From: Jannaschia maritima
Lineage (GTDB): Bacteria > Pseudomonadota > Alphaproteobacteria > Rhodobacterales > Rhodobacteraceae
Assembly: GCF_030973515.1 (NCBI RefSeq)
Contig: NZ_JARGZA010000001.1
Location: forward strand, 62,001 to 126,000
DNA: 64,000 nucleotides
Direction of reading: 5' to 3'
In this document: positions 1 through 64,000 of the stretch, piece after piece
Position numbering within the stretch: the stretch's first letter is position 1
Layout of the letters: every line of letters begins with the position of its first letter
Program-made: the position numbers and the translations under genes
The notes under the pieces: generated by a model
Databases searched by the model: none
Told to the model about the DNA's origin: nothing
What the model saw: only the letters and a program-made list of their open reading frames with translations

Positions 1-745
1 TGCCGGCCTTCAGTAGGCAGTGGACGAGGGACAGGATCAGCAAACCGTCCGTGCCGGGCGTGACGCCGAACCAGTCGTCGGCGACGGCGTTGTAGCCGGA
101 CCGCACGGGGTTCACGCCGACGATGCGCCCGCCGTTCGCCTTGACCTTGCCGATGCCCATCTTGATCGGGTTGCTGTCGTGATCCTCCGCCACGCCGAAC
201 AGGACGAACATCCGGGTGCGGTCCCAATCGGGCTGCCCGAACTCCCAGAACGCGCCGCCCATCGTGTAGATGCCGCCCGCCGCCATGTTGACCGAACAGA
301 AGCCGCCATGGGCCGCGTAGTTGGGCGTGCCGAAGGCCTGAGCCCACCACGACGTGAAGGACTGCGACTGGTCACGGCCGGTGAAGAAGGCCAGCTTCGA
401 CGGGTCGGTTTCCCGGATGGGACGGAGCCAGGATTCCGCGATGGCGTAGGCCTCGTCCCACGAGATCGGCTCGAACTCGCCCGAGCCGCGCGGGCCGGTG
501 CGCTTCATGGGCGAACGCAGGCGCGACGGCGCGTTGTGCTGCATGATGCCCGCCGACCCCTTGGCGCACAGGACGCCCCTGTTCACGGGGTGGTCGCGGT
601 TGCCTTCGATGTACGCGACCTTGTCGCCGTCGGGCGTGTGCTTGATGTGGACGTCGATCCCGCAGCGGCAGGCGCACATGTAGCAGGTGGTCTTGCGCAC
701 CTCGTCGCCGGTCTTGGGGTGCAGGTCCACGATGGGCTGGTTCAT
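1..745 (-). CDS. soeA: Molybdopterin oxidoreductase, probable sulfite dehydrogenase SoeA (N-terminal part, runs off the window)
   Basis: The visible 248 residues are the N-terminus of a DMSO-reductase-family molybdoenzyme. Cysteines at residues 21, 24, 28 and 60 form the CX2CX3CXnC motif that binds a 4Fe-4S cluster; C60 sits in GVLCAKG. No Tat signal is visible, which fits a cytoplasmic catalytic subunit. The ATG overlaps the pta stop codon (ATGA, 742-745), so it is translationally coupled to pta and xsc. Xsc releases sulfite, and SoeABC sulfite:quinone oxidoreductases are known from purple and Roseobacter-type bacteria, so SoeA is the most economical identity. The family is broad and the C-terminus and the soeB/soeC partners lie outside the window, so the substrate is inferred from context. 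The molybdoenzyme family call is firm; the name is moderately sure. Confidence 0.75.
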   Translation of the reverse strand, partial: MNQPIVDLHPKTGDEVRKTTCYMCACRCGIDVHIKHTPDGDKVAYIEGNRDHPVNRGVLCAKGSAGIMQHNAPSRLRSPMKRTGPRGSGEFEPISWDEAYAIAESWLRPIRETDPSKLAFFTGRDQSQSFTSWWAQAFGTPNYAAHGGFCSVNMAAGGIYTMGGAFWEFGQPDWDRTRMFVLFGVAEDHDSNPIKMGIGKVKANGGRIVGVNPVRSGYNAVADDWFGVTPGTDGLLILSLVHCLLKAG

Positions 746-1746
746 TGCGCTGCTTCCCCTGTGGCGTCGATCTGGGCCGAGGTCACGGCGATCATGTCGA
801 TGATGTCCTGCGCCGTACAGCCGCGGGACAGGTCGTTCGCGGGTTTCGCCAGCCCCTGGAGGACGGGACCGATGGCGGTCGCGCCGCCGATGCGCTGCGC
901 GATCTTGTAGCCGATGTTTCCCGCGTCGAGGTCGGGGAAGACGAGGACGTTCGCCCGCCCCGCCGTGGGGCTGCCGGGCGCCTTCGACGCGGCCACCCCG
1001 CCATCGAAGGCGGCATCGAACTGCAACTCGCCGTCCAGCTCGAAATCGGCCGTTTCGCGCGCGATATCAAGGGCCTGCGTCACCTTGTTCACGTGGGAAT
1101 GGTGTGCGCTGCCCTTGGTCGAGAAGGACAGGAACGCCACCTTCGGATCGGTCCCCAGCAGCGCGCGGGCGGAGGCGGCGGCCTGCCCCGCGATGGCTGC
1201 CAGCTGGGCCGCGTCGGGGTCGATGACGAGGCCGCAATCCGAGAACACCATCGCCTCGGCCGGGCGGGTGGGATGGGCGTCGGGCAGGATCATCAGGAAG
1301 AAGCTGCTGACGAGGGGCGCGTCCGGGGCGGTCCCGATCATCTGAAGCGCGGCCCGGACGGTGTCGGAGGTGGTGGCGACCGCGCCGCCGATGGTGCCGT
1401 CCGCCTGGCCCGCCCGGACCATCGCGGCGGCGCAGGTCAGTGGGTCGCGCAGGGCCGCGACGGCATCGTCGCGGGTGGGGTGCTTGCGCGCGCGGGCCGT
1501 CAGGTAGGCGTCGATCAGGATGTCGGGGGCCGGTTCGCGCGGATCGACGACGTTCGCACCGGGCACGTCGATGGCGCCCGGATCGCCCAGCAGCGTGATC
1601 TCGGCAAGCCCGTCGCGGACGGCCCGGCCGGCGGCGTCCTGGACGCGCGGGTCCCGGCCTTCGGGCAGGACGATGCGATGACGGGCCTGCCGGGCGCGGT
1701 CGTGGAGGGCGGCGAGTGCGGTCATGGCGTTGGGCATCGCCAGCAT
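742..1746 (-). CDS. pta: Phosphate acetyltransferase
   Basis: Converts acetyl phosphate and CoA to acetyl-CoA plus phosphate, the last carbon step of taurine breakdown after Xsc. The 334-residue protein is the short single-domain PTA/PTB form, unlike the roughly 700-residue E. coli Pta. It shows RIVLPEGRDPRV near residue 20, a GGAVATTSDTVR stretch near 120 and the typical C-terminal GNIGYKIAQRIGGA/GPVLQGL segment. It lies downstream of xsc across a 136-base gap filled by a REP-type inverted pair, and its stop codon overlaps the start of the molybdoenzyme. The start is uncertain: in-frame ATGs also occur at 1737 and 1725, and none has a clear Shine-Dalgarno sequence. Confidence 0.93.
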   Translation of the reverse strand: MLAMPNAMTALAALHDRARQARHRIVLPEGRDPRVQDAAGRAVRDGLAEITLLGDPGAIDVPGANVVDPREPAPDILIDAYLTARARKHPTRDDAVAALRDPLTCAAAMVRAGQADGTIGGAVATTSDTVRAALQMIGTAPDAPLVSSFFLMILPDAHPTRPAEAMVFSDCGLVIDPDAAQLAAIAGQAAASARALLGTDPKVAFLSFSTKGSAHHSHVNKVTQALDIARETADFELDGELQFDAAFDGGVAASKAPGSPTAGRANVLVFPDLDAGNIGYKIAQRIGGATAIGPVLQGLAKPANDLSRGCTAQDIIDMIAVTSAQIDATGEAAQ

Positions 1747-1750
1747 GCGG

Positions 1751-1852
1751 CGTCATCCCCGGGCTCGACCCGGGGACCCCTCCGCATGGGCGCGTCGCCG
1801 CCCGCGATGCGCCCGCTGCGGGAGGTCCTCGGGTCGAGCCCGAGGACGACGG
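1751..1852. repeat. REP-type inverted pair between xsc and pta
   Basis: Two hairpin-forming units face each other: CCCCGGGCTCGACCCGGGG at 1757-1775 and CCTCGGGTCGAGCCCGAGG at 1827-1845, each with flanking CGTC ends in inverted orientation. The outer arms are also complementary, so the whole block could fold as one structure. A related unit with the core GGGTCGAGCCC lies at 26454-26542. Such intergenic REP pairs often affect mRNA stability; here the pair separates xsc from pta and may set their relative expression (inference). Confidence 0.75.
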
Positions 1853-1882
1853 TTCCACGTCGAATCATCGTTCCGCCGCAGA

Positions 1883-3661
1883 TCACTCCGCGGCGATCTT
1901 CATGTCGTCCTTGCTGATGCCGGCGACCTTGACGGGCTTCTTCATCGCGTCGCGGCGGAAGGGCTCGCCCAGTTCCTGGTTCAAGAGGACCTCGATCAGG
2001 GTGGTGACGCCGTCCTCCATCTGCTCGCGGATGGCGGTGTTCAGCGCGTCCGTCAGCTCGCCCTGGGTCATCACGCGCACGCCCTTGAGGCCGCAGGCTT
2101 CCGCGATCTTGGCGTAGTTCACGTCGTCGTCGAGCTCGGTGCCCACGAAGTTGTCGTCGAACCACAGCGTCGAGTTCCGCTTCTCCGCGCCCCACTGGAA
2201 GTTGCGGAACACGATCTGCGTGATGGCGGGCCATTCGGAGCGGCCGATGGCGGTCAGCTCGTTCACCGCGATGCCGAACGCGCCGTCGCCCGCAAAGCCC
2301 ACGACGGGGGTGTCGGGCCGGCCGATCTTGGCGCCCACGATGCTGGGCAGACCGTAGCCGCAGGGACCGAACAGGCCCGGGGCCAGGTACTTCCGGCCGG
2401 CGTCGAAGTCGGGATAGGCGTTGCCGATGGCGCAGTTGTTGCCGATGTCGGAGCTGATGATGGCGTCGCGGGGCAGGGCCTGCTGGATGGCGCGCCAGGC
2501 CTTGCGGGGCGACATCCAGTCGGGCTTGGCGTTGCGGGCCCGTTCGTTCCAGGTGGTGCCGGGGTCGTCCTCCTCGTGGTCCAGGCTGGACAGTTCCTGC
2601 GCCCAGCGCGACTTGGTGTCGGCGATCAGGGCGCGGCGCTCGTCGCGGCCCGCGTCGCCGGCGGTGTCGGACAGCTTCGCGGCGATGCCGTTCGCGACCT
2701 TGGCCGCGTCGCCCACGATGCCGACGGAAACCTTCTTGGTCAGGCCGATGCGGTCGGGGTTGATGTCGACCTGGACGACCTTCGCGTCCCGGGGCCAATA
2801 GTCGATGCCGTAGCCGGGCAGGGTGGAGAACGGGTTGAGCCGCGTGCCCAGGGCCAGCACGACGTCGGCCTTCGCGATCAGCTCCATCGCGGCCTTCGAG
2901 CCGTTATAGCCCAGCGGACCGGCGAATAGGGGGTGGGACCCGGGGAAGGCGTCGTTGTGCTGATAGCCCACGCAGACCGGCGCATCGAGCCGTTCGGCCA
3001 AGGCCTTCGACGCGTCGATGCCGCCGTCCGACAGGACGACGCCGACGCCGTTCAGGATGACGGGGAACTTCGCGTCAGACAGGATCTCAGCCGCGCGGCC
3101 GATCGACGTCTCGCCCCCGGGCGACACCTCGAAGTCGATGGGGTCGGGGATCTCGACGTCCACGACCTGGGTCCAGAAGTCGCGCGGCACATTGATCTGC
3201 GCCGGTCCGGACAGGCGCTTGGCCTTCGAGATGACGCGCGTGAGGACCTCCGCCACGCGGGACGGGTCGCGCACCTCCTCCTGGTAGGCGACCATGTCCT
3301 CGAACAGCTTCATCTGCTCGACCTCCTGGAAGCCGCCCTGGCCGATGGTCTTGTTGGCGGCCTGGGGCGTCACCAGCAGCAGGGGCGTGTGGTTCCAGTA
3401 GGCGGTCTTCACGGCGGTGACGAAGTTGGTGATGCCGGGCCCGTTCTGGGCGATCATCATCGACATCTCGCCCGTGGCGCGGGTGTAGCCGTCGGCCATG
3501 AAGCCCGCCGACCCTTCGTGCGCGGCGTCCCAGAAGGTGATGCCGGCCGCGGGGAAGATGTCGGAGATCGGCATCATGGCCGATCCGATGATCCCGAAGG
3601 CGTGGCGGATGCCGTGGCGCTGCAGGACTTTGACGAACGCTTCCTCGGTGGTCATCTTCAT
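1883..3661 (-). CDS. xsc: Sulfoacetaldehyde acetyltransferase
   Basis: Thiamine-diphosphate enzyme that splits sulfoacetaldehyde with phosphate into acetyl phosphate and sulfite. The 592-residue length matches Xsc. The TPP domains are visible: the N-terminal AHEGSAGFMADGYTRATG carries the conserved Glu, and the C-terminal GDGAFGIAVNE followed by FRNFQWG is the GDG-Nn diphosphate motif. The ATG at 3661 (MKMTTEEAF) is chosen because AGGGGA lies eight bases upstream; an open frame continues to 3697 but the extra residues look non-coding. It follows tauR on the same strand and leads the xsc-pta-soeA group. Two direct repeats at 3782-3814 are the likely TauR site. Confidence 0.96.
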   Translation of the reverse strand: MKMTTEEAFVKVLQRHGIRHAFGIIGSAMMPISDIFPAAGITFWDAAHEGSAGFMADGYTRATGEMSMMIAQNGPGITNFVTAVKTAYWNHTPLLLVTPQAANKTIGQGGFQEVEQMKLFEDMVAYQEEVRDPSRVAEVLTRVISKAKRLSGPAQINVPRDFWTQVVDVEIPDPIDFEVSPGGETSIGRAAEILSDAKFPVILNGVGVVLSDGGIDASKALAERLDAPVCVGYQHNDAFPGSHPLFAGPLGYNGSKAAMELIAKADVVLALGTRLNPFSTLPGYGIDYWPRDAKVVQVDINPDRIGLTKKVSVGIVGDAAKVANGIAAKLSDTAGDAGRDERRALIADTKSRWAQELSSLDHEEDDPGTTWNERARNAKPDWMSPRKAWRAIQQALPRDAIISSDIGNNCAIGNAYPDFDAGRKYLAPGLFGPCGYGLPSIVGAKIGRPDTPVVGFAGDGAFGIAVNELTAIGRSEWPAITQIVFRNFQWGAEKRNSTLWFDDNFVGTELDDDVNYAKIAEACGLKGVRVMTQGELTDALNTAIREQMEDGVTTLIEVLLNQELGEPFRRDAMKKPVKVAGISKDDMKIAAE

Positions 3662-3708
3662 GGCGTGGTCCCCTGTGGCGCGGCTGTCCGGGCGCATTGT
3701 CCGGCGTG

Positions 3709-3729
3709 ATTATCGAGACTGGCAGTCTC
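3709..3729 (-). promoter_or_regulatory. Perfect palindrome and A+T-rich hexamer in the xsc leader
   Basis: GAGACT-GGC-AGTCTC (3715-3729) is a perfect 6-bp inverted repeat directly next to the minus-strand hexamer GATAAT (3709-3714), 48-53 bases upstream of the xsc ATG. The hexamer resembles a -10 box, but no good -35 box lies 17 bases behind it. The palindrome could be a second operator or a leader hairpin. The function is inferred. Confidence 0.35.
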
Positions 3730-3781
3730 AAGAATGGCGCGTCCCTTGTGCCCCAACGGTACCGTCCGGGTCAAGGCCGCC

Positions 3782-3814
3782 ATAAGGCCAGCTGACCCGT
3801 GCGCCTAGGTCCAG
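3782..3814 (-). promoter_or_regulatory. Candidate TauR operator upstream of xsc (two direct repeats)
   Basis: On the minus strand, CTGGACCTAG (3814-3805) and CTGGCCTTAT (3791-3782) are direct repeats with a 23-bp period. An almost identical arrangement (CTGGCCCTAG, CTGGTCCTAT, same 23-bp period) lies upstream of tpa at 7710-7742. In both places seven bases separate the proximal repeat from a TTG-type -35 hexamer, here TTGACC at 3774-3769. MocR/GntR regulators such as TauR are known to bind direct repeats, and the TauR half-site I recall from Rhodobacter begins CTGGAC. TauR as the binder is inferred. Confidence 0.6.
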
Positions 3815-3819
3815 AGGGG

Positions 3820-5283
3820 TCAGGCGGCCGCGGCCCGGGCGATGCGCGCGACCCCTTCGGGGATGTCGTCGGCCGCGATGGACGAATAGGCGAGGCGGTA
3901 GAAGGGGCGCGCGCGGCCCGGTCCGAAGAAGGCGTCGGCGGGTTCGATCAGCACGTCGCGGGCGCGCAGCCGCGCGGCCAGCGCCCGGCCGGGGACGCCG
4001 TCGGGCGCGCGCATCCAGAAGGACGAGCCGCCGAACGTGTTATCGCGTTCCGGGCGGAGGTCGTGCGCCTGCATCGCCGCGAGCGCCGCGTCGCGCCGGG
4101 CGGCATAGGTTCGCGCGATGCGCGCGACCTGCGTGTCGTAGTGGCCCCGCTGCAGGAAGTACGCGGTGGCGCGCTGTATGTGCCCCGGCACGTGCCGCAG
4201 GATCAGGGCCCGCAGCGCGCGGGCCTCGCGCACCAGGGGGGGCGGGGCGACGAGGTATCCCAGGCGCAGGCCGGGGAAGAGCGACTTGGCGAAGGAGCCG
4301 ATATAGGCGACCCGCCCCGTCCGGTCGAGCGACTTGAGCGCGGGCGAGGGGCCGCCGACGAAGGCAAGCTCGAACTCGTAGTCGTCCTCCACGATCAGGA
4401 AGTCGTCCGCCTCCGCCCGGGCCAGGAGGGCGCGGCGCCGTTCGGTCGGCATCGTCACGGCGGTGGGACAGTGGTGGCTGGGGGTGACGAAGACCACGTC
4501 CGTGTGCGGGGGGATCGCGTCGGGCGGCAGCCCGTGCCCGTCCACGGGGATGGCGGTCGCCGTGCAGCGCGACAGGTTCAGGATCTCGCGCAAGGGGGGA
4601 TAACAGGGTTCCTCCATCACCGCGCGGCGGCGTTGCGACAACAGGATCTGGGTGACTAGCCACAGCGCGTTCTGCGCGCCCATCGTGATGAGGACCTCGT
4701 CCGCGTGCGCGTCGATGCCGCGTCGGGGCAGGATGCGGCGCATGATCTCGTCCACCAGGAGGGGGTCGTCCTGTCCGTAAGTGTCGGCCGTCAGCGGGGT
4801 GAAGTCGCGCGTACCCAGCGCTTCCAAGGCGCAGCGGCGCCAGTTGGAATGGTCGAACAGGCGGGCGTCGGTCTGACCGTAGATGAACGGATACCGATAG
4901 CGGCGCCAATCCTCCGGCCGGGCGAGGCCCGCCATGGCCGGATAGCGTTGGCCCAAGCGGCGGGACCAGTCCACGCGGCTGGCGGGGGCGGGTGCGGGCG
5001 CGGGGCGCGGGAAGGTGTCCGGCCGGGGGGCGTCGGCAGCGACGTAGTAGCCCGACCGGCCCTTCGCTGAGAGGTAGTCGCCGGCGACGAGGTCGGCATA
5101 GGCCAACGTCACGGTGATGCGCGACAGGCCCAGGTGGCGGGCCAGCACCCGGGAGGAGGGAAGGCGGTCGCCCGGGCGGAACCGACCGGACAGGATCCCG
5201 TCCATGACGAGCTGCTGCACCTGCCGTTGCAGGGTCCCCGTCGCGGCGGGATCGAGGCGGAAGGCTTCCACGGGGACGGCCAT
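3820..5283 (-). CDS. tauR: TauR-type MocR regulator (GntR HTH plus aminotransferase-like domain)
   Basis: 487-residue MocR-family regulator. A winged helix of GntR type occupies about residues 15-80 (RPGDRLPSSRVLARHLGLSR region). It is followed by a proline/alanine linker (about 88-103) and a fold-type-I aminotransferase domain. The PLP residues are present: D300 in VEDDYE and K333 in GSFAKSLFPG. It sits between marC and xsc on the same strand, inside the taurine cluster, and is therefore the obvious activator of tpa, xsc and probably tauABC. Other MocR proteins act on different amino compounds, so the taurine assignment rests on context. Confidence 0.88.
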   Translation of the reverse strand: MAVPVEAFRLDPAATGTLQRQVQQLVMDGILSGRFRPGDRLPSSRVLARHLGLSRITVTLAYADLVAGDYLSAKGRSGYYVAADAPRPDTFPRPAPAPAPASRVDWSRRLGQRYPAMAGLARPEDWRRYRYPFIYGQTDARLFDHSNWRRCALEALGTRDFTPLTADTYGQDDPLLVDEIMRRILPRRGIDAHADEVLITMGAQNALWLVTQILLSQRRRAVMEEPCYPPLREILNLSRCTATAIPVDGHGLPPDAIPPHTDVVFVTPSHHCPTAVTMPTERRRALLARAEADDFLIVEDDYEFELAFVGGPSPALKSLDRTGRVAYIGSFAKSLFPGLRLGYLVAPPPLVREARALRALILRHVPGHIQRATAYFLQRGHYDTQVARIARTYAARRDAALAAMQAHDLRPERDNTFGGSSFWMRAPDGVPGRALAARLRARDVLIEPADAFFGPGRARPFYRLAYSSIAADDIPEGVARIARAAAA

Positions 5284-5343
5284 GTGGCCCTATCGCACGG
5301 GGGGATTTCGGAGGGAAGTGGACCGATGAGCGTGGTCGGACCC

Positions 5344-6012
5344 CTAACCCCCCAGTGTGCCGGTGGAGGGCGCTGGCGTCAGGTCGAACACCCCCAGCGT
5401 GCCGAGCCCGCCCAGGACGGCATCGACCGCGATGGTCGCGAGGACGATACCCATGACCCTGCTGATGACCGACGCGCCCGTGTCGCCGATCAGTCGGTGG
5501 ACCATACCGGCGCCGAGGAGGAGGGCCAGGGTCAGGCAGAGGACGAAGACGAGCATCGCCGCGGTGACCGCCTGTTCGGCCAGCGTGTTCGTGCTGTTGT
5601 CCGTCAGGATCACGATGGCCAGCATCGCGCCGGGCGAGGCGATGGACGGCATCGCGAGGGGGAAGACCGCCCGCGACAGGTGGACGCCGTCGTCGCAGCT
5701 TCGCGATTCCGCGATCTCGCCGGCGGCTTTCGTGTCCCCGAAGATCATGCTGAGGGCGAACAGGAACAGCACGATCCCGCCCGCGACTTGGAACGATCCC
5801 AGCCGCAGGCCGAGCGTCTCGAGCACGAACTGCCCACCGACGAGGAACAGCAGGAGCACGATCGTCGCGATGACCACCGCCCGCAGGGCGAACCTGCGAT
5901 GCAGACGCTGCGGAACGCCGGCAACGGCATAGAGATAGACGGGGATCGTGCCGATCGGATCGATGACGACGAGGAGCGTCACGAACTCCCGTGTCAGGAA
6001 AGCCCAGTCCAT
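5344..6012 (-). CDS. MarC family integral membrane protein
   Basis: About 222 residues with six hydrophobic segments, beginning MDWAFLTREFVTLLVVIDPIGTIPVY, which is the MarC/UPF0056 N-terminus (loop motif DPIGT/P-V). The ATG at 6012 is preferred over an upstream frame start at 6078 because GGAAAG lies just upstream and the first helix starts right there. MarC proteins have no settled function; older links to multiple antibiotic resistance were not upheld. It lies between tpa and tauR on the same strand, so it may be co-transcribed with them. A role in sulfonate or sulfite handling would be guesswork. Confidence 0.85.
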   Translation of the reverse strand: MDWAFLTREFVTLLVVIDPIGTIPVYLYAVAGVPQRLHRRFALRAVVIATIVLLLFLVGGQFVLETLGLRLGSFQVAGGIVLFLFALSMIFGDTKAAGEIAESRSCDDGVHLSRAVFPLAMPSIASPGAMLAIVILTDNSTNTLAEQAVTAAMLVFVLCLTLALLLGAGMVHRLIGDTGASVISRVMGIVLATIAVDAVLGGLGTLGVFDLTPAPSTGTLGG

Positions 6013-6218
6013 CTTCTTTCCATCCGATCGTTCGCCGGAGGGCGCACCGTCCCCCCGGGTGGCGGAGCCATGCCCCACCTCACTCGCAGGGACTTAGGAC
6101 ATTTTTCCCCGTGCCAAACCGCAGATCCAGGATCGGATCCGGCGTGGTCGTCGCGATCGCCCGGCGAACGACCCGCGACGCGGCATCCGTCCGACGAAGG
6201 TCGCGGTGCGGCCCACGA

Positions 6219-7613
6219 TCAGGCGAACAGCCGCCCCATCGCCTCGTCCACGCTGCCGGTGATCGCGTCGATGTCGTCGGCGGTGGCGATCAGCGCGGGG
6301 GAGAAGAGCAGGCAGTTGTTGCGGCCGGGGACGGAACGGTTGGAGGCCCCGATGACGTAGCCCTGCTGCATGCAGTCGGCGGCGATGGCCTTGACCTGCG
6401 CTTCGGGCAGCGGTTCGCGGGTGTCGCGGTCGGCGACCAGCTCGACGCCGCAGAACAGGCCCTTGCCGCGGACCTGGCCGATCACCGCATGGCGTTCGGC
6501 CAGTTCGTGCAAGTTGCTCAACAAGCGTTCGCCCATCGCGCGCGTGTTCTCGATCAGGCCTTCGCGTTCGATGATGGCCATGTTCTCCAGCGCGGCGACG
6601 GGGCCCGCGGCGCAGCCGCCGAACGTGCTGACGGCGCGGAACCAGTTCAGGGGATCGTCAGGCTTCGACTTGAAGGTGTCGAACACGTCTTCCGTCGTGA
6701 CGACGCAGGAGATGGCGGCATAGCCGGACGCCACGCCCTTGGCCATCGTCACGATGTCGGGGCGCACCCCGTAATGCTGATAGCCGAACCATTCCCCGGT
6801 GCGGCCCACGCCGCACACGACCTCGTCGATGTGGATCAGGATCTCGTACTTGTCGCAGATCTCCTGCACGCGCGCCCAATAGCCTTCGGGGGGCACGATG
6901 ACGCCGCCGCCGGCGGTGATGGGCTCCAGGCAGATGGCGCCCACGGTGTCGGGGCCTTCGCGCAGGATGACCTCCTCGATCGCGTCGGCGGCACGGCGGC
7001 CGTACTCCTCCTCCGTCATCCCCTCCCATCCCTGGTCGGCGGCACGGTAGTGCAGGCAGTGGGGCACGCGCACGAAGCCGGGGGCGAAGGGGCCGTACTG
7101 GACGTTGCGCTCGTCCTGGCCGCCCGCGCCCATGCAGCCGATGGTCGTCCCGTGGTAGTCGCGATCGCGGTACAGGATTTTCCACTTCTTGCCGCCGTGG
7201 CGGGTGTGGGCGATCTGGCGGATCATCTTGAAGGCCTGCTCGTTCGCCTCCGACCCGGAATTCGTGTAGAAGACGCGCTTCATGCCGGGCATCTTCGACA
7301 GGAGGCGTTCGGCGAACATGGACCCCGGGATGCTGCCAAGGGTCTGGGCGAAGTAGTTCATCTTGATCAACTGATCGCGGACCTTGTCGGCGATCTCGGT
7401 CCGGCCATAGCCCACGTTCACGGTCCAGACGCCGCCCGAGACCGCGTCCAGATGCTCCTTGCCGTGCTGGTCCCAGACGCGCATGCCGCGACCCTCGACG
7501 ATGATGCGGGGCTCCGTCGTCTCCAGGGGCTTGTGCGGCATCAGGTGGTGCCAGATGTGGGCGCGATCCGCTTCGACGACGGCGGACAGGTCGTTCGGGG
7601 ACAGGGTATCCAT
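6219..7613 (-). CDS. tpa: Taurine--pyruvate aminotransferase
   Basis: Class III PLP aminotransferase, 464 residues, which transfers the amino group of taurine to pyruvate to give sulfoacetaldehyde and alanine. The class III signature is visible: the PLP-binding Asp at D263 (HIDEVVCGVGRTG) and the Schiff-base Lys at K292 (MAKGVASGY), plus YTNSGSEANEQAFK near residue 117. The ATG at 7613 has AGGAG seven bases upstream. The open frame continues a further 1.3 kb upstream, but that part is opposite tauA and is not coding. It is divergent from tauA, and a two-repeat site lies about 97 bases upstream. Confidence 0.95.
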   Translation of the reverse strand: MDTLSPNDLSAVVEADRAHIWHHLMPHKPLETTEPRIIVEGRGMRVWDQHGKEHLDAVSGGVWTVNVGYGRTEIADKVRDQLIKMNYFAQTLGSIPGSMFAERLLSKMPGMKRVFYTNSGSEANEQAFKMIRQIAHTRHGGKKWKILYRDRDYHGTTIGCMGAGGQDERNVQYGPFAPGFVRVPHCLHYRAADQGWEGMTEEEYGRRAADAIEEVILREGPDTVGAICLEPITAGGGVIVPPEGYWARVQEICDKYEILIHIDEVVCGVGRTGEWFGYQHYGVRPDIVTMAKGVASGYAAISCVVTTEDVFDTFKSKPDDPLNWFRAVSTFGGCAAGPVAALENMAIIEREGLIENTRAMGERLLSNLHELAERHAVIGQVRGKGLFCGVELVADRDTREPLPEAQVKAIAADCMQQGYVIGASNRSVPGRNNCLLFSPALIATADDIDAITGSVDEAMGRLFA

Positions 7614-7709
7614 CGCGCTTCTCCTGGTTGTGGACGATCGGGCCCGGGCGATCCGGTTCGGGCGGGTTCCCTGGGGTGATATCAGAAGCGCAGGAAATGC
7701 AAGCGCGCG

Positions 7710-7742
7710 ATAGGACCAGATCGTCGCGCGGCCTAGGGCCAG
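7710..7742 (-). promoter_or_regulatory. Candidate TauR operator in the tpa/tauA divergent region
   Basis: The 270-base tpa-tauA gap holds minus-strand direct repeats CTGGCCCTAG (7742-7733) and CTGGTCCTAT (7719-7710), 23 bp apart, matching the xsc-upstream site at 17 of 20 positions with the same spacing. Seven bases after the proximal repeat comes TTGCAT (7702-7697), a possible tpa -35 box, with TATCAC or TCACCC as a weak -10. An overlapping CTGGACT (7747-7741) is also present. The site could control both divergent transcripts. Confidence 0.6.
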
Positions 7743-7883
7743 TCCAGACCCCCGGTTGCGCGGTCGAAGCAAGCCGCGCAAGCTGCGCCCGCCGCGGGCC
7801 ATCGTGCCACGGCCCCCGCCCGGAGGGGCGGCACCAAACGGCCGAAGCCGACCGACGCAGAACACGAACAGGGAGACGAAAGA

Positions 7884-8888
7884 ATGCCGAAGAGAACGAT
7901 CCTGGCCGCGACCACCGCGGCCCTGGCCCTCGGGGCGGGCAACGCCGTGCTCGCGGATGGCCACCTTGACGAGATCACCGTGGCCTATTTCCTCGAATGG
8001 CCGATGCCGATGCTGGCCGCCAAGGCGCGCGGCACCTATGACGAGGAGTTGGGCGTCACCGTCAACTGGGTCAGCTTCGAGACGGGCACCGCGATGTCCG
8101 CCGCGATGGCGTCGGGCGACGTGCAGATCGCGGTCAGCCAAGGGGTGCCGCCCTTCGTGGTCGCGGCATCGGCGGGCCAGAACATCCAGGTCGTGGACGT
8201 GGCCGTGTCGTATTCGGAAAACGACAACTGCGTCGTGCGGTCCGACCTGGGCATCACGCAGGAGAACGCCTCCGAGTTGGAAGGATCGAAGGTCGCGGTG
8301 CCGCTGGGGACGGCCGCGCATTACGGGTTCCTGCGCCAGATGGACCATTTCGGCATCGACCTGGCGTCGCTCGACGTGGTGGACATGGATCCCCCTTCGG
8401 GCGCCGCGGCCCTGGATCAGGGCGCGGTCGACTTCGCCTGCGGCTATGGTGGCGGTCTGACGTCGATGAAGGAGTCGGGCAACGTCCTGCTGACCGGCGC
8501 CGAGAAGGAGGAGCTGGGCATCCTGGTCTTCGACGTGACGTCGGCGCCCGCGGAGTTCGTGGCCGAGAACCCGGGCCTGATGGCGAACTTCCTGCGCGTC
8601 ACCGCCGACGCCAACGCCGAGTGGGCCGATGGCCAGTCGGAGGAGATGCTGGAGCTGATCGCCGACGAATCGGGCCAGGACCTGGAGGCCGCGCGCGCCG
8701 CGATCAGCACGTTCACCTTCCCCACCGTCGAGGAACAGTTGTCCGAAGCCTGGCTGGGCGGGAACGCCGCGACCTTCATGAAGGGCGTGGCCGACGTGTT
8801 CGTGGAGGCCGGGTCCATTCCGCAGGCGCTGGGCACCTACGAGGACGCGATCAACGTCGAGCCGTTGGAGGATGCGCAGTCGATGTGA
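7884..8888 (+). CDS. tauA: Taurine ABC transporter, periplasmic substrate-binding protein
   Basis: 334 residues with a cleavable signal peptide (about residues 1-24, positively charged start then a hydrophobic stretch ending near LADG). The mature protein has the NMT1/SsuA-type binding fold: EITVAYFLEWPMPMLAA near its start and GDVQIAVSQG around residue 75. It captures taurine in the periplasm for TauBC. The ATG follows an AGGGAGA ribosome site. It is the first gene of tauABC and lies divergent from tpa, which fits a taurine rather than an aliphatic sulfonate or nitrate substrate. Confidence 0.92.
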   Translation: MPKRTILAATTAALALGAGNAVLADGHLDEITVAYFLEWPMPMLAAKARGTYDEELGVTVNWVSFETGTAMSAAMASGDVQIAVSQGVPPFVVAASAGQNIQVVDVAVSYSENDNCVVRSDLGITQENASELEGSKVAVPLGTAAHYGFLRQMDHFGIDLASLDVVDMDPPSGAAALDQGAVDFACGYGGGLTSMKESGNVLLTGAEKEELGILVFDVTSAPAEFVAENPGLMANFLRVTADANAEWADGQSEEMLELIADESGQDLEAARAAISTFTFPTVEEQLSEAWLGGNAATFMKGVADVFVEAGSIPQALGTYEDAINVEPLEDAQSM

Positions 8889-8985
8889 TCGACTGCGTCG
8901 GACCGATCCGTCGGGGGCGGCCCGCCCCGCCCCCGGCCCCCGCAGACCGAGGCCGCCCGGCAGAGGCGCCCGAAAGGGACCAGAC

Positions 8986-9789
8986 ATGACCGGATTGAGG
9001 ATCGAGAGCGTTTCGATGCGCTTCGACTTGCCGAACGGCAGCTACGTTCAGGCGCTGAAGGACGTATCGCTGGACCTGGCGAAGGGCGAGCTGATGTCGG
9101 TGCTTGGCCCGTCGGGTTGCGGCAAGACCACGCTTCTGAACATCGTGGCGGGCTTCCTGGCGCCGACGCAGGGGCGCGTCGTGCTGAACGGACACGACGT
9201 GAAGGGACCCGACGCCGAACGCGGCATGGTGTTCCAGCAGGGCGCCCTGTTCGAGTGGATGTCCGTGCGCGAGAACGTGGAGTTCGGGCCGCGTATGAAG
9301 GGCGTGCCCGCGGCCCAGCGGCGCGAGGGCGCCGACCGCCTGCTGCAGATCACGGGCCTGGGGGACTTCAAGGACAAGGCGATCTATGAATTGTCGGGCG
9401 GCATGCAGCAGCGCGTGGCGCTGGCCCGCTGCCTGGCCAACGACCCCGACGTCATCCTGATGGACGAGCCCCTGGGCGCGCTCGATGCGCTGACGCGCGA
9501 GAAGATGCAGGGGCTGGTGCTGAAGCTGTGGAAGGAGACGGGCAAGACCATCGTCCTGATCACCCACAGCGTCGAGGAGGCGCTGCTGCTGGGCGAACGC
9601 CTGCTGGTGATGGCGCCCCGACCGGGACGCATCCACAAGGAGTACCGTCTGCCCTTCGCCGAACTGGGGGTGAGCACCGACCTGCGGGAGGTCAAGACGC
9701 ATCCCGACTTCGCCACCACGCGGGAGGAGATCCTGTCGATGATCTGGGAGATGGAGGAGGAGATCATGGGCCGGATGGAGGACGCATGA
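8986..9789 (+). CDS. tauB: Taurine ABC transporter, ATP-binding protein
   Basis: 267-residue ABC ATPase. Walker A GPSGCGKTT is at residues 41-49, followed by a Q-loop (FQQGALFEW), the signature LSGGMQQR and Walker B ILMDEP. It powers taurine import with TauA and TauC. The frame is open further upstream, but the ATG at 8986 begins the conserved domain and follows AAAGGGA. It lies 97 bases after tauA and is separated from tauC by one base. Confidence 0.94.
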   Translation: MTGLRIESVSMRFDLPNGSYVQALKDVSLDLAKGELMSVLGPSGCGKTTLLNIVAGFLAPTQGRVVLNGHDVKGPDAERGMVFQQGALFEWMSVRENVEFGPRMKGVPAAQRREGADRLLQITGLGDFKDKAIYELSGGMQQRVALARCLANDPDVILMDEPLGALDALTREKMQGLVLKLWKETGKTIVLITHSVEEALLLGERLLVMAPRPGRIHKEYRLPFAELGVSTDLREVKTHPDFATTREEILSMIWEMEEEIMGRMEDA

Positions 9790-9790
9790 C

Positions 9791-11062
9791 GTGACCGGGC
9801 TTCTGATTGTCGCCGTCTATGTCGCGCTGTTCGTGGCCTCGATGCTCGTGGTCGGCGCGCTGACCGCGCGGTCGCGGCGGAGGGACTTCACCTCGCTCAA
9901 GACCGTGACCTTCGGGGACGAAAGCGCGGTTCGCCCGAACCGGTGGGCGTCGGTGATCTCGGTGATCGTCCTGTTCCTCATCTGGGGGGCGTTCACCGGG
10001 TCGAAGCTGGTCCCGATCCACGTGCCCGGCCCGTTCGTGGGCGACACGACCTTCACCTACACCGCGCGGAACGCCGCCGGCGAAACGGACGACGCCACGG
10101 TCGTGGTACGCGTCCACGCCGTCGGTGCGGAGGTGGACGACCCCGCGATCGAGGAGGGGGACGGGTTCGCCAAGAACGACGCGACCCGGATCGGGGTCTA
10201 TCGCTCCGAGTTGATGCGCCTGGGCCGCAACGACGAGGGCGGGCGCGAGGACGGCTATGCGGTCGTGGCCATCGACGGTCAGCCGATCGGTCCGAACGGG
10301 TCCGTGCGCACCGCGCACGGGACGATGACGATGAACGAACGGGGCGGCACCAACTTCGTCCCCGATCAGGGCCTGCAGATGCAGCCCCTGTACCTGCCGT
10401 CGCCCGAACGGGTGGTGGAGGCGCTGGTCGAGGTGGCGTCCGACGGGTACCGCAACTTCACCCTGGTCGAGCATCTCGGCTGGTCGCTGATCCGGGTGCT
10501 GGGCGGCTTCGCGCTGGGTGCGCTGGTCGGCATCCCCCTTGGCTATGCGATGGGGCTGTCCGACTGGTTCCGGGGCTGGTTCGACCCGATCGTGGAGTTC
10601 ATGCGCCCGGTGCCGCCCCTGGCGCTGATCCCGCTGGTCATCATCTGGTTCGGCATCAACGAGACGGGCAAGATCGTGCTGCTGTTCCTGGCGGCCCTGT
10701 GGATCATGGCCATCGGGGCGCGGGCGGGCGTGTCCGGCGTCAACATCACCAAGGTGCATGCCGCCTATTCGTTGGGGGCGTCGAAGTGGCAGATCCTGCG
10801 CCACGTCATCATCCCCAACAGCCTGCCCGAGATCTTTACCGCCGCGCGGGTGGCGATGGGCGTGTGCTGGGGCACGGTCGTCGCCGCCGAGCTGGTCGCG
10901 GCGAACGTGGGCGCGGGCATGATGATCACCACGGCGTCGAAGTTCCAGCAGACCTATGTGGTGGTGATGGGGATCATCCTGATCGGCGTGATCGGCTTCG
11001 CCATCGACATCCTGATGCGCAAGGCGGAGGCTGTGCTGGTGCCGTGGAAGGGTCGGAGCTGA
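9791..11062 (+). CDS. tauC: Taurine ABC transporter, permease with long N-terminal extension
   Basis: 423 residues, much longer than the roughly 275-residue E. coli TauC. Residues 1-80 hold two hydrophobic segments, and about 80-200 is a hydrophilic, acidic region rich in beta-type sequence. The standard BPD permease domain follows from about 215 to 415, with the EAA loop around GASKWQILRHVIIPNSLPE. The start is a GTG one base after the tauB stop; the ATG overlapping the tauB stop is in another frame and closes at once. The extra periplasmic-looking domain may assist substrate capture (inference). Confidence 0.9.
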   Translation: MTGLLIVAVYVALFVASMLVVGALTARSRRRDFTSLKTVTFGDESAVRPNRWASVISVIVLFLIWGAFTGSKLVPIHVPGPFVGDTTFTYTARNAAGETDDATVVVRVHAVGAEVDDPAIEEGDGFAKNDATRIGVYRSELMRLGRNDEGGREDGYAVVAIDGQPIGPNGSVRTAHGTMTMNERGGTNFVPDQGLQMQPLYLPSPERVVEALVEVASDGYRNFTLVEHLGWSLIRVLGGFALGALVGIPLGYAMGLSDWFRGWFDPIVEFMRPVPPLALIPLVIIWFGINETGKIVLLFLAALWIMAIGARAGVSGVNITKVHAAYSLGASKWQILRHVIIPNSLPEIFTAARVAMGVCWGTVVAAELVAANVGAGMMITTASKFQQTYVVVMGIILIGVIGFAIDILMRKAEAVLVPWKGRS

Positions 11063-11108
11063 GCGCGCGTGCTTTCGCCCGCCGCGCGCGGACGCTAGAC
11101 GGCCCGCC

Positions 11109-12407
11109 ATGACCACCACGTTGATCCTGGGCCGGATCCTTGCCCCGCGCGCGGGCGCCTATCCCCGCGAGGCGGCGGATGCCTTCGACTATCACGAGCG
11201 CGGCGCGGTCGCGGTGGCGGACGGGCGCATCCTGGCCGTGGGGGACGCCGATGCCCTCGGGCGGGATCACCCCGGGGCGGACCGGCGGGACCACGGCGGG
11301 CATCTGATCCTGCCGGGTTTCGTGGACGCGCATCTGCACTATCCCCAGACGGGTATGATCGCGTCCTGGGGCAAGCGGCTGATCGACTGGCTGAACGACT
11401 ATACCTTCCCGGAGGAGGCGCGCCTGGCGGATCCTGTCGTCGCGCGGGCGGCGGCGGACACGACGCTGGACCTGCATCTGGCGAACGGGACGACGTCCTC
11501 CTGCAGCTTCTGCACGATCCACGCCCACAGCGCCAACGCCTGGTTCGAGGCGGCGGCGGCGCGCGGCATGGCGGTGTGGGGCGGACGGACCTGCATGGAC
11601 CGCAACGCGCCCGACATGCTGCGCGACGACCCCCGCAGCGCCCACGACGAGAGCGCGGCGCTGATCGCGCGCTGGCACGGGACCGGGCGCGCGACCTATG
11701 CGATAACGCCGCGGTTCTCGCCGACGTCGTCGCCCGCGCAGTTGGAGGCGTTGGGCGCCCTGTGGAAGGCCAACCCCACCTGCGCGATGCAGACCCATCT
11801 GTCCGAGCAGACGGACGAGGTGGAATGGGTCGCGGAACTGTTCCCCGATTCGCGCGACTACCTCGACACCTACGAGCGGGTCGGCCTGATCGGTCCGGGC
11901 GCCCTGTTCGGCCATTCGATCCACCTGACCGCGCGGGAGCGGGACCGCTTGGCCGAGAGCGGATCGGGGGTGGTGCATTGCCCGACCTCGAACACGTTCA
12001 TTGGCTCGGGGCTGTTCGACATGGGGCTGGCCCGACGGATGCCGGTCGCGTTGGGTAGCGACACGGGGGGCGGGTCGAGCTTCTCGATGCTGCGGACGAT
12101 GGCCGCCGCCTACGAGATCGGGCAGTTGCGCGGCCACGCGCTGCACCCCTCGCATCTGCTGTGGCTGGCCACGGCGGGGGGCGGCACGGCGCTGCGGGCG
12201 GCGGACCGGGTGGGTACGCTGGACCCCGGGTCCGACGCGGACCTGGTAATCCTGGACCTAGCCTCGACCCCCGCCATCGCGCAACGGTCCGCGCGTGCGG
12301 ACGATCTCTGGGAGGCCGTGTTCCCGACGATCATGATGGGGGACGACCGGGCCGTGGCGGCGGTCTATGTCGGGGGCGAGCCGGTGCGTCACGATCCACG
12401 CGTCTGA
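11109..12407 (+). CDS. guaD: Guanine deaminase (amidohydrolase family)
   Basis: 432-residue metal-dependent amidohydrolase that would convert guanine to xanthine and ammonia. The key motifs are the metal-binding PGFVDAHLHYPQ near residue 78, the guanine-deaminase-type TSSCSFCTIH around 125, MQTHLSEQ near 225 and GSDTGGG near 315. It begins 46 bases after tauC on the same strand and may be in the tau transcript, which would link two sources of organic nitrogen. Related 8-oxoguanine or hydroxyatrazine deaminases share the fold, but the PQ after the HxH motif and the SEQ motif favour GuaD. Confidence 0.85.
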   Translation: MTTTLILGRILAPRAGAYPREAADAFDYHERGAVAVADGRILAVGDADALGRDHPGADRRDHGGHLILPGFVDAHLHYPQTGMIASWGKRLIDWLNDYTFPEEARLADPVVARAAADTTLDLHLANGTTSSCSFCTIHAHSANAWFEAAAARGMAVWGGRTCMDRNAPDMLRDDPRSAHDESAALIARWHGTGRATYAITPRFSPTSSPAQLEALGALWKANPTCAMQTHLSEQTDEVEWVAELFPDSRDYLDTYERVGLIGPGALFGHSIHLTARERDRLAESGSGVVHCPTSNTFIGSGLFDMGLARRMPVALGSDTGGGSSFSMLRTMAAAYEIGQLRGHALHPSHLLWLATAGGGTALRAADRVGTLDPGSDADLVILDLASTPAIAQRSARADDLWEAVFPTIMMGDDRAVAAVYVGGEPVRHDPRV

Positions 12408-12417
12408 CCCGAACCCG

Positions 12418-13638
12418 TCATCCCGCGGCCTTCAACTCCGTCTCGACTACGGCGCCGCTTTCCAGCGTGCGGTGCACCGGGCATCGGTCCGCGATCTCGA
12501 GCAGACGGGTCCGCTGCGCAGGCTCGAGGTCGCCATCGAGCGTGATGACGCGCCGGAACCGGTCGATCCGTTCCTGACCCTGGCTCGGGGCGTCCTGTGC
12601 GTGCATTCGGTCATGGGTGACGTCTACGGACACGTGGGACAGGGGCCAGGCCTTCCTGCGCGCATACATCCGCAGGGTCATCGACGTGCAGGCCCCCAGC
12701 GATGCCGCCAGAAGCTGATAGGGCGTCAGGCCGGTATCGGTCCCGCCATAGGCGCGCGGCTCGTCGGCCTTCAGGTGGTGATGCCCGCCCGCGGTGACGT
12801 CCTGCGCGAACCCGGCCGGATCTGCTTCCGCCACGCGGGTCACCCCTTCGGGCGCGCCGATGGGCGGCGCGGGCTGGGGCATGTCGAGGTACCGCGTGGC
12901 CCAGGCCCCGATGACGTCCGCGGCGTATTCGGCATCCGTCCCGCGCGTCACCAGGTGGTCCGCGTCGTCCAGGGTGACGAACGACTTGGGATGCCGGGCG
13001 GTCAGGAAGATGTTCGTCGCGTTGTCCAGCCCCACGATCTCGTCCCGCGGGGCGTGCAGGACCAGGAGCGCGCATTCCAGCCCGCGGATCGCGTCCTCCA
13101 GCCGCGTGCCGGTCACGTCCTCCACGAAGCCCCGGCCGATGCGGATGCGGCGACCGCCCAGGACGACCTCCGCCGCGCCGTCGCGTTCGATGCCGCCCAG
13201 CGCGCCTTCGAAGTTGTGGGTGACGTGGCCGGGCTGGAAGGGCGCGCCGATCGTGGCCACCGCCCTGATGCCGGGTATCGCAGCGCGGGCCCGTAGGACG
13301 GCCGCGCCCCCGAGCGAATGGCCGATCAGCAGCGAGGGGGCGGTGCCGCGCTCCGCGAGGTGGCGGGCGGCGGCCGCGAGGTCGGCGACGTTCGTGGCGA
13401 AGGTCGTGTTCTCGAACTCACCCCCCGAATGCCCCAGCCCCGTGAAATCGAAGCGCAGGACCGCGATGCCGTCGGCGGCCAGGCGGGAGGCGATGCGGCG
13501 CGCGGCGGGGATGTCCTTGCCGCAGGTGAAACAGTGGGCGAACAGCGCGGTGGCTCGGACCGGGCCGTCCGGTCGGTCCAGCCGCGCGGCCAGCATGGTC
13601 CCGTCATGGCCGGGGAATTCGAATCGTTCTGTCGGCAT
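12418..13638 (-). CDS. Bifunctional alpha/beta hydrolase--OsmC family protein
   Basis: 406 residues with two domains. Residues 1-255 are an alpha/beta hydrolase with nucleophile S108 in LIGHSLGGA. Residues 270-406 are an OsmC/Ohr-type peroxiredoxin domain with its two cysteines in LGACTSMT and DRCPVHRT. The domains are separate proteins elsewhere; this fusion is a known architecture in proteobacteria. The likely role is detoxification of organic hydroperoxides or a related ester/thiol reaction in the cytoplasm; the hydrolase substrate is unknown. The ATG at 13638 starts the hydrolase fold directly. It is convergent with guaD, with only 10 bases between them. Confidence 0.88.
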   Translation of the reverse strand: MPTERFEFPGHDGTMLAARLDRPDGPVRATALFAHCFTCGKDIPAARRIASRLAADGIAVLRFDFTGLGHSGGEFENTTFATNVADLAAAARHLAERGTAPSLLIGHSLGGAAVLRARAAIPGIRAVATIGAPFQPGHVTHNFEGALGGIERDGAAEVVLGGRRIRIGRGFVEDVTGTRLEDAIRGLECALLVLHAPRDEIVGLDNATNIFLTARHPKSFVTLDDADHLVTRGTDAEYAADVIGAWATRYLDMPQPAPPIGAPEGVTRVAEADPAGFAQDVTAGGHHHLKADEPRAYGGTDTGLTPYQLLAASLGACTSMTLRMYARRKAWPLSHVSVDVTHDRMHAQDAPSQGQERIDRFRRVITLDGDLEPAQRTRLLEIADRCPVHRTLESGAVVETELKAAG

Positions 13639-13751
13639 GATGGGGTCCGTGTCGTTGGCGCAGGTCCGGGGACGATGCGCCCCGCACGGTCGCCGGGCAA
13701 GCATCGCGGCGCGTTCGTCACGGGGTCGTGTCGCGTCGTGCGCGCGCTGCC

Positions 13752-14201
13752 TCAACCGTCGTTGGCGATGGCCTGTCCGATGTCGATGCGCCCGACGTTC
13801 CGGAAGATCTGCTGCAACAGCCCGAAGTCGCGGATCGACGTTTCCGTGACCCGGCGGGACAGGACAACGACCCTGCCGTCCCGCAGGCCGAATCGTTCGA
13901 TGTTCTGCAGCGTGCCGCCCGGCGAGAAGGAAAGGGCCAGCACTTCGCGGTTGATGGGACGGGCCGCGCGGGGCCCGAACTGGGTCCGCTGCTCCCGGAC
14001 GTAGTACCACGCATCGTCCTGCAGGATGCCCGCGGTCGAAGGGCGTCCGATCGCCGTCTCGACGCTGGCGGTGTCGTCGACGCCCACGGTCAAGGCGGCC
14101 AGATCCTCCGGCGGGGGGACGTATCCGTGGTTGCTGACGACCGAACCGCATCCCGCCAGGGTCAACGCCAGTGCGGCGATGCCGATGCCCTTGCCGATCA
14201 T
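13752..14201 (-). CDS. bamE: Outer membrane assembly lipoprotein BamE (SmpA/OmlA family)
   Basis: 149-residue lipoprotein. The signal peptide ends in the lipobox LTLAGC, so Cys18 would be lipidated. The mature part carries the SmpA/OmlA pattern (VGVDDTASVETAIGRPST, then DDAWYYVREQRTQFG). BamE stabilises the BAM complex that folds outer-membrane proteins. A second ATG at 14213 would add four residues; neither start has a decisive ribosome site. It is divergent from the DUF177 gene, an order seen in Rhodobacterales. Confidence 0.85.
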   Translation of the reverse strand: MIGKGIGIAALALTLAGCGSVVSNHGYVPPPEDLAALTVGVDDTASVETAIGRPSTAGILQDDAWYYVREQRTQFGPRAARPINREVLALSFSPGGTLQNIERFGLRDGRVVVLSRRVTETSIRDFGLLQQIFRNVGRIDIGQAIANDG

Positions 14202-14327
14202 GGCGCGTCCCATCCGTCGTCCGTGCCCCCGTTGCACGGGGTCTTCCTTCGCCGTATGCCTTAACCGCCCGGTCCGTCCCAGTCCAGACCGCGCCAGATC
14301 CGTCCGTGGCCCGAAGGCGACCCCGCG

Positions 14328-14873
14328 ATGAAGCCCATCCTGTCCCACCCGATGCGTTTGTCCGATCTGCCGCGGCGCAAGCCGGTCGCGTTCCGCCTGA
14401 TCCCCGACGAGGGGGGGCTGGAATCCCTGTCCGATCGCCTGGGCGTCGACGCGCTGCGCAAGGTCCGGTTCGAAGGGGCGATACATCCGCAGGGCAAGTC
14501 GGACTGGGTGCTGAAGGCGACGCTGGGCGCCACGGTCGTACAGCCGTGCCGTGTGACGACAGATCCCGTCGTGACCCGCATCGACGAGGAGGTCGCGCGG
14601 ACCTATGCCGCGGACTACGTCGAGCCTGCCGGCGACGATGTCGAGATGCCGGAAGACGACGGGCTGGAACCCTTGCCGGCCACGCTCGATGTAGGAGCCG
14701 TGCTGGAGGAGGCGCTCGCGCTGGCGATCCCCGCCTTTCCGCGCGCCCCGGCCGCGGACGAGATCGACGTCGCTGCCGTGCCGCCCGGGGCGGACCCCAT
14801 CGACGACGACACGGTCAAGCCCTTCGCCGGGTTGGCCGCCCTGCGCGACCGGATGAAGGGCGGGGACGACTGA
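14328..14873 (+). CDS. YceD/DUF177 family protein
   Basis: 181 residues, DUF177 (YceD) family, with the conserved C-V/R-TTDPV section (PCRVTTDPVVTRIDEE) and an acidic tail ending in FAGLAALRDRMKG. YceD proteins are usually found just ahead of rpmF, as here, and have been implicated in 23S rRNA or ribosome biogenesis. It is 157 bases upstream of rpmF. Confidence 0.88.
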   Translation: MKPILSHPMRLSDLPRRKPVAFRLIPDEGGLESLSDRLGVDALRKVRFEGAIHPQGKSDWVLKATLGATVVQPCRVTTDPVVTRIDEEVARTYAADYVEPAGDDVEMPEDDGLEPLPATLDVGAVLEEALALAIPAFPRAPAADEIDVAAVPPGADPIDDDTVKPFAGLAALRDRMKGGDD

Positions 14874-15030
14874 TTCCGGGGCCTTGCCCGGCGCGGCGAT
14901 CCCGGTTAGGGGCGCACCCCGATCGCACAACGCTATGGACCGTGGGCGCACCACGCTTTAGGGCGGTGCGGACTCCGCCACATTCCGGGCTTTTCGCCCG
15001 GGCCGACAGATTGACGAAGGACAAACGACG

Positions 15031-15234
15031 ATGGCCGTCCCTCAGAACAAGATCACGAAATCGCGCCGCAACATGCGCCGGGCGCACGACTTCCTGGTGC
15101 CCGGCAATCCGCAGGAATGCCCCAATTGCGGTGAACTGAAGCGGCCGCACCACGTGTGCGGCGCCTGCGGCCACTATGCCGACCGCGAGGTCTTGGCCGC
15201 CGACACGATCGACCTGGACGACGACGCGGCCTGA
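15031..15234 (+). CDS. rpmF: 50S ribosomal protein L32
   Basis: 67 residues, with the basic N-terminus [20 protein letters not shown] typical of L32 and two CxxC pairs (CPNC and CGAC) forming the zinc-binding type. The ATG follows GAAGGAC. It is the first gene of the rpmF-plsX-fabH-ihfA group that links ribosome and lipid synthesis. Confidence 0.97.
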
Positions 15235-15252
15235 TCGGTCCGGCCGCGAGGC

Positions 15253-16362
15253 ATGGGGGGCGTCACGGCCATGGGCGAGGACGCAACCGAAGGTGATGCG
15301 AAGGCCGGTGGAGGCGTGCTGTCCGTCGATGCAATGGGCGGCGACAACGGGCCGGAAGCGGTCGTCGCGGGGCTGGAACGTGCCCTGCGACAGACACCTG
15401 CGATGCGGTTCCTCGTACACGGCGACAAGAGCCGCCTGGACGCCCTGATCGCCAAGCGTTCCGATCTGGCCGGCCGGTGCGAGATCCGTCAGGCCGGGGG
15501 CGTCGTCGCCATGTCCGACAAGCCGAGCCAGGTCATCCGGACGGGCAAGGACACGTCGATGTGGTCCGCCATCGAGGCCGTACGCGACCGGGAAGCCCAG
15601 GTCTGCGTGTCCTGCGGCAACACGGGCGCCCTGATGGCCATGTCCATGCTGCGCCTGCGCAAGCTGCCCGGCGTCAATCGCCCGGCCATCGCGATCCTGT
15701 GGCCGTCGCGCAACCCGGCCGGCTTCAACGTGATGCTGGACGTGGGTGCGGACGTGAAGGCCGACCCCGACGACCTGCTGCAATACGCGCTCATGGGCAT
15801 GTCGTACGCCCGGAACGGCCTCGGGATCGCGCGGCCGCGGGTCGGCCTGTTGAACGTCGGGACGGAGGAGAACAAGGGCCGCCCGGAACTGAAGGCGGCC
15901 AACGATCTGATCGATGGCTTGGCCGGGGCGCAGGGGTTCGACTATGTCGGGTTCGTCGAGGGTGGGGACATACCGGGCGACCGGGTGGACGTGATCGTTA
16001 CGGACGGGTTCACGGGGAACGTCGCCCTCAAGACGGGCGAGGGGACGGCCAAGTTCGTGCGCGATATGCTGGCCGAAGCGTTCCGTGCCACCATCCTGTC
16101 GAAGTTCGCAGCCCTTCTGGCGATGGCCTCGTTGAAGCGGCTGTCCAAGCGAATCGATCCTCGCCGGGTCAACGGCGGCGTGTTCCTCGGCCTCAACGGC
16201 ACGGTCGTGAAGTCGCATGGCAGCGCCGACGAGACTGGGATCGCGGCGGCGTTGCAGCTGGCCTGGGACCTGTCGGCCTCGGGCTTCAGCGACCGGCTGC
16301 GCGCGCGCGTGGCGGCCGCCACCTCGCCGAGCGGGGACGCGGACGCGGAGGGCGGCGCATGA
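15253..16362 (+). CDS. plsX: Phosphate acyltransferase PlsX
   Basis: Makes acyl-phosphate from acyl-ACP for phospholipid synthesis by PlsY. 369 residues, with LSVDAMGGDNGPEAVV at about 23-38, CGNTGALMAMS near 118 and the C-terminal LGLNGTVVKSHGSAD. The start is ambiguous: ATGs at 15253 and 15271 are both upstream of the conserved domain and neither has a good ribosome site. Its stop codon overlaps the fabH start (ATGA). Confidence 0.95.
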   Translation: MGGVTAMGEDATEGDAKAGGGVLSVDAMGGDNGPEAVVAGLERALRQTPAMRFLVHGDKSRLDALIAKRSDLAGRCEIRQAGGVVAMSDKPSQVIRTGKDTSMWSAIEAVRDREAQVCVSCGNTGALMAMSMLRLRKLPGVNRPAIAILWPSRNPAGFNVMLDVGADVKADPDDLLQYALMGMSYARNGLGIARPRVGLLNVGTEENKGRPELKAANDLIDGLAGAQGFDYVGFVEGGDIPGDRVDVIVTDGFTGNVALKTGEGTAKFVRDMLAEAFRATILSKFAALLAMASLKRLSKRIDPRRVNGGVFLGLNGTVVKSHGSADETGIAAALQLAWDLSASGFSDRLRARVAAATSPSGDADAEGGA

Positions 16363-17342
16363 TCCGGGCGGCGATCGCGGGCGTCGGCCATTACCTCCCG
16401 GAACGGGTGGTCGAGAACGACTGGTTCGCATCCTTCCTGGATACGTCCGACGAATGGATCCGATCGCGCAGCGGGATCGAACGTCGGCATTTCGCGGCGG
16501 ACGGTCAGGTGACGTCGGACCTGGCGTTGGAGGCCGCACGCGGGGCGCTGACCGATGCGGGCATGGCGCCGGACGATCTGGATGCCGTGGTGGTCGCGAC
16601 GTCCACCCCGGATCTGACGTTTCCCGCCACCGCCACGATCCTGCAGCAGAAGCTGGGGATGACGCGGGGCTTCGCCTATGACGTTCAGGCCGTGTGCGCT
16701 GGGTTCGTCTATGCGCTGTCGAACGCCCATGCGCTGATCGTGTCGGGGCAGGCCTCGACCGTCCTCGTGGTGGGCGCGGAGACGTTCAGCCGCATCCTGA
16801 ACTGGGAGGACCGCGCGACGGCCGTCCTGTTCGGCGACGGCGCGGGGGCCGTGGTGCTGCGAGCCGTGGAAGGGCAGGGCACGCCGGCGGATGTCGGCAT
16901 CCTCGCCGTCGACCTGCATTCGGACGGACGGCATCGCGACATCCTGCAGGTGTCGGGCGGCGTGTCTTCGACGGGCACGGCAGGGCACCTGACCATGGCC
17001 GGCAAGGAGGTGTTCCGCCACGCGGTGGAGAAGCTCGCGCGCTGCACGGAGGACGTGATCGCCAAGGCGGGCGTGACCATGGACGCCATCGACAGGGTCG
17101 TGCCGCATCAGGCGAACGTCCGCATCATCGCCAAAACGGCGGCGAAGCTGGGTCTTCCGATGGAGAAGGTCGTCGTGACCGTCCAGGACCACGGCAACAC
17201 GTCGGCGGCGTCGATCCCGCTGGCGATGTCCGTCGCCGCGAAACGGGGCGATCTGAAGCCCGGGGACCTGATCGTGACCGAGGCCATCGGCGGGGGCCTC
17301 GCCTGGGGCGCGGTCGTGCTGCGATGGGGCCATGGGCGATAG
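16359..17342 (+). CDS. fabH: 3-oxoacyl-[ACP] synthase III (KAS III)
   Basis: 327 residues. It condenses acetyl-CoA with malonyl-ACP to start fatty acid synthesis. The catalytic Cys is C113 in [12 protein letters not shown], with His in VPHQANVRI and Asn in DHGNTSAAS completing the triad. The start overlaps the plsX stop by four bases, so the two are translationally coupled. Confidence 0.97.
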
Positions 17343-17363
17343 GCCAGGCCTGCGTTGACGTAT

Positions 17364-17378
17364 CAACCAGTGGTTGAA
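17364..17378. promoter_or_regulatory. Perfect 7-1-7 palindrome downstream of fabH and upstream of ihfA
   Basis: TCAACCA-G-TGGTTGA is a perfect inverted repeat 21 bases after the fabH stop. It is followed by an A run rather than a T run, so it is not a normal terminator for the + strand. It more likely marks a protein-binding site in the ihfA upstream region. The spacing does not fit the IHF consensus. The binder is unknown. Confidence 0.4.
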
Positions 17379-17442
17379 AAAACTCTTGTCCTGTCCCCGC
17401 GTTATTCTAACTCACGATGCTTGACTTACCGCCACCCGGATC

Positions 17443-17483
17443 CCCAGTTGAACCTACAGACAAACGTTTCACCTTCAACTGGG
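17443..17483 (+). promoter_or_regulatory. Stem-loop in the ihfA leader next to the start codon
   Basis: CCCAGTTGAA (17443-17452) and TTCAACTGGG (17474-17483) are perfectly complementary 10-base arms around a 21-base loop. The 3' arm ends nine bases before the ihfA ATG and contains the only purine-rich stretch (CTGGGA) that could serve as ribosome site. Folding would therefore hide it, suggesting translational control of ihfA (inference). Confidence 0.55.
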
Positions 17484-17492
17484 ATAGTCTCC

Positions 17493-17795
17493 ATGACCGG
17501 TAAGACACTGACCCGAATGGACCTGAGCGAGGCCGTCTTCCGCGAGGTCGGACTCAGCCGCAACGATAGCGCGGGGCTCGTCGCGTCCGTGCTCAACCAT
17601 ATCTCCGACGCGCTAGTGGATGGCGAGCAGGTCAAGATCAGCTCGTTCGGCACGTTCAGCACGCGGGACAAGTCGGCCCGCATCGGCCGCAATCCGAAGA
17701 CGGGGGAGGAGGCGCCGATCCCGCCCCGTCGCGTCCTGACGTTCCGGCCGAGCCACCTGCTGAAGGATCGCGTCGCAGCCGGGAACAAGGCCTGA
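17493..17795 (+). CDS. ihfA: Integration host factor subunit alpha
   Basis: Exactly 100 residues from the ATG at 17493 ([20 protein letters not shown]), the usual IhfA length. The DNA-intercalating beta-arm region with [14 protein letters not shown] is conserved. IHF bends DNA at promoters, origins and recombination sites. The partner ihfB is not in the window. The open frame extends upstream to 17355, but that part is the structured leader. Position after fabH and before a MerR-type gene is conserved in the group. Confidence 0.95.
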
Positions 17796-17799
17796 CACC

Positions 17800-18654
17800 T
17801 TGCCGCGGGGAGGCGACAAGGCAGACGGCGCGTTCCGGACGATCCGCGAGGTCGCGGATTGGCTCGGCGTGCCCACGCACGTCCTGCGGTTCTGGGAATC
17901 GAAGTTCGACCACGTCGCCCCCGTGAAGGGGTCCGGGGGGCGGCGGTACTATCGCCCCGACGATATGCGTATGCTGGGCGGCATCAAGGTCCTGCTGCAC
18001 GATCAGGGTCAGACGATCCGTGCGGTCATCCAGAAGATGGAGGACGAGGGCCCGCTGAGCGTCATGGCCCTGTCGCCCGCGCTGGACGCCGTCGACGCGG
18101 TGGAGGCCAAGCCGCGCAAGCCGCGCAAGGTCATCCGGCCGGGATCGGATGGTCCGGGGGAAGGCGACGCCGTGGTCGAGGTGCCGACCGGTCCGGACGA
18201 CCCCGCCGCGGTGCCGGACGCGGCCCCGAGCGACCCGGTGTCCGACCCCCAGCCAGATTCCGTTCCAGTCGACGCCGTGTCGATCACGGGCTTCCAGTCC
18301 AAGCGCCGGCAACCCGTGCCCGATCCGGACCTCGCGGACGCGCAACCGGTCGAGACGGGGTTCCCCGGGGTCGCGTCGAACGACGGGGGCGGCCAGGATC
18401 CGATCCTGGCGGACCAACCCGTCCAGCCCGACGACGTGGACGACGGGTCGGGACTGGGGTTCGGCGGGGACGATCCGCCGCCTCCGACGCCGCTCGACCG
18501 AGACGATCCCTCGCCGGGCGACCCGTCCCCCGCCGTGGCGGCCTTGCGCTTGGTTCGCGATGGAGGGCGTCCCACGGACAAGCGCCGGTTGCGCCGACTG
18601 ACCCGGCGATTGCGCGGCCTCATCGACGAGATCGAGGAGGATCTCGCGTCCTGA
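17800..18654 (+). CDS. MerR family transcriptional regulator with long disordered tail
   Basis: 284 residues. Residues about 12-80 form a MerR winged helix ([25 protein letters not shown], then [14 protein letters not shown]). From about 95 to 255 the protein is proline- and aspartate-rich low-complexity sequence, ending in a short basic helix ([22 protein letters not shown]). No metal-binding cysteines follow the HTH, so it is not a metal sensor. The start is a TTG at 17800; no ATG or GTG lies near the HTH. It follows ihfA by four bases and precedes tRNA-Pro. Its target is unknown. Confidence 0.85.
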
Positions 18655-18718
18655 CCGCGCGCCCGGAGGCGAATGCCCGCTTGCGCCCCGGGGCGACATC
18701 GCTATGAAGCCGCTCAGT

Positions 18719-18795
18719 CGGGCTATGGCGCAGCCTGGTAGCGCGTCCGTCTGGGGGACGGAAGGTCGCAGGTTCGAGTCCTGCTAGCCCGACCA
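18719..18795 (+). tRNA. tRNA-Pro (anticodon GGG)
   Basis: 77-nt cloverleaf with the CCA encoded. The acceptor arms CGGGCTA and TAGCCCG pair fully. The anticodon stem TCCGT/ACGGA encloses the loop CTGGGGG, giving anticodon GGG. The T-arm carries GGTTCGAGTCC. It lies between the MerR-type gene and dcd. Confidence 0.95.
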
Positions 18796-18800
18796 TGACC

Positions 18801-18830
18801 ACGCCCTGCCCCGATGGGGTGGGGCGTTTT
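18801..18830 (+). terminator. Rho-independent terminator after tRNA-Pro
   Basis: ACGCCCTGCCCC and GGGGTGGGGCGT form a GC-rich stem with a two-base internal mismatch and a short GAT loop, followed by TTTT. It begins six bases after the tRNA CCA end and stops about 16 bases before the dcd start. Confidence 0.75.
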
Positions 18831-18846
18831 CGCATATGGGGGGATC

Positions 18847-19905
18847 ATGGGCGTTCTGTCCGACGACCAGATCAGGGCCGCCATCGGCGACGGCACGATG
18901 GCGTGTCCGGATCCCGCCCCCGGCCAGGTGCAGCCCGCATCGCTGGACCTGCGCCTGGGGGACGTCGCGCACCGCATGCGGGCGTCCTTCCTTCCGGGAC
19001 GGGAGGCGCGGGTCGCGGACCGACTTGCGCAGTTCGAGATGCACGCCATGCCGCTGACCGGTGGCGCCGTCCTCGAACGTGGATGCGTCTATCTCGTGCC
19101 CCTGGTGGAATCGGTCGCGCTGCCCGACGACACCGCCGCGGTCGCCAACGCGAAGTCTTCGACCGGCCGATTGGACCTGCTCACCCGCTTGGTGACGGAT
19201 GGTGGCAAGGAGTTCGATCGCGTGGCGGCTGGCTATCGGGGCCCGCTCTACGCGGAGATATGTCCCAGGTCGTTCAGCGTCCTCGTGCGTCCGGGCATGC
19301 GGCTGAACCAGTTGCGGCTGCGGCGGGGGCGGGCGGCGCTGGACGATGCCGCCTTGCAGGCGCTGCACGCCCGAACGCCCCTGGTGGATGGAGCACCCAC
19401 GATCGATGGCGGGCTGGCCTTCTCCGTCGATCTGTCGCCCGGACCGGGGGATCTGGTGGGGTGGCGGGCCAAGCCCCATGCGGGTGTGGTCGACCTGGAC
19501 AGAATCGGCGCCTACGACCCCCATGACTTCTGGGAACCCATCCGAACGCGGGAGCGGCGGGTCGTGCTGGACCCGGGCGCCTTCTACATCCTCGTCAGCC
19601 GGGAGGCGGTGACGATCCCGCCAGACCATGCCGCCGAGATGGCCCCCTACCTCGCGATGGTGGGGGAGTTCCGGGTGCACTACGCCGGATTCTTCGATCC
19701 GGGCTTCGGGTTGGAGGCACCCGCCCGCGGCGTGCTGGAGGTCCGTTGCCACGAGGCCCCCTTCGTCCTGGAACACGGACAGGTCGTCGGACGCCTCGTC
19801 TACGAGGCGATGGAGCAGGTGCCGAGCGCCGTGTACGGTCGGGACATCGCGTCGAACTATCACGGGCAGGGCTTGAAGCTCGCGAAGCAGTTTGCGGCGC
19901 CGTGA
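18847..19905 (+). CDS. dcd: 2'-deoxycytidine 5'-triphosphate deaminase, double-length form
   Basis: 352 residues, nearly twice the 193 residues of E. coli Dcd. The N-terminal half has the Dcd/dUTPase pattern MGVLSDDQIR, QPASLDLRLGD and a KSSTGRLDLLTRLVTDGG segment. The C-terminal half repeats a dUTPase-like arrangement (VGEFRVHYAGFFDPGFG, then SNYHGQGLKLAKQF). The enzyme makes dUTP from dCTP for thymidylate synthesis. This long form occurs in alphaproteobacteria. The ATG at 18847 fits the conserved N-terminus. Confidence 0.85.
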   Translation: MGVLSDDQIRAAIGDGTMACPDPAPGQVQPASLDLRLGDVAHRMRASFLPGREARVADRLAQFEMHAMPLTGGAVLERGCVYLVPLVESVALPDDTAAVANAKSSTGRLDLLTRLVTDGGKEFDRVAAGYRGPLYAEICPRSFSVLVRPGMRLNQLRLRRGRAALDDAALQALHARTPLVDGAPTIDGGLAFSVDLSPGPGDLVGWRAKPHAGVVDLDRIGAYDPHDFWEPIRTRERRVVLDPGAFYILVSREAVTIPPDHAAEMAPYLAMVGEFRVHYAGFFDPGFGLEAPARGVLEVRCHEAPFVLEHGQVVGRLVYEAMEQVPSAVYGRDIASNYHGQGLKLAKQFAAP

Positions 19906-19932
19906 TCGGCCCGGGTCCGACACGGCCCACCT

Positions 19933-20334
19933 TCAATCGTCCGGTTCGAACGCCAGCGCCACCCCGTTGATGCAGTAACGCAGGCCCGTGGGTTGCGGAC
20001 CGTCCGGGAACACGTGCCCCAGATGCCCGTCGCAGCGATTGCAGTGCACTTCCGTCCGCGTCATGAACCAGGACTTGTCCACGCTTTCACCCACGGCTTC
20101 GCCATCGGTCCCGTCGACGGGCTGATAGAAGCTCGGCCAGCCCGTGCCGCTGTCGAACTTGGCGGCCTGATCGAAGACCGGCTGCCCGCATCCCGCACAG
20201 ACATAGGTGCCGGGTTCCTTCGGGAAATCCTCGTGCGTGCCGGCCCGTTCGGTTCCGTGCTTGCGCAGGACCTTGAACGCCTCCGGCGGCAACTGCGCGC
20301 GCCACTCGTCCTCCGACTTGACGACCTTCTCCAT
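19933..20334 (-). CDS. msrB: Peptide-methionine (R)-S-oxide reductase
   Basis: 133 residues, repairing methionine-R-sulfoxide in proteins. It has the zinc cysteines in CAGCG and CNRCDGH, the family signature FDSGTGWPSFYQP and the catalytic Cys in RYCINGVALAF. The ATG at 20334 is preceded by GAGAGGG. It is convergent with dcd and divergent from the acyltransferase gene. Confidence 0.96.
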   Translation of the reverse strand: MEKVVKSEDEWRAQLPPEAFKVLRKHGTERAGTHEDFPKEPGTYVCAGCGQPVFDQAAKFDSGTGWPSFYQPVDGTDGEAVGESVDKSWFMTRTEVHCNRCDGHLGHVFPDGPQPTGLRYCINGVALAFEPDD

Positions 20335-20389
20335 TCTCTGCCCTCTCCTCGATGGCCCGGTGTGGCCCGGCACAGGTAGGGGGGGCACC

Positions 20390-21073
20390 ATGGGGCGGCA
20401 AGGCATCGGGACGGACCGTCGGATCGGACGGTGGCGCGTGCGCATCCGGTCCGATGGACCGGACCTGGGGGGGGCGATGGCGTTCCGGGCGGCGGCGTTC
20501 CGGGGCGGTGCGGACGACCGCGATCGATTCGACGCGGACGCCGCCCACCTGACCGTGGAAGGAATGGGGACGGTCGCCTATGCCCGGCTGCTGGATCCGC
20601 GGCGGGCCAGCTATGCCGGCCTGACCTATGATCTGCGCCCCGTCCTCGCCCGATACGCCGCCCCGTGGGAGATCGGGCGCGTCGCCCTGCAGGCCGGCTT
20701 CGGGCCCGACGTCGCGCGCATGGTCCTGTCGGTCGTCGTGGATGCGGCACGCGAGGGTGGTGCGGATCTTCTGATGGGGTGTACGTCGATGCCGTTGCAG
20801 GGGGCGCCCCGGCTGGGCGCGCTGCGCCGGCACGTGGGACCCTGGAGCCCGGGCCGGCGATCCGGGGCGGAGACGGTGCCGCTCGGCCCCGCAGGGACGC
20901 GCCGGGATTTGTCGGACCTCCTGCGGCTGTACCTGTCGCTCGGGGCCGTCGTGTCGGATCACGCAATCGTCGATCGCGACCTGGGGACCGTCCACGTATG
21001 CACCATGCTGCCGCTGGCCGACATCCCCACGCGCCGATTGTCCGCCCTCGCGTCCCCGGTTGCGGTCGGCTGA
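20390..21073 (+). CDS. GNAT acyltransferase, OlsB / hemolysin-like family
   Basis: 227 residues resembling the L-ornithine N-alpha-acyltransferase (OlsB) family, which starts ornithine lipid synthesis. Supporting features are RFRI-type N-terminus (WRVRIRS), FRAAAFRGGADDRDRFDADAAHL (the D-x-FD-x-A/D-C/A-H-L pattern) and IGRVALQAGFG. Ornithine lipids are common in Rhodobacteraceae. No olsA is adjacent, so the substrate is inferred. The ATG at 20390 follows a G-rich stretch; the longer open frame to 20207 overlaps msrB and is discounted. Confidence 0.72.
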   Translation: MGRQGIGTDRRIGRWRVRIRSDGPDLGGAMAFRAAAFRGGADDRDRFDADAAHLTVEGMGTVAYARLLDPRRASYAGLTYDLRPVLARYAAPWEIGRVALQAGFGPDVARMVLSVVVDAAREGGADLLMGCTSMPLQGAPRLGALRRHVGPWSPGRRSGAETVPLGPAGTRRDLSDLLRLYLSLGAVVSDHAIVDRDLGTVHVCTMLPLADIPTRRLSALASPVAVG

Positions 21074-21094
21074 CGGGGCGGATACGCGGCGGCC

Positions 21095-22912
21095 ATGGCC
21101 CGCGCCCCCTTGCTGCAACTATCCGATATCTCCCTGACCTTCGGGGGCGAGCCTGTCTTCGCCGACCTGTCCTTGGTGGTGCAGCCGGGCGATCGCATCG
21201 CACTGGTCGGGCGGAACGGATCGGGGAAGTCCACGCTGCTGAAGGTCATGGCCGGACTGGTCGAGCCCGACCGCGGGGACCGCGTGCTGGGGCCGGGGAC
21301 GACCGTCGGCTACATGGAGCAGGACCCGACGATGGAGGGGTTCGCGACGCTGGGTGATTACGCGGCCGCGACCCTGGCGCCGGAGGACGCATGGCGGATC
21401 GAGGCCGCGGCGGAGGGGCTGAAGCTGTCGCTCGACCGGGATCCGGGGCGGGCCTCGGGGGGGGAGCGGCGGCGCGCGGCGTTGGCGCGCCTGCTGGCCG
21501 AAGCGCCGGGGCTGATGCTTCTGGACGAGCCGACGAACCACCTGGACATCGAAGCCATCGCCTGGCTGGAGGCGGAGTTGGCGCAGACGCAGGCGGCCTA
21601 TGTCCTGATCTCCCACGACAGGGCCTTCCTACGCGCCTTGACCCGCGCAACGCTGTGGATCGATCGCGGCGCCGTCCGGCGCCAGGACAAAGGGTTCGAC
21701 GCGTTCGAGGGGTGGCGCGACACCGTCTGGGCGGAGGAGGATGCCGCGCGTCACAAGCTGGACCGCAAGATCGCGGCCGAAGCGCGCTGGGCGGTCGAAG
21801 GGATCAGCGCCCGGCGCAAGCGGAACCAGGGCCGGGTCCGCGCGCTGGGGAAGTTGCGGGCCCAACGCGACGGGCAGGTCCGACGCCAGGGCACGGCGGC
21901 GATGGAACTGGACGCGGCCCCGCAATCGGGCAAACGCGTGATCGAGGCCAAGGGGGTGGCGAAGGCGTTCGGCGAGGCCACGATCGTCCGCGACTTCGAC
22001 CTGCGGGTGGCCAAGGGCGACCGCGTCGCCTTCGTCGGGCCGAACGGGGCGGGCAAGACGACGCTGGTGAACCTGCTGATCGGGCAGGACGACCCCGACG
22101 AAGGCACCGTCCAGTTGGGCAAGAACCTGGAGCTCGCGGTCTTCGACCAGGCCCGCGCGCAGTTGGAGCCCGACGCGACCTTGTGGGACACGCTGACGCT
22201 GGATCCGCAACTGGGGGTCAGCGGCGCGTCCGATCAGGTGATGGTCCGGGGCACGCCGCGGCACGTCGCCGGCTATCTGAAGGACTTCCTATTCGACGAC
22301 CGGCGCCTGAAGGCGCCCGTCCGGTCCCTGTCGGGGGGTGAGAAGGCGCGCCTGCTGTTGGCGCGCATCATGGCGATGCCGTCCAACCTGCTGGTCCTGG
22401 ACGAACCCACGAACGACCTGGACGTCGAGACGCTCGACCTGCTGCAGGAGGTTCTGGACGGCTTCGATGGCACGGTCCTGCTGGTCAGCCACGACCGGGA
22501 CTTTCTGGACCGCGTGGCCACCCTGACCGTGGCGCCCCTGGGCGGGGGGCGGTGGGGCGTGTTCGCAGGCGGCTGGACGGACTATGCGATGCAGCGTCCG
22601 GACGCGGCGGAGCAAGCCGGACTGGCATCCAGGCGCAAGGCCGCGAAGGCCGGGGTGAAGCCTGCCGCCGACCCCGTCCAACCGGCCCTGTCCTTCACGC
22701 AAGCCCATCGGCTGAAGGCCCTGCCGGACGAGATCGCGCGGCTGGAGGCGGAGATCGCGAAGCTGGCGGAGCTGCTGTCCGACGCGGACCTGTTCGCGAC
22801 CCAGCCTGCGAAGTTCCGCAAGGCCACGGACATGCTGGCGGAGCGTCAGGCCGCGCTGACGGCGGCGGAGGACGAATGGCTGCAATTGGAGGATTTGGCG
22901 GCGCAGGGTTGA
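21095..22912 (+). CDS. ABC-F family ATPase (Uup-like)
   Basis: 605 residues with two ABC domains and no membrane segments. The Walker A sites are GRNGSGKST (about residue 48) and GPNGAGKTT (about 315). The signatures are SGGERRRAALARLL and LSGGEKARLLLARI, and each Walker B ends LDEPTNHLD or LDEPTNDLD. A C-terminal coiled coil (about 540-605) is typical of Uup, which binds DNA or ribosomes. ABC-F proteins act on stalled ribosomes; this one would be a housekeeping member. It begins 21 bases after the acyltransferase gene. Confidence 0.92.
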   Translation: MARAPLLQLSDISLTFGGEPVFADLSLVVQPGDRIALVGRNGSGKSTLLKVMAGLVEPDRGDRVLGPGTTVGYMEQDPTMEGFATLGDYAAATLAPEDAWRIEAAAEGLKLSLDRDPGRASGGERRRAALARLLAEAPGLMLLDEPTNHLDIEAIAWLEAELAQTQAAYVLISHDRAFLRALTRATLWIDRGAVRRQDKGFDAFEGWRDTVWAEEDAARHKLDRKIAAEARWAVEGISARRKRNQGRVRALGKLRAQRDGQVRRQGTAAMELDAAPQSGKRVIEAKGVAKAFGEATIVRDFDLRVAKGDRVAFVGPNGAGKTTLVNLLIGQDDPDEGTVQLGKNLELAVFDQARAQLEPDATLWDTLTLDPQLGVSGASDQVMVRGTPRHVAGYLKDFLFDDRRLKAPVRSLSGGEKARLLLARIMAMPSNLLVLDEPTNDLDVETLDLLQEVLDGFDGTVLLVSHDRDFLDRVATLTVAPLGGGRWGVFAGGWTDYAMQRPDAAEQAGLASRRKAAKAGVKPAADPVQPALSFTQAHRLKALPDEIARLEAEIAKLAELLSDADLFATQPAKFRKATDMLAERQAALTAAEDEWLQLEDLAAQG

Positions 22913-22970
22913 CCCGTACCCCTCGAACGCGCGTCTCTGCGACAATCGTACGACGACGGGGGCGGGCGAC

Positions 22971-23504
22971 ATGGACGATACGATCGGACGGCCGGACGAC
23001 GATCACGTCGATCTGAATCACGTATCACTCCTCCGGATGAGCTATCTGACGCAGCAGAACCGCGCGTTGATCGCGCAGGTCCAGTTCGCCGACGCGAAGG
23101 CGGGCGCCTTGCTGGCGGTGATGGGGCTCGTCGTCACGCGCGAGCCGGACATGCTGATCGGAGTCACGCAGGCGGAGCCGTTCGGCATCGCCTATGCGGT
23201 CGCGCTGGCCGCGGCACTGGTCTTCGCGTTGGCGACCGTCTTCCCCCGCTACCCCGGCAAGCGCGGCCGGGCCCGGATCGCGGAGGGGGAGCGGTGGTCC
23301 TGGCTGGCGATGCGGGCGCGTGGCGACGACTTCGCGGCCTGGGCCACGGGGGCCGAGACGGCGGATCTGGTCGGATCCGCCGCACGCTCCAACGTCGGCC
23401 TGTCGCGCGTGATACACGCGAAGTTCAGGATGATGCGCTTGGCCTTCGCCGCCGCGGGCGTCCTGTTCGGTTTGACGGCGGCCCGGTACGCCGGCGTGGC
23501 CTAG
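22971..23504 (+). CDS. PycTM-like (DUF5706) two-helix membrane protein
   Basis: 177 residues. An N-terminal helix contains VQFADAKAGALLAVMG, the hallmark of Pycsar-effector transmembrane proteins. Two further hydrophobic segments lie at about 62-82 and 152-172. Between them is a soluble part with LVGSAARSNVGLSRVIHAKFRMM, matching the family's C-terminal helix. In Pycsar defence such proteins are membrane-disrupting effectors activated by cyclic pyrimidine nucleotides. No nucleotide cyclase gene lies next to it, so it is an orphan or has another role. It overlaps the stop of the convergent lipoprotein gene by four bases. Confidence 0.6.
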   Translation: MDDTIGRPDDDHVDLNHVSLLRMSYLTQQNRALIAQVQFADAKAGALLAVMGLVVTREPDMLIGVTQAEPFGIAYAVALAAALVFALATVFPRYPGKRGRARIAEGERWSWLAMRARGDDFAAWATGAETADLVGSAARSNVGLSRVIHAKFRMMRLAFAAAGVLFGLTAARYAGVA

Positions 23505-24175
23505 GCGCAGATGCCGGGCAGGTCGGCGGCCCAGGGCACGGTGACGATGCGGGGGAACGCGTCCGGCGGGGCCACGGGCAGGACGGGGGACAGCAGGTCG
23601 AACAGGCGGGCCGTCCGTTCGCCGTCGCTGTCGAGCGTGGCGCAGCAAAGGTATTCCTCCACCAGGGAGGCCTGTTCCTCGTATCCGCGGGCCAGGAAGG
23701 GGGCCGCGTCCTCACTGACGAACAGATAGGGGTCGTCGGTGAACACCTGCTCGCCCAACGCCTTGAGCGGGTGATAGCCCGTCAGCGCGCGGTTCTGCCA
23801 TTGCCAGACATGCGTCATCTCGTGCGCGAAGAACATCGCCAGGGCCAGGTCCAGCGGCTCGCCCGCCACGAAGTCGGGGGGCGCGATGACGGGGGCCGCG
23901 AACAGGCGCTGGAACACCACGATCCCGCCCGTGCGCGCGGTGATGCGTCCCGTCAGCGGCGGGCCGATGCGTTCGCGGCAGGTGACGCGGGGCCGCGCGT
24001 CGTAGGTGATGGGGAAGATCGACACGGCCGGGGTGGCGGTGATGCGCACCGCGTCCACGTCCAGCGTGTCGCCGTGCAGGGGGGCCAGGAACGCGACCTC
24101 CGCCTCCGTCAGGGGGCGGCCGCCGCAGGCCGACAGCACGGCGAGGGATGCCAACGCCAGCCAGGCGGATCGCAT
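23501..24175 (-). CDS. Putative lipoprotein with HExxH zinc-protease motif
   Basis: 224 residues with a lipoprotein signal (VLSACGG; Cys at about 18) and the zinc-peptidase-type helix FFAHEMTHVWQWQ near residue 120. A second acidic stretch, EEQASLVEEY, further on could give the third metal ligand. The sequence between resembles DUF4157-type extracellular metallopeptidase domains, but the match is by motif only. It is 14 bases downstream of the DUF1194 gene on the same strand, so the two are probably co-transcribed. The substrate is unknown. Confidence 0.6.
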   Translation of the reverse strand: MRSAWLALASLAVLSACGGRPLTEAEVAFLAPLHGDTLDVDAVRITATPAVSIFPITYDARPRVTCRERIGPPLTGRITARTGGIVVFQRLFAAPVIAPPDFVAGEPLDLALAMFFAHEMTHVWQWQNRALTGYHPLKALGEQVFTDDPYLFVSEDAAPFLARGYEEQASLVEEYLCCATLDSDGERTARLFDLLSPVLPVAPPDAFPRIVTVPWAADLPGICA

Positions 24176-24189
24176 CGCGGCCGCCCCCT

Positions 24190-24891
24190 TCAGTCCGCGC
24201 GCGCCACGCGCCGGGGCGGCATCCTGCCCGCGATCTCCAGGATCAGCTTGCGGCGGATGGCGTCGACGAACGTGTCCCGCGTCGCGGCCTCCACCACGAA
24301 GGCGCCGTTCCCGCCGATGATCCGCCGTTCGTAGACGTCCGGCAGGTCGGCGCGCGCGCCTTCCGCCGTGACGGCCAGCGCGTTGATCGTGATGCCGTCC
24401 GCCACGACCGCGTCGCGGGCCTGCTCGATCGGCGGGCCATAGGTGTTCCCGTCCGTGTCGCCGGAGAAGTCGATGACCTTCCGCCACCCTTCGATGTCGT
24501 TCCCGTCGATCAGGTCCCGTCCGAACAGCAGGGCCGACCCGATGGCGTTCCGCCCGTTCGATCCGCGCGGCCCCCCGTCGGTCAGGGCGGCGGCGAAGGC
24601 CCGGGCCTGATCCTCCGTCGCGATGCGGGTCCAGGGCACGACCACACCCTGTCCGGTCGCCCATTCGACGTATGTCACGGCGATGGAGCCATAGGCCGTC
24701 TCCGCGATGGCCCCCAGCACGCGGGGATCGGTGATCGCCTTGGCATAGCTGAGGCGCTGGAACATCAACTCCGCCTGGCTGATGGAGCCGGACGCGTCGG
24801 CCAGCAGAACCAGTTCCAGGTCCGTGTCCTGCGCCGCGGCGGGCGTCGTCAGGCAAAGGAGGAGGGCGAGGCGGTGGAGGAACGGGGGCAT
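24190..24891 (-). CDS. Secreted DUF1194 / von Willebrand factor A-like protein
   Basis: 233 residues with a signal peptide ending near TPAAAQD. The mature protein is a vWA-type domain with the MIDAS motif DASGS at about residue 31 and a second metal-site segment, DFSGDTDGNTYG. This is the DUF1194 family, common in Rhodobacterales and of unknown function. vWA domains bind proteins through a divalent metal. It probably shares a transcript with the adjacent HExxH lipoprotein. Confidence 0.8.
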   Translation of the reverse strand: MPPFLHRLALLLCLTTPAAAQDTDLELVLLADASGSISQAELMFQRLSYAKAITDPRVLGAIAETAYGSIAVTYVEWATGQGVVVPWTRIATEDQARAFAAALTDGGPRGSNGRNAIGSALLFGRDLIDGNDIEGWRKVIDFSGDTDGNTYGPPIEQARDAVVADGITINALAVTAEGARADLPDVYERRIIGGNGAFVVEAATRDTFVDAIRRKLILEIAGRMPPRRVARAD

Positions 24892-24970
24892 GGCGGAAGC
24901 GTAGCAGATCGGATGCGGGGGGCCAGCGAAACACGCGACCCTGCCGTGCGCCCGCGACCCCGTGGCGCGA

Positions 24971-25705
24971 TCAGCTGTCCGCGACGCAGGCGGGCGTGAT
25001 GCCCAAGGCCAGTACGGGGCAGCCGCCGTTGCGGCCCGCGTCCAGGCGGTACAGGAGCTTGCCCATCCAGGTGGTGGAGGCGCCGAACTTGGCCGCCACG
25101 GGGGTCGCGCCTTCTGTCCCGTCGTCGTTCAGGACGCGCCCGAGCGAACGCAGATAGCGCGCGTCGAGCGACGCGCCCCGCGTCAGGATGATGCCGACGT
25201 CCACCGCGCCGGAGGCATAGAACGCGCCGAACGCGGCCAGGTCGCGGTCGTAGGTCTGGTCCTTGCTGTTCCATTCCAGGTCCAGCGCGACCCGCCCGTG
25301 GACGAAGTCGATGCGGTGCCCGTCCAGGAACCCCATGCGATCGTAGCGCGCCAGGACGCGGCCGTCGCGGGCGGAATGCAGGCGCACGTTCAAGTCGGCG
25401 GCGACGCGCGTTTCCTGCCAGTCGGGGCCGAACAGGGTGTCCACGTACTTGGCGATCGGTCCCTTGCTGCCGCCGGGGCTGCGGATCATCGTCTTGGTGA
25501 TCCGGAACCGGCGCAGGGCGTCCAGCACCTGCGCGTACTGGTCCGGGAAGCTGCCCGCCAGGATCGTGGCGGCGTTGCGATAGCTGAACACCTCGAACCG
25601 GGCGCGGATGTCGGCGGGCACGTGACGGTCCACAAGGGCCGCCGCGTCCGCCACGTCGCCCGCGCTGACGTCGGCGTCGAACAGGCCGGGCTGGGTCCCG
25701 TTCAT
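24971..25705 (-). CDS. BglII/BstYI-like type II restriction endonuclease
   Basis: 244 residues. The family call rests on IRARFEVFSYRNAATIL near the start and a central catalytic-looking segment, HRIDFVHGRVALDLEWNSKDQ, where D133 and E144 with N146 resemble the D..ExQ metal site of BglII and BstYI. The ATG overlaps the methylase stop codon (ATGA), a typical restriction-modification arrangement that makes the methylase first. The recognition sequence cannot be read from the protein; BglII-fold relatives often cut sites containing GATC. No other product fits as well. Confidence 0.72.
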   Translation of the reverse strand: MNGTQPGLFDADVSAGDVADAAALVDRHVPADIRARFEVFSYRNAATILAGSFPDQYAQVLDALRRFRITKTMIRSPGGSKGPIAKYVDTLFGPDWQETRVAADLNVRLHSARDGRVLARYDRMGFLDGHRIDFVHGRVALDLEWNSKDQTYDRDLAAFGAFYASGAVDVGIILTRGASLDARYLRSLGRVLNDDGTEGATPVAAKFGASTTWMGKLLYRLDAGRNGGCPVLALGITPACVADS

Positions 25706-26334
25706 TCCGCGGCGTGGGCGGAGTTGTGCTTGTAGGTCGCCCAATCGGGCCGGTAGTCGTCGTCCGCCTGGTTGCCCCAGACGGTCCAGCCGTCGCGCCG
25801 CCCGCGTCCGAACAGCTCGAGGTACGGGCCGGGGGAGCAGGATTCGATCACCTCGTACTGCTCGTCCGGCTTGCGGGAATGTTCGCGCTTGCGGCTGGCG
25901 ATCAGGTTCACCTGCCGCCGTCCGGGTGCCAGGGTGCGGGCGTTCTTGCCCCGCACGCCGAACAGCAGCAGCTCCGTCACGTTGCGGAAGTAGAAGCCCA
26001 CCCCGCGCCCGTCCGATTCGCCGTCCTTGCGGATCTTGTGCCAGACGATGTTGGACTTGTACGCGAAGCCCCAGGCGTCCAGCACCCGCAGCCCGTCGGG
26101 CAGCAGCGCGTTGGGCACCCACATGTAGCAATGCGCCGGTTCCGTCACGTGGTCGGCGACCGGCAGGGCGCAGATGTCGTCCAGCTCCATCGTCGGATAG
26201 CGGGCCAGACGCTTGTGTTCGGGCGCGACCTTGCCCGTGCGGTTCGTGAACCGCCACGGGGGGTCCGCCATCACGGTCTGGAAGCGTTGCCCGGCCAGGA
26301 AGTCGCGGAGGTCGGTGGTGGCCTGATGGGTCAA
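25702..26334 (-). CDS. MT-A70 family adenine-N6 DNA methyltransferase
   Basis: 210 residues. The catalytic DPPW is at residues 24-27 (VMADPPWRF), followed by the MT-A70 pattern: CYMWVPNALLPDGLRVLDAWGFAYKSNIVWHK, then a C-terminal SPGPYLELFGRGRRDGWTVWGN. It would methylate adenine to protect host DNA from the adjacent endonuclease. The start is taken as TTG at 26334 because AAGGA lies six bases upstream and no ATG is available near the domain; the long open frame to 26910 is not coding. It comes first in the pair, coupled to the endonuclease. Confidence 0.82.
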   Translation of the reverse strand: MTHQATTDLRDFLAGQRFQTVMADPPWRFTNRTGKVAPEHKRLARYPTMELDDICALPVADHVTEPAHCYMWVPNALLPDGLRVLDAWGFAYKSNIVWHKIRKDGESDGRGVGFYFRNVTELLLFGVRGKNARTLAPGRRQVNLIASRKREHSRKPDEQYEVIESCSPGPYLELFGRGRRDGWTVWGNQADDDYRPDWATYKHNSAHAAE

Positions 26335-26860
26335 CGCGATTCCTTGCGTGGCGTGGGACAGAGGTAGAACACGGGGGGCGGGGAGTCGACGGTGGATCGG
26401 GATGGGCTTGGAGGGTGAGGTGCGCGGGTGACGCCCTGCGCTGCCCCAAGCGCCGTCATGGTCGGGAGCGGCGCGACGATCCACCCCCGCGGCGTTCGGG
26501 ACGGGTGGAGGGTGGATTGCCGGGTCGAGCCCGGCAATGACGGGCGGAGGGGTGGGCTGGGCGTGCCAGGATGGCCCGCGCTTCGCTGCGATGCGGCGAT
26601 GTCTTCTCCGGCCTGGGGCGGCGTCGTGCGTGTCCGTGGGAACAGTCTGACCGGGAGCGCGGGGTCGGGGCAAGGGGCCGGGATCCTCAACGGGGGTTGG
26701 GGTCCGGGGGCATGGGGCGTCCCGAACGGGGTCCCGCGCGGCGGGGTGGGGGCGGGTCTGGCTTGTGTCTGCTGCGCGTCTGCGGGGCGTCGGACGGATT
26801 CGCGATTCGCGCCGGCCAGGCGGGTCCCCCGGTTGCGGCGTCCGTGTGAGCCGTTCGCTG
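26335..26860. other. Gene-free 526-base stretch upstream of the methylase
   Basis: Long open frames cross this region on both strands, but none has family resemblance or a ribosome site, and codon use looks like random GC-rich sequence. It contains the inverted REP pair at 26454-26542. The remainder (26543-26860) is G-rich on the + strand and shows nothing I can name. Confidence 0.55.
26454..26542. repeat. REP-type inverted pair (CGGGTCGAGCCCG family)
   Basis: The right-hand unit GATTGCCGGGTCGAGCCCGG continues to ATGACG at 26542. The left-hand unit starts CGTCAT at 26454 and ends ATCCACCC, so the ends of the pair are inverted copies (CGTCAT..ATCCACCC and GGGTGGAT..ATGACG) while the left core has diverged. 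The same core occurs at 1751-1852, so this is a dispersed genomic repeat. Confidence 0.65.
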
Positions 26861-26934
26861 CCGTAGGGTGGGTGCAACCCACCGCTTCGCGTCATTGGGC
26901 GTTCGGGCAATGGTGGGTTCCACCCACCCTACGG
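26861..26934. repeat. REP palindrome upstream of the RAYT transposase
   Basis: Inverted arms of 23 bases at 26861-26883 (begins CCGTAGGGTGGGTGCAACCC) and 26912-26934 (ends CACCCACCCTACGG) match at all but one position and flank a 28-base loop. Each arm has its own internal hairpin, GTGGGT-GCA-ACCCAC. This is the GTAGGGTGGG type associated with REP-associated tyrosine transposases. Confidence 0.85.
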
Positions 26935-26965
26935 TCCGTTAACCTGCGTGCGGCATGTCACTTTC

Positions 26966-27460
26966 ATGGCCAACTACATCCGCACCCGACTGCCCGGTGG
27001 GACGTTCTTCTTCACCGTCAACTTGGCCCAGGCCGACAGTCGATTGCTGGTGGAGCGGATCGATCTGCTGCGTGCAGCTTACGATGCCGTCCGACGAGCG
27101 CACCCGTTCCGTACCGATGCCATCGTCGTGCTGCCCAACCACCTGCACGCCGTTTGGACGATGTCGGATGACGACGGAGATTACTCGAATCGCTGGCGAC
27201 TCATCAAACGCAACTTCACCGTCGCGTTGGGCCAGACCCGCGACCGCACTGGCAGCAAGGCCGCCCGGGGGGAAGCCGGTATCTGGCAACGCCGCTTCTG
27301 GGAACGGTGCATCCGGAACGAAGCGGAATACACCGCCACCGTTCGATACGTTCTGACCAACCCCGTCAAACACGGCTTTACCACCCGCGCCGTCGATTGG
27401 CCCCACTCGTCCATTCACCGCGACATCCGCGCGGGCCGGTTGTCGCCCGAGGGATTGTAG
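26966..27460 (+). mobile_element. REP-associated tyrosine transposase (RAYT, Y1/TnpA_REP)
   Basis: 164 residues encoding a single HUH/Y1 domain: the HUH histidines are H59 and H61 in LPNHLHAVW and the catalytic tyrosine is Y128 in VRYVLTNPVKHG. The family element IWQRRFWE (106-113) is also present. The ATG at 26966 starts the conserved MANYIRTRLPGGTFFFTV; a GTG at 26948 is the alternative. REP palindromes flank it on both sides, and the downstream copy begins within the last codons. RAYTs cut and move REP sequences but rarely themselves. The gene looks intact. Confidence 0.9.
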
Positions 27461-27527
27461 GGTGGGTGCAACCCACCGCTTCGTGTCACTTATAGTTCTT
27501 GCAATGGTGGGCTTCACGCACTCTACG
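27455..27527. repeat. REP palindrome downstream of the RAYT transposase (decayed copy)
   Basis: GTAGGGTGGGTGCAACCCACCGCTTCG repeats the 5' half of the upstream REP almost exactly. After a different 20-base centre the second arm is GGTGGGCTTCACGCACTCTACG, with several mismatches. The RAYT stop codon TAG lies inside the first arm, so element and gene are physically joined. Confidence 0.8.
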
Positions 27528-27576
27528 CATGCTACAGATGCTGCAATTACAGTGTGACAGCTAACCCCCGTTAACA

Positions 27577-28371
27577 CTATCGCACCTTTCGGAATACGCC
27601 ATCGTTCTGGACCCACTTCTCAACCTGGGGGTGCCAACGAGAATACTTGTCGTATAAGAATATCCATCTAATCCACTCTGTGTTCTTCTCATGAGGCATG
27701 GGTACGAAATAGATGCATAAGTACAATGGTATGAGGACCACCACGGCGACGGCAAGAAGAACTGAAAGACCTTCGACGAAGCTCAAGGTATGATTAAGCG
27801 TCAGGTCGATGGATGTGCCTATTAGGAAGAATGAAAACGCAACTAGTGGTACGACGAGGACGCAGAACACTATAGCAACGATGGTTTCGGCGATCTTCGA
27901 GAAGGGATACCTTTCCTTGAGAAACAAATTCAACCCTGGCGGGAGGCCCAACGATAGATCTTCCTCATCTCGCGTAAGAGCTGGATAAAGCACATGATTA
28001 AATCCATGAATTTTGACTTGTTGAGCATACTGGCTTTGAAGGGAATTAAGAAGCCAATATTGAATGAAGGCGATAAATGAGAGAAAATAGATTACCGCGG
28101 ATATCGCTAGTATATAAGGGAGTGGAATTGACGCGGTAATGTCGCCGATCGTTAGAGAGATATTAGAGCCTTCGCGCAACGAGTTCATTAGAAGGAAGAG
28201 AAATAGCATTAGGGACCAACTCTTCACGAGCTGACGGAGTGCCCTTGCCTTGTTTCTAGCTACACTCTCATAGGCCCCCACCCAATTGCTTCCATGAGGA
28301 AACAGAAGCCGCATTGTCGTATATGCTTCGTGCAGGCGAAGACGGGCTAAAGACACTTTAACGGGGGACAT
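27577..28371 (-). CDS. AT-rich four-helix membrane protein of unknown function
   Basis: 264 residues with four hydrophobic segments, at about 50-70, 83-110, 166-192 and 204-228. An approximately 50-residue soluble N-terminal region and a charged loop (RDEEDLSLGLPPGLN) between helices 2 and 3 are also seen. No family is recognised. Its base composition (near 45% GC by eye) is far below the neighbours, marking recent acquisition. Its ATG lies two bases after the parE stop on the same strand, so it probably uses parE readthrough transcription. The RAYT/REP element is just beyond its 3' end. Confidence 0.7.
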   Translation of the reverse strand: MSPVKVSLARLRLHEAYTTMRLLFPHGSNWVGAYESVARNKARALRQLVKSWSLMLFLFLLMNSLREGSNISLTIGDITASIPLPYILAISAVIYFLSFIAFIQYWLLNSLQSQYAQQVKIHGFNHVLYPALTRDEEDLSLGLPPGLNLFLKERYPFSKIAETIVAIVFCVLVVPLVAFSFFLIGTSIDLTLNHTLSFVEGLSVLLAVAVVVLIPLYLCIYFVPMPHEKNTEWIRWIFLYDKYSRWHPQVEKWVQNDGVFRKVR

Positions 28372-28373
28372 CT

Positions 28374-30329
28374 TTAGACATCCAACTCCTCCGCAAACCG
28401 CGCATTCTCGCTGATATACTCGAACCGCAACTCCGGTTTCTTCCCCATCAGCCGCTCCACCAAATCCCCCGTTTCCCCCGGCAGGTCCTCATCCACCGTC
28501 ACGCGGATCAGCTTGCGGGATGCTGGGTCCATCGTGGTGTCCTTCAGGTCCTTGGCGTCCATCTCGCCCAGGCCCTTGAAGCGGCTGACGTCGATCTTGC
28601 CCTTGCCGCCCAAGCCCTTGGCCATCCAGGCCTCCCGCTCCGCCTCGTCTAGACAGTACACGCGCTTGGCCCCCTGGGTCAGGCGGAACAGGGGGGGGCA
28701 GGCGAGGTAGAGGTGGCCGGCGTCGATCATGGGGCGCATCTGGCTGAAGAAGAACGTCATCAGGAGCGACGCGATGTGCGCGCCGTCCACGTCGGCGTCG
28801 GTCATGATGATGACCTTGTCGTAGCGCAGGTCGGTCAGGTCGAACTTCGTGCCCAGGCCCACGCCCAGCGCCTGGGACAGGTCCGCGATCTCGGCGTTCG
28901 CGCCCAGCTTTGAGGACGCGGCGCCCAGGACGTTCAGGATCTTGCCGCGCAGGGGCAGCAGGGCCTGGGTGCGCCGGTCGCGGGCCATCTTGGCGGATCC
29001 GCCCGCGCTGTCGCCTTCGACGATGAACAGCTCCGTCCCGTCGCGGCTGGTGGCGGTGCAGTCGACCAGCTTGCCGGGCAGGCGCAGGCGCTTGGTGGCG
29101 GACTTGCGCTGGGTCTCCTTCTCCTGCCGCCGACGCAGGCGTTCCTCCGCCCGCAGGACGAGGAAGTCGAGGATCGCTCCGGCCGCCTTCGTGTCCTGCG
29201 CCAGCCAGGTGTCGAACCGGTCGCGGACGGATTGCTCGACCAGCTTGGCGGCCTCCACCGTGGCCAGGCGGTCCTTGGTCTGGCCCACGAATTCGGGTTC
29301 GCGGATGAAGCAGGACACCAGCGCGCAACCGCCCGTAAGCAGGTCGTCGCGCGTGATCTGCGCCGCCTTGCGGTTGTTCGCAAGTTCGCCATAGGCCTTG
29401 ATCCCCTTGAGGATCGCCGACCAGAAGCCGCCCTCGTGCGTGCCGCCTTCGGGCGTGGGGACCGTGTTGCAGTAGGATTGCGTGAACCCGTCGCGCACGG
29501 GCGTCCAGTTCACGGCCCATTCGACCTTGCCCGGCACGCCGAACCGTTCCCCGAAGTCGACCGTGCCGGCGAAGGCCGCGTCGGCATAGGTGACGGCCCC
29601 GCCCAGCGTCTCGGACAAGTAGTCGGACAGGCCGCCGGGGAAGTGGAACCGCGCCTCCACCGGCGTGGTGCCGTCGTCGACCGCGGACTTCCAGCGGATC
29701 TCCACCCCGCTGAACAGGTACGCCTTGGACCGCGCCATCCCCAGCAGGCGGGCGGGGCGCAGGGCGTGCTTGCCGAAGATCTCCGCGTCCGGGTGGAAGG
29801 TGACGGTCGTGCCGCGCCGGTTGGGGGCGGCGCCGACCTTCTCCACCGGGCCCTGGGGGACGCCGCGGCTGAACCGCTGCTCGAACACCGCGCGGTCGCG
29901 GGCGACCTGCACCACCATCGAATCGGACAGGGCGTTGACCACCGACGCGCCGACGCCGTGCAGGCCGCCCGACGTCTGGTACGCATCGCCGGAGAACTTG
30001 CCCCCCGCGTGCAGCGTGCACAGGATCACCTCCAACGCGGACTTGCCTGGGAACTTGGGGTGCGGGTCGATGGGGATGCCGCGCCCGTTGTCGCGGATCG
30101 TGCAGGCCCCGTCGGCGTGAAGCTCCACCTCGATGCGGTTGGCGTGGCCGGCCACGGCCTCGTCCATCGCGTTGTCCAGGATCTCGGCCACCATGTGGTG
30201 CAGCGCGCGCTCGTCGGTGCCGCCGATATACATGCCGGGCCGCTTGCGCACCGGCTCCAACCCCTCCAGCACCTCGATGCTGGACGCGTCGTAGGCGGGG
30301 GCGGGGCGGTTCGGCAGGTCTTCGGGCAT
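28374..30329 (-). CDS. parE: DNA topoisomerase IV subunit B
   Basis: 651 residues. The GHKL ATPase region has [21 protein letters not shown] and [15 protein letters not shown]. The Toprim region has the acidic [16 protein letters not shown] and [13 protein letters not shown]. With ParC it decatenates replicated chromosomes. ParE is preferred over GyrB because the protein is short, ends in a [13 protein letters not shown]-type tail and lacks the GyrB insert. The ATG at 30329 (MPEDLPNRP) is conserved in position relative to [24 protein letters not shown]. Confidence 0.95.
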
Positions 30330-30449
30330 GGACGGCGGACTCCCTGTGGATGGAACAAACGTAGTCCATCGGCCTGCGATACGAAAGGCGTCCCCCCGAT
30401 CGGGCCGCGGCTGTTCCCCCCGTGCCGCAGAGGCGGTAACGGTGCGGCC

Positions 30450-31472
30450 ATGGCACGGATACTCCTGACCGGCGGGGCCGGATACATCGGCTCGCACACC
30501 TATACGGCGCTGGTCGCGGCGGGGCACCGGGCGGTGATCCTCGACGATTTCTCGAACGCCGACCCGGGCGTGATCGACCGGCTGGACCGCATCGCGGGCG
30601 TGCGCCCGGACGTGGTGGAAGGATCGGTGCTGGACCGCGCGATCCTGGACCGGACCTTCGCGGACCACGCGATCGACGCGGTGATCCACTTCGCGGCCCG
30701 CAAGGCGGTGGGGGAAAGCACGGCGATCCCGCTGGATTACTTCCAGACCAACGTCACGGGGCTGATCGAGCTGGCGCAGGCAGCTAAGGCCGCGGGGGTC
30801 TGGCGGATCGTCTTCTCCAGCACGGCCACGGTCTATGGCGCGCCCGACCGCTTCCCCATCCCCGAAACGGCGCCGCTGTCCTATACCAACCCCTATGCGT
30901 TCACGAAGCTGACCTGCGAGCGGATCCTGCAGCAGGCGGCGGACGCGGACCCGTTCGTCGTTGGGATCCTGCGCTACTTCAACCCGGTGGGGGCGCATCC
31001 CAGCGGGCTGATCGGCGAGGATCCGAAGGGCGTCCCCGACAACCTGATGCCGTTCATGGCGAAGGTCGCGATGGGCGAGCTGCCGGAGCTGTCGGTGTTC
31101 GGCGACGATTACGACACGCCGGACGGGACCTGCCTGCGCGACTACATCCACGTGATGGACCTGGCCCGCGCCCACGTCCTGTCGGTGGAGGCGCTGCTGG
31201 GCGGGCGCCCCCATGTGTTGAACATCGGGACGGGGGTGCCGACATCGGTCCTGGCGATGCACGCGGCCTACGGGGCGGCGGTGGGACGCGAGCTGCCGTA
31301 CCGCATCGCCCCGCGCCGTCCCGGCGACGTGCCCCGCCTGGACGCGGACCCGTCGCGCGCCGCCGAGGTCTTAGGCTTCCGGGCGGAACTGGACCTGGAC
31401 GCGATGTGTCGCGATTCGTGGCGCTGGGTGCGGGCGCAGGCGGCGGGATGGCGGTTGAACGACCCGGGTTAG
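30450..31472 (+). CDS. galE: UDP-glucose 4-epimerase
   Basis: 340 residues, extended SDR with the NAD motif GGAGYIGSH at residues 8-16 and catalytic Y149 and K153 in YTNPYAFTK. LRYFNPVGAHPSGLIGEDP and LRDYIHVMDLA are strongly GalE-like. It interconverts UDP-glucose and UDP-galactose for surface polysaccharides. Divergent from parE; its end is seven bases from a convergent DUF3291 gene. Confidence 0.95.
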   Translation: MARILLTGGAGYIGSHTYTALVAAGHRAVILDDFSNADPGVIDRLDRIAGVRPDVVEGSVLDRAILDRTFADHAIDAVIHFAARKAVGESTAIPLDYFQTNVTGLIELAQAAKAAGVWRIVFSSTATVYGAPDRFPIPETAPLSYTNPYAFTKLTCERILQQAADADPFVVGILRYFNPVGAHPSGLIGEDPKGVPDNLMPFMAKVAMGELPELSVFGDDYDTPDGTCLRDYIHVMDLARAHVLSVEALLGGRPHVLNIGTGVPTSVLAMHAAYGAAVGRELPYRIAPRRPGDVPRLDADPSRAAEVLGFRAELDLDAMCRDSWRWVRAQAAGWRLNDPG

Positions 31473-31479
31473 GCGCCGA

Positions 31480-31983
31480 TCAGGCCGGTTCGGGCACGCA
31501 GCGCCCCTGTCGCCAGCGCACGGCCTCGGGTAGGCCCGCCCAGCCGAAGCCGCGTGACGTCGGACCGTGGCGGTCCAGGGACCGCAGCGCCTCCATCGCC
31601 TCCGCCACGTCCGGACGGTGGCCCGGCGGGACCCACCACATCGCGAAGTGCATCGACCCCAGCGCGTCGAACCATTCCGCCCGGCGTTCGTAGAACCGCG
31701 CGTGCAGCGTGCCCCAGACGAACGTCTCGAACGCCGCGCCGTCGCGCCAGGTGGATGCGTTGTAGATGACCCGCGGATCGTCCGCGACCTGGGTGTCCGT
31801 CGCGTTCCCGCTGGCATCGACGTGCCGCCACACGAAGCCGTCCACCCGGTCCGCGATGCCGTTGATCCGGTCCAGCGCGTCGGCAAAGGGCGCCACGACC
31901 GGGCTGCCGATCGGGGCCTTCAGGCGGGCGACGTTGACCTCCGCCAAATGCCAGTCGGGGGCAGGCGGGTGGAACAGGGACAC
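31480..31983 (-). CDS. DUF3291 domain protein
   Basis: 167 residues of the DUF3291 family: HLAEVNVARLKAP at the N-terminus, GFVWRH near residue 50 and a tryptophan-rich centre (FETFVWGTLHARFYERRAEWFDAL, FAMWWVPPGHRP). The fold resembles ferredoxin-like monooxygenases; no enzyme activity is known. The start is a GTG at 31983, three bases after the tkt stop, since no ATG fits the domain. Probably the last gene of the tkt transcript. Confidence 0.82.
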   Translation of the reverse strand: MSLFHPPAPDWHLAEVNVARLKAPIGSPVVAPFADALDRINGIADRVDGFVWRHVDASGNATDTQVADDPRVIYNASTWRDGAAFETFVWGTLHARFYERRAEWFDALGSMHFAMWWVPPGHRPDVAEAMEALRSLDRHGPTSRGFGWAGLPEAVRWRQGRCVPEPA

Positions 31984-31985
31984 GG

Positions 31986-34016
31986 TCAGACCATGTCGCG
32001 CACGGCCTGGGCCACGGCATCGGCCGTGATCCCGAAATGATCGTACAGGACGTCCCCCGGGGCCGACGCGCCGAAGCCGTCCATGCCGACGAAGGCCGCG
32101 CGGTTGGCGCGACCGCGTTCGCCGCACAGCCAGCGGTCCCAGCCTATGCGGGCCGCCGCCTCCACCGCCACGCGGACGGGGCCCGCCGGCAGGATGCGGC
32201 GGCGATAGGCCTCCTCCTGCGCCTCGAACAGTTCCCAGCAGGGCATGGACACGACCCGCGTGCCGATCCCGTCCTCGTGCAGCAGGGCGCGGGCCTCCAT
32301 CGCGATCTCGACCTCGGAGCCCGTGGCCATCAGGATCGCCATGCGCCGCCCCTCGGCCTCCGCCAGCACGTATGCGCCCTGGGCCACCATGTTCTTGGAC
32401 TTGTGCTCGGTCCGCAGCGTCGGCAGGCCCTGGCGGGTCAGCGACAGGACGGACGGTGTCGACCGGGACGTCAGCGCCAGCTCCCACGCCTCCGCCGTCT
32501 CGACCGTGTCGCAGGGGCGGAACACGTTCAGGTTGGGCGTCGCCCGCAGCATGGCGAGGTGTTCCACCGGCTGGTGGGTCGGCCCGTCCTCGCCCAGGCC
32601 GATGCTGTCATGCGTCATCACATAGGTCGTTGGCACGCCCATCAGCGCGGACAGCCGCATCGCGGGGCGGGCATAGTCGGCGAAGCACAGGAACGTCCCA
32701 CCATAGGACCGGATGCCCCCGTGCAGCGCCATCCCGTTCATGGCGGCCGCCATGCCGTGCTCGCGGATGCCGAAATGGATGTACCGGCCCGACCGGTCCT
32801 CGGGCGAGAAGATGCCCAGATCCGACGTCAGCGTGTTGTTCGACCCCGTCAGGTCGGCGGACCCGCCCATCGTTTCCGGCATGATGGGGTTCACGACCTC
32901 CAGCACCGTTTCCGACGACTTGCGGGTCGCCATCTTGGGCGCGCCTTCGGAGATTTGGCGCTTCAGCGCCTTGATCGTCGCCGACAGCTTGCGCGGCGCC
33001 TCGCCCGACAGCGCGCGCTCGAACTCCGTCCGCTTGGACTGCGACAGGGCGTCGAACCGGGCCTGCCATTCGGCCCGGACGGGCGCGCCGCGGCGGCCGA
33101 TCTCCTCCCACTCCGCCTTCAGGTCGTCGCGGATCTCGAAGTCGGCGGCGTCCCAGGCATAGCCCTTCTTGGCGGCCGCGATGTCGCCGGCATCCGTGAT
33201 CGCGCCGTGGCCCTTGCCCGTCCCCGCCAGGGTGGAGCCCAGGGCGATCTGGGTCTTGCAGGCGATCATCGTCGGCCGGGTCGCGCCCTTCGTCGCCTCC
33301 AAGGCGGCGTCGACGGCGGCCGGGTCGTGGCCGTCCACCTCGGCCACGTCCCAGCCGCATGCGCGGAACCGCGCCAACTGATCGGTCGTGTCCGCCAGGC
33401 TGACCTTGCCGTCGATGGTGATTCCGTTGTCGTCGAACAACACGACCAGATGCGACAGCGCCAGCTTGCCGGCCAGGGCGACGGCCTCGTGCGACACCCC
33501 TTCCATCAGGCATCCGTCGCCCGCGATCACGAAGGTCCGGTGGTCGACGATCTTGCGGCCCCACCGCGCCCGCTGTCGTTCCTCCGCGATGGCGAGGCCC
33601 ACGGCGGTCGCCAGACCCTGGCCCAGGGGGCCGGTCGTGACCTCGATCCCCGGGGCGTGGCCGTATTCGGGGTGGCCCGCGGTGATGGATCCCAGCTGCC
33701 GGAAGCGGCGGATCTGGTCCAACGTCATCTCGGGGTAGCCGGTCAGATACAGCAGCGAATACAGCAGCATGGACCCGTGCCCCGTCGACAGGACGAAACG
33801 GTCCCGATCGGGCCAGTCGGGGGCGGCGGCGTCGAACGTCAGGTGCTTCTCGAACAGGACGGTCGCGACGTCGGCCATGCCGAGGGGCATGCCGGAATGC
33901 CCCGAATTGGCCGCGGCCACCGCGTCCAGGGTCAGTGTCCGGATCGCGGCGGCACGGCGCCAATGGGACGGATCGGCGCGGCGGAGGGCTTCCAGGTCGG
34001 GGGTCTGGTCCAGCAT
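31986..34016 (-). CDS. tkt: Transketolase
   Basis: 676 residues. TPP-dependent transfer of two-carbon units in the pentose phosphate and Calvin-type pathways. Visible motifs include [38 protein letters not shown], the [13 protein letters not shown] metal/TPP site, and C-terminal [14 protein letters not shown] and [20 protein letters not shown]. The ATG at 34016 follows AAGAGGA. It is divergent from the coiled-coil/zapA pair. Confidence 0.96.
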
Positions 34017-34144
34017 CGAGACGTCCTCTTGTCGTAGATCGGCCACCGGCTTAACAGCCCAGGACGCGCGCGCAAGGCGGAGGCGTTGACCTCTCCGGAC
34101 CTTTGATGTCCCTTGCCTGCAAAGGAAGACGGAAGGATCGAGCA

Positions 34145-34621
34145 ATGGCCGAACCGTCGGAGATGGAGCAATCGCTCGCCCGGCTCGAAGCGGCGCTCAG
34201 CGCCACGGCGGACGCGTTGGACGGTCCACCGCCGGAGGATCTGACCCCGCAGCTCGACGCGGCGCGGGCCGACCTGTCCCGGGCCCGCGACGACCTGGAA
34301 GGCGCACGCGCCCGGATCGAAGCCCTGGAGGCGGAGGTCGAGGGCCATCAGCGCGAGGTGGAGGAGGCCCGCGACCGCGTCGCCGCCGACATGGCCCGCC
34401 CCCCCGTCGCCGCCGACGCGGAGGAGGGGACACGCCTGCGCGCCGCCCTGGAGGCGCTGACCGCGTCGAACCAGCAGTTGCGCGACGGTGCCGACGGCGC
34501 GGCGGACGCGTCCCTGCAGGCCGAGATCGACGCCCTGCGCGCGGCCCGCGCCATGGACCTGGCCGAGATGCGCGCCCTGCTGGCCGAACTGGAACCGTTG
34601 ATGGAGTCGGAAGATGCCTGA
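34145..34621 (+). CDS. Small acidic coiled-coil protein ahead of zapA
   Basis: 158 residues, almost entirely predicted coiled coil (heptads of A/L with many D, E and R), with breaks at the PPPEDL segment and at the [11 protein letters not shown] linker. No catalytic motif or signal sequence. It overlaps the zapA start by eight bases. Position between tkt and zapA is shared with related genomes, so a supporting role in ZapA/FtsZ assembly is plausible but inferred. Confidence 0.75.
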
Positions 34622-35072
34622 GATGACCGTGCAAGTCGGGGGGAAGAACTTCACCGTGTCCTGCCAGGACGGGGAGGAGAGCTATCTGTCCTCCGCCGCC
34701 GAGATGCTGGACCGGGAAGCGCAGACGCTGGTGTCGGCGGGGGCCCGCCTTACGACGGACCGGATGCTGCTGATGGCGGGGCTGATGCTGGCCGACCGGG
34801 CGATATCGGCCGACGAGGAGCTGCGCGGCATGGACCGCCGGCTCGCGCAGCAGACCAAGGAGCTCGACGAGTTCCGCAACCGGCCCGCCCCCGCCCCGGA
34901 ACGGGTGGAGGTCGAGGTGGTCAAGGAGGTGGAGGTCGTCCGCGAGGTCGTGCCGGAGGCGTCCATCGAACGGTTGGAGGCGCTGGCGAAGAAGGCGGAG
35001 GAATTGGCGGCGAAGGCGCGGGAGAACCGGGCGGTTCGGGATGGGAATGGCAAGGCGGTGGCGGAGGGGTGA
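34614..35072 (+). CDS. zapA: Cell division protein ZapA
   Basis: 152 residues. The N-terminal 60 residues form the ZapA globular domain (VQVGGKNFTVSCQDGEESYLSSAAEMLDREA). A long coiled coil with a VEVVKEVEVVREVV repeat follows. ZapA tetramers crosslink FtsZ filaments at the division ring. Overlaps the upstream coiled-coil gene. Immediately downstream the base composition drops and an apparent insert begins. Confidence 0.88.
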   Translation: MPEMTVQVGGKNFTVSCQDGEESYLSSAAEMLDREAQTLVSAGARLTTDRMLLMAGLMLADRAISADEELRGMDRRLAQQTKELDEFRNRPAPAPERVEVEVVKEVEVVREVVPEASIERLEALAKKAEELAAKARENRAVRDGNGKAVAEG

Positions 35073-35076
35073 GGCG

Positions 35077-35256
35077 TCACGTTCGATTGGGTACGCGGCT
35101 CGACACCATGTCCTGCTCGACCACGCCGAGGGCGAGGCTGCCGTACTCATAGCCGCGGTCTTCGAAGTATCTGTAATAGTCCTGCAATCCGTCCCGGCCA
35201 CGAGCCCGGAAATCCCAAAGAGCTTCAGTATCGAATGCCCTTAACAAGTCAGCCAT
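35077..35256 (-). CDS. 59-residue ORF of unknown function, overlapping the secreted protein gene
   Basis: MADLLRAFDTEALW starts at 35256, and the frame ends with VVEQDMVSSRVPNRT at 35077. GAGGAG lies eight bases before the ATG, inside the end of the upstream gene, and the two frames overlap by eight bases. Composition is charged and tyrosine-rich in the middle (DYYRYFEDRGYEYGSLALG). No family is recognised. It stops five bases from the zapA end, so it may be a gene truncated when the insert formed. Confidence 0.5.
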   Translation of the reverse strand: MADLLRAFDTEALWDFRARGRDGLQDYYRYFEDRGYEYGSLALGVVEQDMVSSRVPNRT

Positions 35257-36013
35257 CGGATGGCTCCTCTAGTAAGCAAGTGGTAAAATCTCTCGCACGC
35301 GTGACGATTAGGGGAAGCTGGCCAAGAATATCGCGGTCGAAATTGGTTTCGGCAAAAACAGGTTCGATCTTTACATGCAGTTCGCATTGCGGGTTCGGCA
35401 CATCGGCGACAGTTTTGCACCAGACGATCTCGGAGACGTCGCCGGTCATATCGAACCGCGCCCAAGCTTCGGGCGCATCAGCAGCACGATCTGCGCCAGG
35501 GTAGGTGACACCGAGGAAGCCGCCCGGTAGGTCGCGACCAGTGAGGCGGTAATCCTCCCACACCCAGTACTCGACGCCGTGCACGTCCGTAGCGAGGCGG
35601 CGGTCGGCAGGAGGCTTACCCGCAGATCGTGGAAGTCGTGCCGCCAGTGGATATAGGTCTACACCCGTCACCATGATCCGCAGTTCGTCCTCGTCCAGCG
35701 ACGAGCCTCGGAACGGCAGCCCCGTCGCGAGCGACAGTTCGAACACCTCCGCCACCGTCGGCCCCGCCGACGTGCCGCCGAAGGCTGCCGCCCCCTGCGC
35801 CTCGTAGGTAGGGTCGTAGCGGATCGGCTCGGGGCGGTCCTCCTCGATGCCCCGCGCGCGGTACTGACTGACCATCAGGTCGCGCTCTATCAACGGGCCG
35901 TGGCGGTAGGGCACGCAGTCGAGCGCGGCGGCAGGCTGTGCGAGCACCGTGACCGACAGCAGGACGGCCAGGGCGGAGGCAAGGCCCAAGGTCGTGCCAT
36001 ATTGGATCGTCAA
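35249..36013 (-). CDS. Secreted cysteine-containing protein of unknown function
   Basis: 254 residues from a TTG start at 36013, chosen because GGAGGGG lies eight bases upstream and a signal peptide follows immediately (hydrophobic LASALAVLLSVTVLA, cleavage near AALD). The mature protein has four cysteines (DCVPYRHG, WCKTV, PQCELHV, TTCLLEE), consistent with disulfides in the periplasm, and no recognised domain. The longer frame to 36091 would put 26 residues before the signal. GC is lower than in zapA and gatB. The partner ORF follows with an eight-base overlap. Confidence 0.6.
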   Translation of the reverse strand: MTIQYGTTLGLASALAVLLSVTVLAQPAAALDCVPYRHGPLIERDLMVSQYRARGIEEDRPEPIRYDPTYEAQGAAAFGGTSAGPTVAEVFELSLATGLPFRGSSLDEDELRIMVTGVDLYPLAARLPRSAGKPPADRRLATDVHGVEYWVWEDYRLTGRDLPGGFLGVTYPGADRAADAPEAWARFDMTGDVSEIVWCKTVADVPNPQCELHVKIEPVFAETNFDRDILGQLPLIVTRARDFTTCLLEEPSDG

Positions 36014-36339
36014 GGTCCGTCCCCTCCACTCTGCCAACGGCTCTAACCCATCCCACCGGCAGACTACCGATAGCCGCCCCAGCATCGCCACGCGGCGCAG
36101 GGGATCAACTGTGCCATCGGAAAGGATGTGTTCGTGGTAGGCGTGATTATGGTCAATGGGGTTCGGGCGGGTTCAGTTGGGCGACTTTAGAGTTTTAGAT
36201 ACTCTGGATCGTCTTGAGTGGATCGTTTATCGCGGACGAAACAGTCCCACCGGGACGTCTGGAACCGGTTGGATCGTCCTGCCGACATGCCGGACCGTAT
36301 CATCCCTGCAGCGGACCCTCGTCCAGACGCCGCCCCGGC
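36014..36339. other. 326-base gap between gatB and the secreted protein gene
   Basis: This stretch is less GC-rich than its neighbours and probably holds the promoter of the leftward secreted-protein gene. No RNA gene or convincing ORF is visible. A stem-loop-poor, T-rich section (36180-36240) marks the right part of the insert. Confidence 0.4.
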
Positions 36340-37851
<1,512 letters not shown>

Positions 37852-38070
37852 GGCGCGGGCTCCGGTCGGGCGGGACGGTTCGAACGCCCCGCCGTCTATG
37901 CCCGCCGCCCCCTCGGGGCAAGCCGGCCGGGGCGGCGCGAGGTTCGGCAGGATCCTGCGCATCCCGGCCGCCCCAGCGCCCCCCGGGGTGGGACTCACCG
38001 CATGCCCGATGTTAGGCCCCGACCCGGTTCCAGGGGGAGCCGGGACTTTCGTGCGCTGGGGGACTTCGGA

Positions 38071-38931
38071 ATGAACGCAACGACCACGGCGACGCGCTGG
38101 ACGGGCGCGCTGGCGATGCTGGCCTGCGCCGCGTTTCCCCATGCGGCGTCGGCGGATGCGTCCGCTTCGCTGGCCCTGGACACGACGCTGAGCACGCAGA
38201 ACGCCGTGCGGTTCCCCGACCTGGGCGCAAGCGCGCCCCGCGAATCGGCCCGCCCGCCGGCGCGCCCCGCGGTCGCGACGAACGACCTGCCGGACCTGCG
38301 GTGGGACCACGTCGACGGCTCCGCCCGTTGGACCAAGGCCGCGATGCGCGCGCTCGAACGGCACGGGCAGGACCTGGTCGGCACCGTCCCCGACGACATC
38401 CAGGCCTGGTGCCCGGCCTATGCCGAAGCCGACGAATGGCAGCGCAAGTCGTTCTGGGCGGGCCTGCTGTCGGCCCTGGCCAAGCACGAGAGCACGTATC
38501 GCCCCGCGGCCGTCGGCGGCGGCGGGCTGTGGTACGGACTGGTCCAGATCCTGCCCGCCACGGCGCGGGGTTATGGATGCCAGGCCCGCACGGGGCAGGC
38601 GTTGAAGGACGGGGCCCTCAACATGTCGTGCGCCGTCCGGATCCTGAACGTGACGGTGCCGCGCGACAATGTCGTCAGCCGCGGCATGCGCGGCGTCGCC
38701 GCCGATTGGGGACCGTTCCACTCCTCCCGCAAGCGGGAGGACATGCGCGACTGGATCAGCGCCCAGCCGTTCTGCGACGCGATGCAGACCTCCGCCCGCC
38801 CGCCCATGCGTCCCGGCACCGGGATCCCCGTGGCCGGCGATGGCGACCTCGTCCCCCTGTTCGTGTCCTGGGAACTCGACAAGACCATCCTTCTGCGAGC
38901 GAACGCCTGGGGCGGCGTGCTGGACAGCTGA
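38071..38931 (+). CDS. Secreted lytic transglycosylase-like protein (SLT fold)
   Basis: 286 residues with a signal peptide (about 1-29, ending near ASADA). The catalytic domain has the SLT glutamate in [18 protein letters not shown] (about residue 141) and [20 protein letters not shown], which parallels the GL-Q-I-P-T motif. Two cysteines may form a disulfide. It would cleave peptidoglycan glycan strands in the periplasm. The ATG at 38071 follows GGACTTCGGA. The open frame upstream overlaps gatB and is not real. Confidence 0.8.
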
Positions 38932-38964
38932 ACCGGCCCGCCGGCCGCGGACGCGTGCCGTGGC

Positions 38965-39894
38965 CTATCCCAGCGCCAGCAACCACAGGCTGACGGTGAA
39001 GACCGACGCCACCGTGCCGATCAGCACGGTGGACGCCGCGATGCGCACCGCGCGCCCGTTCATCGCCGCGAACAGATAGCTGTTCACCCCCGGTGCCATC
39101 GCCGCCGTCGTCACCGCCGCACGGAACGCCCCGTCCTCCACCCCCAGGGCGCGGCCCATCCCCCAGGTCCACGCGGGGTGGATCAGCAGCGCCAACCCCG
39201 CGCAGAGCGCGATGCCCCGCCAGTCCCCTTCGGGGCGGTACTGCGTCAGGACACCGCCCAGGCCGAACAGGGCGGCGGGCAGGGCGGCCTGCGCGACCAG
39301 CCCCACCGGCTCCATCACGATGGCGGGGACGGGCAGGCCGGTCACGTTGACCGCCAGCCCCAGCGCCACGCCGATCATCAGCCCGTTGCGCGCCAGCTTC
39401 GACAGGACGGACCAGGCCCCGCCCAGGATCCCCGACCCTTCGGCGCGCACCGCCTCCATCGCGACGCTTCCGCAGACATAGCAGAACCCCGCATGCAGCG
39501 CGACGATCGCATAGTTCGGGCCCAGGCTGTCCGTGCCGAACGCCCGTTCGCTGATCGGCAGGCCCAGCAGCACCGTGTTCGCGAACATGGCGGCGAAGCC
39601 CACCGCGATCGCGTCCTCCGCCCCCCGCCGCAACCAAAACAGCGTCCCCAGGATGCCGCCGGCGAACACCACCAGCGAGCCGGAATAGTACGCCGTCAAC
39701 AGCCGCCACTGGAAGTTCGCCCCGATGTCGATCCGAGCGATGGCGACGAACAGCAGACAGGGGATGGCGAAGCGCTGCGTGAACACCATCAGCCCGTCCA
39801 CGTGCCCCTGCGTGAAGGCCCCCAGCCGCACGGCGAGGTAGCCCGCCCCGATCAGCAGGAAGACGGGGATCGTGACGGCCAGGACATCCAGCAT
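38965..39894 (-). CDS. AEC family transporter
   Basis: 309 residues with about ten hydrophobic helices, starting MLDVLAVTIPVFLLIGAGYLAVRLG, the auxin efflux carrier/malonate-type (AEC) N-terminus. The conserved RFAIPCLLF is near residue 46. Substrates in this family include malate, malonate and auxin-like acids; none can be assigned here. The ATG shares its first base with the stop of the metallo-hydrolase gene, so the two are coupled. Confidence 0.85.
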   Translation of the reverse strand: MLDVLAVTIPVFLLIGAGYLAVRLGAFTQGHVDGLMVFTQRFAIPCLLFVAIARIDIGANFQWRLLTAYYSGSLVVFAGGILGTLFWLRRGAEDAIAVGFAAMFANTVLLGLPISERAFGTDSLGPNYAIVALHAGFCYVCGSVAMEAVRAEGSGILGGAWSVLSKLARNGLMIGVALGLAVNVTGLPVPAIVMEPVGLVAQAALPAALFGLGGVLTQYRPEGDWRGIALCAGLALLIHPAWTWGMGRALGVEDGAFRAAVTTAAMAPGVNSYLFAAMNGRAVRIAASTVLIGTVASVFTVSLWLLALG

Positions 39895-40700
39895 CAGGCG
39901 GCGGGGGCGGGCAGCTCGATCGTCATCCCGTCATGGGCCGGGACGTGGTCCGCGGGCAGCTCGGCGGCAAGGGTACGGTAGTCCAGGTCGACATGGAGGT
40001 TCGTCAGCACCGCGCGTCTGGGCCGGACGCGCCGGATCCAGTCCAGGGCGTCGTCCAGACTGAAATGCGACGGATGCGGCCGTCGACGCAACGCGTCCAG
40101 GACCCAGACGTCCAGGCCGGCCAGGTCGTCCAGCGCCGCGTCGGGGATGGCGCTGACGTCGGGCATGTAGCACAGGCCCCCGATGCGGACCCCCAGGGCC
40201 GCGATGTTGCCGTGGATCACGGGGATCGGCTTGACCAGAATCCGCCCGCCCGGCCCGTCTATGCCCACCACGCCGTCCAGTTCGTGCCGGTTCAGGATGG
40301 GGGGATAGTCCGACCCGGGCGGGGTGCGGAACGCATACTCGAACCGGGTCGACAGGGCGGCGAAGGTCGGCTCGTCCGCCCAGACGTCCAACAGCCGCCG
40401 GGTGTTGAAGACGATCATGCGAAGGTCGTCCAAACCATGGACGTGATCGGCATGGGCATGCGTCCAGACCACCCCGTCCAACACGCCCACGCCGGCCTCC
40501 AGCAACTGCTCGCGCATGTCGGGCGAGGTGTCGATCAGGACCCGCGTGACCCCGTCCCCCGCGATCCGTTCCACCAGCATCGAACAGCGGCGGCGGCGGT
40601 TGCGCGGCTCCCCGGGGTCGCAGTCGCCCCATTGCCCGCCCAGCCGCGGCACCCCGCCGGAGGAACCGCAGCCCAGGATCGTGAAACGCAAGGTCGCCAT
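39894..40700 (-). CDS. PhnP-like metallo-beta-lactamase fold hydrolase
   Basis: 268 residues with the metal motif HAHADHVHGLDD near residue 80 and the opening FTILGCGSSGGVPRLGG typical of the PhnP/RNase Z-like group. These enzymes cleave cyclic phosphodiesters. No phn genes are near, so a general phosphodiesterase role is more likely. It follows tatD by 39 bases, and together with holB, tmk and the AEC transporter it forms a leftward string. Confidence 0.85.
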   Translation of the reverse strand: MATLRFTILGCGSSGGVPRLGGQWGDCDPGEPRNRRRRCSMLVERIAGDGVTRVLIDTSPDMREQLLEAGVGVLDGVVWTHAHADHVHGLDDLRMIVFNTRRLLDVWADEPTFAALSTRFEYAFRTPPGSDYPPILNRHELDGVVGIDGPGGRILVKPIPVIHGNIAALGVRIGGLCYMPDVSAIPDAALDDLAGLDVWVLDALRRRPHPSHFSLDDALDWIRRVRPRRAVLTNLHVDLDYRTLAAELPADHVPAHDGMTIELPAPAA

Positions 40701-40739
40701 GATGCCGTCATGGAGCCGGGCGAGGGACGCCGCAAGGCC

Positions 40740-41528
40740 TCACGCGGCGGCCTTCGCGAACAGCCGCGCGAAGTTGGCCTCCGTGGCGGCGGCGAAGTCC
40801 GGCAAGGACAGGCCGAACGCCTCGGCACCCGCCGCCGCCGTGTGCGCCACGAACGCCGGCTCGTTGCGTTTGCCGCGATGGGGCGGGGGGGTCAGGTACG
40901 GGCTGTCCGTTTCGACCAGGATCCGATCGAGCGGTGCGTCCGCGAAGATCGCGCGCAGGTCTTCGCTGCGGGGAAAGGCGGCGATGCCCGACATGGACAG
41001 GTAGAAGCCCAGGTCCAACGCCGCCTCCGCCAGGGCCCGACCGGAGCTGAAGCAATGCATGACGCAATCGTAAGGGCTTGCGCGGTGTTCTTCGGTCAGG
41101 ATGCGTGCCATGTCCTCGTCCGCGTCGCGCGCGTGGACGATCAGCGGCAGGCCCGTCCGCCGCGCCGCTTCGATATGCACCCGCAGGCTGGCCTGCTGCG
41201 CCGCCGCGCTGTCGGCCGTGTAGTGGTAGTCGAGGCCAGTTTCGCCGATGCCGACCATCTTGGGGTGGGCGGCCAGCGCGACCAGATCCGCCACCGTGGC
41301 GGGCGGATGGTCGGCCACCGACATCGGGTGCACGCCCGCCGCCCACCAGATCGGATCGTGTGCGTCCGCCAGGGCGCGGACCCGGGGGGCCTGGTGCAGC
41401 TTGGTGCAGATCGTCACCATCCGATGAACTCCGGCCGCCTCGGCGCGATCGATCAGGGCAGGGACCTCGCCCTCGAATTGCGGGAAGTCCAAGTGGCAAT
41501 GGCTGTCGGTCAGGCGCAGATCGGTCAT
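40740..41528 (-). CDS. tatD: TatD family metal-dependent DNase
   Basis: 262 residues with the TatD metal-binding opening TDSHCHLDFP, then GETGLDYHYT near residue 95, LIVHARDADEDM near 133 and ETDSPYLTPPPHRG near 205. TatD-type enzymes are 3'-5' exonucleases or D-aminoacyl-tRNA deacylase-like. Located directly after holB, a common pairing. Confidence 0.92.
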   Translation of the reverse strand: MTDLRLTDSHCHLDFPQFEGEVPALIDRAEAAGVHRMVTICTKLHQAPRVRALADAHDPIWWAAGVHPMSVADHPPATVADLVALAAHPKMVGIGETGLDYHYTADSAAAQQASLRVHIEAARRTGLPLIVHARDADEDMARILTEEHRASPYDCVMHCFSSGRALAEAALDLGFYLSMSGIAAFPRSEDLRAIFADAPLDRILVETDSPYLTPPPHRGKRNEPAFVAHTAAAGAEAFGLSLPDFAAATEANFARLFAKAAA

Positions 41529-41538
41529 GCGCGCGGGC

Positions 41539-42609
41539 CTAGACGGACGCGGCGTGCCCGTCCAGCGCGACCAGCACGTCCCATAGGATCGCGGAAGGGT
41601 CCACGTTCACCGCCTGCGCGTGCGCGGCCCGGTCCAGCGCGACCTGCACGACATCGATCAACGCTTGCGCCGCGGCCAGGTCGGGGGCCAGGCGGCGCAG
41701 GGCGTCGGGTTCCTGCGCCGTGATCGGCTCCGACGGGCCCAGGACCGCGGCACGGGCGGCGCGGTGCGCCAGGCGGCGGACCATGTCGAGGGCCACGTCC
41801 AGCTTGCCCGCATTCGCCCGTCCGGTCATGCCGTCCGCCAGCGTCCGGGCCGCGCCGCGGTCCATCATCGGACCGCCCAGGCATCGCACCAGCGAGACGT
41901 AGGTCGACGCCCCCCCTTCCGCGATCGACAGGGCCGCCCCGACCGATCCTTCCGCCAGGTGCAGCACCGCGGGCGTGACGTCCGCCCCGGCCTGCCGCAA
42001 GGCCGCGCGCATGGCGTCCTCGTCCAGGGGATGCAGCGCCAGCGAACGGCACCGCGACCGGATGGTGGGCAGGATCGCCGCCGGTCTGTGGGCGACCAGG
42101 AGGATCGTCGCGCCCTCCGGCGGCTCCTCCAGCAGCTTCAGGATCGCGTTCGCCGCGTTGCGGTTCAGGTCGTCGGCCGCGTCCACGATCACGACGCGGC
42201 GCCCCCCGGCGGACAATGCGAAGAACCCGTTCAGGCGGCGTGCCTCCTCCACCGTGATCTCCGTGCGCAGACGGCCGGCCTTGTCGTCCCAGGGGCGGCG
42301 CAGCAGCAGCAGGCCGGCATGGGACAGCGCCCCCAGACGCCGCAGGGCGGGGTGGCCGGGGGCGGGGTCCAGGTCGTCCGCCCGCGCGGGCGGGTCGGTC
42401 ACAAGGAACCGCGCCATGCGCCAGGCCAGCGTCGCCTTTCCCACGCCGCGCGGTCCGGTCAGCATCCAGCCATGCGGCATGCGCCCGCCGTTCCAAGCCG
42501 CCAGCACCGCGGCCTCCGCCGCGTCCTGTCCGAACAGGCGCGGGGTGTGCCGGGGATGGGGGGCGTCGCCCTGCCGGTCGGGCTCGGGCCGCTCCGTCGC
42601 GTCCGTCAT
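41539..42609 (-). CDS. holB: DNA polymerase III delta' subunit
   Basis: 356 residues of clamp-loader AAA+ type. The P-loop GPRGVGKATL is near residue 53, with Ala where Ser/Thr is usual; delta' subunits often do not bind ATP. The DEAD-like VIVDAADDLNRNAANAILKLLEEPP and the sensor SRC motif (IRSRCRSLALHP) follow. The zinc-finger cysteines of E. coli delta' are replaced (LRRPWDDKAGR). The ATG overlaps the tmk stop (ATGA). Confidence 0.92.
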   Translation of the reverse strand: MTDATERPEPDRQGDAPHPRHTPRLFGQDAAEAAVLAAWNGGRMPHGWMLTGPRGVGKATLAWRMARFLVTDPPARADDLDPAPGHPALRRLGALSHAGLLLLRRPWDDKAGRLRTEITVEEARRLNGFFALSAGGRRVVIVDAADDLNRNAANAILKLLEEPPEGATILLVAHRPAAILPTIRSRCRSLALHPLDEDAMRAALRQAGADVTPAVLHLAEGSVGAALSIAEGGASTYVSLVRCLGGPMMDRGAARTLADGMTGRANAGKLDVALDMVRRLAHRAARAAVLGPSEPITAQEPDALRRLAPDLAAAQALIDVVQVALDRAAHAQAVNVDPSAILWDVLVALDGHAASV

Positions 42610-43205
42610 GGCAGCGCGTTCCACACGCGCGCATGGACGGCGTCCGGATCGCCCGTCCCGTCGATCAGCCGGATGCGGTCGGGCGCCTCGCGCGCCAGGT
42701 CGTGGAACCCGGAATGGAGCCGGCGCTGGAAGTCCAGGCCGAACCCCTCGAACCGCGCCTCCGAACCGACGCGGGCGTTCGCGCGCGCAAGCCCCTCCTC
42801 CGGCGGCAGATCGATCACGAAGGTCCGGTCCGGCTCCAACCCGATGGCCAGGTCGTGCAGCGCGTCCACGAAGCGGCGCAGCGCGCCCCGGGTCGCGCCC
42901 TGGTACAGCCGGGTCGAGTCGGCGAAGCGGTCGCATACAACCGTGGCACCGCGTGCCAAGGCCGGGCGGATCGTGCGCGCGACGTGGTCGTGGCGCGCGG
43001 CGGTGAACAGCAGCGCCTCCGTATCCGGCAGCCAACGGTCCGGGGGCCCGTTCAGCACCAGCGCGCGGATGTCCTCGCCCCCGGCGGACCCCCCGGGCTC
43101 CCGCGTCAGGACGACGTCCCGGCCCCGCGCGCGCAGCGCGTCGGCCAGCAACCGCGCCTGCGTCGACTTGCCGGAGCCGTCGATCCCCTCGAAGCTGATG
43201 AACAT
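42606..43205 (-). CDS. tmk: Thymidylate kinase
   Basis: 199 residues, phosphorylating dTMP. P-loop FEGIDGSGKSTQ at about 4-15, the DR/E motif in LTREPGGS near 36, CDRFADSTRLYQG near 92 and the LID region EARFEGFGLDFQRR. tmk-holB-tatD is a widely conserved order. dacC lies 33 bases upstream on the same strand. Confidence 0.96.
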   Translation of the reverse strand: MFISFEGIDGSGKSTQARLLADALRARGRDVVLTREPGGSAGGEDIRALVLNGPPDRWLPDTEALLFTAARHDHVARTIRPALARGATVVCDRFADSTRLYQGATRGALRRFVDALHDLAIGLEPDRTFVIDLPPEEGLARANARVGSEARFEGFGLDFQRRLHSGFHDLAREAPDRIRLIDGTGDPDAVHARVWNALP

Positions 43206-43238
43206 GGACGCGCCCCTAGCAGGCGGAGGGGTGCCGCG

Positions 43239-44417
43239 TCACCCGTCGCCCTGGAAGCGCGCCATCGCCTCGCCCAGGACCTGCCCGGCGACCGCCATCC
43301 CCGTCACCTGGATCCGCCGCAGGGGGCCCGCGCGGGGCACGTCCGTCGCGGTCACCAGCGCGACCTGCCGCGGCTCCATGCCCGGATGGGCCAGGGTCAG
43401 GGTCGCGACCTGGGTGCCCGCGGCGACCGGCGCCTCCAAGGGGCCGTCATAGGCGATGACCCCCTCGATGGGTTGGCGCCCCGCCACGGGCAGCAGCACG
43501 GTCAGGGGACCCTCGGTCACCAACGCGACGGTCGGACGCTCGCCCATGAAGACCTCCGCCTCCATGACGGGGCTCGCGGCGTCGTCCAGGACCGTGGCCT
43601 CGGCGAACTGCCGGAAGGCCCAGTTGACGATCCGCTCCGACTCCTCGGCCCGCTGGGCTTCGGTATCCATGCCGGACAAGACGAAGGTAACGCGCCGGTC
43701 GCCCTGCACGGCGCTGCCGACCAGACCGTATCCCGCCTCCATCGTGTGGCCCGTCTTCAGGCCGTCCGCGCCGATGCCCAGATCCAGCAGGGGATTGCGG
43801 TTGAACCGGTTGGCCGGCGAGCGTCCGTCGAAGGCGAACTCCTGCTCGGCGAACATCGGATAGTATTCGGGGAAGGCCGTGATCAGCCGCTCCGCCAGGA
43901 TCGCCAAATCCTCCATCGACATGACGTGCCCCGCCTCGGGCCAGCCGCTGGCGTTGCGGAACACGCTGTTCTCCATGCCCAGCTCGCGCGCGCGCCGGGT
44001 CATCAACTCGGCGAAGCCGTCCTCCGTGCCGTCGGGGGACAGGGCCTCCGCCAGCACGACCGTCGCGTCGTTGCCCGACAGGACGATGACGCCGCGGATC
44101 AGATCCTCGACCGTGACCCGGTCGCGGGGGTCCAGGAACATCGTCGACCCGCCATAGCTGGCCGCATGCGCCGACACGGGCAGCACGGTGTCCATCGACA
44201 GGCGCCCGTCCTCCAGGGCCTCGAACGCCATGTTCAGCGTCATCAGCTTCGACATCGACGCGGGCGGCAGGGGAACCTGCGCGTTCTTCGACAGAAGCAC
44301 CTGGCTCGTGTTGTGATCCACCACGATGGCGCTGCCGGCCTGCGTCGCGAACTCCTGCGCGGAAGCCCCGGCGGCCAGCGCGACGGCCAAGGCGGCTGCA
44401 ATGATCGGTCGTGTCAT
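43239..44417 (-). CDS. D-alanyl-D-alanine carboxypeptidase (S11, DacC/PBP5-like)
   Basis: 392 residues with a signal peptide cleaved near ASAQE. Class A active-site motifs are all present: SMSK (PPASMSKLM, catalytic Ser), SGN (VLSGNDAT) and KTG (GLKTGHTMEAG). A C-terminal PBP5-type beta domain follows from about residue 275. It trims peptidoglycan pentapeptides in the periplasm. The ATG at 44417 is preferred to one at 44432 because GGGGA sits at proper distance. It may end with an amphipathic helix (VLGEAMARFQG) anchoring it to the membrane. Confidence 0.93.
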   Translation of the reverse strand: MTRPIIAAALAVALAAGASAQEFATQAGSAIVVDHNTSQVLLSKNAQVPLPPASMSKLMTLNMAFEALEDGRLSMDTVLPVSAHAASYGGSTMFLDPRDRVTVEDLIRGVIVLSGNDATVVLAEALSPDGTEDGFAELMTRRARELGMENSVFRNASGWPEAGHVMSMEDLAILAERLITAFPEYYPMFAEQEFAFDGRSPANRFNRNPLLDLGIGADGLKTGHTMEAGYGLVGSAVQGDRRVTFVLSGMDTEAQRAEESERIVNWAFRQFAEATVLDDAASPVMEAEVFMGERPTVALVTEGPLTVLLPVAGRQPIEGVIAYDGPLEAPVAAGTQVATLTLAHPGMEPRQVALVTATDVPRAGPLRRIQVTGMAVAGQVLGEAMARFQGDG

Positions 44418-44465
44418 GGCGTGCGTCCCCATCCTGCTTGGCGTCCCCGCGGGCGATATAGGACC

Positions 44466-45314
44466 TCAACCGCCGACGGGGTAGGCGTCCTTGAACCCGA
44501 GATCCACGGCCCGCTGCAGCGTCGCCTCGCGCTCCGCGTTCGTGGCGGCGGGGCCGATCAGCACGCGCCAGAACGGCTTGCCGCTGCTGGTGCCCTGGCG
44601 GACGTCCGGCGTCAGGCCCGCCTGGCGGAACGCCTCCGCCGTGTTCCCGGCATTCGCCTGGACGCTGAAGATGCCCACCTGGACGAAGGGTTTGGCCAGG
44701 GACGCGGCGGGGGCCTGGGACGGCGCATCGACCGCCGCGGCGATGCGCGTTTCGAAGGACGCGTCGGGCCCATCCGCCGGCGGCGCGTCGAGCGACGTGG
44801 CCACGATGTCGGCCATCGGCGCGGCTGTCGGATCGTCGCCATCCGCGATCGCGGGCAACTCGACCGCCGGAACCTCCCGCTCGCGCAGGGCGACGGCGCT
44901 GATCGCCGTGGGCCGCCCGGCGGCGATCCCCAGCGCCTTTGCCGCATCCGACGACAATTGCAGGGCGGGGCCCGGATTCGCGGCCTCGCGCTTGAACAGT
45001 GCGCCGATCACCACCTTGCCGTTGTCGCGGTTGCGGATGACGATCCGCTCCGGGCTGGTGACGCCGGGGGCGGCCAGCCACACGCCGCCCAGCGACGGGC
45101 GGCCGTCCCACAGCGCGTCGTCCTCGGCGGCGAAGACCTCCGGCGCCTCGACGTCGCGCTCCACCATCGCCGCGTCCGCCGCGCTGTCCCCGCGGGTGGC
45201 CTGCGCAGTGCCGGGCAGCTTGGGCATCGCCCCGCACCCCGCCAGCGCCGTGCCCGCCAGCAATGCCAACGCCCATCGCACGGATAGGCCGTGCCCCTTG
45301 CCGGATCGGATCAT
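44466..45314 (-). CDS. SPOR-domain lipoprotein
   Basis: 282 residues. The signal ends in the lipobox ALAGCGAM. The central region (about 80-190) resembles the RlpA-associated segment (SLGGVWLAAPGV, VVIRNRDNGKVVIGALFKRE, a double-psi-barrel-like pattern). The C-terminal 75 residues are a SPOR domain (KPFVQVGIFSVQANAGNTAEAFRQAG) that binds denuded glycan strands at the septum. A cell-envelope role next to the carboxypeptidase is reasonable. The ATG at 45314 is used rather than the upstream frame start. Confidence 0.8.
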   Translation of the reverse strand: MIRSGKGHGLSVRWALALLAGTALAGCGAMPKLPGTAQATRGDSAADAAMVERDVEAPEVFAAEDDALWDGRPSLGGVWLAAPGVTSPERIVIRNRDNGKVVIGALFKREAANPGPALQLSSDAAKALGIAAGRPTAISAVALREREVPAVELPAIADGDDPTAAPMADIVATSLDAPPADGPDASFETRIAAAVDAPSQAPAASLAKPFVQVGIFSVQANAGNTAEAFRQAGLTPDVRQGTSSGKPFWRVLIGPAATNAEREATLQRAVDLGFKDAYPVGG

Positions 45315-45429
45315 GCCTGTCGTCCCGTTCTGCCTGCTCGGGCGGCGGCCCGTTGATCGGACCTTTCCGCAGGGCAAAGCGTAGCGGGACGGGAACGCGG
45401 TGGGAAGCGCCGATTGCGGATCGCCCGCG

Positions 45430-46680
45430 TTATGTGTCGGATCCTATGGTTTCCAGGATACGGGGGATCTTGGATTTCAGCTTGAAGAAGCCCGCCGTGG
45501 TCCAGGGCCAGGCGGCGGCGTCCCAGTCTCGCAACGGTCGCATCAGGGGGACGTCGATCGCGCGTTCGACGGCGTCCAGCCTGTCGCGCAGGTATCCCAC
45601 GGGCGCATAGGGGGCGACCACCTGCTCCAACGCATTCTCCGCGACCCAGGCCGCGATGGCGTCCACGTCGCCCGTAGGCCCGCGCATCGGGTACGTCTCG
45701 GACCATCGCGCGGCCGCGTCCTCCGCCAGCGCCGTCGTGAACTCGACGACGGCGCGCGACACCGCGAACGGGGACCGCGCATCCGGTGCGATCAAGACCG
45801 CGCCCGCCACGGGCTGCAGGCCGCGGTTGCGCAGATAGGCGGGGTGGAGGTCGTCCTCGTGCAGCAACAGGCCGGTGCGCAGGGTCCGGTCCCACGCGAC
45901 GTCGTCCGGCACGTCGACGGGCGCCCCGTGGGCCGGCACGTCGGGCGGCACGGGCTCGCCCCCCAATCGACGTCCCAAATCCTCCGGGTCGTACCGCCCG
46001 CCCGTGAACTTCGCGATGTTCGACGCCCGCGCGCGATAGGTCTTGCCGATCGTATGCCGTCCGCCGACCCAACGCCAGGACAGGGTGTTCGACGCCGGGT
46101 CCCCGTCCAGCAGATGGCGCAGGAAGAAGTCCGCCCCCAGCACCCAAGGCAGCTCCAACGTGTGCATCCAAACGGAGGCGAACCACATCCGCGCATGGTT
46201 GTGCATGTACCCCGTCTCGACCACCTCCCGCGCCCAGGCGTCGAAGGGCGCGATCCCCGTCCGCCCGTGGCAGGCATCCTCGAACGCTCGCCGCAGGCCC
46301 GCCTCCGTGGCGAGGCGGTTCCGCGCCTGCTTCAACTCCGCCTGGTATTGCAGCCAGATCGATGGCCGCCGTTCCAGCCAGCCCTTGAAATAGGTCCGCC
46401 AGCACACCTCCTGGATGAACTTTTCCGCGCTCGACGGGGCGTATCGTTCCAGCACGGCGGCGCAGACCTCGGCCTCCGTCACAGCGCGATGGCGCAGCCA
46501 GGGCGACAGGACGCTGACATGGGGGTGCCCCGGCAGGTCATGGTTGCGCTTCGCCGCGTAATCGCGTCCGGCCCGCGGCACGAACGCTGCCAGCCGGTCC
46601 AGGCCCGCCTGACGGGTCGCGGGGAAGTCGCGGGGCGCAGCGCCGGGATCCGCGCGCAGGTCGTCGGGAATGTCCTTCAT
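45430..46680 (-). CDS. Photolyase/cryptochrome-like FAD protein with apparently permuted domain order
   Basis: 416 residues. About residues 18-240 match the FAD-binding catalytic domain of photolyases: RAGRDYAAKRNHDLP, HVSVLSPWLRHR, FIQEVCWRTYFKGWLERRP, GYMHNHARMWFASVWMH and GDPASNTLSWRW, then KTYRARASNIAKFTGGRYDP. The usual N-terminal Rossmann domain is absent before it. Instead about 255-405 looks like that domain placed after it: TGLLLHEDDLHPAYL, GAVLIAPDARSP, then ENALEQVVAPYAPVGYLRDRL. The ATG at 46680 has a pyrimidine-rich leader with no ribosome site. It lies 50 bases downstream of the LOV kinase on the same strand. Function could be DNA repair or light sensing. Confidence 0.72.
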   Translation of the reverse strand: MKDIPDDLRADPGAAPRDFPATRQAGLDRLAAFVPRAGRDYAAKRNHDLPGHPHVSVLSPWLRHRAVTEAEVCAAVLERYAPSSAEKFIQEVCWRTYFKGWLERRPSIWLQYQAELKQARNRLATEAGLRRAFEDACHGRTGIAPFDAWAREVVETGYMHNHARMWFASVWMHTLELPWVLGADFFLRHLLDGDPASNTLSWRWVGGRHTIGKTYRARASNIAKFTGGRYDPEDLGRRLGGEPVPPDVPAHGAPVDVPDDVAWDRTLRTGLLLHEDDLHPAYLRNRGLQPVAGAVLIAPDARSPFAVSRAVVEFTTALAEDAAARWSETYPMRGPTGDVDAIAAWVAENALEQVVAPYAPVGYLRDRLDAVERAIDVPLMRPLRDWDAAAWPWTTAGFFKLKSKIPRILETIGSDT

Positions 46681-46730
46681 GTGGGGGAGGGTAGGGCATG
46701 AGCGCGGACGGGCGAGGGCACGGCCCGCCG

Positions 46731-47798
46731 TCAGGAGGCCGGCATCCGCAACGTCGCGCGCATACCTTCCGCGGCCCAATCCTGGCGCAGGTCCGCCCGG
46801 ATGGATCGAAGGACGCCCGTGGTGATCCGCGACCCCGTTCCGCTGCGCGACGGCCGGACGACGGCAGGCCCGCCCCGTTCGGTCCAGCGCAGGACGATGG
46901 TGTCGTCCTCCTGCGTCCATTCGACCGACACCGACCCCGCCGGCAGGCTGAACGCGCCGTACTTCAGCGCGTTCGTCGCCAGCTCGTGCAGGATCAGCCC
47001 GATCGGCGTCACCGCCTCGCGCGGGATGCCCACCAACTCGCCGCTCAGCACGATGCGCTTCGAATTGGCCGTCCGGTACGGTTCCAAGATGGTCGAGACC
47101 AGTTCGTGCAGGTCCGACCGCTCCCCCCGGTCGCGGCCTTCCGCGATCGAGATGCGGTGCGCCCGGTCGAGCGAGCGCAGCCGCCCCTCCATCTTCTCCA
47201 CCACCGTCGCGACGTCTGTCTCGTTGCGCGCGGTCGCGCGCAGGATCGATCCGATCACCGCGAACAGGTTGCCGGTCCGATGCTGCAACTCGTCGGCGAC
47301 CTGGACTTGCAGGGCGGAGCGCTCGCGCTCGTGCACGACGTCGGTGATGTCCCACTGCGATCCATAATAGTGGGTCAGCGCGCCGCCCTCGTCAAAGACC
47401 GGGCCGACATGCAGGGCGTTCCAGAACGTCGTACCGTCGCTGCGGTAGTTCAGGATCTCCACGACCCGGACCTCACGCGCGGCGATCGCGTCGCGGATCG
47501 CGTCCACGGCCTCGGATGCCGTGTCGGGACCTTGCAGGAACCGACAGTTCCGACCGATCACCTGACCCAGATCGTACCCCGTCAACTCGACGAAGGCACG
47601 GTTGGCATAGATGATGGGCGTGTCGTCCTGGAACGGATCCGTCAGGGTGATCGCCATGCGCGTCTGCTGCAACGATTGCTCGTACAAGGTCGCCGGATCG
47701 ATCCCCAGGGCGCGGATGCGATCGTTGTCGCTGCTGTCGTAGGCGGCCGGGTTCAGTTCCAAGCCTTCCTGGGGAGTACCCGTCCGAATGTCGGTCAT
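46731..47798 (-). CDS. LOV-domain blue-light histidine kinase (HWE/HisKA_2 type)
   Basis: 355 residues. A LOV photosensor occupies about 40-155: GRNCRFLQG with the flavin-reactive C85, two FMN-contacting Asn positions (NYRSDGTTFWN) and the Gln-type YYGSQWDIT. A kinase follows, with phospho-acceptor H173 in ELQHRTGN and an HWE-like ATPase with LILHELATNALKYGAFS. The ATG at 47798 follows AAGGA; a GTG at 47810 is less likely. No response regulator is adjacent, as usual for this kinase class, which often feeds the general stress response. Upstream of the permuted photolyase-like gene. Confidence 0.9.
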   Translation of the reverse strand: MTDIRTGTPQEGLELNPAAYDSSDNDRIRALGIDPATLYEQSLQQTRMAITLTDPFQDDTPIIYANRAFVELTGYDLGQVIGRNCRFLQGPDTASEAVDAIRDAIAAREVRVVEILNYRSDGTTFWNALHVGPVFDEGGALTHYYGSQWDITDVVHERERSALQVQVADELQHRTGNLFAVIGSILRATARNETDVATVVEKMEGRLRSLDRAHRISIAEGRDRGERSDLHELVSTILEPYRTANSKRIVLSGELVGIPREAVTPIGLILHELATNALKYGAFSLPAGSVSVEWTQEDDTIVLRWTERGGPAVVRPSRSGTGSRITTGVLRSIRADLRQDWAAEGMRATLRMPAS

Positions 47799-48128
47799 GT
47801 CGTCCTTCACGATCGCTCCGCCCCGGTTCGCTCCGGCGCGTCCAAGACCCGCCCCCCTGTCCGACCCCCACCGGCGCAGGCCTGCGCGAACTCATGCCCG
47901 CGCGCCATTCCGGATCCTATGCAATGGCGTTGCACGGGTCCAGCAGGATGGTCCCGCCGGATCAGCGGCATCGGGACGCCCCGGTGAACCGCATCGGCGC
48001 CCGCCCGCCCGATGGGCATGCCGCGGGCGGGGGGCACTTGAATGCATACCTGCCCCTCCCACCTGTTCCGACAGACGACCGGGGCCGTGCGACATGCGCG
48101 GCAGGCGTTCACCGGGGCCGCGTCCATC
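47799..48128. other. 330-base divergent intergenic region between the LOV kinase and the Ca2+/Na+ antiporter
   Basis: It must hold promoters for both directions but has no strong -35/-10 pair. The only symmetrical element is TGCAA-N5-TTGCA at 47920-47934, 122 bases upstream of the kinase start, short enough to be chance. No ORF or RNA is evident. Confidence 0.4.
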
Positions 48129-49058
48129 ATGGTCGTCCTTCAACTGCTCCTGGGGTTTGCCCTGCTCGTCGCGGGGGGCGAGGCGCTGGTCCGCGGCGCC
48201 GTGGGCCTGGCCGAACGCCTCCGCGTGTCGCCATTGGTTATCGGGCTCACGATCGTGGGCTTCGGAACCTCCGCGCCGGAACTCGTGACCAGCCTCCAGG
48301 CCGCGCTCGCGGGTGCCCCCGGCATCGCCGTGGGCAACGTGGTCGGGTCGAACATCGCGAACGTCGCGCTGATTCTGGGTCTGACGGCGCTCATCGCCCC
48401 CCTCGCCGTCGCCCGCGCGGGCTTCGCACGCGACGGCCTTGCTCTGGCGCTCGCGACCGGGGCCTGCGTGGCGGTCGTTTTGGGTGGCGCGTTGAATCGC
48501 TGGATGGGCGCGCTCCTGGTGGCGGGGCTCGCGGCCTATGTCGCGGTCGCCTACCGCGCCGAACGGGACACGGCCCCGGCGGAGGAAGGGCCGACCACGC
48601 CCGCCGTCCGTCCGTGGCGCGCCGCCGCCCTGACGGCTGCCGGGATCGCCACCGTGATCCTCGGCGCGCGCGTGGCGGTCGATGCCGCGATCGAGCTGGC
48701 CGCCCTCTGGGGCCTGTCCCAGGCGGTGGTGGGGTTGACCGTGGTGGCCGTGGGCACGTCGCTGCCCGAATTGGTGACGTCGGTGGTGGCCGCGTCGCGG
48801 CGCCAGCCCGGCTTGGCCTTCGGCAACGTCGTCGGGTCGAACATCTGCAATGTCGGGGGCATCCTTGGCCTCACCGCCCTGATCGCGCCGATCGACGTGC
48901 CCGACCGCATCGCCACCCTGGACGTCTGGGTGATGGCCGGGGTGGCGGCGGGTCTGATCGCGCTGGTGATCTCGCGCCAGCGGATCGGCCGGATCGCGGG
49001 CGGACTATTCCTGGCGGGTTATGCCGCCTACACCGCCTGGCTCGTCGCCGGCACATGA
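48129..49058 (+). CDS. Calcium/sodium antiporter (CaCA family, YrbG-like)
   Basis: 309 residues with about ten helices in two homologous halves. Each half has the alpha-repeat ion motif: GFGTSAPELVTSLQAA with GNVVGSNIANV, and AVGTSLPELVTSVVAA with GNVVGSNICNV. It exchanges Ca2+ for Na+ or H+ across the inner membrane. The ATG at 48129 (MVVLQLLLGF) is chosen because the first helix begins there; the frame opens earlier at 48042. Confidence 0.93.
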   Translation: MVVLQLLLGFALLVAGGEALVRGAVGLAERLRVSPLVIGLTIVGFGTSAPELVTSLQAALAGAPGIAVGNVVGSNIANVALILGLTALIAPLAVARAGFARDGLALALATGACVAVVLGGALNRWMGALLVAGLAAYVAVAYRAERDTAPAEEGPTTPAVRPWRAAALTAAGIATVILGARVAVDAAIELAALWGLSQAVVGLTVVAVGTSLPELVTSVVAASRRQPGLAFGNVVGSNICNVGGILGLTALIAPIDVPDRIATLDVWVMAGVAAGLIALVISRQRIGRIAGGLFLAGYAAYTAWLVAGT

Positions 49059-49074
49059 TCGATCGGAGCGTACG

Positions 49075-49503
49075 ATGACCCGACCCCCGTTCCCCATACT
49101 GGTCCTGGCGATGCTGCTGCCGGGACCCGCCGCCGCGCAGGGCGAGATGAAGCGGCTGGGCGATTGCGCCGCCTGCGTGATCGAGAACGCACGCCATGCG
49201 GGCGCGCAGCTCACCGCGGTCGATCTGACACGCGGGACGTTGCGCGACGTGGACCTGACGGGCGCGAACCTGTCGCTGGCGCGCCTGGACGGGGCGGTGC
49301 TGGAACGCGTCCGCCTGGACGGCGCGGATCTCGGCGGCGCCAGCCTGGTGGGCGCCCGCCTGGTGGACGTGACCCTGACCGGGGCGGACCTGTCGGGCGC
49401 GGTGCTGGAAGGGGCCGTCCTGACCCGCACCGACCTGGAAGGCGCACACACCTGCAACACGCAGATGCCAGACGACACCATGGCCAACGGGGGCTGCCGC
49501 TGA
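49075..49503 (+). CDS. Secreted pentapeptide-repeat protein
   Basis: 142 residues with a signal peptide (about 1-22, ending PAAAQ). From residue 50 to 125 it carries successive A(D/N)LXX pentapeptides (LTGANLSLARLDGAVL, LDGADLGGASLVGARL, LTGADLSGAVLEGAVL) that would form a right-handed beta-helix. Four cysteines, two near the N-terminus (DCAACV) and two near the C-terminus, may crosslink the ends in the periplasm. GGAG precedes the ATG. Function unknown; starts 16 bases after the antiporter. Confidence 0.82.
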   Translation: MTRPPFPILVLAMLLPGPAAAQGEMKRLGDCAACVIENARHAGAQLTAVDLTRGTLRDVDLTGANLSLARLDGAVLERVRLDGADLGGASLVGARLVDVTLTGADLSGAVLEGAVLTRTDLEGAHTCNTQMPDDTMANGGCR

Positions 49504-49544
49504 TCGGTCGCGGCGGGGGCGGCACGGACGCCGCCCCGTGACCG

Positions 49545-50807
49545 TCAGGCGCTGACGGTCTCGCCCGCCTTCTCGGCGTGGATCAGCAGGGGCTTCACCT
49601 CGCGGCGGACGGCGTCCTCGTTCACGACGACCTCCTCCACGGTGTCCATCCCGGGCAGGTCGAACATCGTGTCGAGCAGGATGTCCTCCATGATCGATCG
49701 CAGGCCGCGGGCGCCGGTCTTGCGCTCGATGGCGCGCGCCGCGATGGCCGTCAGCGCGTCGTCCGTGAAGGTCAGCGTCACGCTCTCCAACTCGAACAGA
49801 CGCTGGTACTGCTTGACCAGGGCGTTCTTCGGCTCCGTCAGGATCGTGACCAGCGCGTCGGCGTCCAGATCCTCCAGCGTCGCGATGACGGGCAGGCGGC
49901 CGACGAATTCGGGGATCAGGCCGAACTTCAAGAGATCCTCGGGCTCCAGCTCCTTGAACTGCTCGCCCACGCCCTTCTCGTCGGGCGCCTTCACGTCGGC
50001 GCCGAAGCCCATGGAGGAGCCCTTGCCCCGCTGCGCGATGATCTTGTCCAGGCCCGCGAACGCCCCGCCGCACACGAACAGGATGTTCGTCGTGTCGACC
50101 TGCAGGAACTCCTGCTGGGGATGCTTGCGCCCGCCCTGCGGCGGCACGGAGGCGACGGTCCCCTCCATGATCTTCAACAGCGCCTGCTGCACGCCTTCGC
50201 CCGACACGTCGCGGGTGATCGACGGGTTGTCCGACTTGCGCGTGATCTTGTCGACCTCGTCGATGTAGACGATGCCCCGCTGGGCGCGCTCGACGTTGTA
50301 TTCCGACGCCTGCAACAGCTTCAGGATGATGTTCTCGACGTCCTCGCCCACGTAACCAGCTTCGGTCAGCGTGGTCGCGTCCGCCATCGTGAACGGCACG
50401 TCCAGGATCCGCGCCAGCGTCTGCGCCAACAGGGTCTTGCCGCAGCCCGTGGGGCCGATCAGCATGATGTTGGACTTCGCCAGCTCGATGTCGGACTTCC
50501 CCGCATGGTCCAGGCGCTTGTAATGGTTGTGGACCGCCACGGACAGCACGCGCTTGGCGTGGGCCTGCCCGATCACGTAATCGTCCAGCACGCGGCAGAT
50601 CTCGCGCGGGGTGGGGGTGCCGTCCGCCGCCTTCAGGCCGGCGGCCTTCGTTTCCTCGCGGATGATGTCCATGCACAATTCGACGCATTCGTCGCAGATG
50701 AACACGGTGGGTCCCGCGATCAGCTTGCGCACCTCGTGCTGCGACTTGCCGCAGAAGCTGCAATACAGGGTGTTCTTCGCGTCCCCGCCCTCGTTCTGAT
50801 TGGCCAT
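49545..50807 (-). CDS. clpX: ATP-dependent Clp protease ATP-binding subunit ClpX
   Basis: 420 residues. The N-terminal zinc-binding domain uses CSFC and CDEC. The AAA+ module has Walker A GPTGCGKT, Walker [11 protein letters not shown], the pore loop GYVGEDVEN and the RKH loop QGGRKHPQQ. It unfolds tagged substrates for ClpP. In alphaproteobacteria ClpXP also degrades CtrA. AGGAGG lies at ideal distance before the ATG at 50807. It follows clpP with a 244-base gap. Confidence 0.97.
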
Positions 50808-51014
50808 GTCCGTGCCTCCTGCCTGCATCCCGCGCGCCGCATGTGCCGCGGGGGGCGGGGTTCCGGGGGCCCGCCCATGCATCCGTGTCGCCGTCTGTCC
50901 TGGCCGGAAGCCTATGGCCTCGCCAGGACAGGCACAATGCCGAAACCGCGCCGGTGAATCATGTGTCGCGGACCGGGCCGCCGCGCGCGCGCGCCAACGC
51001 CGCCGGGACCGGCA

Positions 51015-51043
51015 GGGGCGCGCGCGGACCCGCCGCGCGCCCC
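51015..51043 (-). terminator. GC-rich hairpin just downstream of clpP
   Basis: GGGGCGCGCG and CGCGCGCCCC form a 10-bp stem within 40 bases of the clpP stop codon. There is no T-run, so it would act as a processing or attenuation hairpin between clpP and clpX rather than a full terminator. The rest of the 50808-51051 gap is featureless GC-rich sequence. Confidence 0.4.
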
Positions 51044-51051
51044 CCCGCGGG

Positions 51052-51693
51052 TCACTTCGCCGCGTTCGCGGCCTTCGCGGCCTCCTCCCGGCTTTCGACG
51101 ATCTCGTCGATATGGCCCCAGTCCTTCGCCTCCTCCGGCGTCATCCACTTGTCGCGGTCCAGGGCCTTCTGCACGACCTCGAAGTCCTGACCCGTGTGCT
51201 TGACGTACAGCTTGTACAGCCGCTCGCGGTTGCGCTCGATGTTGCGGGCGGAGATCAGGATGTCCTCCGCCGTGCCCTGGAACCCGGCGGACGGCTGGTG
51301 GACCATGAACTCGCTGTTGGGCAGGCTGAACCGCATCCCCTTCTCGCCGGCCATCGACAGGACCGACCCCATCGACGCGGCCAGGCCGCAGACCAGCGTG
51401 GACACCTTCGGCTTGATGTACTGCATCGTGTCGTAGATCGACAGGCCCGCGGACACCGATCCGCCGGGGCTGTTGATGTACATCGCGATCTCCTTGTCGG
51501 GGTTCTCCGCCTCCAGGTGCAGAAGCTGGGCCACGACCAGCTGGCTCATGCCGTCGTGGACGGGGCCGTTCACGAAGATGATCCGCTCCTTCAAAAGACG
51601 GCTGAAGATGTCGTAGGCCCGCTCCCCGCGGGAGGTCTGCTCGACCACCATGGGGACGAGGTTCATCTGATAGGTCTCGACTGGGTCGCGCAT
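51052..51693 (-). CDS. clpP: ATP-dependent Clp protease proteolytic subunit
   Basis: 213-residue serine protease. The catalytic Ser is in [11 protein letters not shown], His in [10 protein letters not shown] and Asp in [35 protein letters not shown] and [21 protein letters not shown] are ClpP signatures. It forms the tetradecameric chamber used by ClpX and ClpA. The trigger factor gene that often precedes clpP is not present; a lower-GC island lies upstream instead. Confidence 0.97.
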
Positions 51694-52077
51694 GTCCTGT
51701 CCCTCTCGCCTGACGACCGCGCGCGCCGCGACCGTCGTGGAGGTGGCAGAGTAGGGTCCCCGCCGGGGGGGTTCAAGGCGGGGCAGGGTCCCGCGGTGAC
51801 GCCGCGAACGAGGTATCGGAGGCGTAGTGTCGAAGGGTTAATGGCGCGGTTCGATCTGCAAGATGCCACGAAGGTCTAGAAGCGGCGACGTAAGAACTGC
51901 GGGACGGGTCCGGAGTCAGTCATGGGCGACCATTATTGGGGAGGCTGCAAAGGTCTCGAGGGGAGGAAAGCGAACTTTCGCTGCAGGTGCAAAACAGGTT
52001 CCTGAGTCCCCGTAATAGGAGTGTCCGCAACCGGTCGGTTCTGCTTTGTTAACCGCGTGGATGCTCGCCATCGTCGC
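51694..52077. other. 384-base gap between clpP and the radical-SAM island
   Basis: The left half is normal GC-rich sequence and must contain the clpP promoter. From about 51840 the composition falls to that of the island. One hairpin, AGCGAA-CT-TTCGCT (51969-51982), is visible. No ORF, integrase remnant or copy of the tRNA-Val 3' end was found by eye. Confidence 0.4.
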
Positions 52078-52962
52078 TCAAAATGTATCCAGACTGGTCG
52101 AGGTCAGTTCGCTAACGTGATCGACTGTTCTTGGGCCAGGCAGTGCCACGATGCCGGCATCCTGCTCCCGCACCCATGCTAGTGCCGCGCCCGCAAGCGA
52201 CGTACCGTTCTCTTGTGCCAGAGCTTCAATCTGATCACGCGCCTTGGAGAACTCCGGCGCTTCATCTGTTGCGGCCGATCTCTGGCGGTAGTCGTCATCG
52301 GCGTAGATGCGCCTCGGCCTAACCACTGCGCCGCGTGCTAGTGGCGAGTACGCGAGGAAGGCCATGCCGCGTTCGGTAAATGATGTTGGCGCTTCATCGA
52401 CGTCCAAATCGTCGGATAGCGGGGAGAATGCGTTCTGCACACATGCAATGGCAACGTTTCGCGCGACCTCCCCGGCTCGCGACGCCCCCGATCTAGATAA
52501 GCCGAAGCGATCGACCTTTCCCTCCGCTATCAAGAGCTTAATCATTCCCGCCACTTCCGCATCGTCGACTTGGGGGTCGGGTCGGTGCTGGAAGAGGAGA
52601 TCGATCCGTTCGCTGTTCAGACGACGCAGAGATGCATCCACGGAGACACGGATCGCATCCGGGCGGCTGTTAGGGCGAAGGGTGCCGTCGGTGCCGGCTT
52701 CCAGCCCGAATTTTGTTGCGATGAGGCAATGCTTGTGACCTGCAAGGGTACATCCCAAGAGACGCTCGTTCTCTCCATCGGTATAGAGTGGTGCCGTGTC
52801 GAAGAGACGAAATCCCATGTCCACGGCCGAATTGATTACGGCTCGAGCATCGCGCGGGTCGATTTTGCCGTAGAGCCCGGTCAGCGCCATGCATCCGATG
52901 CCTATCCGACCGGGACCGGCTAGATCTAAGGCATGGGCTGCGGCGTCCTTTGCCTGCGTCAT
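52078..52962 (-). CDS. Aldo/keto reductase (island operon, gene 4)
   Basis: 294 residues, TIM-barrel NADPH-dependent oxidoreductase. The catalytic tetrad is D55, Y60, K84 and H126 (FDTAPLYTDGENE, IATKFGL, LLFQHRPDP). It is last in a four-gene leftward operon, three bases after the P-loop gene. Substrate unknown. In context it may reduce an aldehyde or keto group on a modified nucleoside or small molecule (inference). Lower GC than the core genes. Confidence 0.85.
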   Translation of the reverse strand: MTQAKDAAAHALDLAGPGRIGIGCMALTGLYGKIDPRDARAVINSAVDMGFRLFDTAPLYTDGENERLLGCTLAGHKHCLIATKFGLEAGTDGTLRPNSRPDAIRVSVDASLRRLNSERIDLLFQHRPDPQVDDAEVAGMIKLLIAEGKVDRFGLSRSGASRAGEVARNVAIACVQNAFSPLSDDLDVDEAPTSFTERGMAFLAYSPLARGAVVRPRRIYADDDYRQRSAATDEAPEFSKARDQIEALAQENGTSLAGAALAWVREQDAGIVALPGPRTVDHVSELTSTSLDTF

Positions 52963-52965
52963 CTC

Positions 52966-53538
52966 TCACCGCCGCTCGAAGGCTGCCATCGTTAGTGCGA
53001 AAGCCTCAGCCGCCCTGTCATGCCGCAACACATGAGCTTCGGTGGCATACGTCTTCACGAGATCGATGATAGTTCGGTCGACTTCGCGGCGGTACTCTTC
53101 ATCCGTGTCGCGGCCAGAAGCAGTAGGAATGGTAGGATCCAAATGTGTCACGAAAAGCAGGTCGTAGTCGGGCAGCCACGACAGGCAGAGCGCCGTCAGA
53201 CGTTCCATGCGATCGGCCTGGACATGGCGGTCAGTGACGCGCAACGCCGCGATTAGATACCCCAGTGCGTCCAGGATCGGGCGATCGACCAGGATGATAT
53301 CGTGTTCTGGCGATGCGGCGGCTTCCGCTCGGATCGTCTCGCCCATCATCCAGGCCGTGCTCTCGAAGGTGTGGTGGCGCAGGATTGGGAGGCCGATCGA
53401 GCGAGCTACCCGGGCATCTGGATGGACGCGCGCAGCAGAGCAGCCGAGGACTTGAAACCGTGCTTCCAAAGCATCGAGGAACGTCGTCTTTCCTGTCGAA
53501 TGCGTACCGGCCACGCCGATTTTGAACGGTCGCCTCAT
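52966..53538 (-). CDS. P-loop ATPase / nucleoside-kinase-like protein (island operon, gene 3)
   Basis: 190 residues resembling the AAA_28/NadR-kinase group. Walker A GTHSTGKTT is at residues 11-19, with a DILVDRP-type acidic motif (IILVDRPILDALGY) near 82 and a two-residue DYDLLFVTHLDP switch near 128. Such proteins phosphorylate nucleosides or small metabolites. The ATG overlaps the exonuclease stop (ATGA), so translation is coupled. The overlap with the exonuclease gene suggests both act on the same nucleotide-type substrate (inference). Confidence 0.75.
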   Translation of the reverse strand: MRRPFKIGVAGTHSTGKTTFLDALEARFQVLGCSAARVHPDARVARSIGLPILRHHTFESTAWMMGETIRAEAAASPEHDIILVDRPILDALGYLIAALRVTDRHVQADRMERLTALCLSWLPDYDLLFVTHLDPTIPTASGRDTDEEYRREVDRTIIDLVKTYATEAHVLRHDRAAEAFALTMAAFERR

Positions 53539-54122
53539 AGAAGCCTGCCCTGCCTAACGTCCAGTACGTCAGCGGCGTTCAGTTCGGCCCTGCGTGCAGG
53601 TACCGCGATGGGCTCCATTAGGTGCTGGAACAACAACGCGCAGGCCGCGGCATCGTAGAGTGCGGAATGGCGAGACGCGCCATCCGACAGACACGCAGCC
53701 CCAACGTGCAGATCGTACGCATCAATCAATAGGGTCAGCCCATGATTGCGCGCCGGAGCGAGGCGCCGGGTCATGCGCAGGGTGTCATATGCGGCCGGCG
53801 GGTGCCATCCGGGAAAGGCACGTTGGAGAAGCCTGAGGTCCACCGACACGTTGTGCCCAAGAATGGGCCTGTCTGCGAGCGTCTCCATTACGTCCGAGCG
53901 TATCGCCTCGACAGGAGGTGCTTCGGCGACATCTGCATCTGTCAGGCGGTGGATGCGTGTGGCCTGCGGCGTGATGCATCGATCAGGTCGGACCCGCCAA
54001 TGCCGGACGCATCCTGTCGGCACGATGCCGCAAATCTCCACAAGCGCTAGATCGACGATCTCGGGCGGAGACGCCCCGCTGCCTTCGAGGTCGACCGCCC
54101 AAATGTATAGGCTTTCGTCCAT
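53535..54122 (-). CDS. DEDDh 3'-5' exonuclease (island operon, gene 2)
   Basis: 195 residues of the DnaQ/RNase T superfamily. The four acidic residues and the histidine are visible: D11 and E13 in AVDLEGSG, D95 in GHNVSVDLRLL, and H152 and D157 in RHSALYDAAA. It would degrade single-stranded DNA or RNA from 3' ends. No polymerase domain is attached. Begins three bases after the radical SAM stop and overlaps the P-loop gene by four. Confidence 0.85.
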   Translation of the reverse strand: MDESLYIWAVDLEGSGASPPEIVDLALVEICGIVPTGCVRHWRVRPDRCITPQATRIHRLTDADVAEAPPVEAIRSDVMETLADRPILGHNVSVDLRLLQRAFPGWHPPAAYDTLRMTRRLAPARNHGLTLLIDAYDLHVGAACLSDGASRHSALYDAAACALLFQHLMEPIAVPARRAELNAADVLDVRQGRLL

Positions 54123-54125
54123 GTA

Positions 54126-55286
54126 TCACGTTCCCCAGCCTTGCTCCGCGCGGCCATGACGTCCCTCAAGATGGGGATGCGAGCGGTCGTGAACCTGGAA
54201 TCCCGTGGCATGCTGGATGGCGTATCTCTGCTGTTCCGTACTTCCCGTCACGGTCAGATGCCCCGAGGCCATGACGGTGCCGTCCGGGTTCAGCCCGACG
54301 CGGTGGATCCATCGCTCGATCTCAGTTCGCGATGGATTTCGGTGGGCATCCGAGCACCGGCCCACCTGCGCGGCGGGGCAGATATCGCAGATTGCCGGAA
54401 TGCCGTAGTGACCGTTGTAGTCCGGCAGCCCGTGTGCGTACGCGACCGCACAGGAGGTCTTGCGGAACAAGGGGATGGCGTTCTCACCGGTCCCAAAGCC
54501 GTCGAGAATGCGGCGCTCTAAGTCTTGAGGGAGGATCTTTCTGCGGGCGACGTCGTCATAAAGGTCCGACACACCGGCGGACCGTAGGTAGTCCCTGATC
54601 TCTTCGCGGTGGAACAAGCCGGTGAAGACGCAGGCATCGGCGAGCTGCGCCAAGTGCTGCGCCTGTTCGATCCGCGCCCGGTCATCGTTGAGGCCGGCGA
54701 CGATGGGACGCCAGTAGAGCACCGAACGCGTCCGGCGTTTCGAGGATTGCAACGTGCGAAGGGTCTCCGAGGCGACCCCGCTGTCGATCGGTTCGATGCG
54801 GGGATCGGTTATGCCCGACCACGTAACGAGGACGGTGACCTTGAGGTTGCAGAGAGCCTCAAGGCGGGCAACGTCGGCCTCCATAATCTTCCACCGGGTG
54901 ATGACAAGCACGTGATTCTTAAAGCCCTGCCTGTCGAGAAGCTGTAAGGTTGCAAAGAGGTGGTCCTTTACGCGCGGCAGGAAAGGGTCCGTCGCCCTAT
55001 TAAAGATCTGAATTGGAGTCTTGTCGCGAACGAAATAGGGGTGGGCCGTGAGACGATCGACCGCGTCTGCGTCCGGCATCACCAGATGTGGACGCTTCAT
55101 CTCGTAGTTGCCGAAGAGGTGGCGCACGCAGTAGCCGCAGTCGAGCGGACAGCCGACAATGTGATTCAGGCTCAGGCCCGACTTGCGATATTCTACCACG
55201 TCGCGAAGGGCGGGATCGAGGTCGGACGGCGCGGGTCGCAAGCTGGAAGTGGCGTAGGCGAGATTAGGGGGTTCAGGAAATGGCAT
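54126..55286 (-). CDS. Radical SAM protein, SPL-like (island operon, gene 1)
   Basis: 386 residues. The radical SAM cluster ligands are C46, C50 and C53 in GCPLDCGYCVRHLFG, a CX3CX2C motif. The next segments (IQIFNRATDPFLP, HVLVITRWK, VTVLVTWSG) resemble the spore-photoproduct-lyase-like branch. Near the C-terminus, CDICPAAQVGRC adds three closely spaced cysteines that could bind a second Fe-S cluster. Starts at ATG 55286 after GGGAAGGA. Substrate unknown; association with an exonuclease and a P-loop kinase points to nucleic acid or nucleotides. Confidence 0.82.
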   Translation of the reverse strand: MPFPEPPNLAYATSSLRPAPSDLDPALRDVVEYRKSGLSLNHIVGCPLDCGYCVRHLFGNYEMKRPHLVMPDADAVDRLTAHPYFVRDKTPIQIFNRATDPFLPRVKDHLFATLQLLDRQGFKNHVLVITRWKIMEADVARLEALCNLKVTVLVTWSGITDPRIEPIDSGVASETLRTLQSSKRRTRSVLYWRPIVAGLNDDRARIEQAQHLAQLADACVFTGLFHREEIRDYLRSAGVSDLYDDVARRKILPQDLERRILDGFGTGENAIPLFRKTSCAVAYAHGLPDYNGHYGIPAICDICPAAQVGRCSDAHRNPSRTEIERWIHRVGLNPDGTVMASGHLTVTGSTEQQRYAIQHATGFQVHDRSHPHLEGRHGRAEQGWGT

Positions 55287-55339
55287 GTCCCATCCTTCCC
55301 AGTTGTGTCGGGGTCTAATGCTCCAACGGTACTCCCGAA

Positions 55340-55364
55340 ACCGTAAGCCGATCACCGTAAGCCG
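55340..55364 (-). promoter_or_regulatory. 11-bp direct repeats upstream of the radical SAM operon
   Basis: ACCGTAAGCCG occurs exactly twice (55340-55350 and 55354-55364) with a 14-bp period, 54-78 bases upstream of the operon's first ATG. The position suits an operator or activator site. No regulator gene is adjacent, so the binder is unknown. Confidence 0.5.
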
Positions 55365-55909
55365 GTCTAGGTCTATTCCAAAACACAGTTAGCCTCTGCT
55401 TTTCGTGGGTTCGGCTCACCAATGCAGTCGCTGGTGCCTGATCCTACCGTAATACCTAGCTCGTTTCCCGCATTGAAGCGTCTCCAGTACAGCTTCGCGT
55501 GTCGTCGAACGTTGCTGTGGGACATTATCTGCTTCCAAGAACGTCCGCTTCGGGCCAGAAGACGTATTCACAGTCAAGGACCCCTAAGAGCGGTCTACCT
55601 GAAGATCTAGTCACTCTCCTACACCGGCCGCCGGGTCCGGCGGCTTGGATGTCGAACAGTCTGAGTATCCATCCGTCCGGCCCACTTTTCGGATTGGCGA
55701 CAAGCATGCCTCTGCTCGACTGATCCGCCTGACACATCGCCCTACATCCTGTCCGCGCCGGGGCAGACCTACGCAGTCGAAGGCCGCGAGTGCGCCGCCT
55801 GACCCTCGGCCCGCGACGCGGCCTGCGCCCTACCGGACCACCCCCGCACCGAACGTCTTAACGACGCAACCCCGGCGCAACGTGCGGTGCCGATATGCCG
55901 ATGCGTATG

Positions 55910-55942
55910 TACGGGGGGTGTACGGGGGGTGTACGGGGGGTG
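55910..55942 (+). repeat. 11-bp G-rich tandem repeat, three perfect copies
   Basis: TACGGGGGGTG is repeated three times without change and starts a fourth time (TACG). G-runs of six at regular spacing could form a quadruplex-like structure. It lies about 100 bases from the 3' end of tRNA-Val. Confidence 0.85.
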
Positions 55943-56045
55943 TACGCCCGATTTTTCTGATCGCGCCGAAAATCGCCGTCGGCGTTCACCCGGCCTTAAC
56001 CGCGCGGCCCATCGCGATTCGTCGTCGTGGGAAACGGAGGGGGAA

Positions 56046-56120
56046 TGGTGGGTGATGAGGGATTTGAACCCCCGACATCTTCGATGTGAACGAAGCGCTC
56101 TACCACTGAGCTAATCACCC
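56046..56120 (-). tRNA. tRNA-Val (anticodon CAC)
   Basis: 75-nt cloverleaf on the minus strand including the encoded CCA. The acceptor arms GGGTGAT/ATCACCC pair fully. The anticodon stem CTTCG/CGAAG encloses TTCACAT, giving CAC. The T-arm has GGTTCAAATCC. Its 3' end faces the island at 52-56 kb, the usual side for tRNA-targeted insertions. Confidence 0.95.
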
Positions 56121-56166
56121 GTCCGGGCGGCGGATACCGTTCCCCGCAGCGGGGTTCAAGACCCGA

Positions 56167-57357
56167 TCAGGTCAGCACGAACCGGTCCCGCTTGCCGATC
56201 CACAGCCTGCGGCCCGGCGCGGCGTCGACCGCCGCGTTGGGGTCGTCCGCCTTGTCGCCGTCCAGCCGCACGCCGCCGCCCGCGATCAGCCGCTTCAGCG
56301 CGCCGCGGCTCTGATCCGGCTGGGCGGCCGCGCACAGGTCCAGCAGCGTGGCACCGTCCGTCAGGCCGTTTACGGGCAAGGGCACGTGGTCCGCCTCCGA
56401 CGGCGCCTTCTTCTGCACGGTGCGCTCGAAATGCGCGCGGCCCGCATCGCCCGCGCCGGAACCGTGGAACCGGTCGGTCACGTTCGCGGCCAGGGCCTTC
56501 TTGATCCCCATCGGGTTCTCGCCCGCTTCAAGAGCGTCCGTCATCCCCTTGATTTCGCTCGCGTCGAACGTCGTCGTCAGCTCCAGGTAGTTCGGCAGCA
56601 TCGCGTCCGAGATCGACATCAGCTTGCCGAACATCTCCTCCGCCGGGTCGGTCAGGCCGACATAGTTGCTCTTGGACTTCGACATCTTGTCGGACCCGTC
56701 CAGGCCCACCAGCAGGGGCATCGTCATCACCGCCTGGCCCGGCTTGCCCGCGGCCTCCTGCAGGTGGCGGCCCATCAGGTTGTTGAACAGCTGGTCCGTG
56801 CCGCCCAGCTCGATGTCCGCGTCGATCATCACGGAATCGTAGCCCTGCAGGATCGGGTACAGCAGCTCGTGCAGGTGGATGGGCAGCCCGTCGGCGAACC
56901 GGCGGCGGAAGTCGTCGCGCGTCATGATCTGCGCGACCGTGACCTGAGACATCAGCCGGATCGTGCCCGCCAGGTCCAGCCGTCCGTGCCACTCGCTGTT
57001 GCGCCGCACCTCGATCCGGTCGGTGTCCACGACGCGGCCCAGCTGGGCCAGGTACGTCTCCGCGTTCGCGGCGATCTCGTCGGCCGACAGCGGCGGTCGC
57101 ATCTTGTTGCGCCCCGTCGGATCCCCGATGGAGGCGGTGAAGTCGCCGATGATGACGACGATCGTATGGCCCGATTCCTGGAAATCGCGGAGTTTCTGCA
57201 ACACCACCGCATGCCCCAGATGCAGATCCGCCGCCGTAGGATCAAACCCCAACTTCACCCGCAGGGGGCGGCTTTCGGCTTCTGCCAGGGCCAGCTTCTC
57301 CTTCAGGCCGTCCTCCGGCTCCATGATGGCGACGTTGGACAGCAGGCGGTACAGCAT
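56167..57357 (-). CDS. tyrS: Tyrosyl-tRNA synthetase
   Basis: 396-residue class I synthetase. The HIGH motif appears as HLGH (AADLHLGHAVVLQKL) and the KMSKS motif as DKMSKSKSN. A C-terminal S4 RNA-binding domain (about 335-395) begins after the variable linker. The sequence is of the TyrZ-like type common in alphaproteobacteria. It lies between tRNA-Val and tRNA-Ser on the same strand. Confidence 0.95.
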   Translation of the reverse strand: MLYRLLSNVAIMEPEDGLKEKLALAEAESRPLRVKLGFDPTAADLHLGHAVVLQKLRDFQESGHTIVVIIGDFTASIGDPTGRNKMRPPLSADEIAANAETYLAQLGRVVDTDRIEVRRNSEWHGRLDLAGTIRLMSQVTVAQIMTRDDFRRRFADGLPIHLHELLYPILQGYDSVMIDADIELGGTDQLFNNLMGRHLQEAAGKPGQAVMTMPLLVGLDGSDKMSKSKSNYVGLTDPAEEMFGKLMSISDAMLPNYLELTTTFDASEIKGMTDALEAGENPMGIKKALAANVTDRFHGSGAGDAGRAHFERTVQKKAPSEADHVPLPVNGLTDGATLLDLCAAAQPDQSRGALKRLIAGGGVRLDGDKADDPNAAVDAAPGRRLWIGKRDRFVLT

Positions 57358-57393
57358 GGGGGTTCCGAACGGGCAGGGACGTCAAGGGGTTGG

Positions 57394-57483
57394 TGGCGGA
57401 GAGACAGGGATTCGAACCCTGGGTAGGCTTGCACCCACAACGGTTTTCGAAACCGTCCCGTTCGACCACTCCGGCACCTCTCC
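57394..57483 (-). tRNA. tRNA-Ser (anticodon CGA)
   Basis: 90-nt class II tRNA on the minus strand with a long variable arm and encoded CCA. The acceptor is GGAGAGG/TCTCTCC. The anticodon stem ACGGT/ACCGT encloses TTCGAAA, giving CGA. The T-arm reads GGTTCGAATCC. It is 36 bases upstream of tyrS. Confidence 0.95.
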
Positions 57484-57683
57484 GCGCGGGGTCGTGGCGG
57501 GGCTTCTATCAAAGCCGCCCCGACGCGCAAGGGTGCCCGAACGGTGTGCGAAACCGGCCCCGACGCCCGCGCCCGTGGCGATTGTGTCGTTTTCGTGTCT
57601 TTTTTTTCGTGTGGGGTCGGTGTTCACTCATCGTTAACCATACGGGTGACCAACATCCGATGGTGCAGATTGGGATGGTGGAC

Positions 57684-58553
57684 ATGAAGATCAGACGATT
57701 TGCGGGCCTGGCGCTCGCCTGTGCGATGACATGCGTGGGACCGGTTGCGGTCGCGGGCGAGGGTGGTGCGACGACGGCCGGGCTGGAACGGCCCGCCGGC
57801 CGGGTCGCCGATCTGGTGCACGCGGCCCGGCTGTCCGATCTGATCGGGGTGATCGCGACGGAAGGGGCCCGCCACGGGATTGGCCTGGAACGCTCGCTGT
57901 TCCCCGGTCAGGGCGGTGCGGCCTGGGCCGCGACGGTGGCCGACATCCAAGCGCCCGACCGTCTGGTGGGCCTGGTGGCGCACGCGATCGACGCGGAGCT
58001 GCGCGGCCCCGAAAGCGCCGCCGCCTTGGCCTTCCTGCGCACCGACCTCGGCCGCAAGATCACGGGTGCCGAGATCGCATCGCGTGAGGCGATGCTGGAC
58101 CGCGACGTCGAGCAGGCGGCTCAGGTCGCCGCCGGCCGCATCGACCGCGACCGCGACGACCACGCCGCTCTGGTGGACCGGATCATCGACCGTCTGGATC
58201 TGGTGTCGTCCAACGTGTCCGGTGGCCTGAACGCGAACTTCGCCTTCTACCGCGGATTGGGCGATGGCGGCGCGATGCGCGAGCGCCTGACCGAGGGCGA
58301 GATCCTCGCCATGGTCTGGGACCAGGAACCGGAGGTTCGGGATGCAACGTCGCGCTGGCTGACGGCTTACCTGACGATGGCGTATTCCGAGCTGACGCAG
58401 GACGAGCTGCGCCGCTATCTGGCCTATCTGGGTACGGATGCGGGACGACGCTACAACGCGGCCCTGTTCGCGGGCTTCGGGGCCGTGTTCGAGGTCACGT
58501 CCTACGAGTTGGGCCGCGCTGCCGCCCGCTTCATGGCGTCGAGCGAGATCTGA
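57684..58553 (+). CDS. Secreted DUF2059 domain protein
   Basis: 289 residues with a signal peptide (about 1-26, ending VAVAGEG). The C-terminal half matches DUF2059: LTEGEILAMVWDQEPEVRDATSRWLTAYL and SELTQDELRRYLAYLGTDAGRRYNAALFAGF. The function is unknown; the family is periplasmic and helical. ATGs at 57675 and 57660 are alternatives; 57684 is chosen because GGGATGG lies at good distance and the signal starts there. The 200 bases upstream contain an 8-T run (57600-57607) but no clear promoter. Confidence 0.82.
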   Translation: MKIRRFAGLALACAMTCVGPVAVAGEGGATTAGLERPAGRVADLVHAARLSDLIGVIATEGARHGIGLERSLFPGQGGAAWAATVADIQAPDRLVGLVAHAIDAELRGPESAAALAFLRTDLGRKITGAEIASREAMLDRDVEQAAQVAAGRIDRDRDDHAALVDRIIDRLDLVSSNVSGGLNANFAFYRGLGDGGAMRERLTEGEILAMVWDQEPEVRDATSRWLTAYLTMAYSELTQDELRRYLAYLGTDAGRRYNAALFAGFGAVFEVTSYELGRAAARFMASSEI

Positions 58554-58561
58554 TCCCGCGC

Positions 58562-58567
58562 TTGACA
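58562..58567 (+). promoter_or_regulatory. Possible -35 element for the rplU-rpmA operon
   Basis: A perfect TTGACA lies 165 bases upstream of the rplU start, in an otherwise featureless leader. The region 17 bases further on (GACTGC) is a poor -10, so only the -35 match is supported. Confidence 0.35.
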
Positions 58568-58731
58568 CGGCGGGCCCCCTGTGGGACTGCGCCGCACCTG
58601 GGCCGCAGGCATCGCTTGCGGCCTTCGCTATTCATCGCCCCGTCCCGGGGCCGCAGTCCGAGGTGCGGCATCGCCGCGCGAACGCCCCGATCCGGGGGAC
58701 CGCAGGGCGCGACAGACACAGGAGATGGCGC

Positions 58732-59433
58732 ATGTTCGCTGTCATGAAGACCGGCGGGAAGCAGTACCGCGTCACCCCCGGCGACGTCCTGCGCGTCGAG
58801 AAGCTGGCCGCCGATGCGGGCGAGACCGTGCAGTTCAACGACATCCTGATGGTCGGCGGCGACAGCGTCACCGTCGGCTCGCCCATGGTCTCGGGCGCCG
58901 CCGTGCAGGCCGCCGTGATCGACCAGATCAAGGGCGACAAGGTGATCCACTTCGTGAAGCGTCGGCGGAAGCACTCGTCCAAGCGCACGAAGGGCCACCG
59001 GCAGCACCTGACCCTGCTTCGCGTGACCGAGATCCTGGAAACCGGCGCCGACGCGTCGGGCGTGAAGGCGGCCATCGGCGCTGGATCCGCGCCGGACGCG
59101 GCGACGGTCGAGACGCCCGCCCCCGTGAAGGAAGCCGCCAAGGTCAAGGAGACGGCGCCCGTCCTGCCCGACGCCGCCACCGAAGGGTCGCGCCCGGACA
59201 ACCTGCTAGCGGAAGCCCGTGGCGGGCAGCCCGACGACCTGAAGAAGATCAAGGGCGTCGGACCCAAGCTGGAAGGCGTGCTGCACGAGATCGGGGTGTT
59301 CCACTTCGACCAGATCGCCGCCTGGGGCCCGGAGGACGTGGCCTACATGAACGACCGTCTGTCCTTCAAGGGACGGATCGAGCGTGACAACTGGATCGAG
59401 AAGGCGACCGAACTGGCCGCCGAGAAGGAGTAA
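58732..59433 (+). CDS. rplU: 50S ribosomal protein L21 with C-terminal helix-hairpin-helix extension
   Basis: 233 residues against about 103 for E. coli L21. Residues 1-105 are normal L21 (MFAVMKTGGKQYRV, HFVKRRRKHSSKRTKGHRQHLT). An Ala/Pro/Glu-rich linker follows (about 106-160). The last 66 residues form a small domain starting DDLKKIKGVGPKLEGVLHEIG, a helix-hairpin-helix signature like that in the extended NuoE of Rhodobacterales. GGAG precedes the ATG. First gene of the rplU-rpmA operon. Confidence 0.95.
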   Translation: MFAVMKTGGKQYRVTPGDVLRVEKLAADAGETVQFNDILMVGGDSVTVGSPMVSGAAVQAAVIDQIKGDKVIHFVKRRRKHSSKRTKGHRQHLTLLRVTEILETGADASGVKAAIGAGSAPDAATVETPAPVKEAAKVKETAPVLPDAATEGSRPDNLLAEARGGQPDDLKKIKGVGPKLEGVLHEIGVFHFDQIAAWGPEDVAYMNDRLSFKGRIERDNWIEKATELAAEKE

Positions 59434-59439
59434 GTCGAT

Positions 59440-59709
59440 ATGGCACACAAGAAAGCCGGTGGCTCCTCCCGCAACGGCCGCGACTCCGCGGGCCGCCGCC
59501 TGGGCGTCAAGCTGTACGGGGGCGAGCATGCGATCCCGGGGAACATCGTCATCCGCCAGCGCGGCACGCGCTGGTACCCGGGCGAGGGCGTGGGCATGGG
59601 CAAGGATCACACGATCTTCGCCAAGGTCGAAGGCGCCGTGACGTTCCGCAAGGGCTTCAAGGGTCGAACCTTCGTTGACGTGGTCCCGCAGGTGGACGCC
59701 GCCGAGTAA
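59440..59709 (+). CDS. rpmA: 50S ribosomal protein L27
   Basis: 89 residues starting [24 protein letters not shown], the invariant L27 N-terminus that reaches the peptidyl-transferase centre, with [21 protein letters not shown] after it. Six bases after rplU. A strong terminator follows. Confidence 0.97.
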
Positions 59710-59730
59710 GCCGATCCGATCCGGATCACC

Positions 59731-59766
59731 CGAAGGGGGTCGGCCACGCCGGCCCCCTTCGTCGTT
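59731..59766 (+). terminator. Rho-independent terminator after rpmA
   Basis: A 14-bp stem (CGAAGGGGGTCGGC pairing with GCCGGCCCCCTTCG, one G-T pair) with a CAC loop is followed by TCGTTT. It begins 22 bases after the rpmA stop, so rplU-rpmA is probably a separate transcript from the genes that follow. Confidence 0.88.
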
Positions 59767-59796
59767 TCACGGCACGACCCCCGGGAGGAGGTGCCG

Positions 59797-60356
59797 ATGA
59801 CCCCGAGCCCCCTGCCTGTCGCGTCCGACGCGCTGCCCGTCCTGACGGCCGCCGCGTGGTCCTGCGTGCGCCCGTCGAAGCCGACGTGGAAGCGCGGATG
59901 ACCCTCGGCCGGTGTCCACGGATCCTGCGTGGCTATGGAATTACCGCGGACGACGCACCCACGATCGATCGCGTGGCCGCGACCGTTTGGGTGAAGGACG
60001 CCCGGAAGACCGGGTCTTGGATCGTCGAATGGAACGGCGGGCCGATCGGCACGGCCCGCCTGCATTCCGTCGCTTCGCACGACGCACGCGCCACCGTCGC
60101 GCTCGGTTTGGTCGACGGACGCGCATTGAGCCGGGAATTTGGCTCGAAAGCTCTGTCCTTTGTGCTCGATCACGCCTCCGATGCCTTGCGGCTGCATCGC
60201 CTCTGCCTCCGGGTCCTCGCATCAATTGCGCCCGCCATCCGCTGCTACGAACGGGCTGGCTTCGTCCTCGAAGGGCGGGACGGGAAAGCCGCGCTGACCG
60301 GTTGGGGCCGCGCGGACGACCTGATCCATGGCGTGCTGGCTGGGGACCGACCATGA
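59797..60356 (+). pseudogene. GNAT (RimJ/RimL-like) acetyltransferase, frameshifted near its N-terminus
   Basis: AGGAGG sits seven bases before ATG 59797, and that frame reads MTPSPLPVASDALPVLTAAA before running into a stop at 59899. The rest of the protein continues in another frame from about 59856 (VVLRAPVEADVEARMTLG) to 60356, with YERAGFVLEGR as GNAT motif. Adding one base near 59850 would give the expected joining sequence TARRVVLRAP. So either the gene is broken, or translation starts at GTG 59856, or there is a sequencing error. Its stop overlaps the LysE gene start. Confidence 0.7.
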
Positions 60357-60955
60357 GCGTCGCGGTCGGTGCCTTCGCAGTCTTCGCTGCCAGTCAGATC
60401 GGCACGCCGGGGCCGGCGAACATGGCGGTCATGACGGCGGGGGCAGCGCATGGGTTCCGCGCCGTCCTGCCGTTCCTGACGGGCGTGATCCTGGGCAAGC
60501 AGCTGATCATCTGGCCCATGGGGTTCGGTCTGCTCGAACTCGCCCGTGCCGCACCGCTCGTGTTCGAGGCCCTGAAATGGATCGCAGCCGCGTACATCGT
60601 CTGGCTGGCTTGGCGCGTCGCGAACACGCGGCTCGGCGAGGCGGCGGCTGGCGACGTTCCCGGCTTCGCGTCCGGGCTGATCGTGCACCCGATCAATCCA
60701 AAGGCCTGGGCGATGATCACCGCCGGCTTCACGTCGTTCACAGCCATCGGCACCCCGGCACCCGTCGCGACGGCCTGGATCGCGGGCGTCCTGCTGACGG
60801 TCCAGCTGGTGCTGCAACCGCTCTGGGCCTTCGGCGGCGCGGCCATGGCCGCCCGACTGCGGGGCAGGCCGGCGGAACGATACCTGATGTGGACCTTGGC
60901 GGCGCTGACGGTGCTGTCGGTCCTGTTCGTGCTGTTCGGAGGAGGAAACGCATGA
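60353..60955 (+). CDS. LysE/RhtB family amino-acid exporter
   Basis: 200 residues with about six helices. The N-terminus carries the LysE motif GTPGPANMAVMTAGAAHGFRA, and the middle has HPINPKAWAM, the conserved N-P-K-A/G motif. It exports amino acids or similar compounds. The ATG overlaps the acetyltransferase stop, and its own stop overlaps the next gene, so the three are translationally linked. Confidence 0.9.
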   Translation: MSVAVGAFAVFAASQIGTPGPANMAVMTAGAAHGFRAVLPFLTGVILGKQLIIWPMGFGLLELARAAPLVFEALKWIAAAYIVWLAWRVANTRLGEAAAGDVPGFASGLIVHPINPKAWAMITAGFTSFTAIGTPAPVATAWIAGVLLTVQLVLQPLWAFGGAAMAARLRGRPAERYLMWTLAALTVLSVLFVLFGGGNA

Positions 60956-61518
60956 CACCCCAGAAGGCGCCCATCCGGCTGGATCGGATCGCGAATGCGG
61001 GCCAGCGGGTGGTGGAAACGCCGCGCCTGTCGCTCCGCCCCATGCGCCGGTCCGACATGGGCCTGATCGAGATGTACACCTCCGACCGCCGCGTGGCCGA
61101 GATGACGCGCGCGATCCCGCATCCCCTGCCACCCGGCATGACGGACGACTTCGTCACGCGGACCCTGTCCGGCGATCGGGCGGAGGTGATCTGGGTCATG
61201 GACGCCTCCGCCCACGACCTGACGGAGGTGGTGGGCCTGATCGGCCTGACGCCGATGGACCGCGATCAGGCGGAGGTCGGGTACTGGGTCGCGCCCGTGG
61301 CCTGGAACACAGGCCTCGCGACCGAAGCCCTGCGTGGCCTCATGGACGCGAACCCCCTCGGCCATGCGCAGGTCTTCGGCACCGTGTTCCAGGACAATCC
61401 GGCCTCGGCCCGGGTGCTGACCAACGCGTCCTTCGATTATATCGGGGACGCGGAGGCGTTCTGCGTCGCGCGCGGCGCGGTCGTGCCGCAATGGACCTAT
61501 ATCCGGCAGATGGCTTGA
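60952..61518 (+). CDS. GNAT acetyltransferase
   Basis: 188 residues, RimJ-like: ETPRLSLRPMRRSDMGLIEMYTSDRRVAEMTR near the start, EVGYWVAPVAWNTGLATEALRGLMD (acetyl-CoA loop) and FQDNPASARVLTNASFDYIGD. Substrate unknown; RimJ/RimL relatives acetylate ribosomal protein N-termini or small amines. GGAGGA precedes the ATG, which overlaps the LysE stop. Upstream of obgE. Confidence 0.88.
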   Translation: MTPQKAPIRLDRIANAGQRVVETPRLSLRPMRRSDMGLIEMYTSDRRVAEMTRAIPHPLPPGMTDDFVTRTLSGDRAEVIWVMDASAHDLTEVVGLIGLTPMDRDQAEVGYWVAPVAWNTGLATEALRGLMDANPLGHAQVFGTVFQDNPASARVLTNASFDYIGDAEAFCVARGAVVPQWTYIRQMA

Positions 61519-61540
61519 GGGTGGTGGTGCCGATCGATAG

Positions 61541-63675
<2,135 letters not shown>

Positions 63676-63691
63676 GACGGGGGGCGGAACG

Positions 63692-64000
63692 GTGAAGGAC
63701 ACCATGGACGACGCGGCCACGCTGATCGACCGCATGGGCCGGGCCGCCCGCGCTGCGGCATCGCAGCTGTCCCATGCCAGCGCCGAACGCAAGCACGCCG
63801 CCCTGATCGGCGCGGCTGACGCGCTGTGGTCGACGCGGGACGTGGTGCTGCTCGCCAACGCGGAGGACATGGTCGCGGCCGAGGCGAAGGGACTGTCGCC
63901 GGCGATGCTGGACCGTCTGGCGCTGGACGACGGACGCATCCGCGGCGTCTGCGATGGGTTGCGCGCAATCGCGGAACAGCCCGACCCGGTGGGCCAGGTG
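63692..64000 (+). CDS. proA: Gamma-glutamyl phosphate reductase (N-terminal part, runs off the window)
   Basis: The first 103 residues are visible: RAARAAASQLSHASAERKHAALIGAADAL and VLLANAEDMVAAEAKGLSPAMLDRLALDDGRI are typical ProA. It reduces gamma-glutamyl phosphate in proline synthesis after ProB. Start: GTG 63692 (MKD) or ATG 63704 (MDDAA), both in frame; AAGGA lies just before the ATG, though only four bases away. Separated from proB by 16 bases. Confidence 0.93.
   Translation, partial: MKDTMDDAATLIDRMGRAARAAASQLSHASAERKHAALIGAADALWSTRDVVLLANAEDMVAAEAKGLSPAMLDRLALDDGRIRGVCDGLRAIAEQPDPVGQV

What the first reader, a model, noticed from the sequence alone, without database searches (positions are those of the whole stretch)
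52078..55286. Undescribed four-gene system: radical SAM, DEDDh exonuclease, P-loop kinase and aldo/keto reductase
The genes are tightly coupled (gaps of 3, overlap of 4, gap of 3), all have intact active-site residues, and the block has lower GC than its core surroundings beside a tRNA gene. The combination of a nuclease, a nucleoside-kinase-like ATPase, a radical SAM enzyme with extra C-terminal cysteines and a reductase suggests modification or salvage of a nucleotide, possibly as a defence system. I know of no named system with these four parts.
Basis: inference. Interest (0 to 1): 0.75.

Follow-up and report, generated by a model that had tools for sequence, protein, structure and literature searches.

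The report
Mobile nucleotide-modifying gene set, likely antiviral
A compact, mobile set of four enzyme genes (a radical enzyme, a proofreading-type nuclease, a nucleotide kinase and a reductase) recurs across several bacterial phyla and probably makes an altered nucleotide that poisons viral copying, though nobody has tested it.

Summary
In detail: four tightly packed genes (52078-55286, minus strand) encode a radical SAM enzyme (rSAM), a DEDDh exonuclease, an AAA_28 P-loop kinase and an aldo/keto reductase (AKR), with intact catalytic residues, in a low-GC patch. It is a real, mobile module. Of 101 loci with the rSAM, 100 have the exonuclease beside it, 72 the AAA_28 kinase, 50 the AKR. Another 21 carry a dTMP-kinase-family protein instead of AAA_28; none has both, eight neither. 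In 26 loci (actinobacterial where named) a relative of CMP 5-hydroxymethylase plus NDK is added; four alphaproteobacterial plasmids carry a SAMHD1-like HD protein. The accessory enzymes point to nucleotide chemistry, probably pyrimidine.

Non-actinobacterial copies sit among defence genes (125 neighbours match 220 PADLOC models; 102 control proteins match 3). Actinobacterial neighbours (120) match only 3, so defence is supported in one branch only.

Best reading: synthesis of a modified nucleotide antimetabolite, working like viperin/CMPK2 or the thmABC thionucleoside cluster without shown membership in either, with the exonuclease as self-protection. Product and function are inferred. Searches of PADLOC 2023, NCBIfam and ten queries of open papers gave no named system with these parts.

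The parts
54126..55286 (-). radical SAM enzyme (P0001, 386 aa), SPL-like partial barrel, CxxxCxxC motif C46/C50/C53 plus C-terminal C279, C300, C303, C311 (putative second Fe-S cluster). An in-frame GTG start at 55355 would give 409 aa
53535..54122 (-). DEDDh 3'-5' exonuclease (P0002, 195 aa)
   Evidence: Pfam RNase_T; PADLOC DEDDh 6e-26 and PDC-S48 1.1e-19; residues
52966..53538 (-). AAA_28 P-loop kinase (P0003, 190 aa), fold like thymidylate kinase, NadR kinase domain and deoxynucleoside kinases
52078..52962 (-). aldo/keto reductase (P0004, 294 aa), Asp55/Tyr60/Lys84/His126 kept; optional member (50 of 101 loci)

Best explanation
The genes form a mobile module that makes a modified, probably pyrimidine, nucleotide. 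Proposed steps: the rSAM abstracts a hydrogen from a nucleotide and alters its sugar or base; the small kinase (AAA_28, or a dTMP-kinase-family protein in other lineages) raises the nucleotide to the diphosphate; a host or linked NDK makes the triphosphate; the AKR, where present, reduces a carbonyl intermediate; the triphosphate is used by viral polymerases and stops or corrupts copying; and the DEDDh exonuclease, always coupled to the rSAM, removes the wrong nucleotide from host strands or hydrolyses the product, giving self-protection. In actinobacteria a CMP 5-hydroxymethylase relative and NDK extend the pathway; in some rhizobial and Roseibium/Labrenzia plasmids a SAMHD1-like protein may take the protective role. 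Shown by computation: the module, its coupling, the kinase exchange, the enzyme families and the setting. Inferred: substrate, product, order of steps, antiviral effect and self-protection.
For: Coupling: 100/101 rSAM loci carry the exonuclease (98 of 100 within 60 nt), and pairwise distances co-vary (Mantel r 0.87 exonuclease n=90, 0.68 AAA_28 n=63, 0.87 AKR n=40; highest of 500 permutations 0.11, 0.11, 0.25). Kinase exchange: 72 loci AAA_28, 21 dTMP-kinase-like, 0 both, 8 neither; three of the replacements pass the NCBIfam dTMP kinase cut-off (105.5, 97.8, 104.3 against 83.25). The AAA_28 model (pLDDT 94.7) fits thymidylate kinase Z 16.7 (2.8 A, 170 residues) and NadR Z 16.3, tied, and dCK Z 15.3. 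Hydroxymethylase: L103 protein against CMP 5-hydroxymethylase (5jnh) E 4e-71, best thymidylate synthase 7e-13; of 26 relatives, residues matching MilA Cys155, Lys133, Asp186, His216 are kept in 26, Ala176 in 24 (Gly in 2), Glu68 in 25 with one gap (numbering from PMC5175136 passages). HD protein: 2o6i E 2e-43, SAMHD1 E 3e-20. Defence setting outside actinobacteria: and plasmid annotations. Precedents: thmABC, an rSAM, an AbmG-like nucleoside kinase and an NTPase that alone gives resistance, makes 4'-thiothymidine (PMC12691670, section 7 read), and AbmG appears among the fold matches of our kinase (8j5f, E 1.2e-5); viperin works with the adjacent kinase CMPK2 (PMC8801973 passages); a viral ExoN exonuclease can excise the viperin product from RNA (PMC9415739 abstract).
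Against: No activity has been shown and no substrate is fixed: the hydroxymethylase residues point to cytidylate, the replacement kinase family to thymidylate, and these two partners never occur together (0 of 21). Actinobacterial neighbours show no defence enrichment (3 PADLOC families in 120 of 541 ORFs). The AKR is missing from half of the loci; 25 of 101 have only exonuclease and AAA_28 among the partners tested. The rSAM fold also fits peptide- and cofactor-acting rSAM enzymes: PFL activase Z 16.3 is tied with SPL 15.2-15.6, viperin and viperin-like entries are lower at 13.1-13.8. One locus (Nostoc plasmid, L095) has no exonuclease found. The window's copy has no other known defence gene between clpP and tRNA-Val. 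The defence control is one genome, and related loci share neighbours.
Confidence: 0.42

Rival explanations
1. Nucleotide repair or salvage. The SPL-like rSAM reverses or converts a damaged pyrimidine, the exonuclease excises damaged ends, the kinase re-phosphorylates the released nucleotide and the AKR detoxifies carbonyl damage; the module protects mobile elements or hosts from genotoxic stress.
For: SPL, which acts on thymine in DNA, gives the longest structural alignments (251-255 residues, Z 15.2-15.6); the rSAM-exonuclease pair is the most constant part (100/101); dTMP-kinase-like replacement.
Against: Does not explain the hydroxymethylase plus NDK block (26 loci) or the defence surroundings. 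The rSAM has four C-terminal cysteines kept in 57/57, which SPL lacks as far as I recall.
Confidence: 0.2
2. A secreted nucleoside antibiotic or signal used between bacteria, as thmABC makes 4'-thiothymidine; phage defence would be secondary.
For: thmABC precedent; actinobacterial copies lie beside regulators and 'natural product' domains (DUF6415) and not among defence genes; a distant sister rSAM with the same C-terminal Cys region sits beside a MurA-like enolpyruvyl transferase and an aldolase in two Streptomyces plasmids, recalling the nikkomycin NikO/NikJ pair (recalled, not tested).
Against: No transporter belongs to the conserved set in the neighbour clustering; non-actinobacterial copies are in defence-rich surroundings.
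Confidence: 0.2
3. A system that modifies nucleic acid strands directly (DNA or RNA modification with an exonuclease effector), with the kinase as an activator or end-processing enzyme.
For: rSAM enzymes such as RlmN act on RNA and match the model (Z 14.2-14.5); an exonuclease is always present; the plasmid neighbourhoods include DNA methylases in some loci.
Against: NMP-kinase exchange, NDK, hydroxymethylase and dNTPase-like partners point to free nucleotides; no partner in the conserved set looks like a strand-recognition protein.
Confidence: 0.1

Closest known systems
thmABC 4'-thiothymidine cluster of Photorhabdus (PMC12691670)
   Same: small gene set of an rSAM, a nucleoside kinase and a nucleotide-hydrolysing self-resistance protein; stands in different surroundings in different species
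   Different: third protein is an NTPase, not a DEDDh exonuclease; reported in Enterobacterales and Vibrio. Relatedness of ThmA/ThmB to P0001/P0003 was not tested because their sequences were not to hand
viperin with CMPK2 (and prokaryotic viperins)
   Same: rSAM next to a nucleotide kinase of the dTMP-kinase family (family of CMPK2 recalled); antiviral chain-terminating nucleotide in viperin's case
   Different: P0001 gave no PADLOC match and no viperin model among the 21 NCBIfam families matched by 57 relatives; structural fit lower than SPL and PFL activase; extra C-terminal cysteines; obligatory exonuclease
Spore photoproduct lyase and SplB-like rSAM families (TIGR04470, Rv2578c, PA0069)
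   Same: nearest by fold length and by weak sequence matches
   Different: all matches far below the curated cut-offs (18.9 against 410 bits for the window protein); C-terminal four-Cys region
MilA CMP 5-hydroxymethylase (mildiomycin)
   Same: linked 'thymidylate synthase' of 26 loci keeps the cytosine and ribose determinants
   Different: Tyr218, which in MilA holds the sugar, is Asn in 17, Gly in 8, Cys in 1; not encoded in the window's module
SAMHD1 / anti-phage dNTPases
   Same: HD protein in four plasmid copies
   Different: accessory only; absent from the window's module

Membership tests
viperin family | sequence match to viperin profile models | tested here: not met
   P0001: 0 PADLOC families at E<=0.1; 57 relatives match 21 NCBIfam families at E<=0.1, none named viperin. 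That both libraries hold viperin models is recalled
viperin family | viperin-like fold | tested here: inconclusive
   viperin and viperin-like entries Z 13.1-13.8, about 204-217 residues; PFL activase 16.3 and SPL 15.2-15.6 higher
viperin family | makes a ddh-nucleoside triphosphate from CTP or another NTP | not testable with these tools
   needs enzyme assay
spore photoproduct lyase | SPL profile match above cut-off | tested here: not met
   no NCBIfam model of that name matched and none reached a cut-off; Pfam only Radical_SAM. Presence of an SPL model in the libraries not checked
radical SAM superfamily | CxxxCxxC motif and partial barrel | tested here: met
   C46, C50, C53 57/57; model pLDDT 88.4, rSAM matches
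DEDDh exonucleases | three exonuclease motifs with His-Asp pair | tested here: met
   the acid at position 95 is E in 19 of 46, D in the window
dTMP kinase (for P0003) | TIGR00041 match | tested here: not met
   no NCBIfam family for P0003; fold resembles it
dTMP kinase (for the replacement kinase) | TIGR00041 above cut-off | tested here: met
   3 of 3 proteins given; PF02223 99.7 bits for L061
thmABC-type thionucleoside clusters | homology of rSAM and kinase to ThmA and ThmB | not tested
   sequences not available here
anti-phage defence systems in PADLOC-DB 2.0.0 | match of the proteins to a named multi-gene system | tested here: not met
   rSAM, kinase, AKR 0 families; exonuclease only generic DEDDh and candidate PDC-S48
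anti-phage defence systems in general | protects against phage | not testable with these tools
   context only

The most novel reading that the evidence does not exclude
The antimetabolite is made from nucleic acid itself: the rSAM alters the terminal nucleotide of a strand, much as SPL works on DNA, the always-linked exonuclease releases the altered monophosphate, and the kinase (with NDK) turns it into a polymerase-poisoning triphosphate, so that damaged or invading nucleic acid feeds its own inhibitor. This would explain why the rSAM and the nuclease are inseparable (100/101) while kinase, AKR, hydroxymethylase and dNTPase-like protein vary. The loss of the sugar-holding Tyr218 in 26 of 26 linked hydroxymethylases would fit a nucleotide with an altered sugar.
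Probability: 0.12. Interest if true: 0.92.

Novelty: new variant of a known kind. Interest (0 to 1): 0.72.

Why it matters
If right, this is a second, non-viperin radical SAM route to antimetabolite nucleotides, carried on mobile elements in at least Alphaproteobacteria, Actinomycetota, Cyanobacteria, Acidobacteriota, Nitrospirota and Myxococcota (record titles), with a built-in proofreading-type nuclease. It would give new nucleotide analogues and a paired resistance enzyme, and it makes directly testable whether bacterial exonucleases serve as immunity to self-made chain terminators. The pattern of partners (rSAM, dTMP-kinase-family enzyme, DEDDh nuclease, SAMHD1-like protein) echoes interferon-induced genes viperin, CMPK2, ISG20 and SAMHD1 (a recalled analogy, not homology of the whole).

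Tried and rejected
Viperin membership: rejected on sequence, left open on mechanism. Solved-structure sequence searches with P0001, P0003 and the rSAM profile gave nothing useful; the kinase profile gave only P-loop stretches. rSAM and kinase profiles are unrelated, as expected. Integration at tRNA-Val: no convincing repeat, no empty site. Phage origin: no match in 50,697 phage records; three IMG/VR contigs carry it, but I did not establish that they are viral. A phylum sample found only the window's own genome among 398, but its first look scored few candidates per genome, so it is a weak estimate; the order sample found 8 of 292 at E<=0.001, of which three (own, 65% and 62% identity) are orthologues and five are weak partial matches. 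Papers: ten searches; passages of PMC10853773, PMC11706625 and PMC10732462 gave no such system. The library lacks most subscription papers and preprints.

Caveats on counts: the 101 loci include the window's own copy (L001) and at least one likely duplicate (L003 and L015); 91 remain at more than 5% rSAM difference. The five weak rSAM hits L004-L008 were dropped before the 101. ORFs were called by script; some kinases are split or short (L064, L067, L072), so the 8 'neither' may include broken genes. The PADLOC test used 125 of 166 neighbour ORFs (25 of 26 loci represented), the control 102 of 153 ORFs from 12 of 15 stretches of one genome, cut to fit the tool's size limit, and the actinobacterial test 120 of 541. 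One protein can match many related PADLOC models, so 220 is not a count of proteins; the listing shows, for example, GajB in 3 members, PDC-M30B in 4, PDC-M41B in 4, DRT helicase in 3, PtuA, ThsB and type IIG enzyme in 2 each. Four DUF3800 proteins upstream of the rSAM are among the 125, and which members gave the PDC hits is not shown.
Full report
What is there. Four minus-strand genes, 55286 down to 52078, are coupled with gaps of 3 nt, a 4-nt overlap and 3 nt. They encode an rSAM enzyme, a DEDDh exonuclease, an AAA_28 P-loop kinase and an AKR. The block has GC 0.59-0.63 against 0.65-0.73 around it and lies between clpP and a tRNA-Val gene. Only the window's own genome among 20 of the genus has the rSAM, so it is an acquired block; an attachment repeat or an empty site was not found.

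It is a conserved module. The rSAM query found 112 relatives in one-genome-per-species contigs, of which 80 were kept, 39 plasmid records, of which 24 are at about 50-61% identity, and three IMG/VR contigs. Over 101 loci with a strong rSAM match, the exonuclease is present in 100, AAA_28 kinase in 72, AKR in 50. rSAM alignment: 57 sequences, mean column identity 60%, seven invariant cysteines. Distances of the partners co-vary with the rSAM, as expected of genes that travel together.

The kinase slot can be refilled. In 21 loci without AAA_28, a protein of about 215-225 aa stands in or near the same place; three tested pass the dTMP kinase cut-off. No locus has both kinases and eight have neither. 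AlphaFold2 models of the window's kinase (pLDDT 94.7) fit thymidylate kinase and NadR equally well (Z 16.7 and 16.3), and deoxynucleoside kinases and AbmG are also among the matches. The job of this slot is therefore most likely phosphorylation of a nucleoside or nucleotide.

Other partners. In 26 loci, actinobacterial where an organism is named, a 'thymidylate synthase' and an NDK stand near the rSAM. The tested protein is nearer to CMP 5-hydroxymethylase (E 4e-71) than to thymidylate synthase (E 7e-13). Of 26, all keep the residues equal to MilA Cys155, Lys133, Asp186 and His216; Ala176 is kept in 24; Tyr218, a sugar contact, is lost in all 26. In four alphaproteobacterial plasmids an HD protein follows, nearest to EF1143-type and SAMHD1 dNTPases. 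DUF3800 stands upstream in 8 loci.

The rSAM. The model (pLDDT 88.4) fits PFL activase (Z 16.3) and SPL (Z 15.2-15.6, longest alignments) and less well viperin and viperin-like enzymes (13.1-13.8). Weak profile matches are to SplB-like families. A distant sister family in Streptomyces plasmids (26% identity) shares the first three cysteines and C279, C303 and C311 in the alignment, with a further cysteine near C300, and in two plasmids stands beside a MurA-like enolpyruvyl transferase and an aldolase. That is reminiscent of nikkomycin/polyoxin genes (recalled), where an rSAM acts on a uridine nucleotide; I could not test it.

Setting. In alphaproteobacterial plasmids the module lies near genes annotated as a CBASS-like set (S. 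meliloti), dGTPase and TIR, Shedu and ABC-three-component parts, N-6 DNA methylase, ABC-three-component parts. PADLOC scans at E<=1e-15: 125 of 166 neighbour ORFs of non-actinobacterial loci match 220 models; 102 of 153 control ORFs match 3. Against the defence reading, 120 of 541 ORFs around actinobacterial copies match only 3, and these copies sit with regulators and NDK/hydroxymethylase genes. So the same chemistry may serve defence in one branch and another purpose, such as antibiosis, in the other.

Mechanism. The simplest reading that uses all parts is synthesis of an antimetabolite nucleotide with built-in protection. Two published precedents have the same logic: thmABC (rSAM, AbmG-like kinase, protective NTPase; section 7 of PMC12691670 read) and viperin with CMPK2 (passages). 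An ExoN exonuclease can remove the viperin product from RNA (abstract), which makes the exonuclease-as-immunity idea plausible. All chemical steps here are inferred. Cytidine and thymidine indications conflict, and no assay exists.

Novelty. PADLOC gives only generic hits for the exonuclease, NCBIfam gives no family above cut-off for the rSAM or kinase, and ten full-text searches of an open-access library gave no paper describing this set. I rate it a new variant of a known kind, rSAM-based nucleotide antimetabolite makers, at 0.42 confidence in the mechanism.

Noticed in passing
window 55825-55955: A stretch of about 120 nt, including a tandem TGTACGGGGGG run, matches about 30 other places on many contigs of the same genome and some in congeners: an interspersed repeat.
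   Followed up: no
window 56167-57357: This tyrS type is found at E<=1e-90 in only 3 of 20 genomes of the genus (own included), so the tRNA-Val/tyrS side may itself be variable or of a second TyrRS type.
   Followed up: no
L160:2730-6227 and L162:1773-5182: Sister rSAM family with the same C-terminal cysteine region beside a MurA-like enolpyruvyl transferase and a class II aldolase on Streptomyces plasmids: possible uncharacterised nucleoside pathway.
   Followed up: partly
L019:5439-7058 (-): A 540-aa protein with a dCMP/cytidine deaminase domain stands beside the module in Agrobacterium arsenijevicii; it recalls anti-phage dCTP deaminases (the comparison is recalled).
   Followed up: no
L003, L011-L015, L017, L092, upstream of the rSAM: A DUF3800 protein of about 382 aa directly precedes the rSAM in 8 of 101 loci.
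   Followed up: partly
L034, L053, L056, L061, L067 and others, upstream of the rSAM: In actinobacteria a run of small gene, DUF6879 protein and HTH-DUF5753 regulator precedes the rSAM (DUF6879 in 19, HTH-DUF5753 in 28 of 101 loci).
   Followed up: no
L106:9105-9986 (+): A protein annotated as MazG-like follows the AKR in a Streptomyces plasmid; relatives stand near the rSAM in 12 of 101 loci, but Pfam finds no domain.
   Followed up: partly
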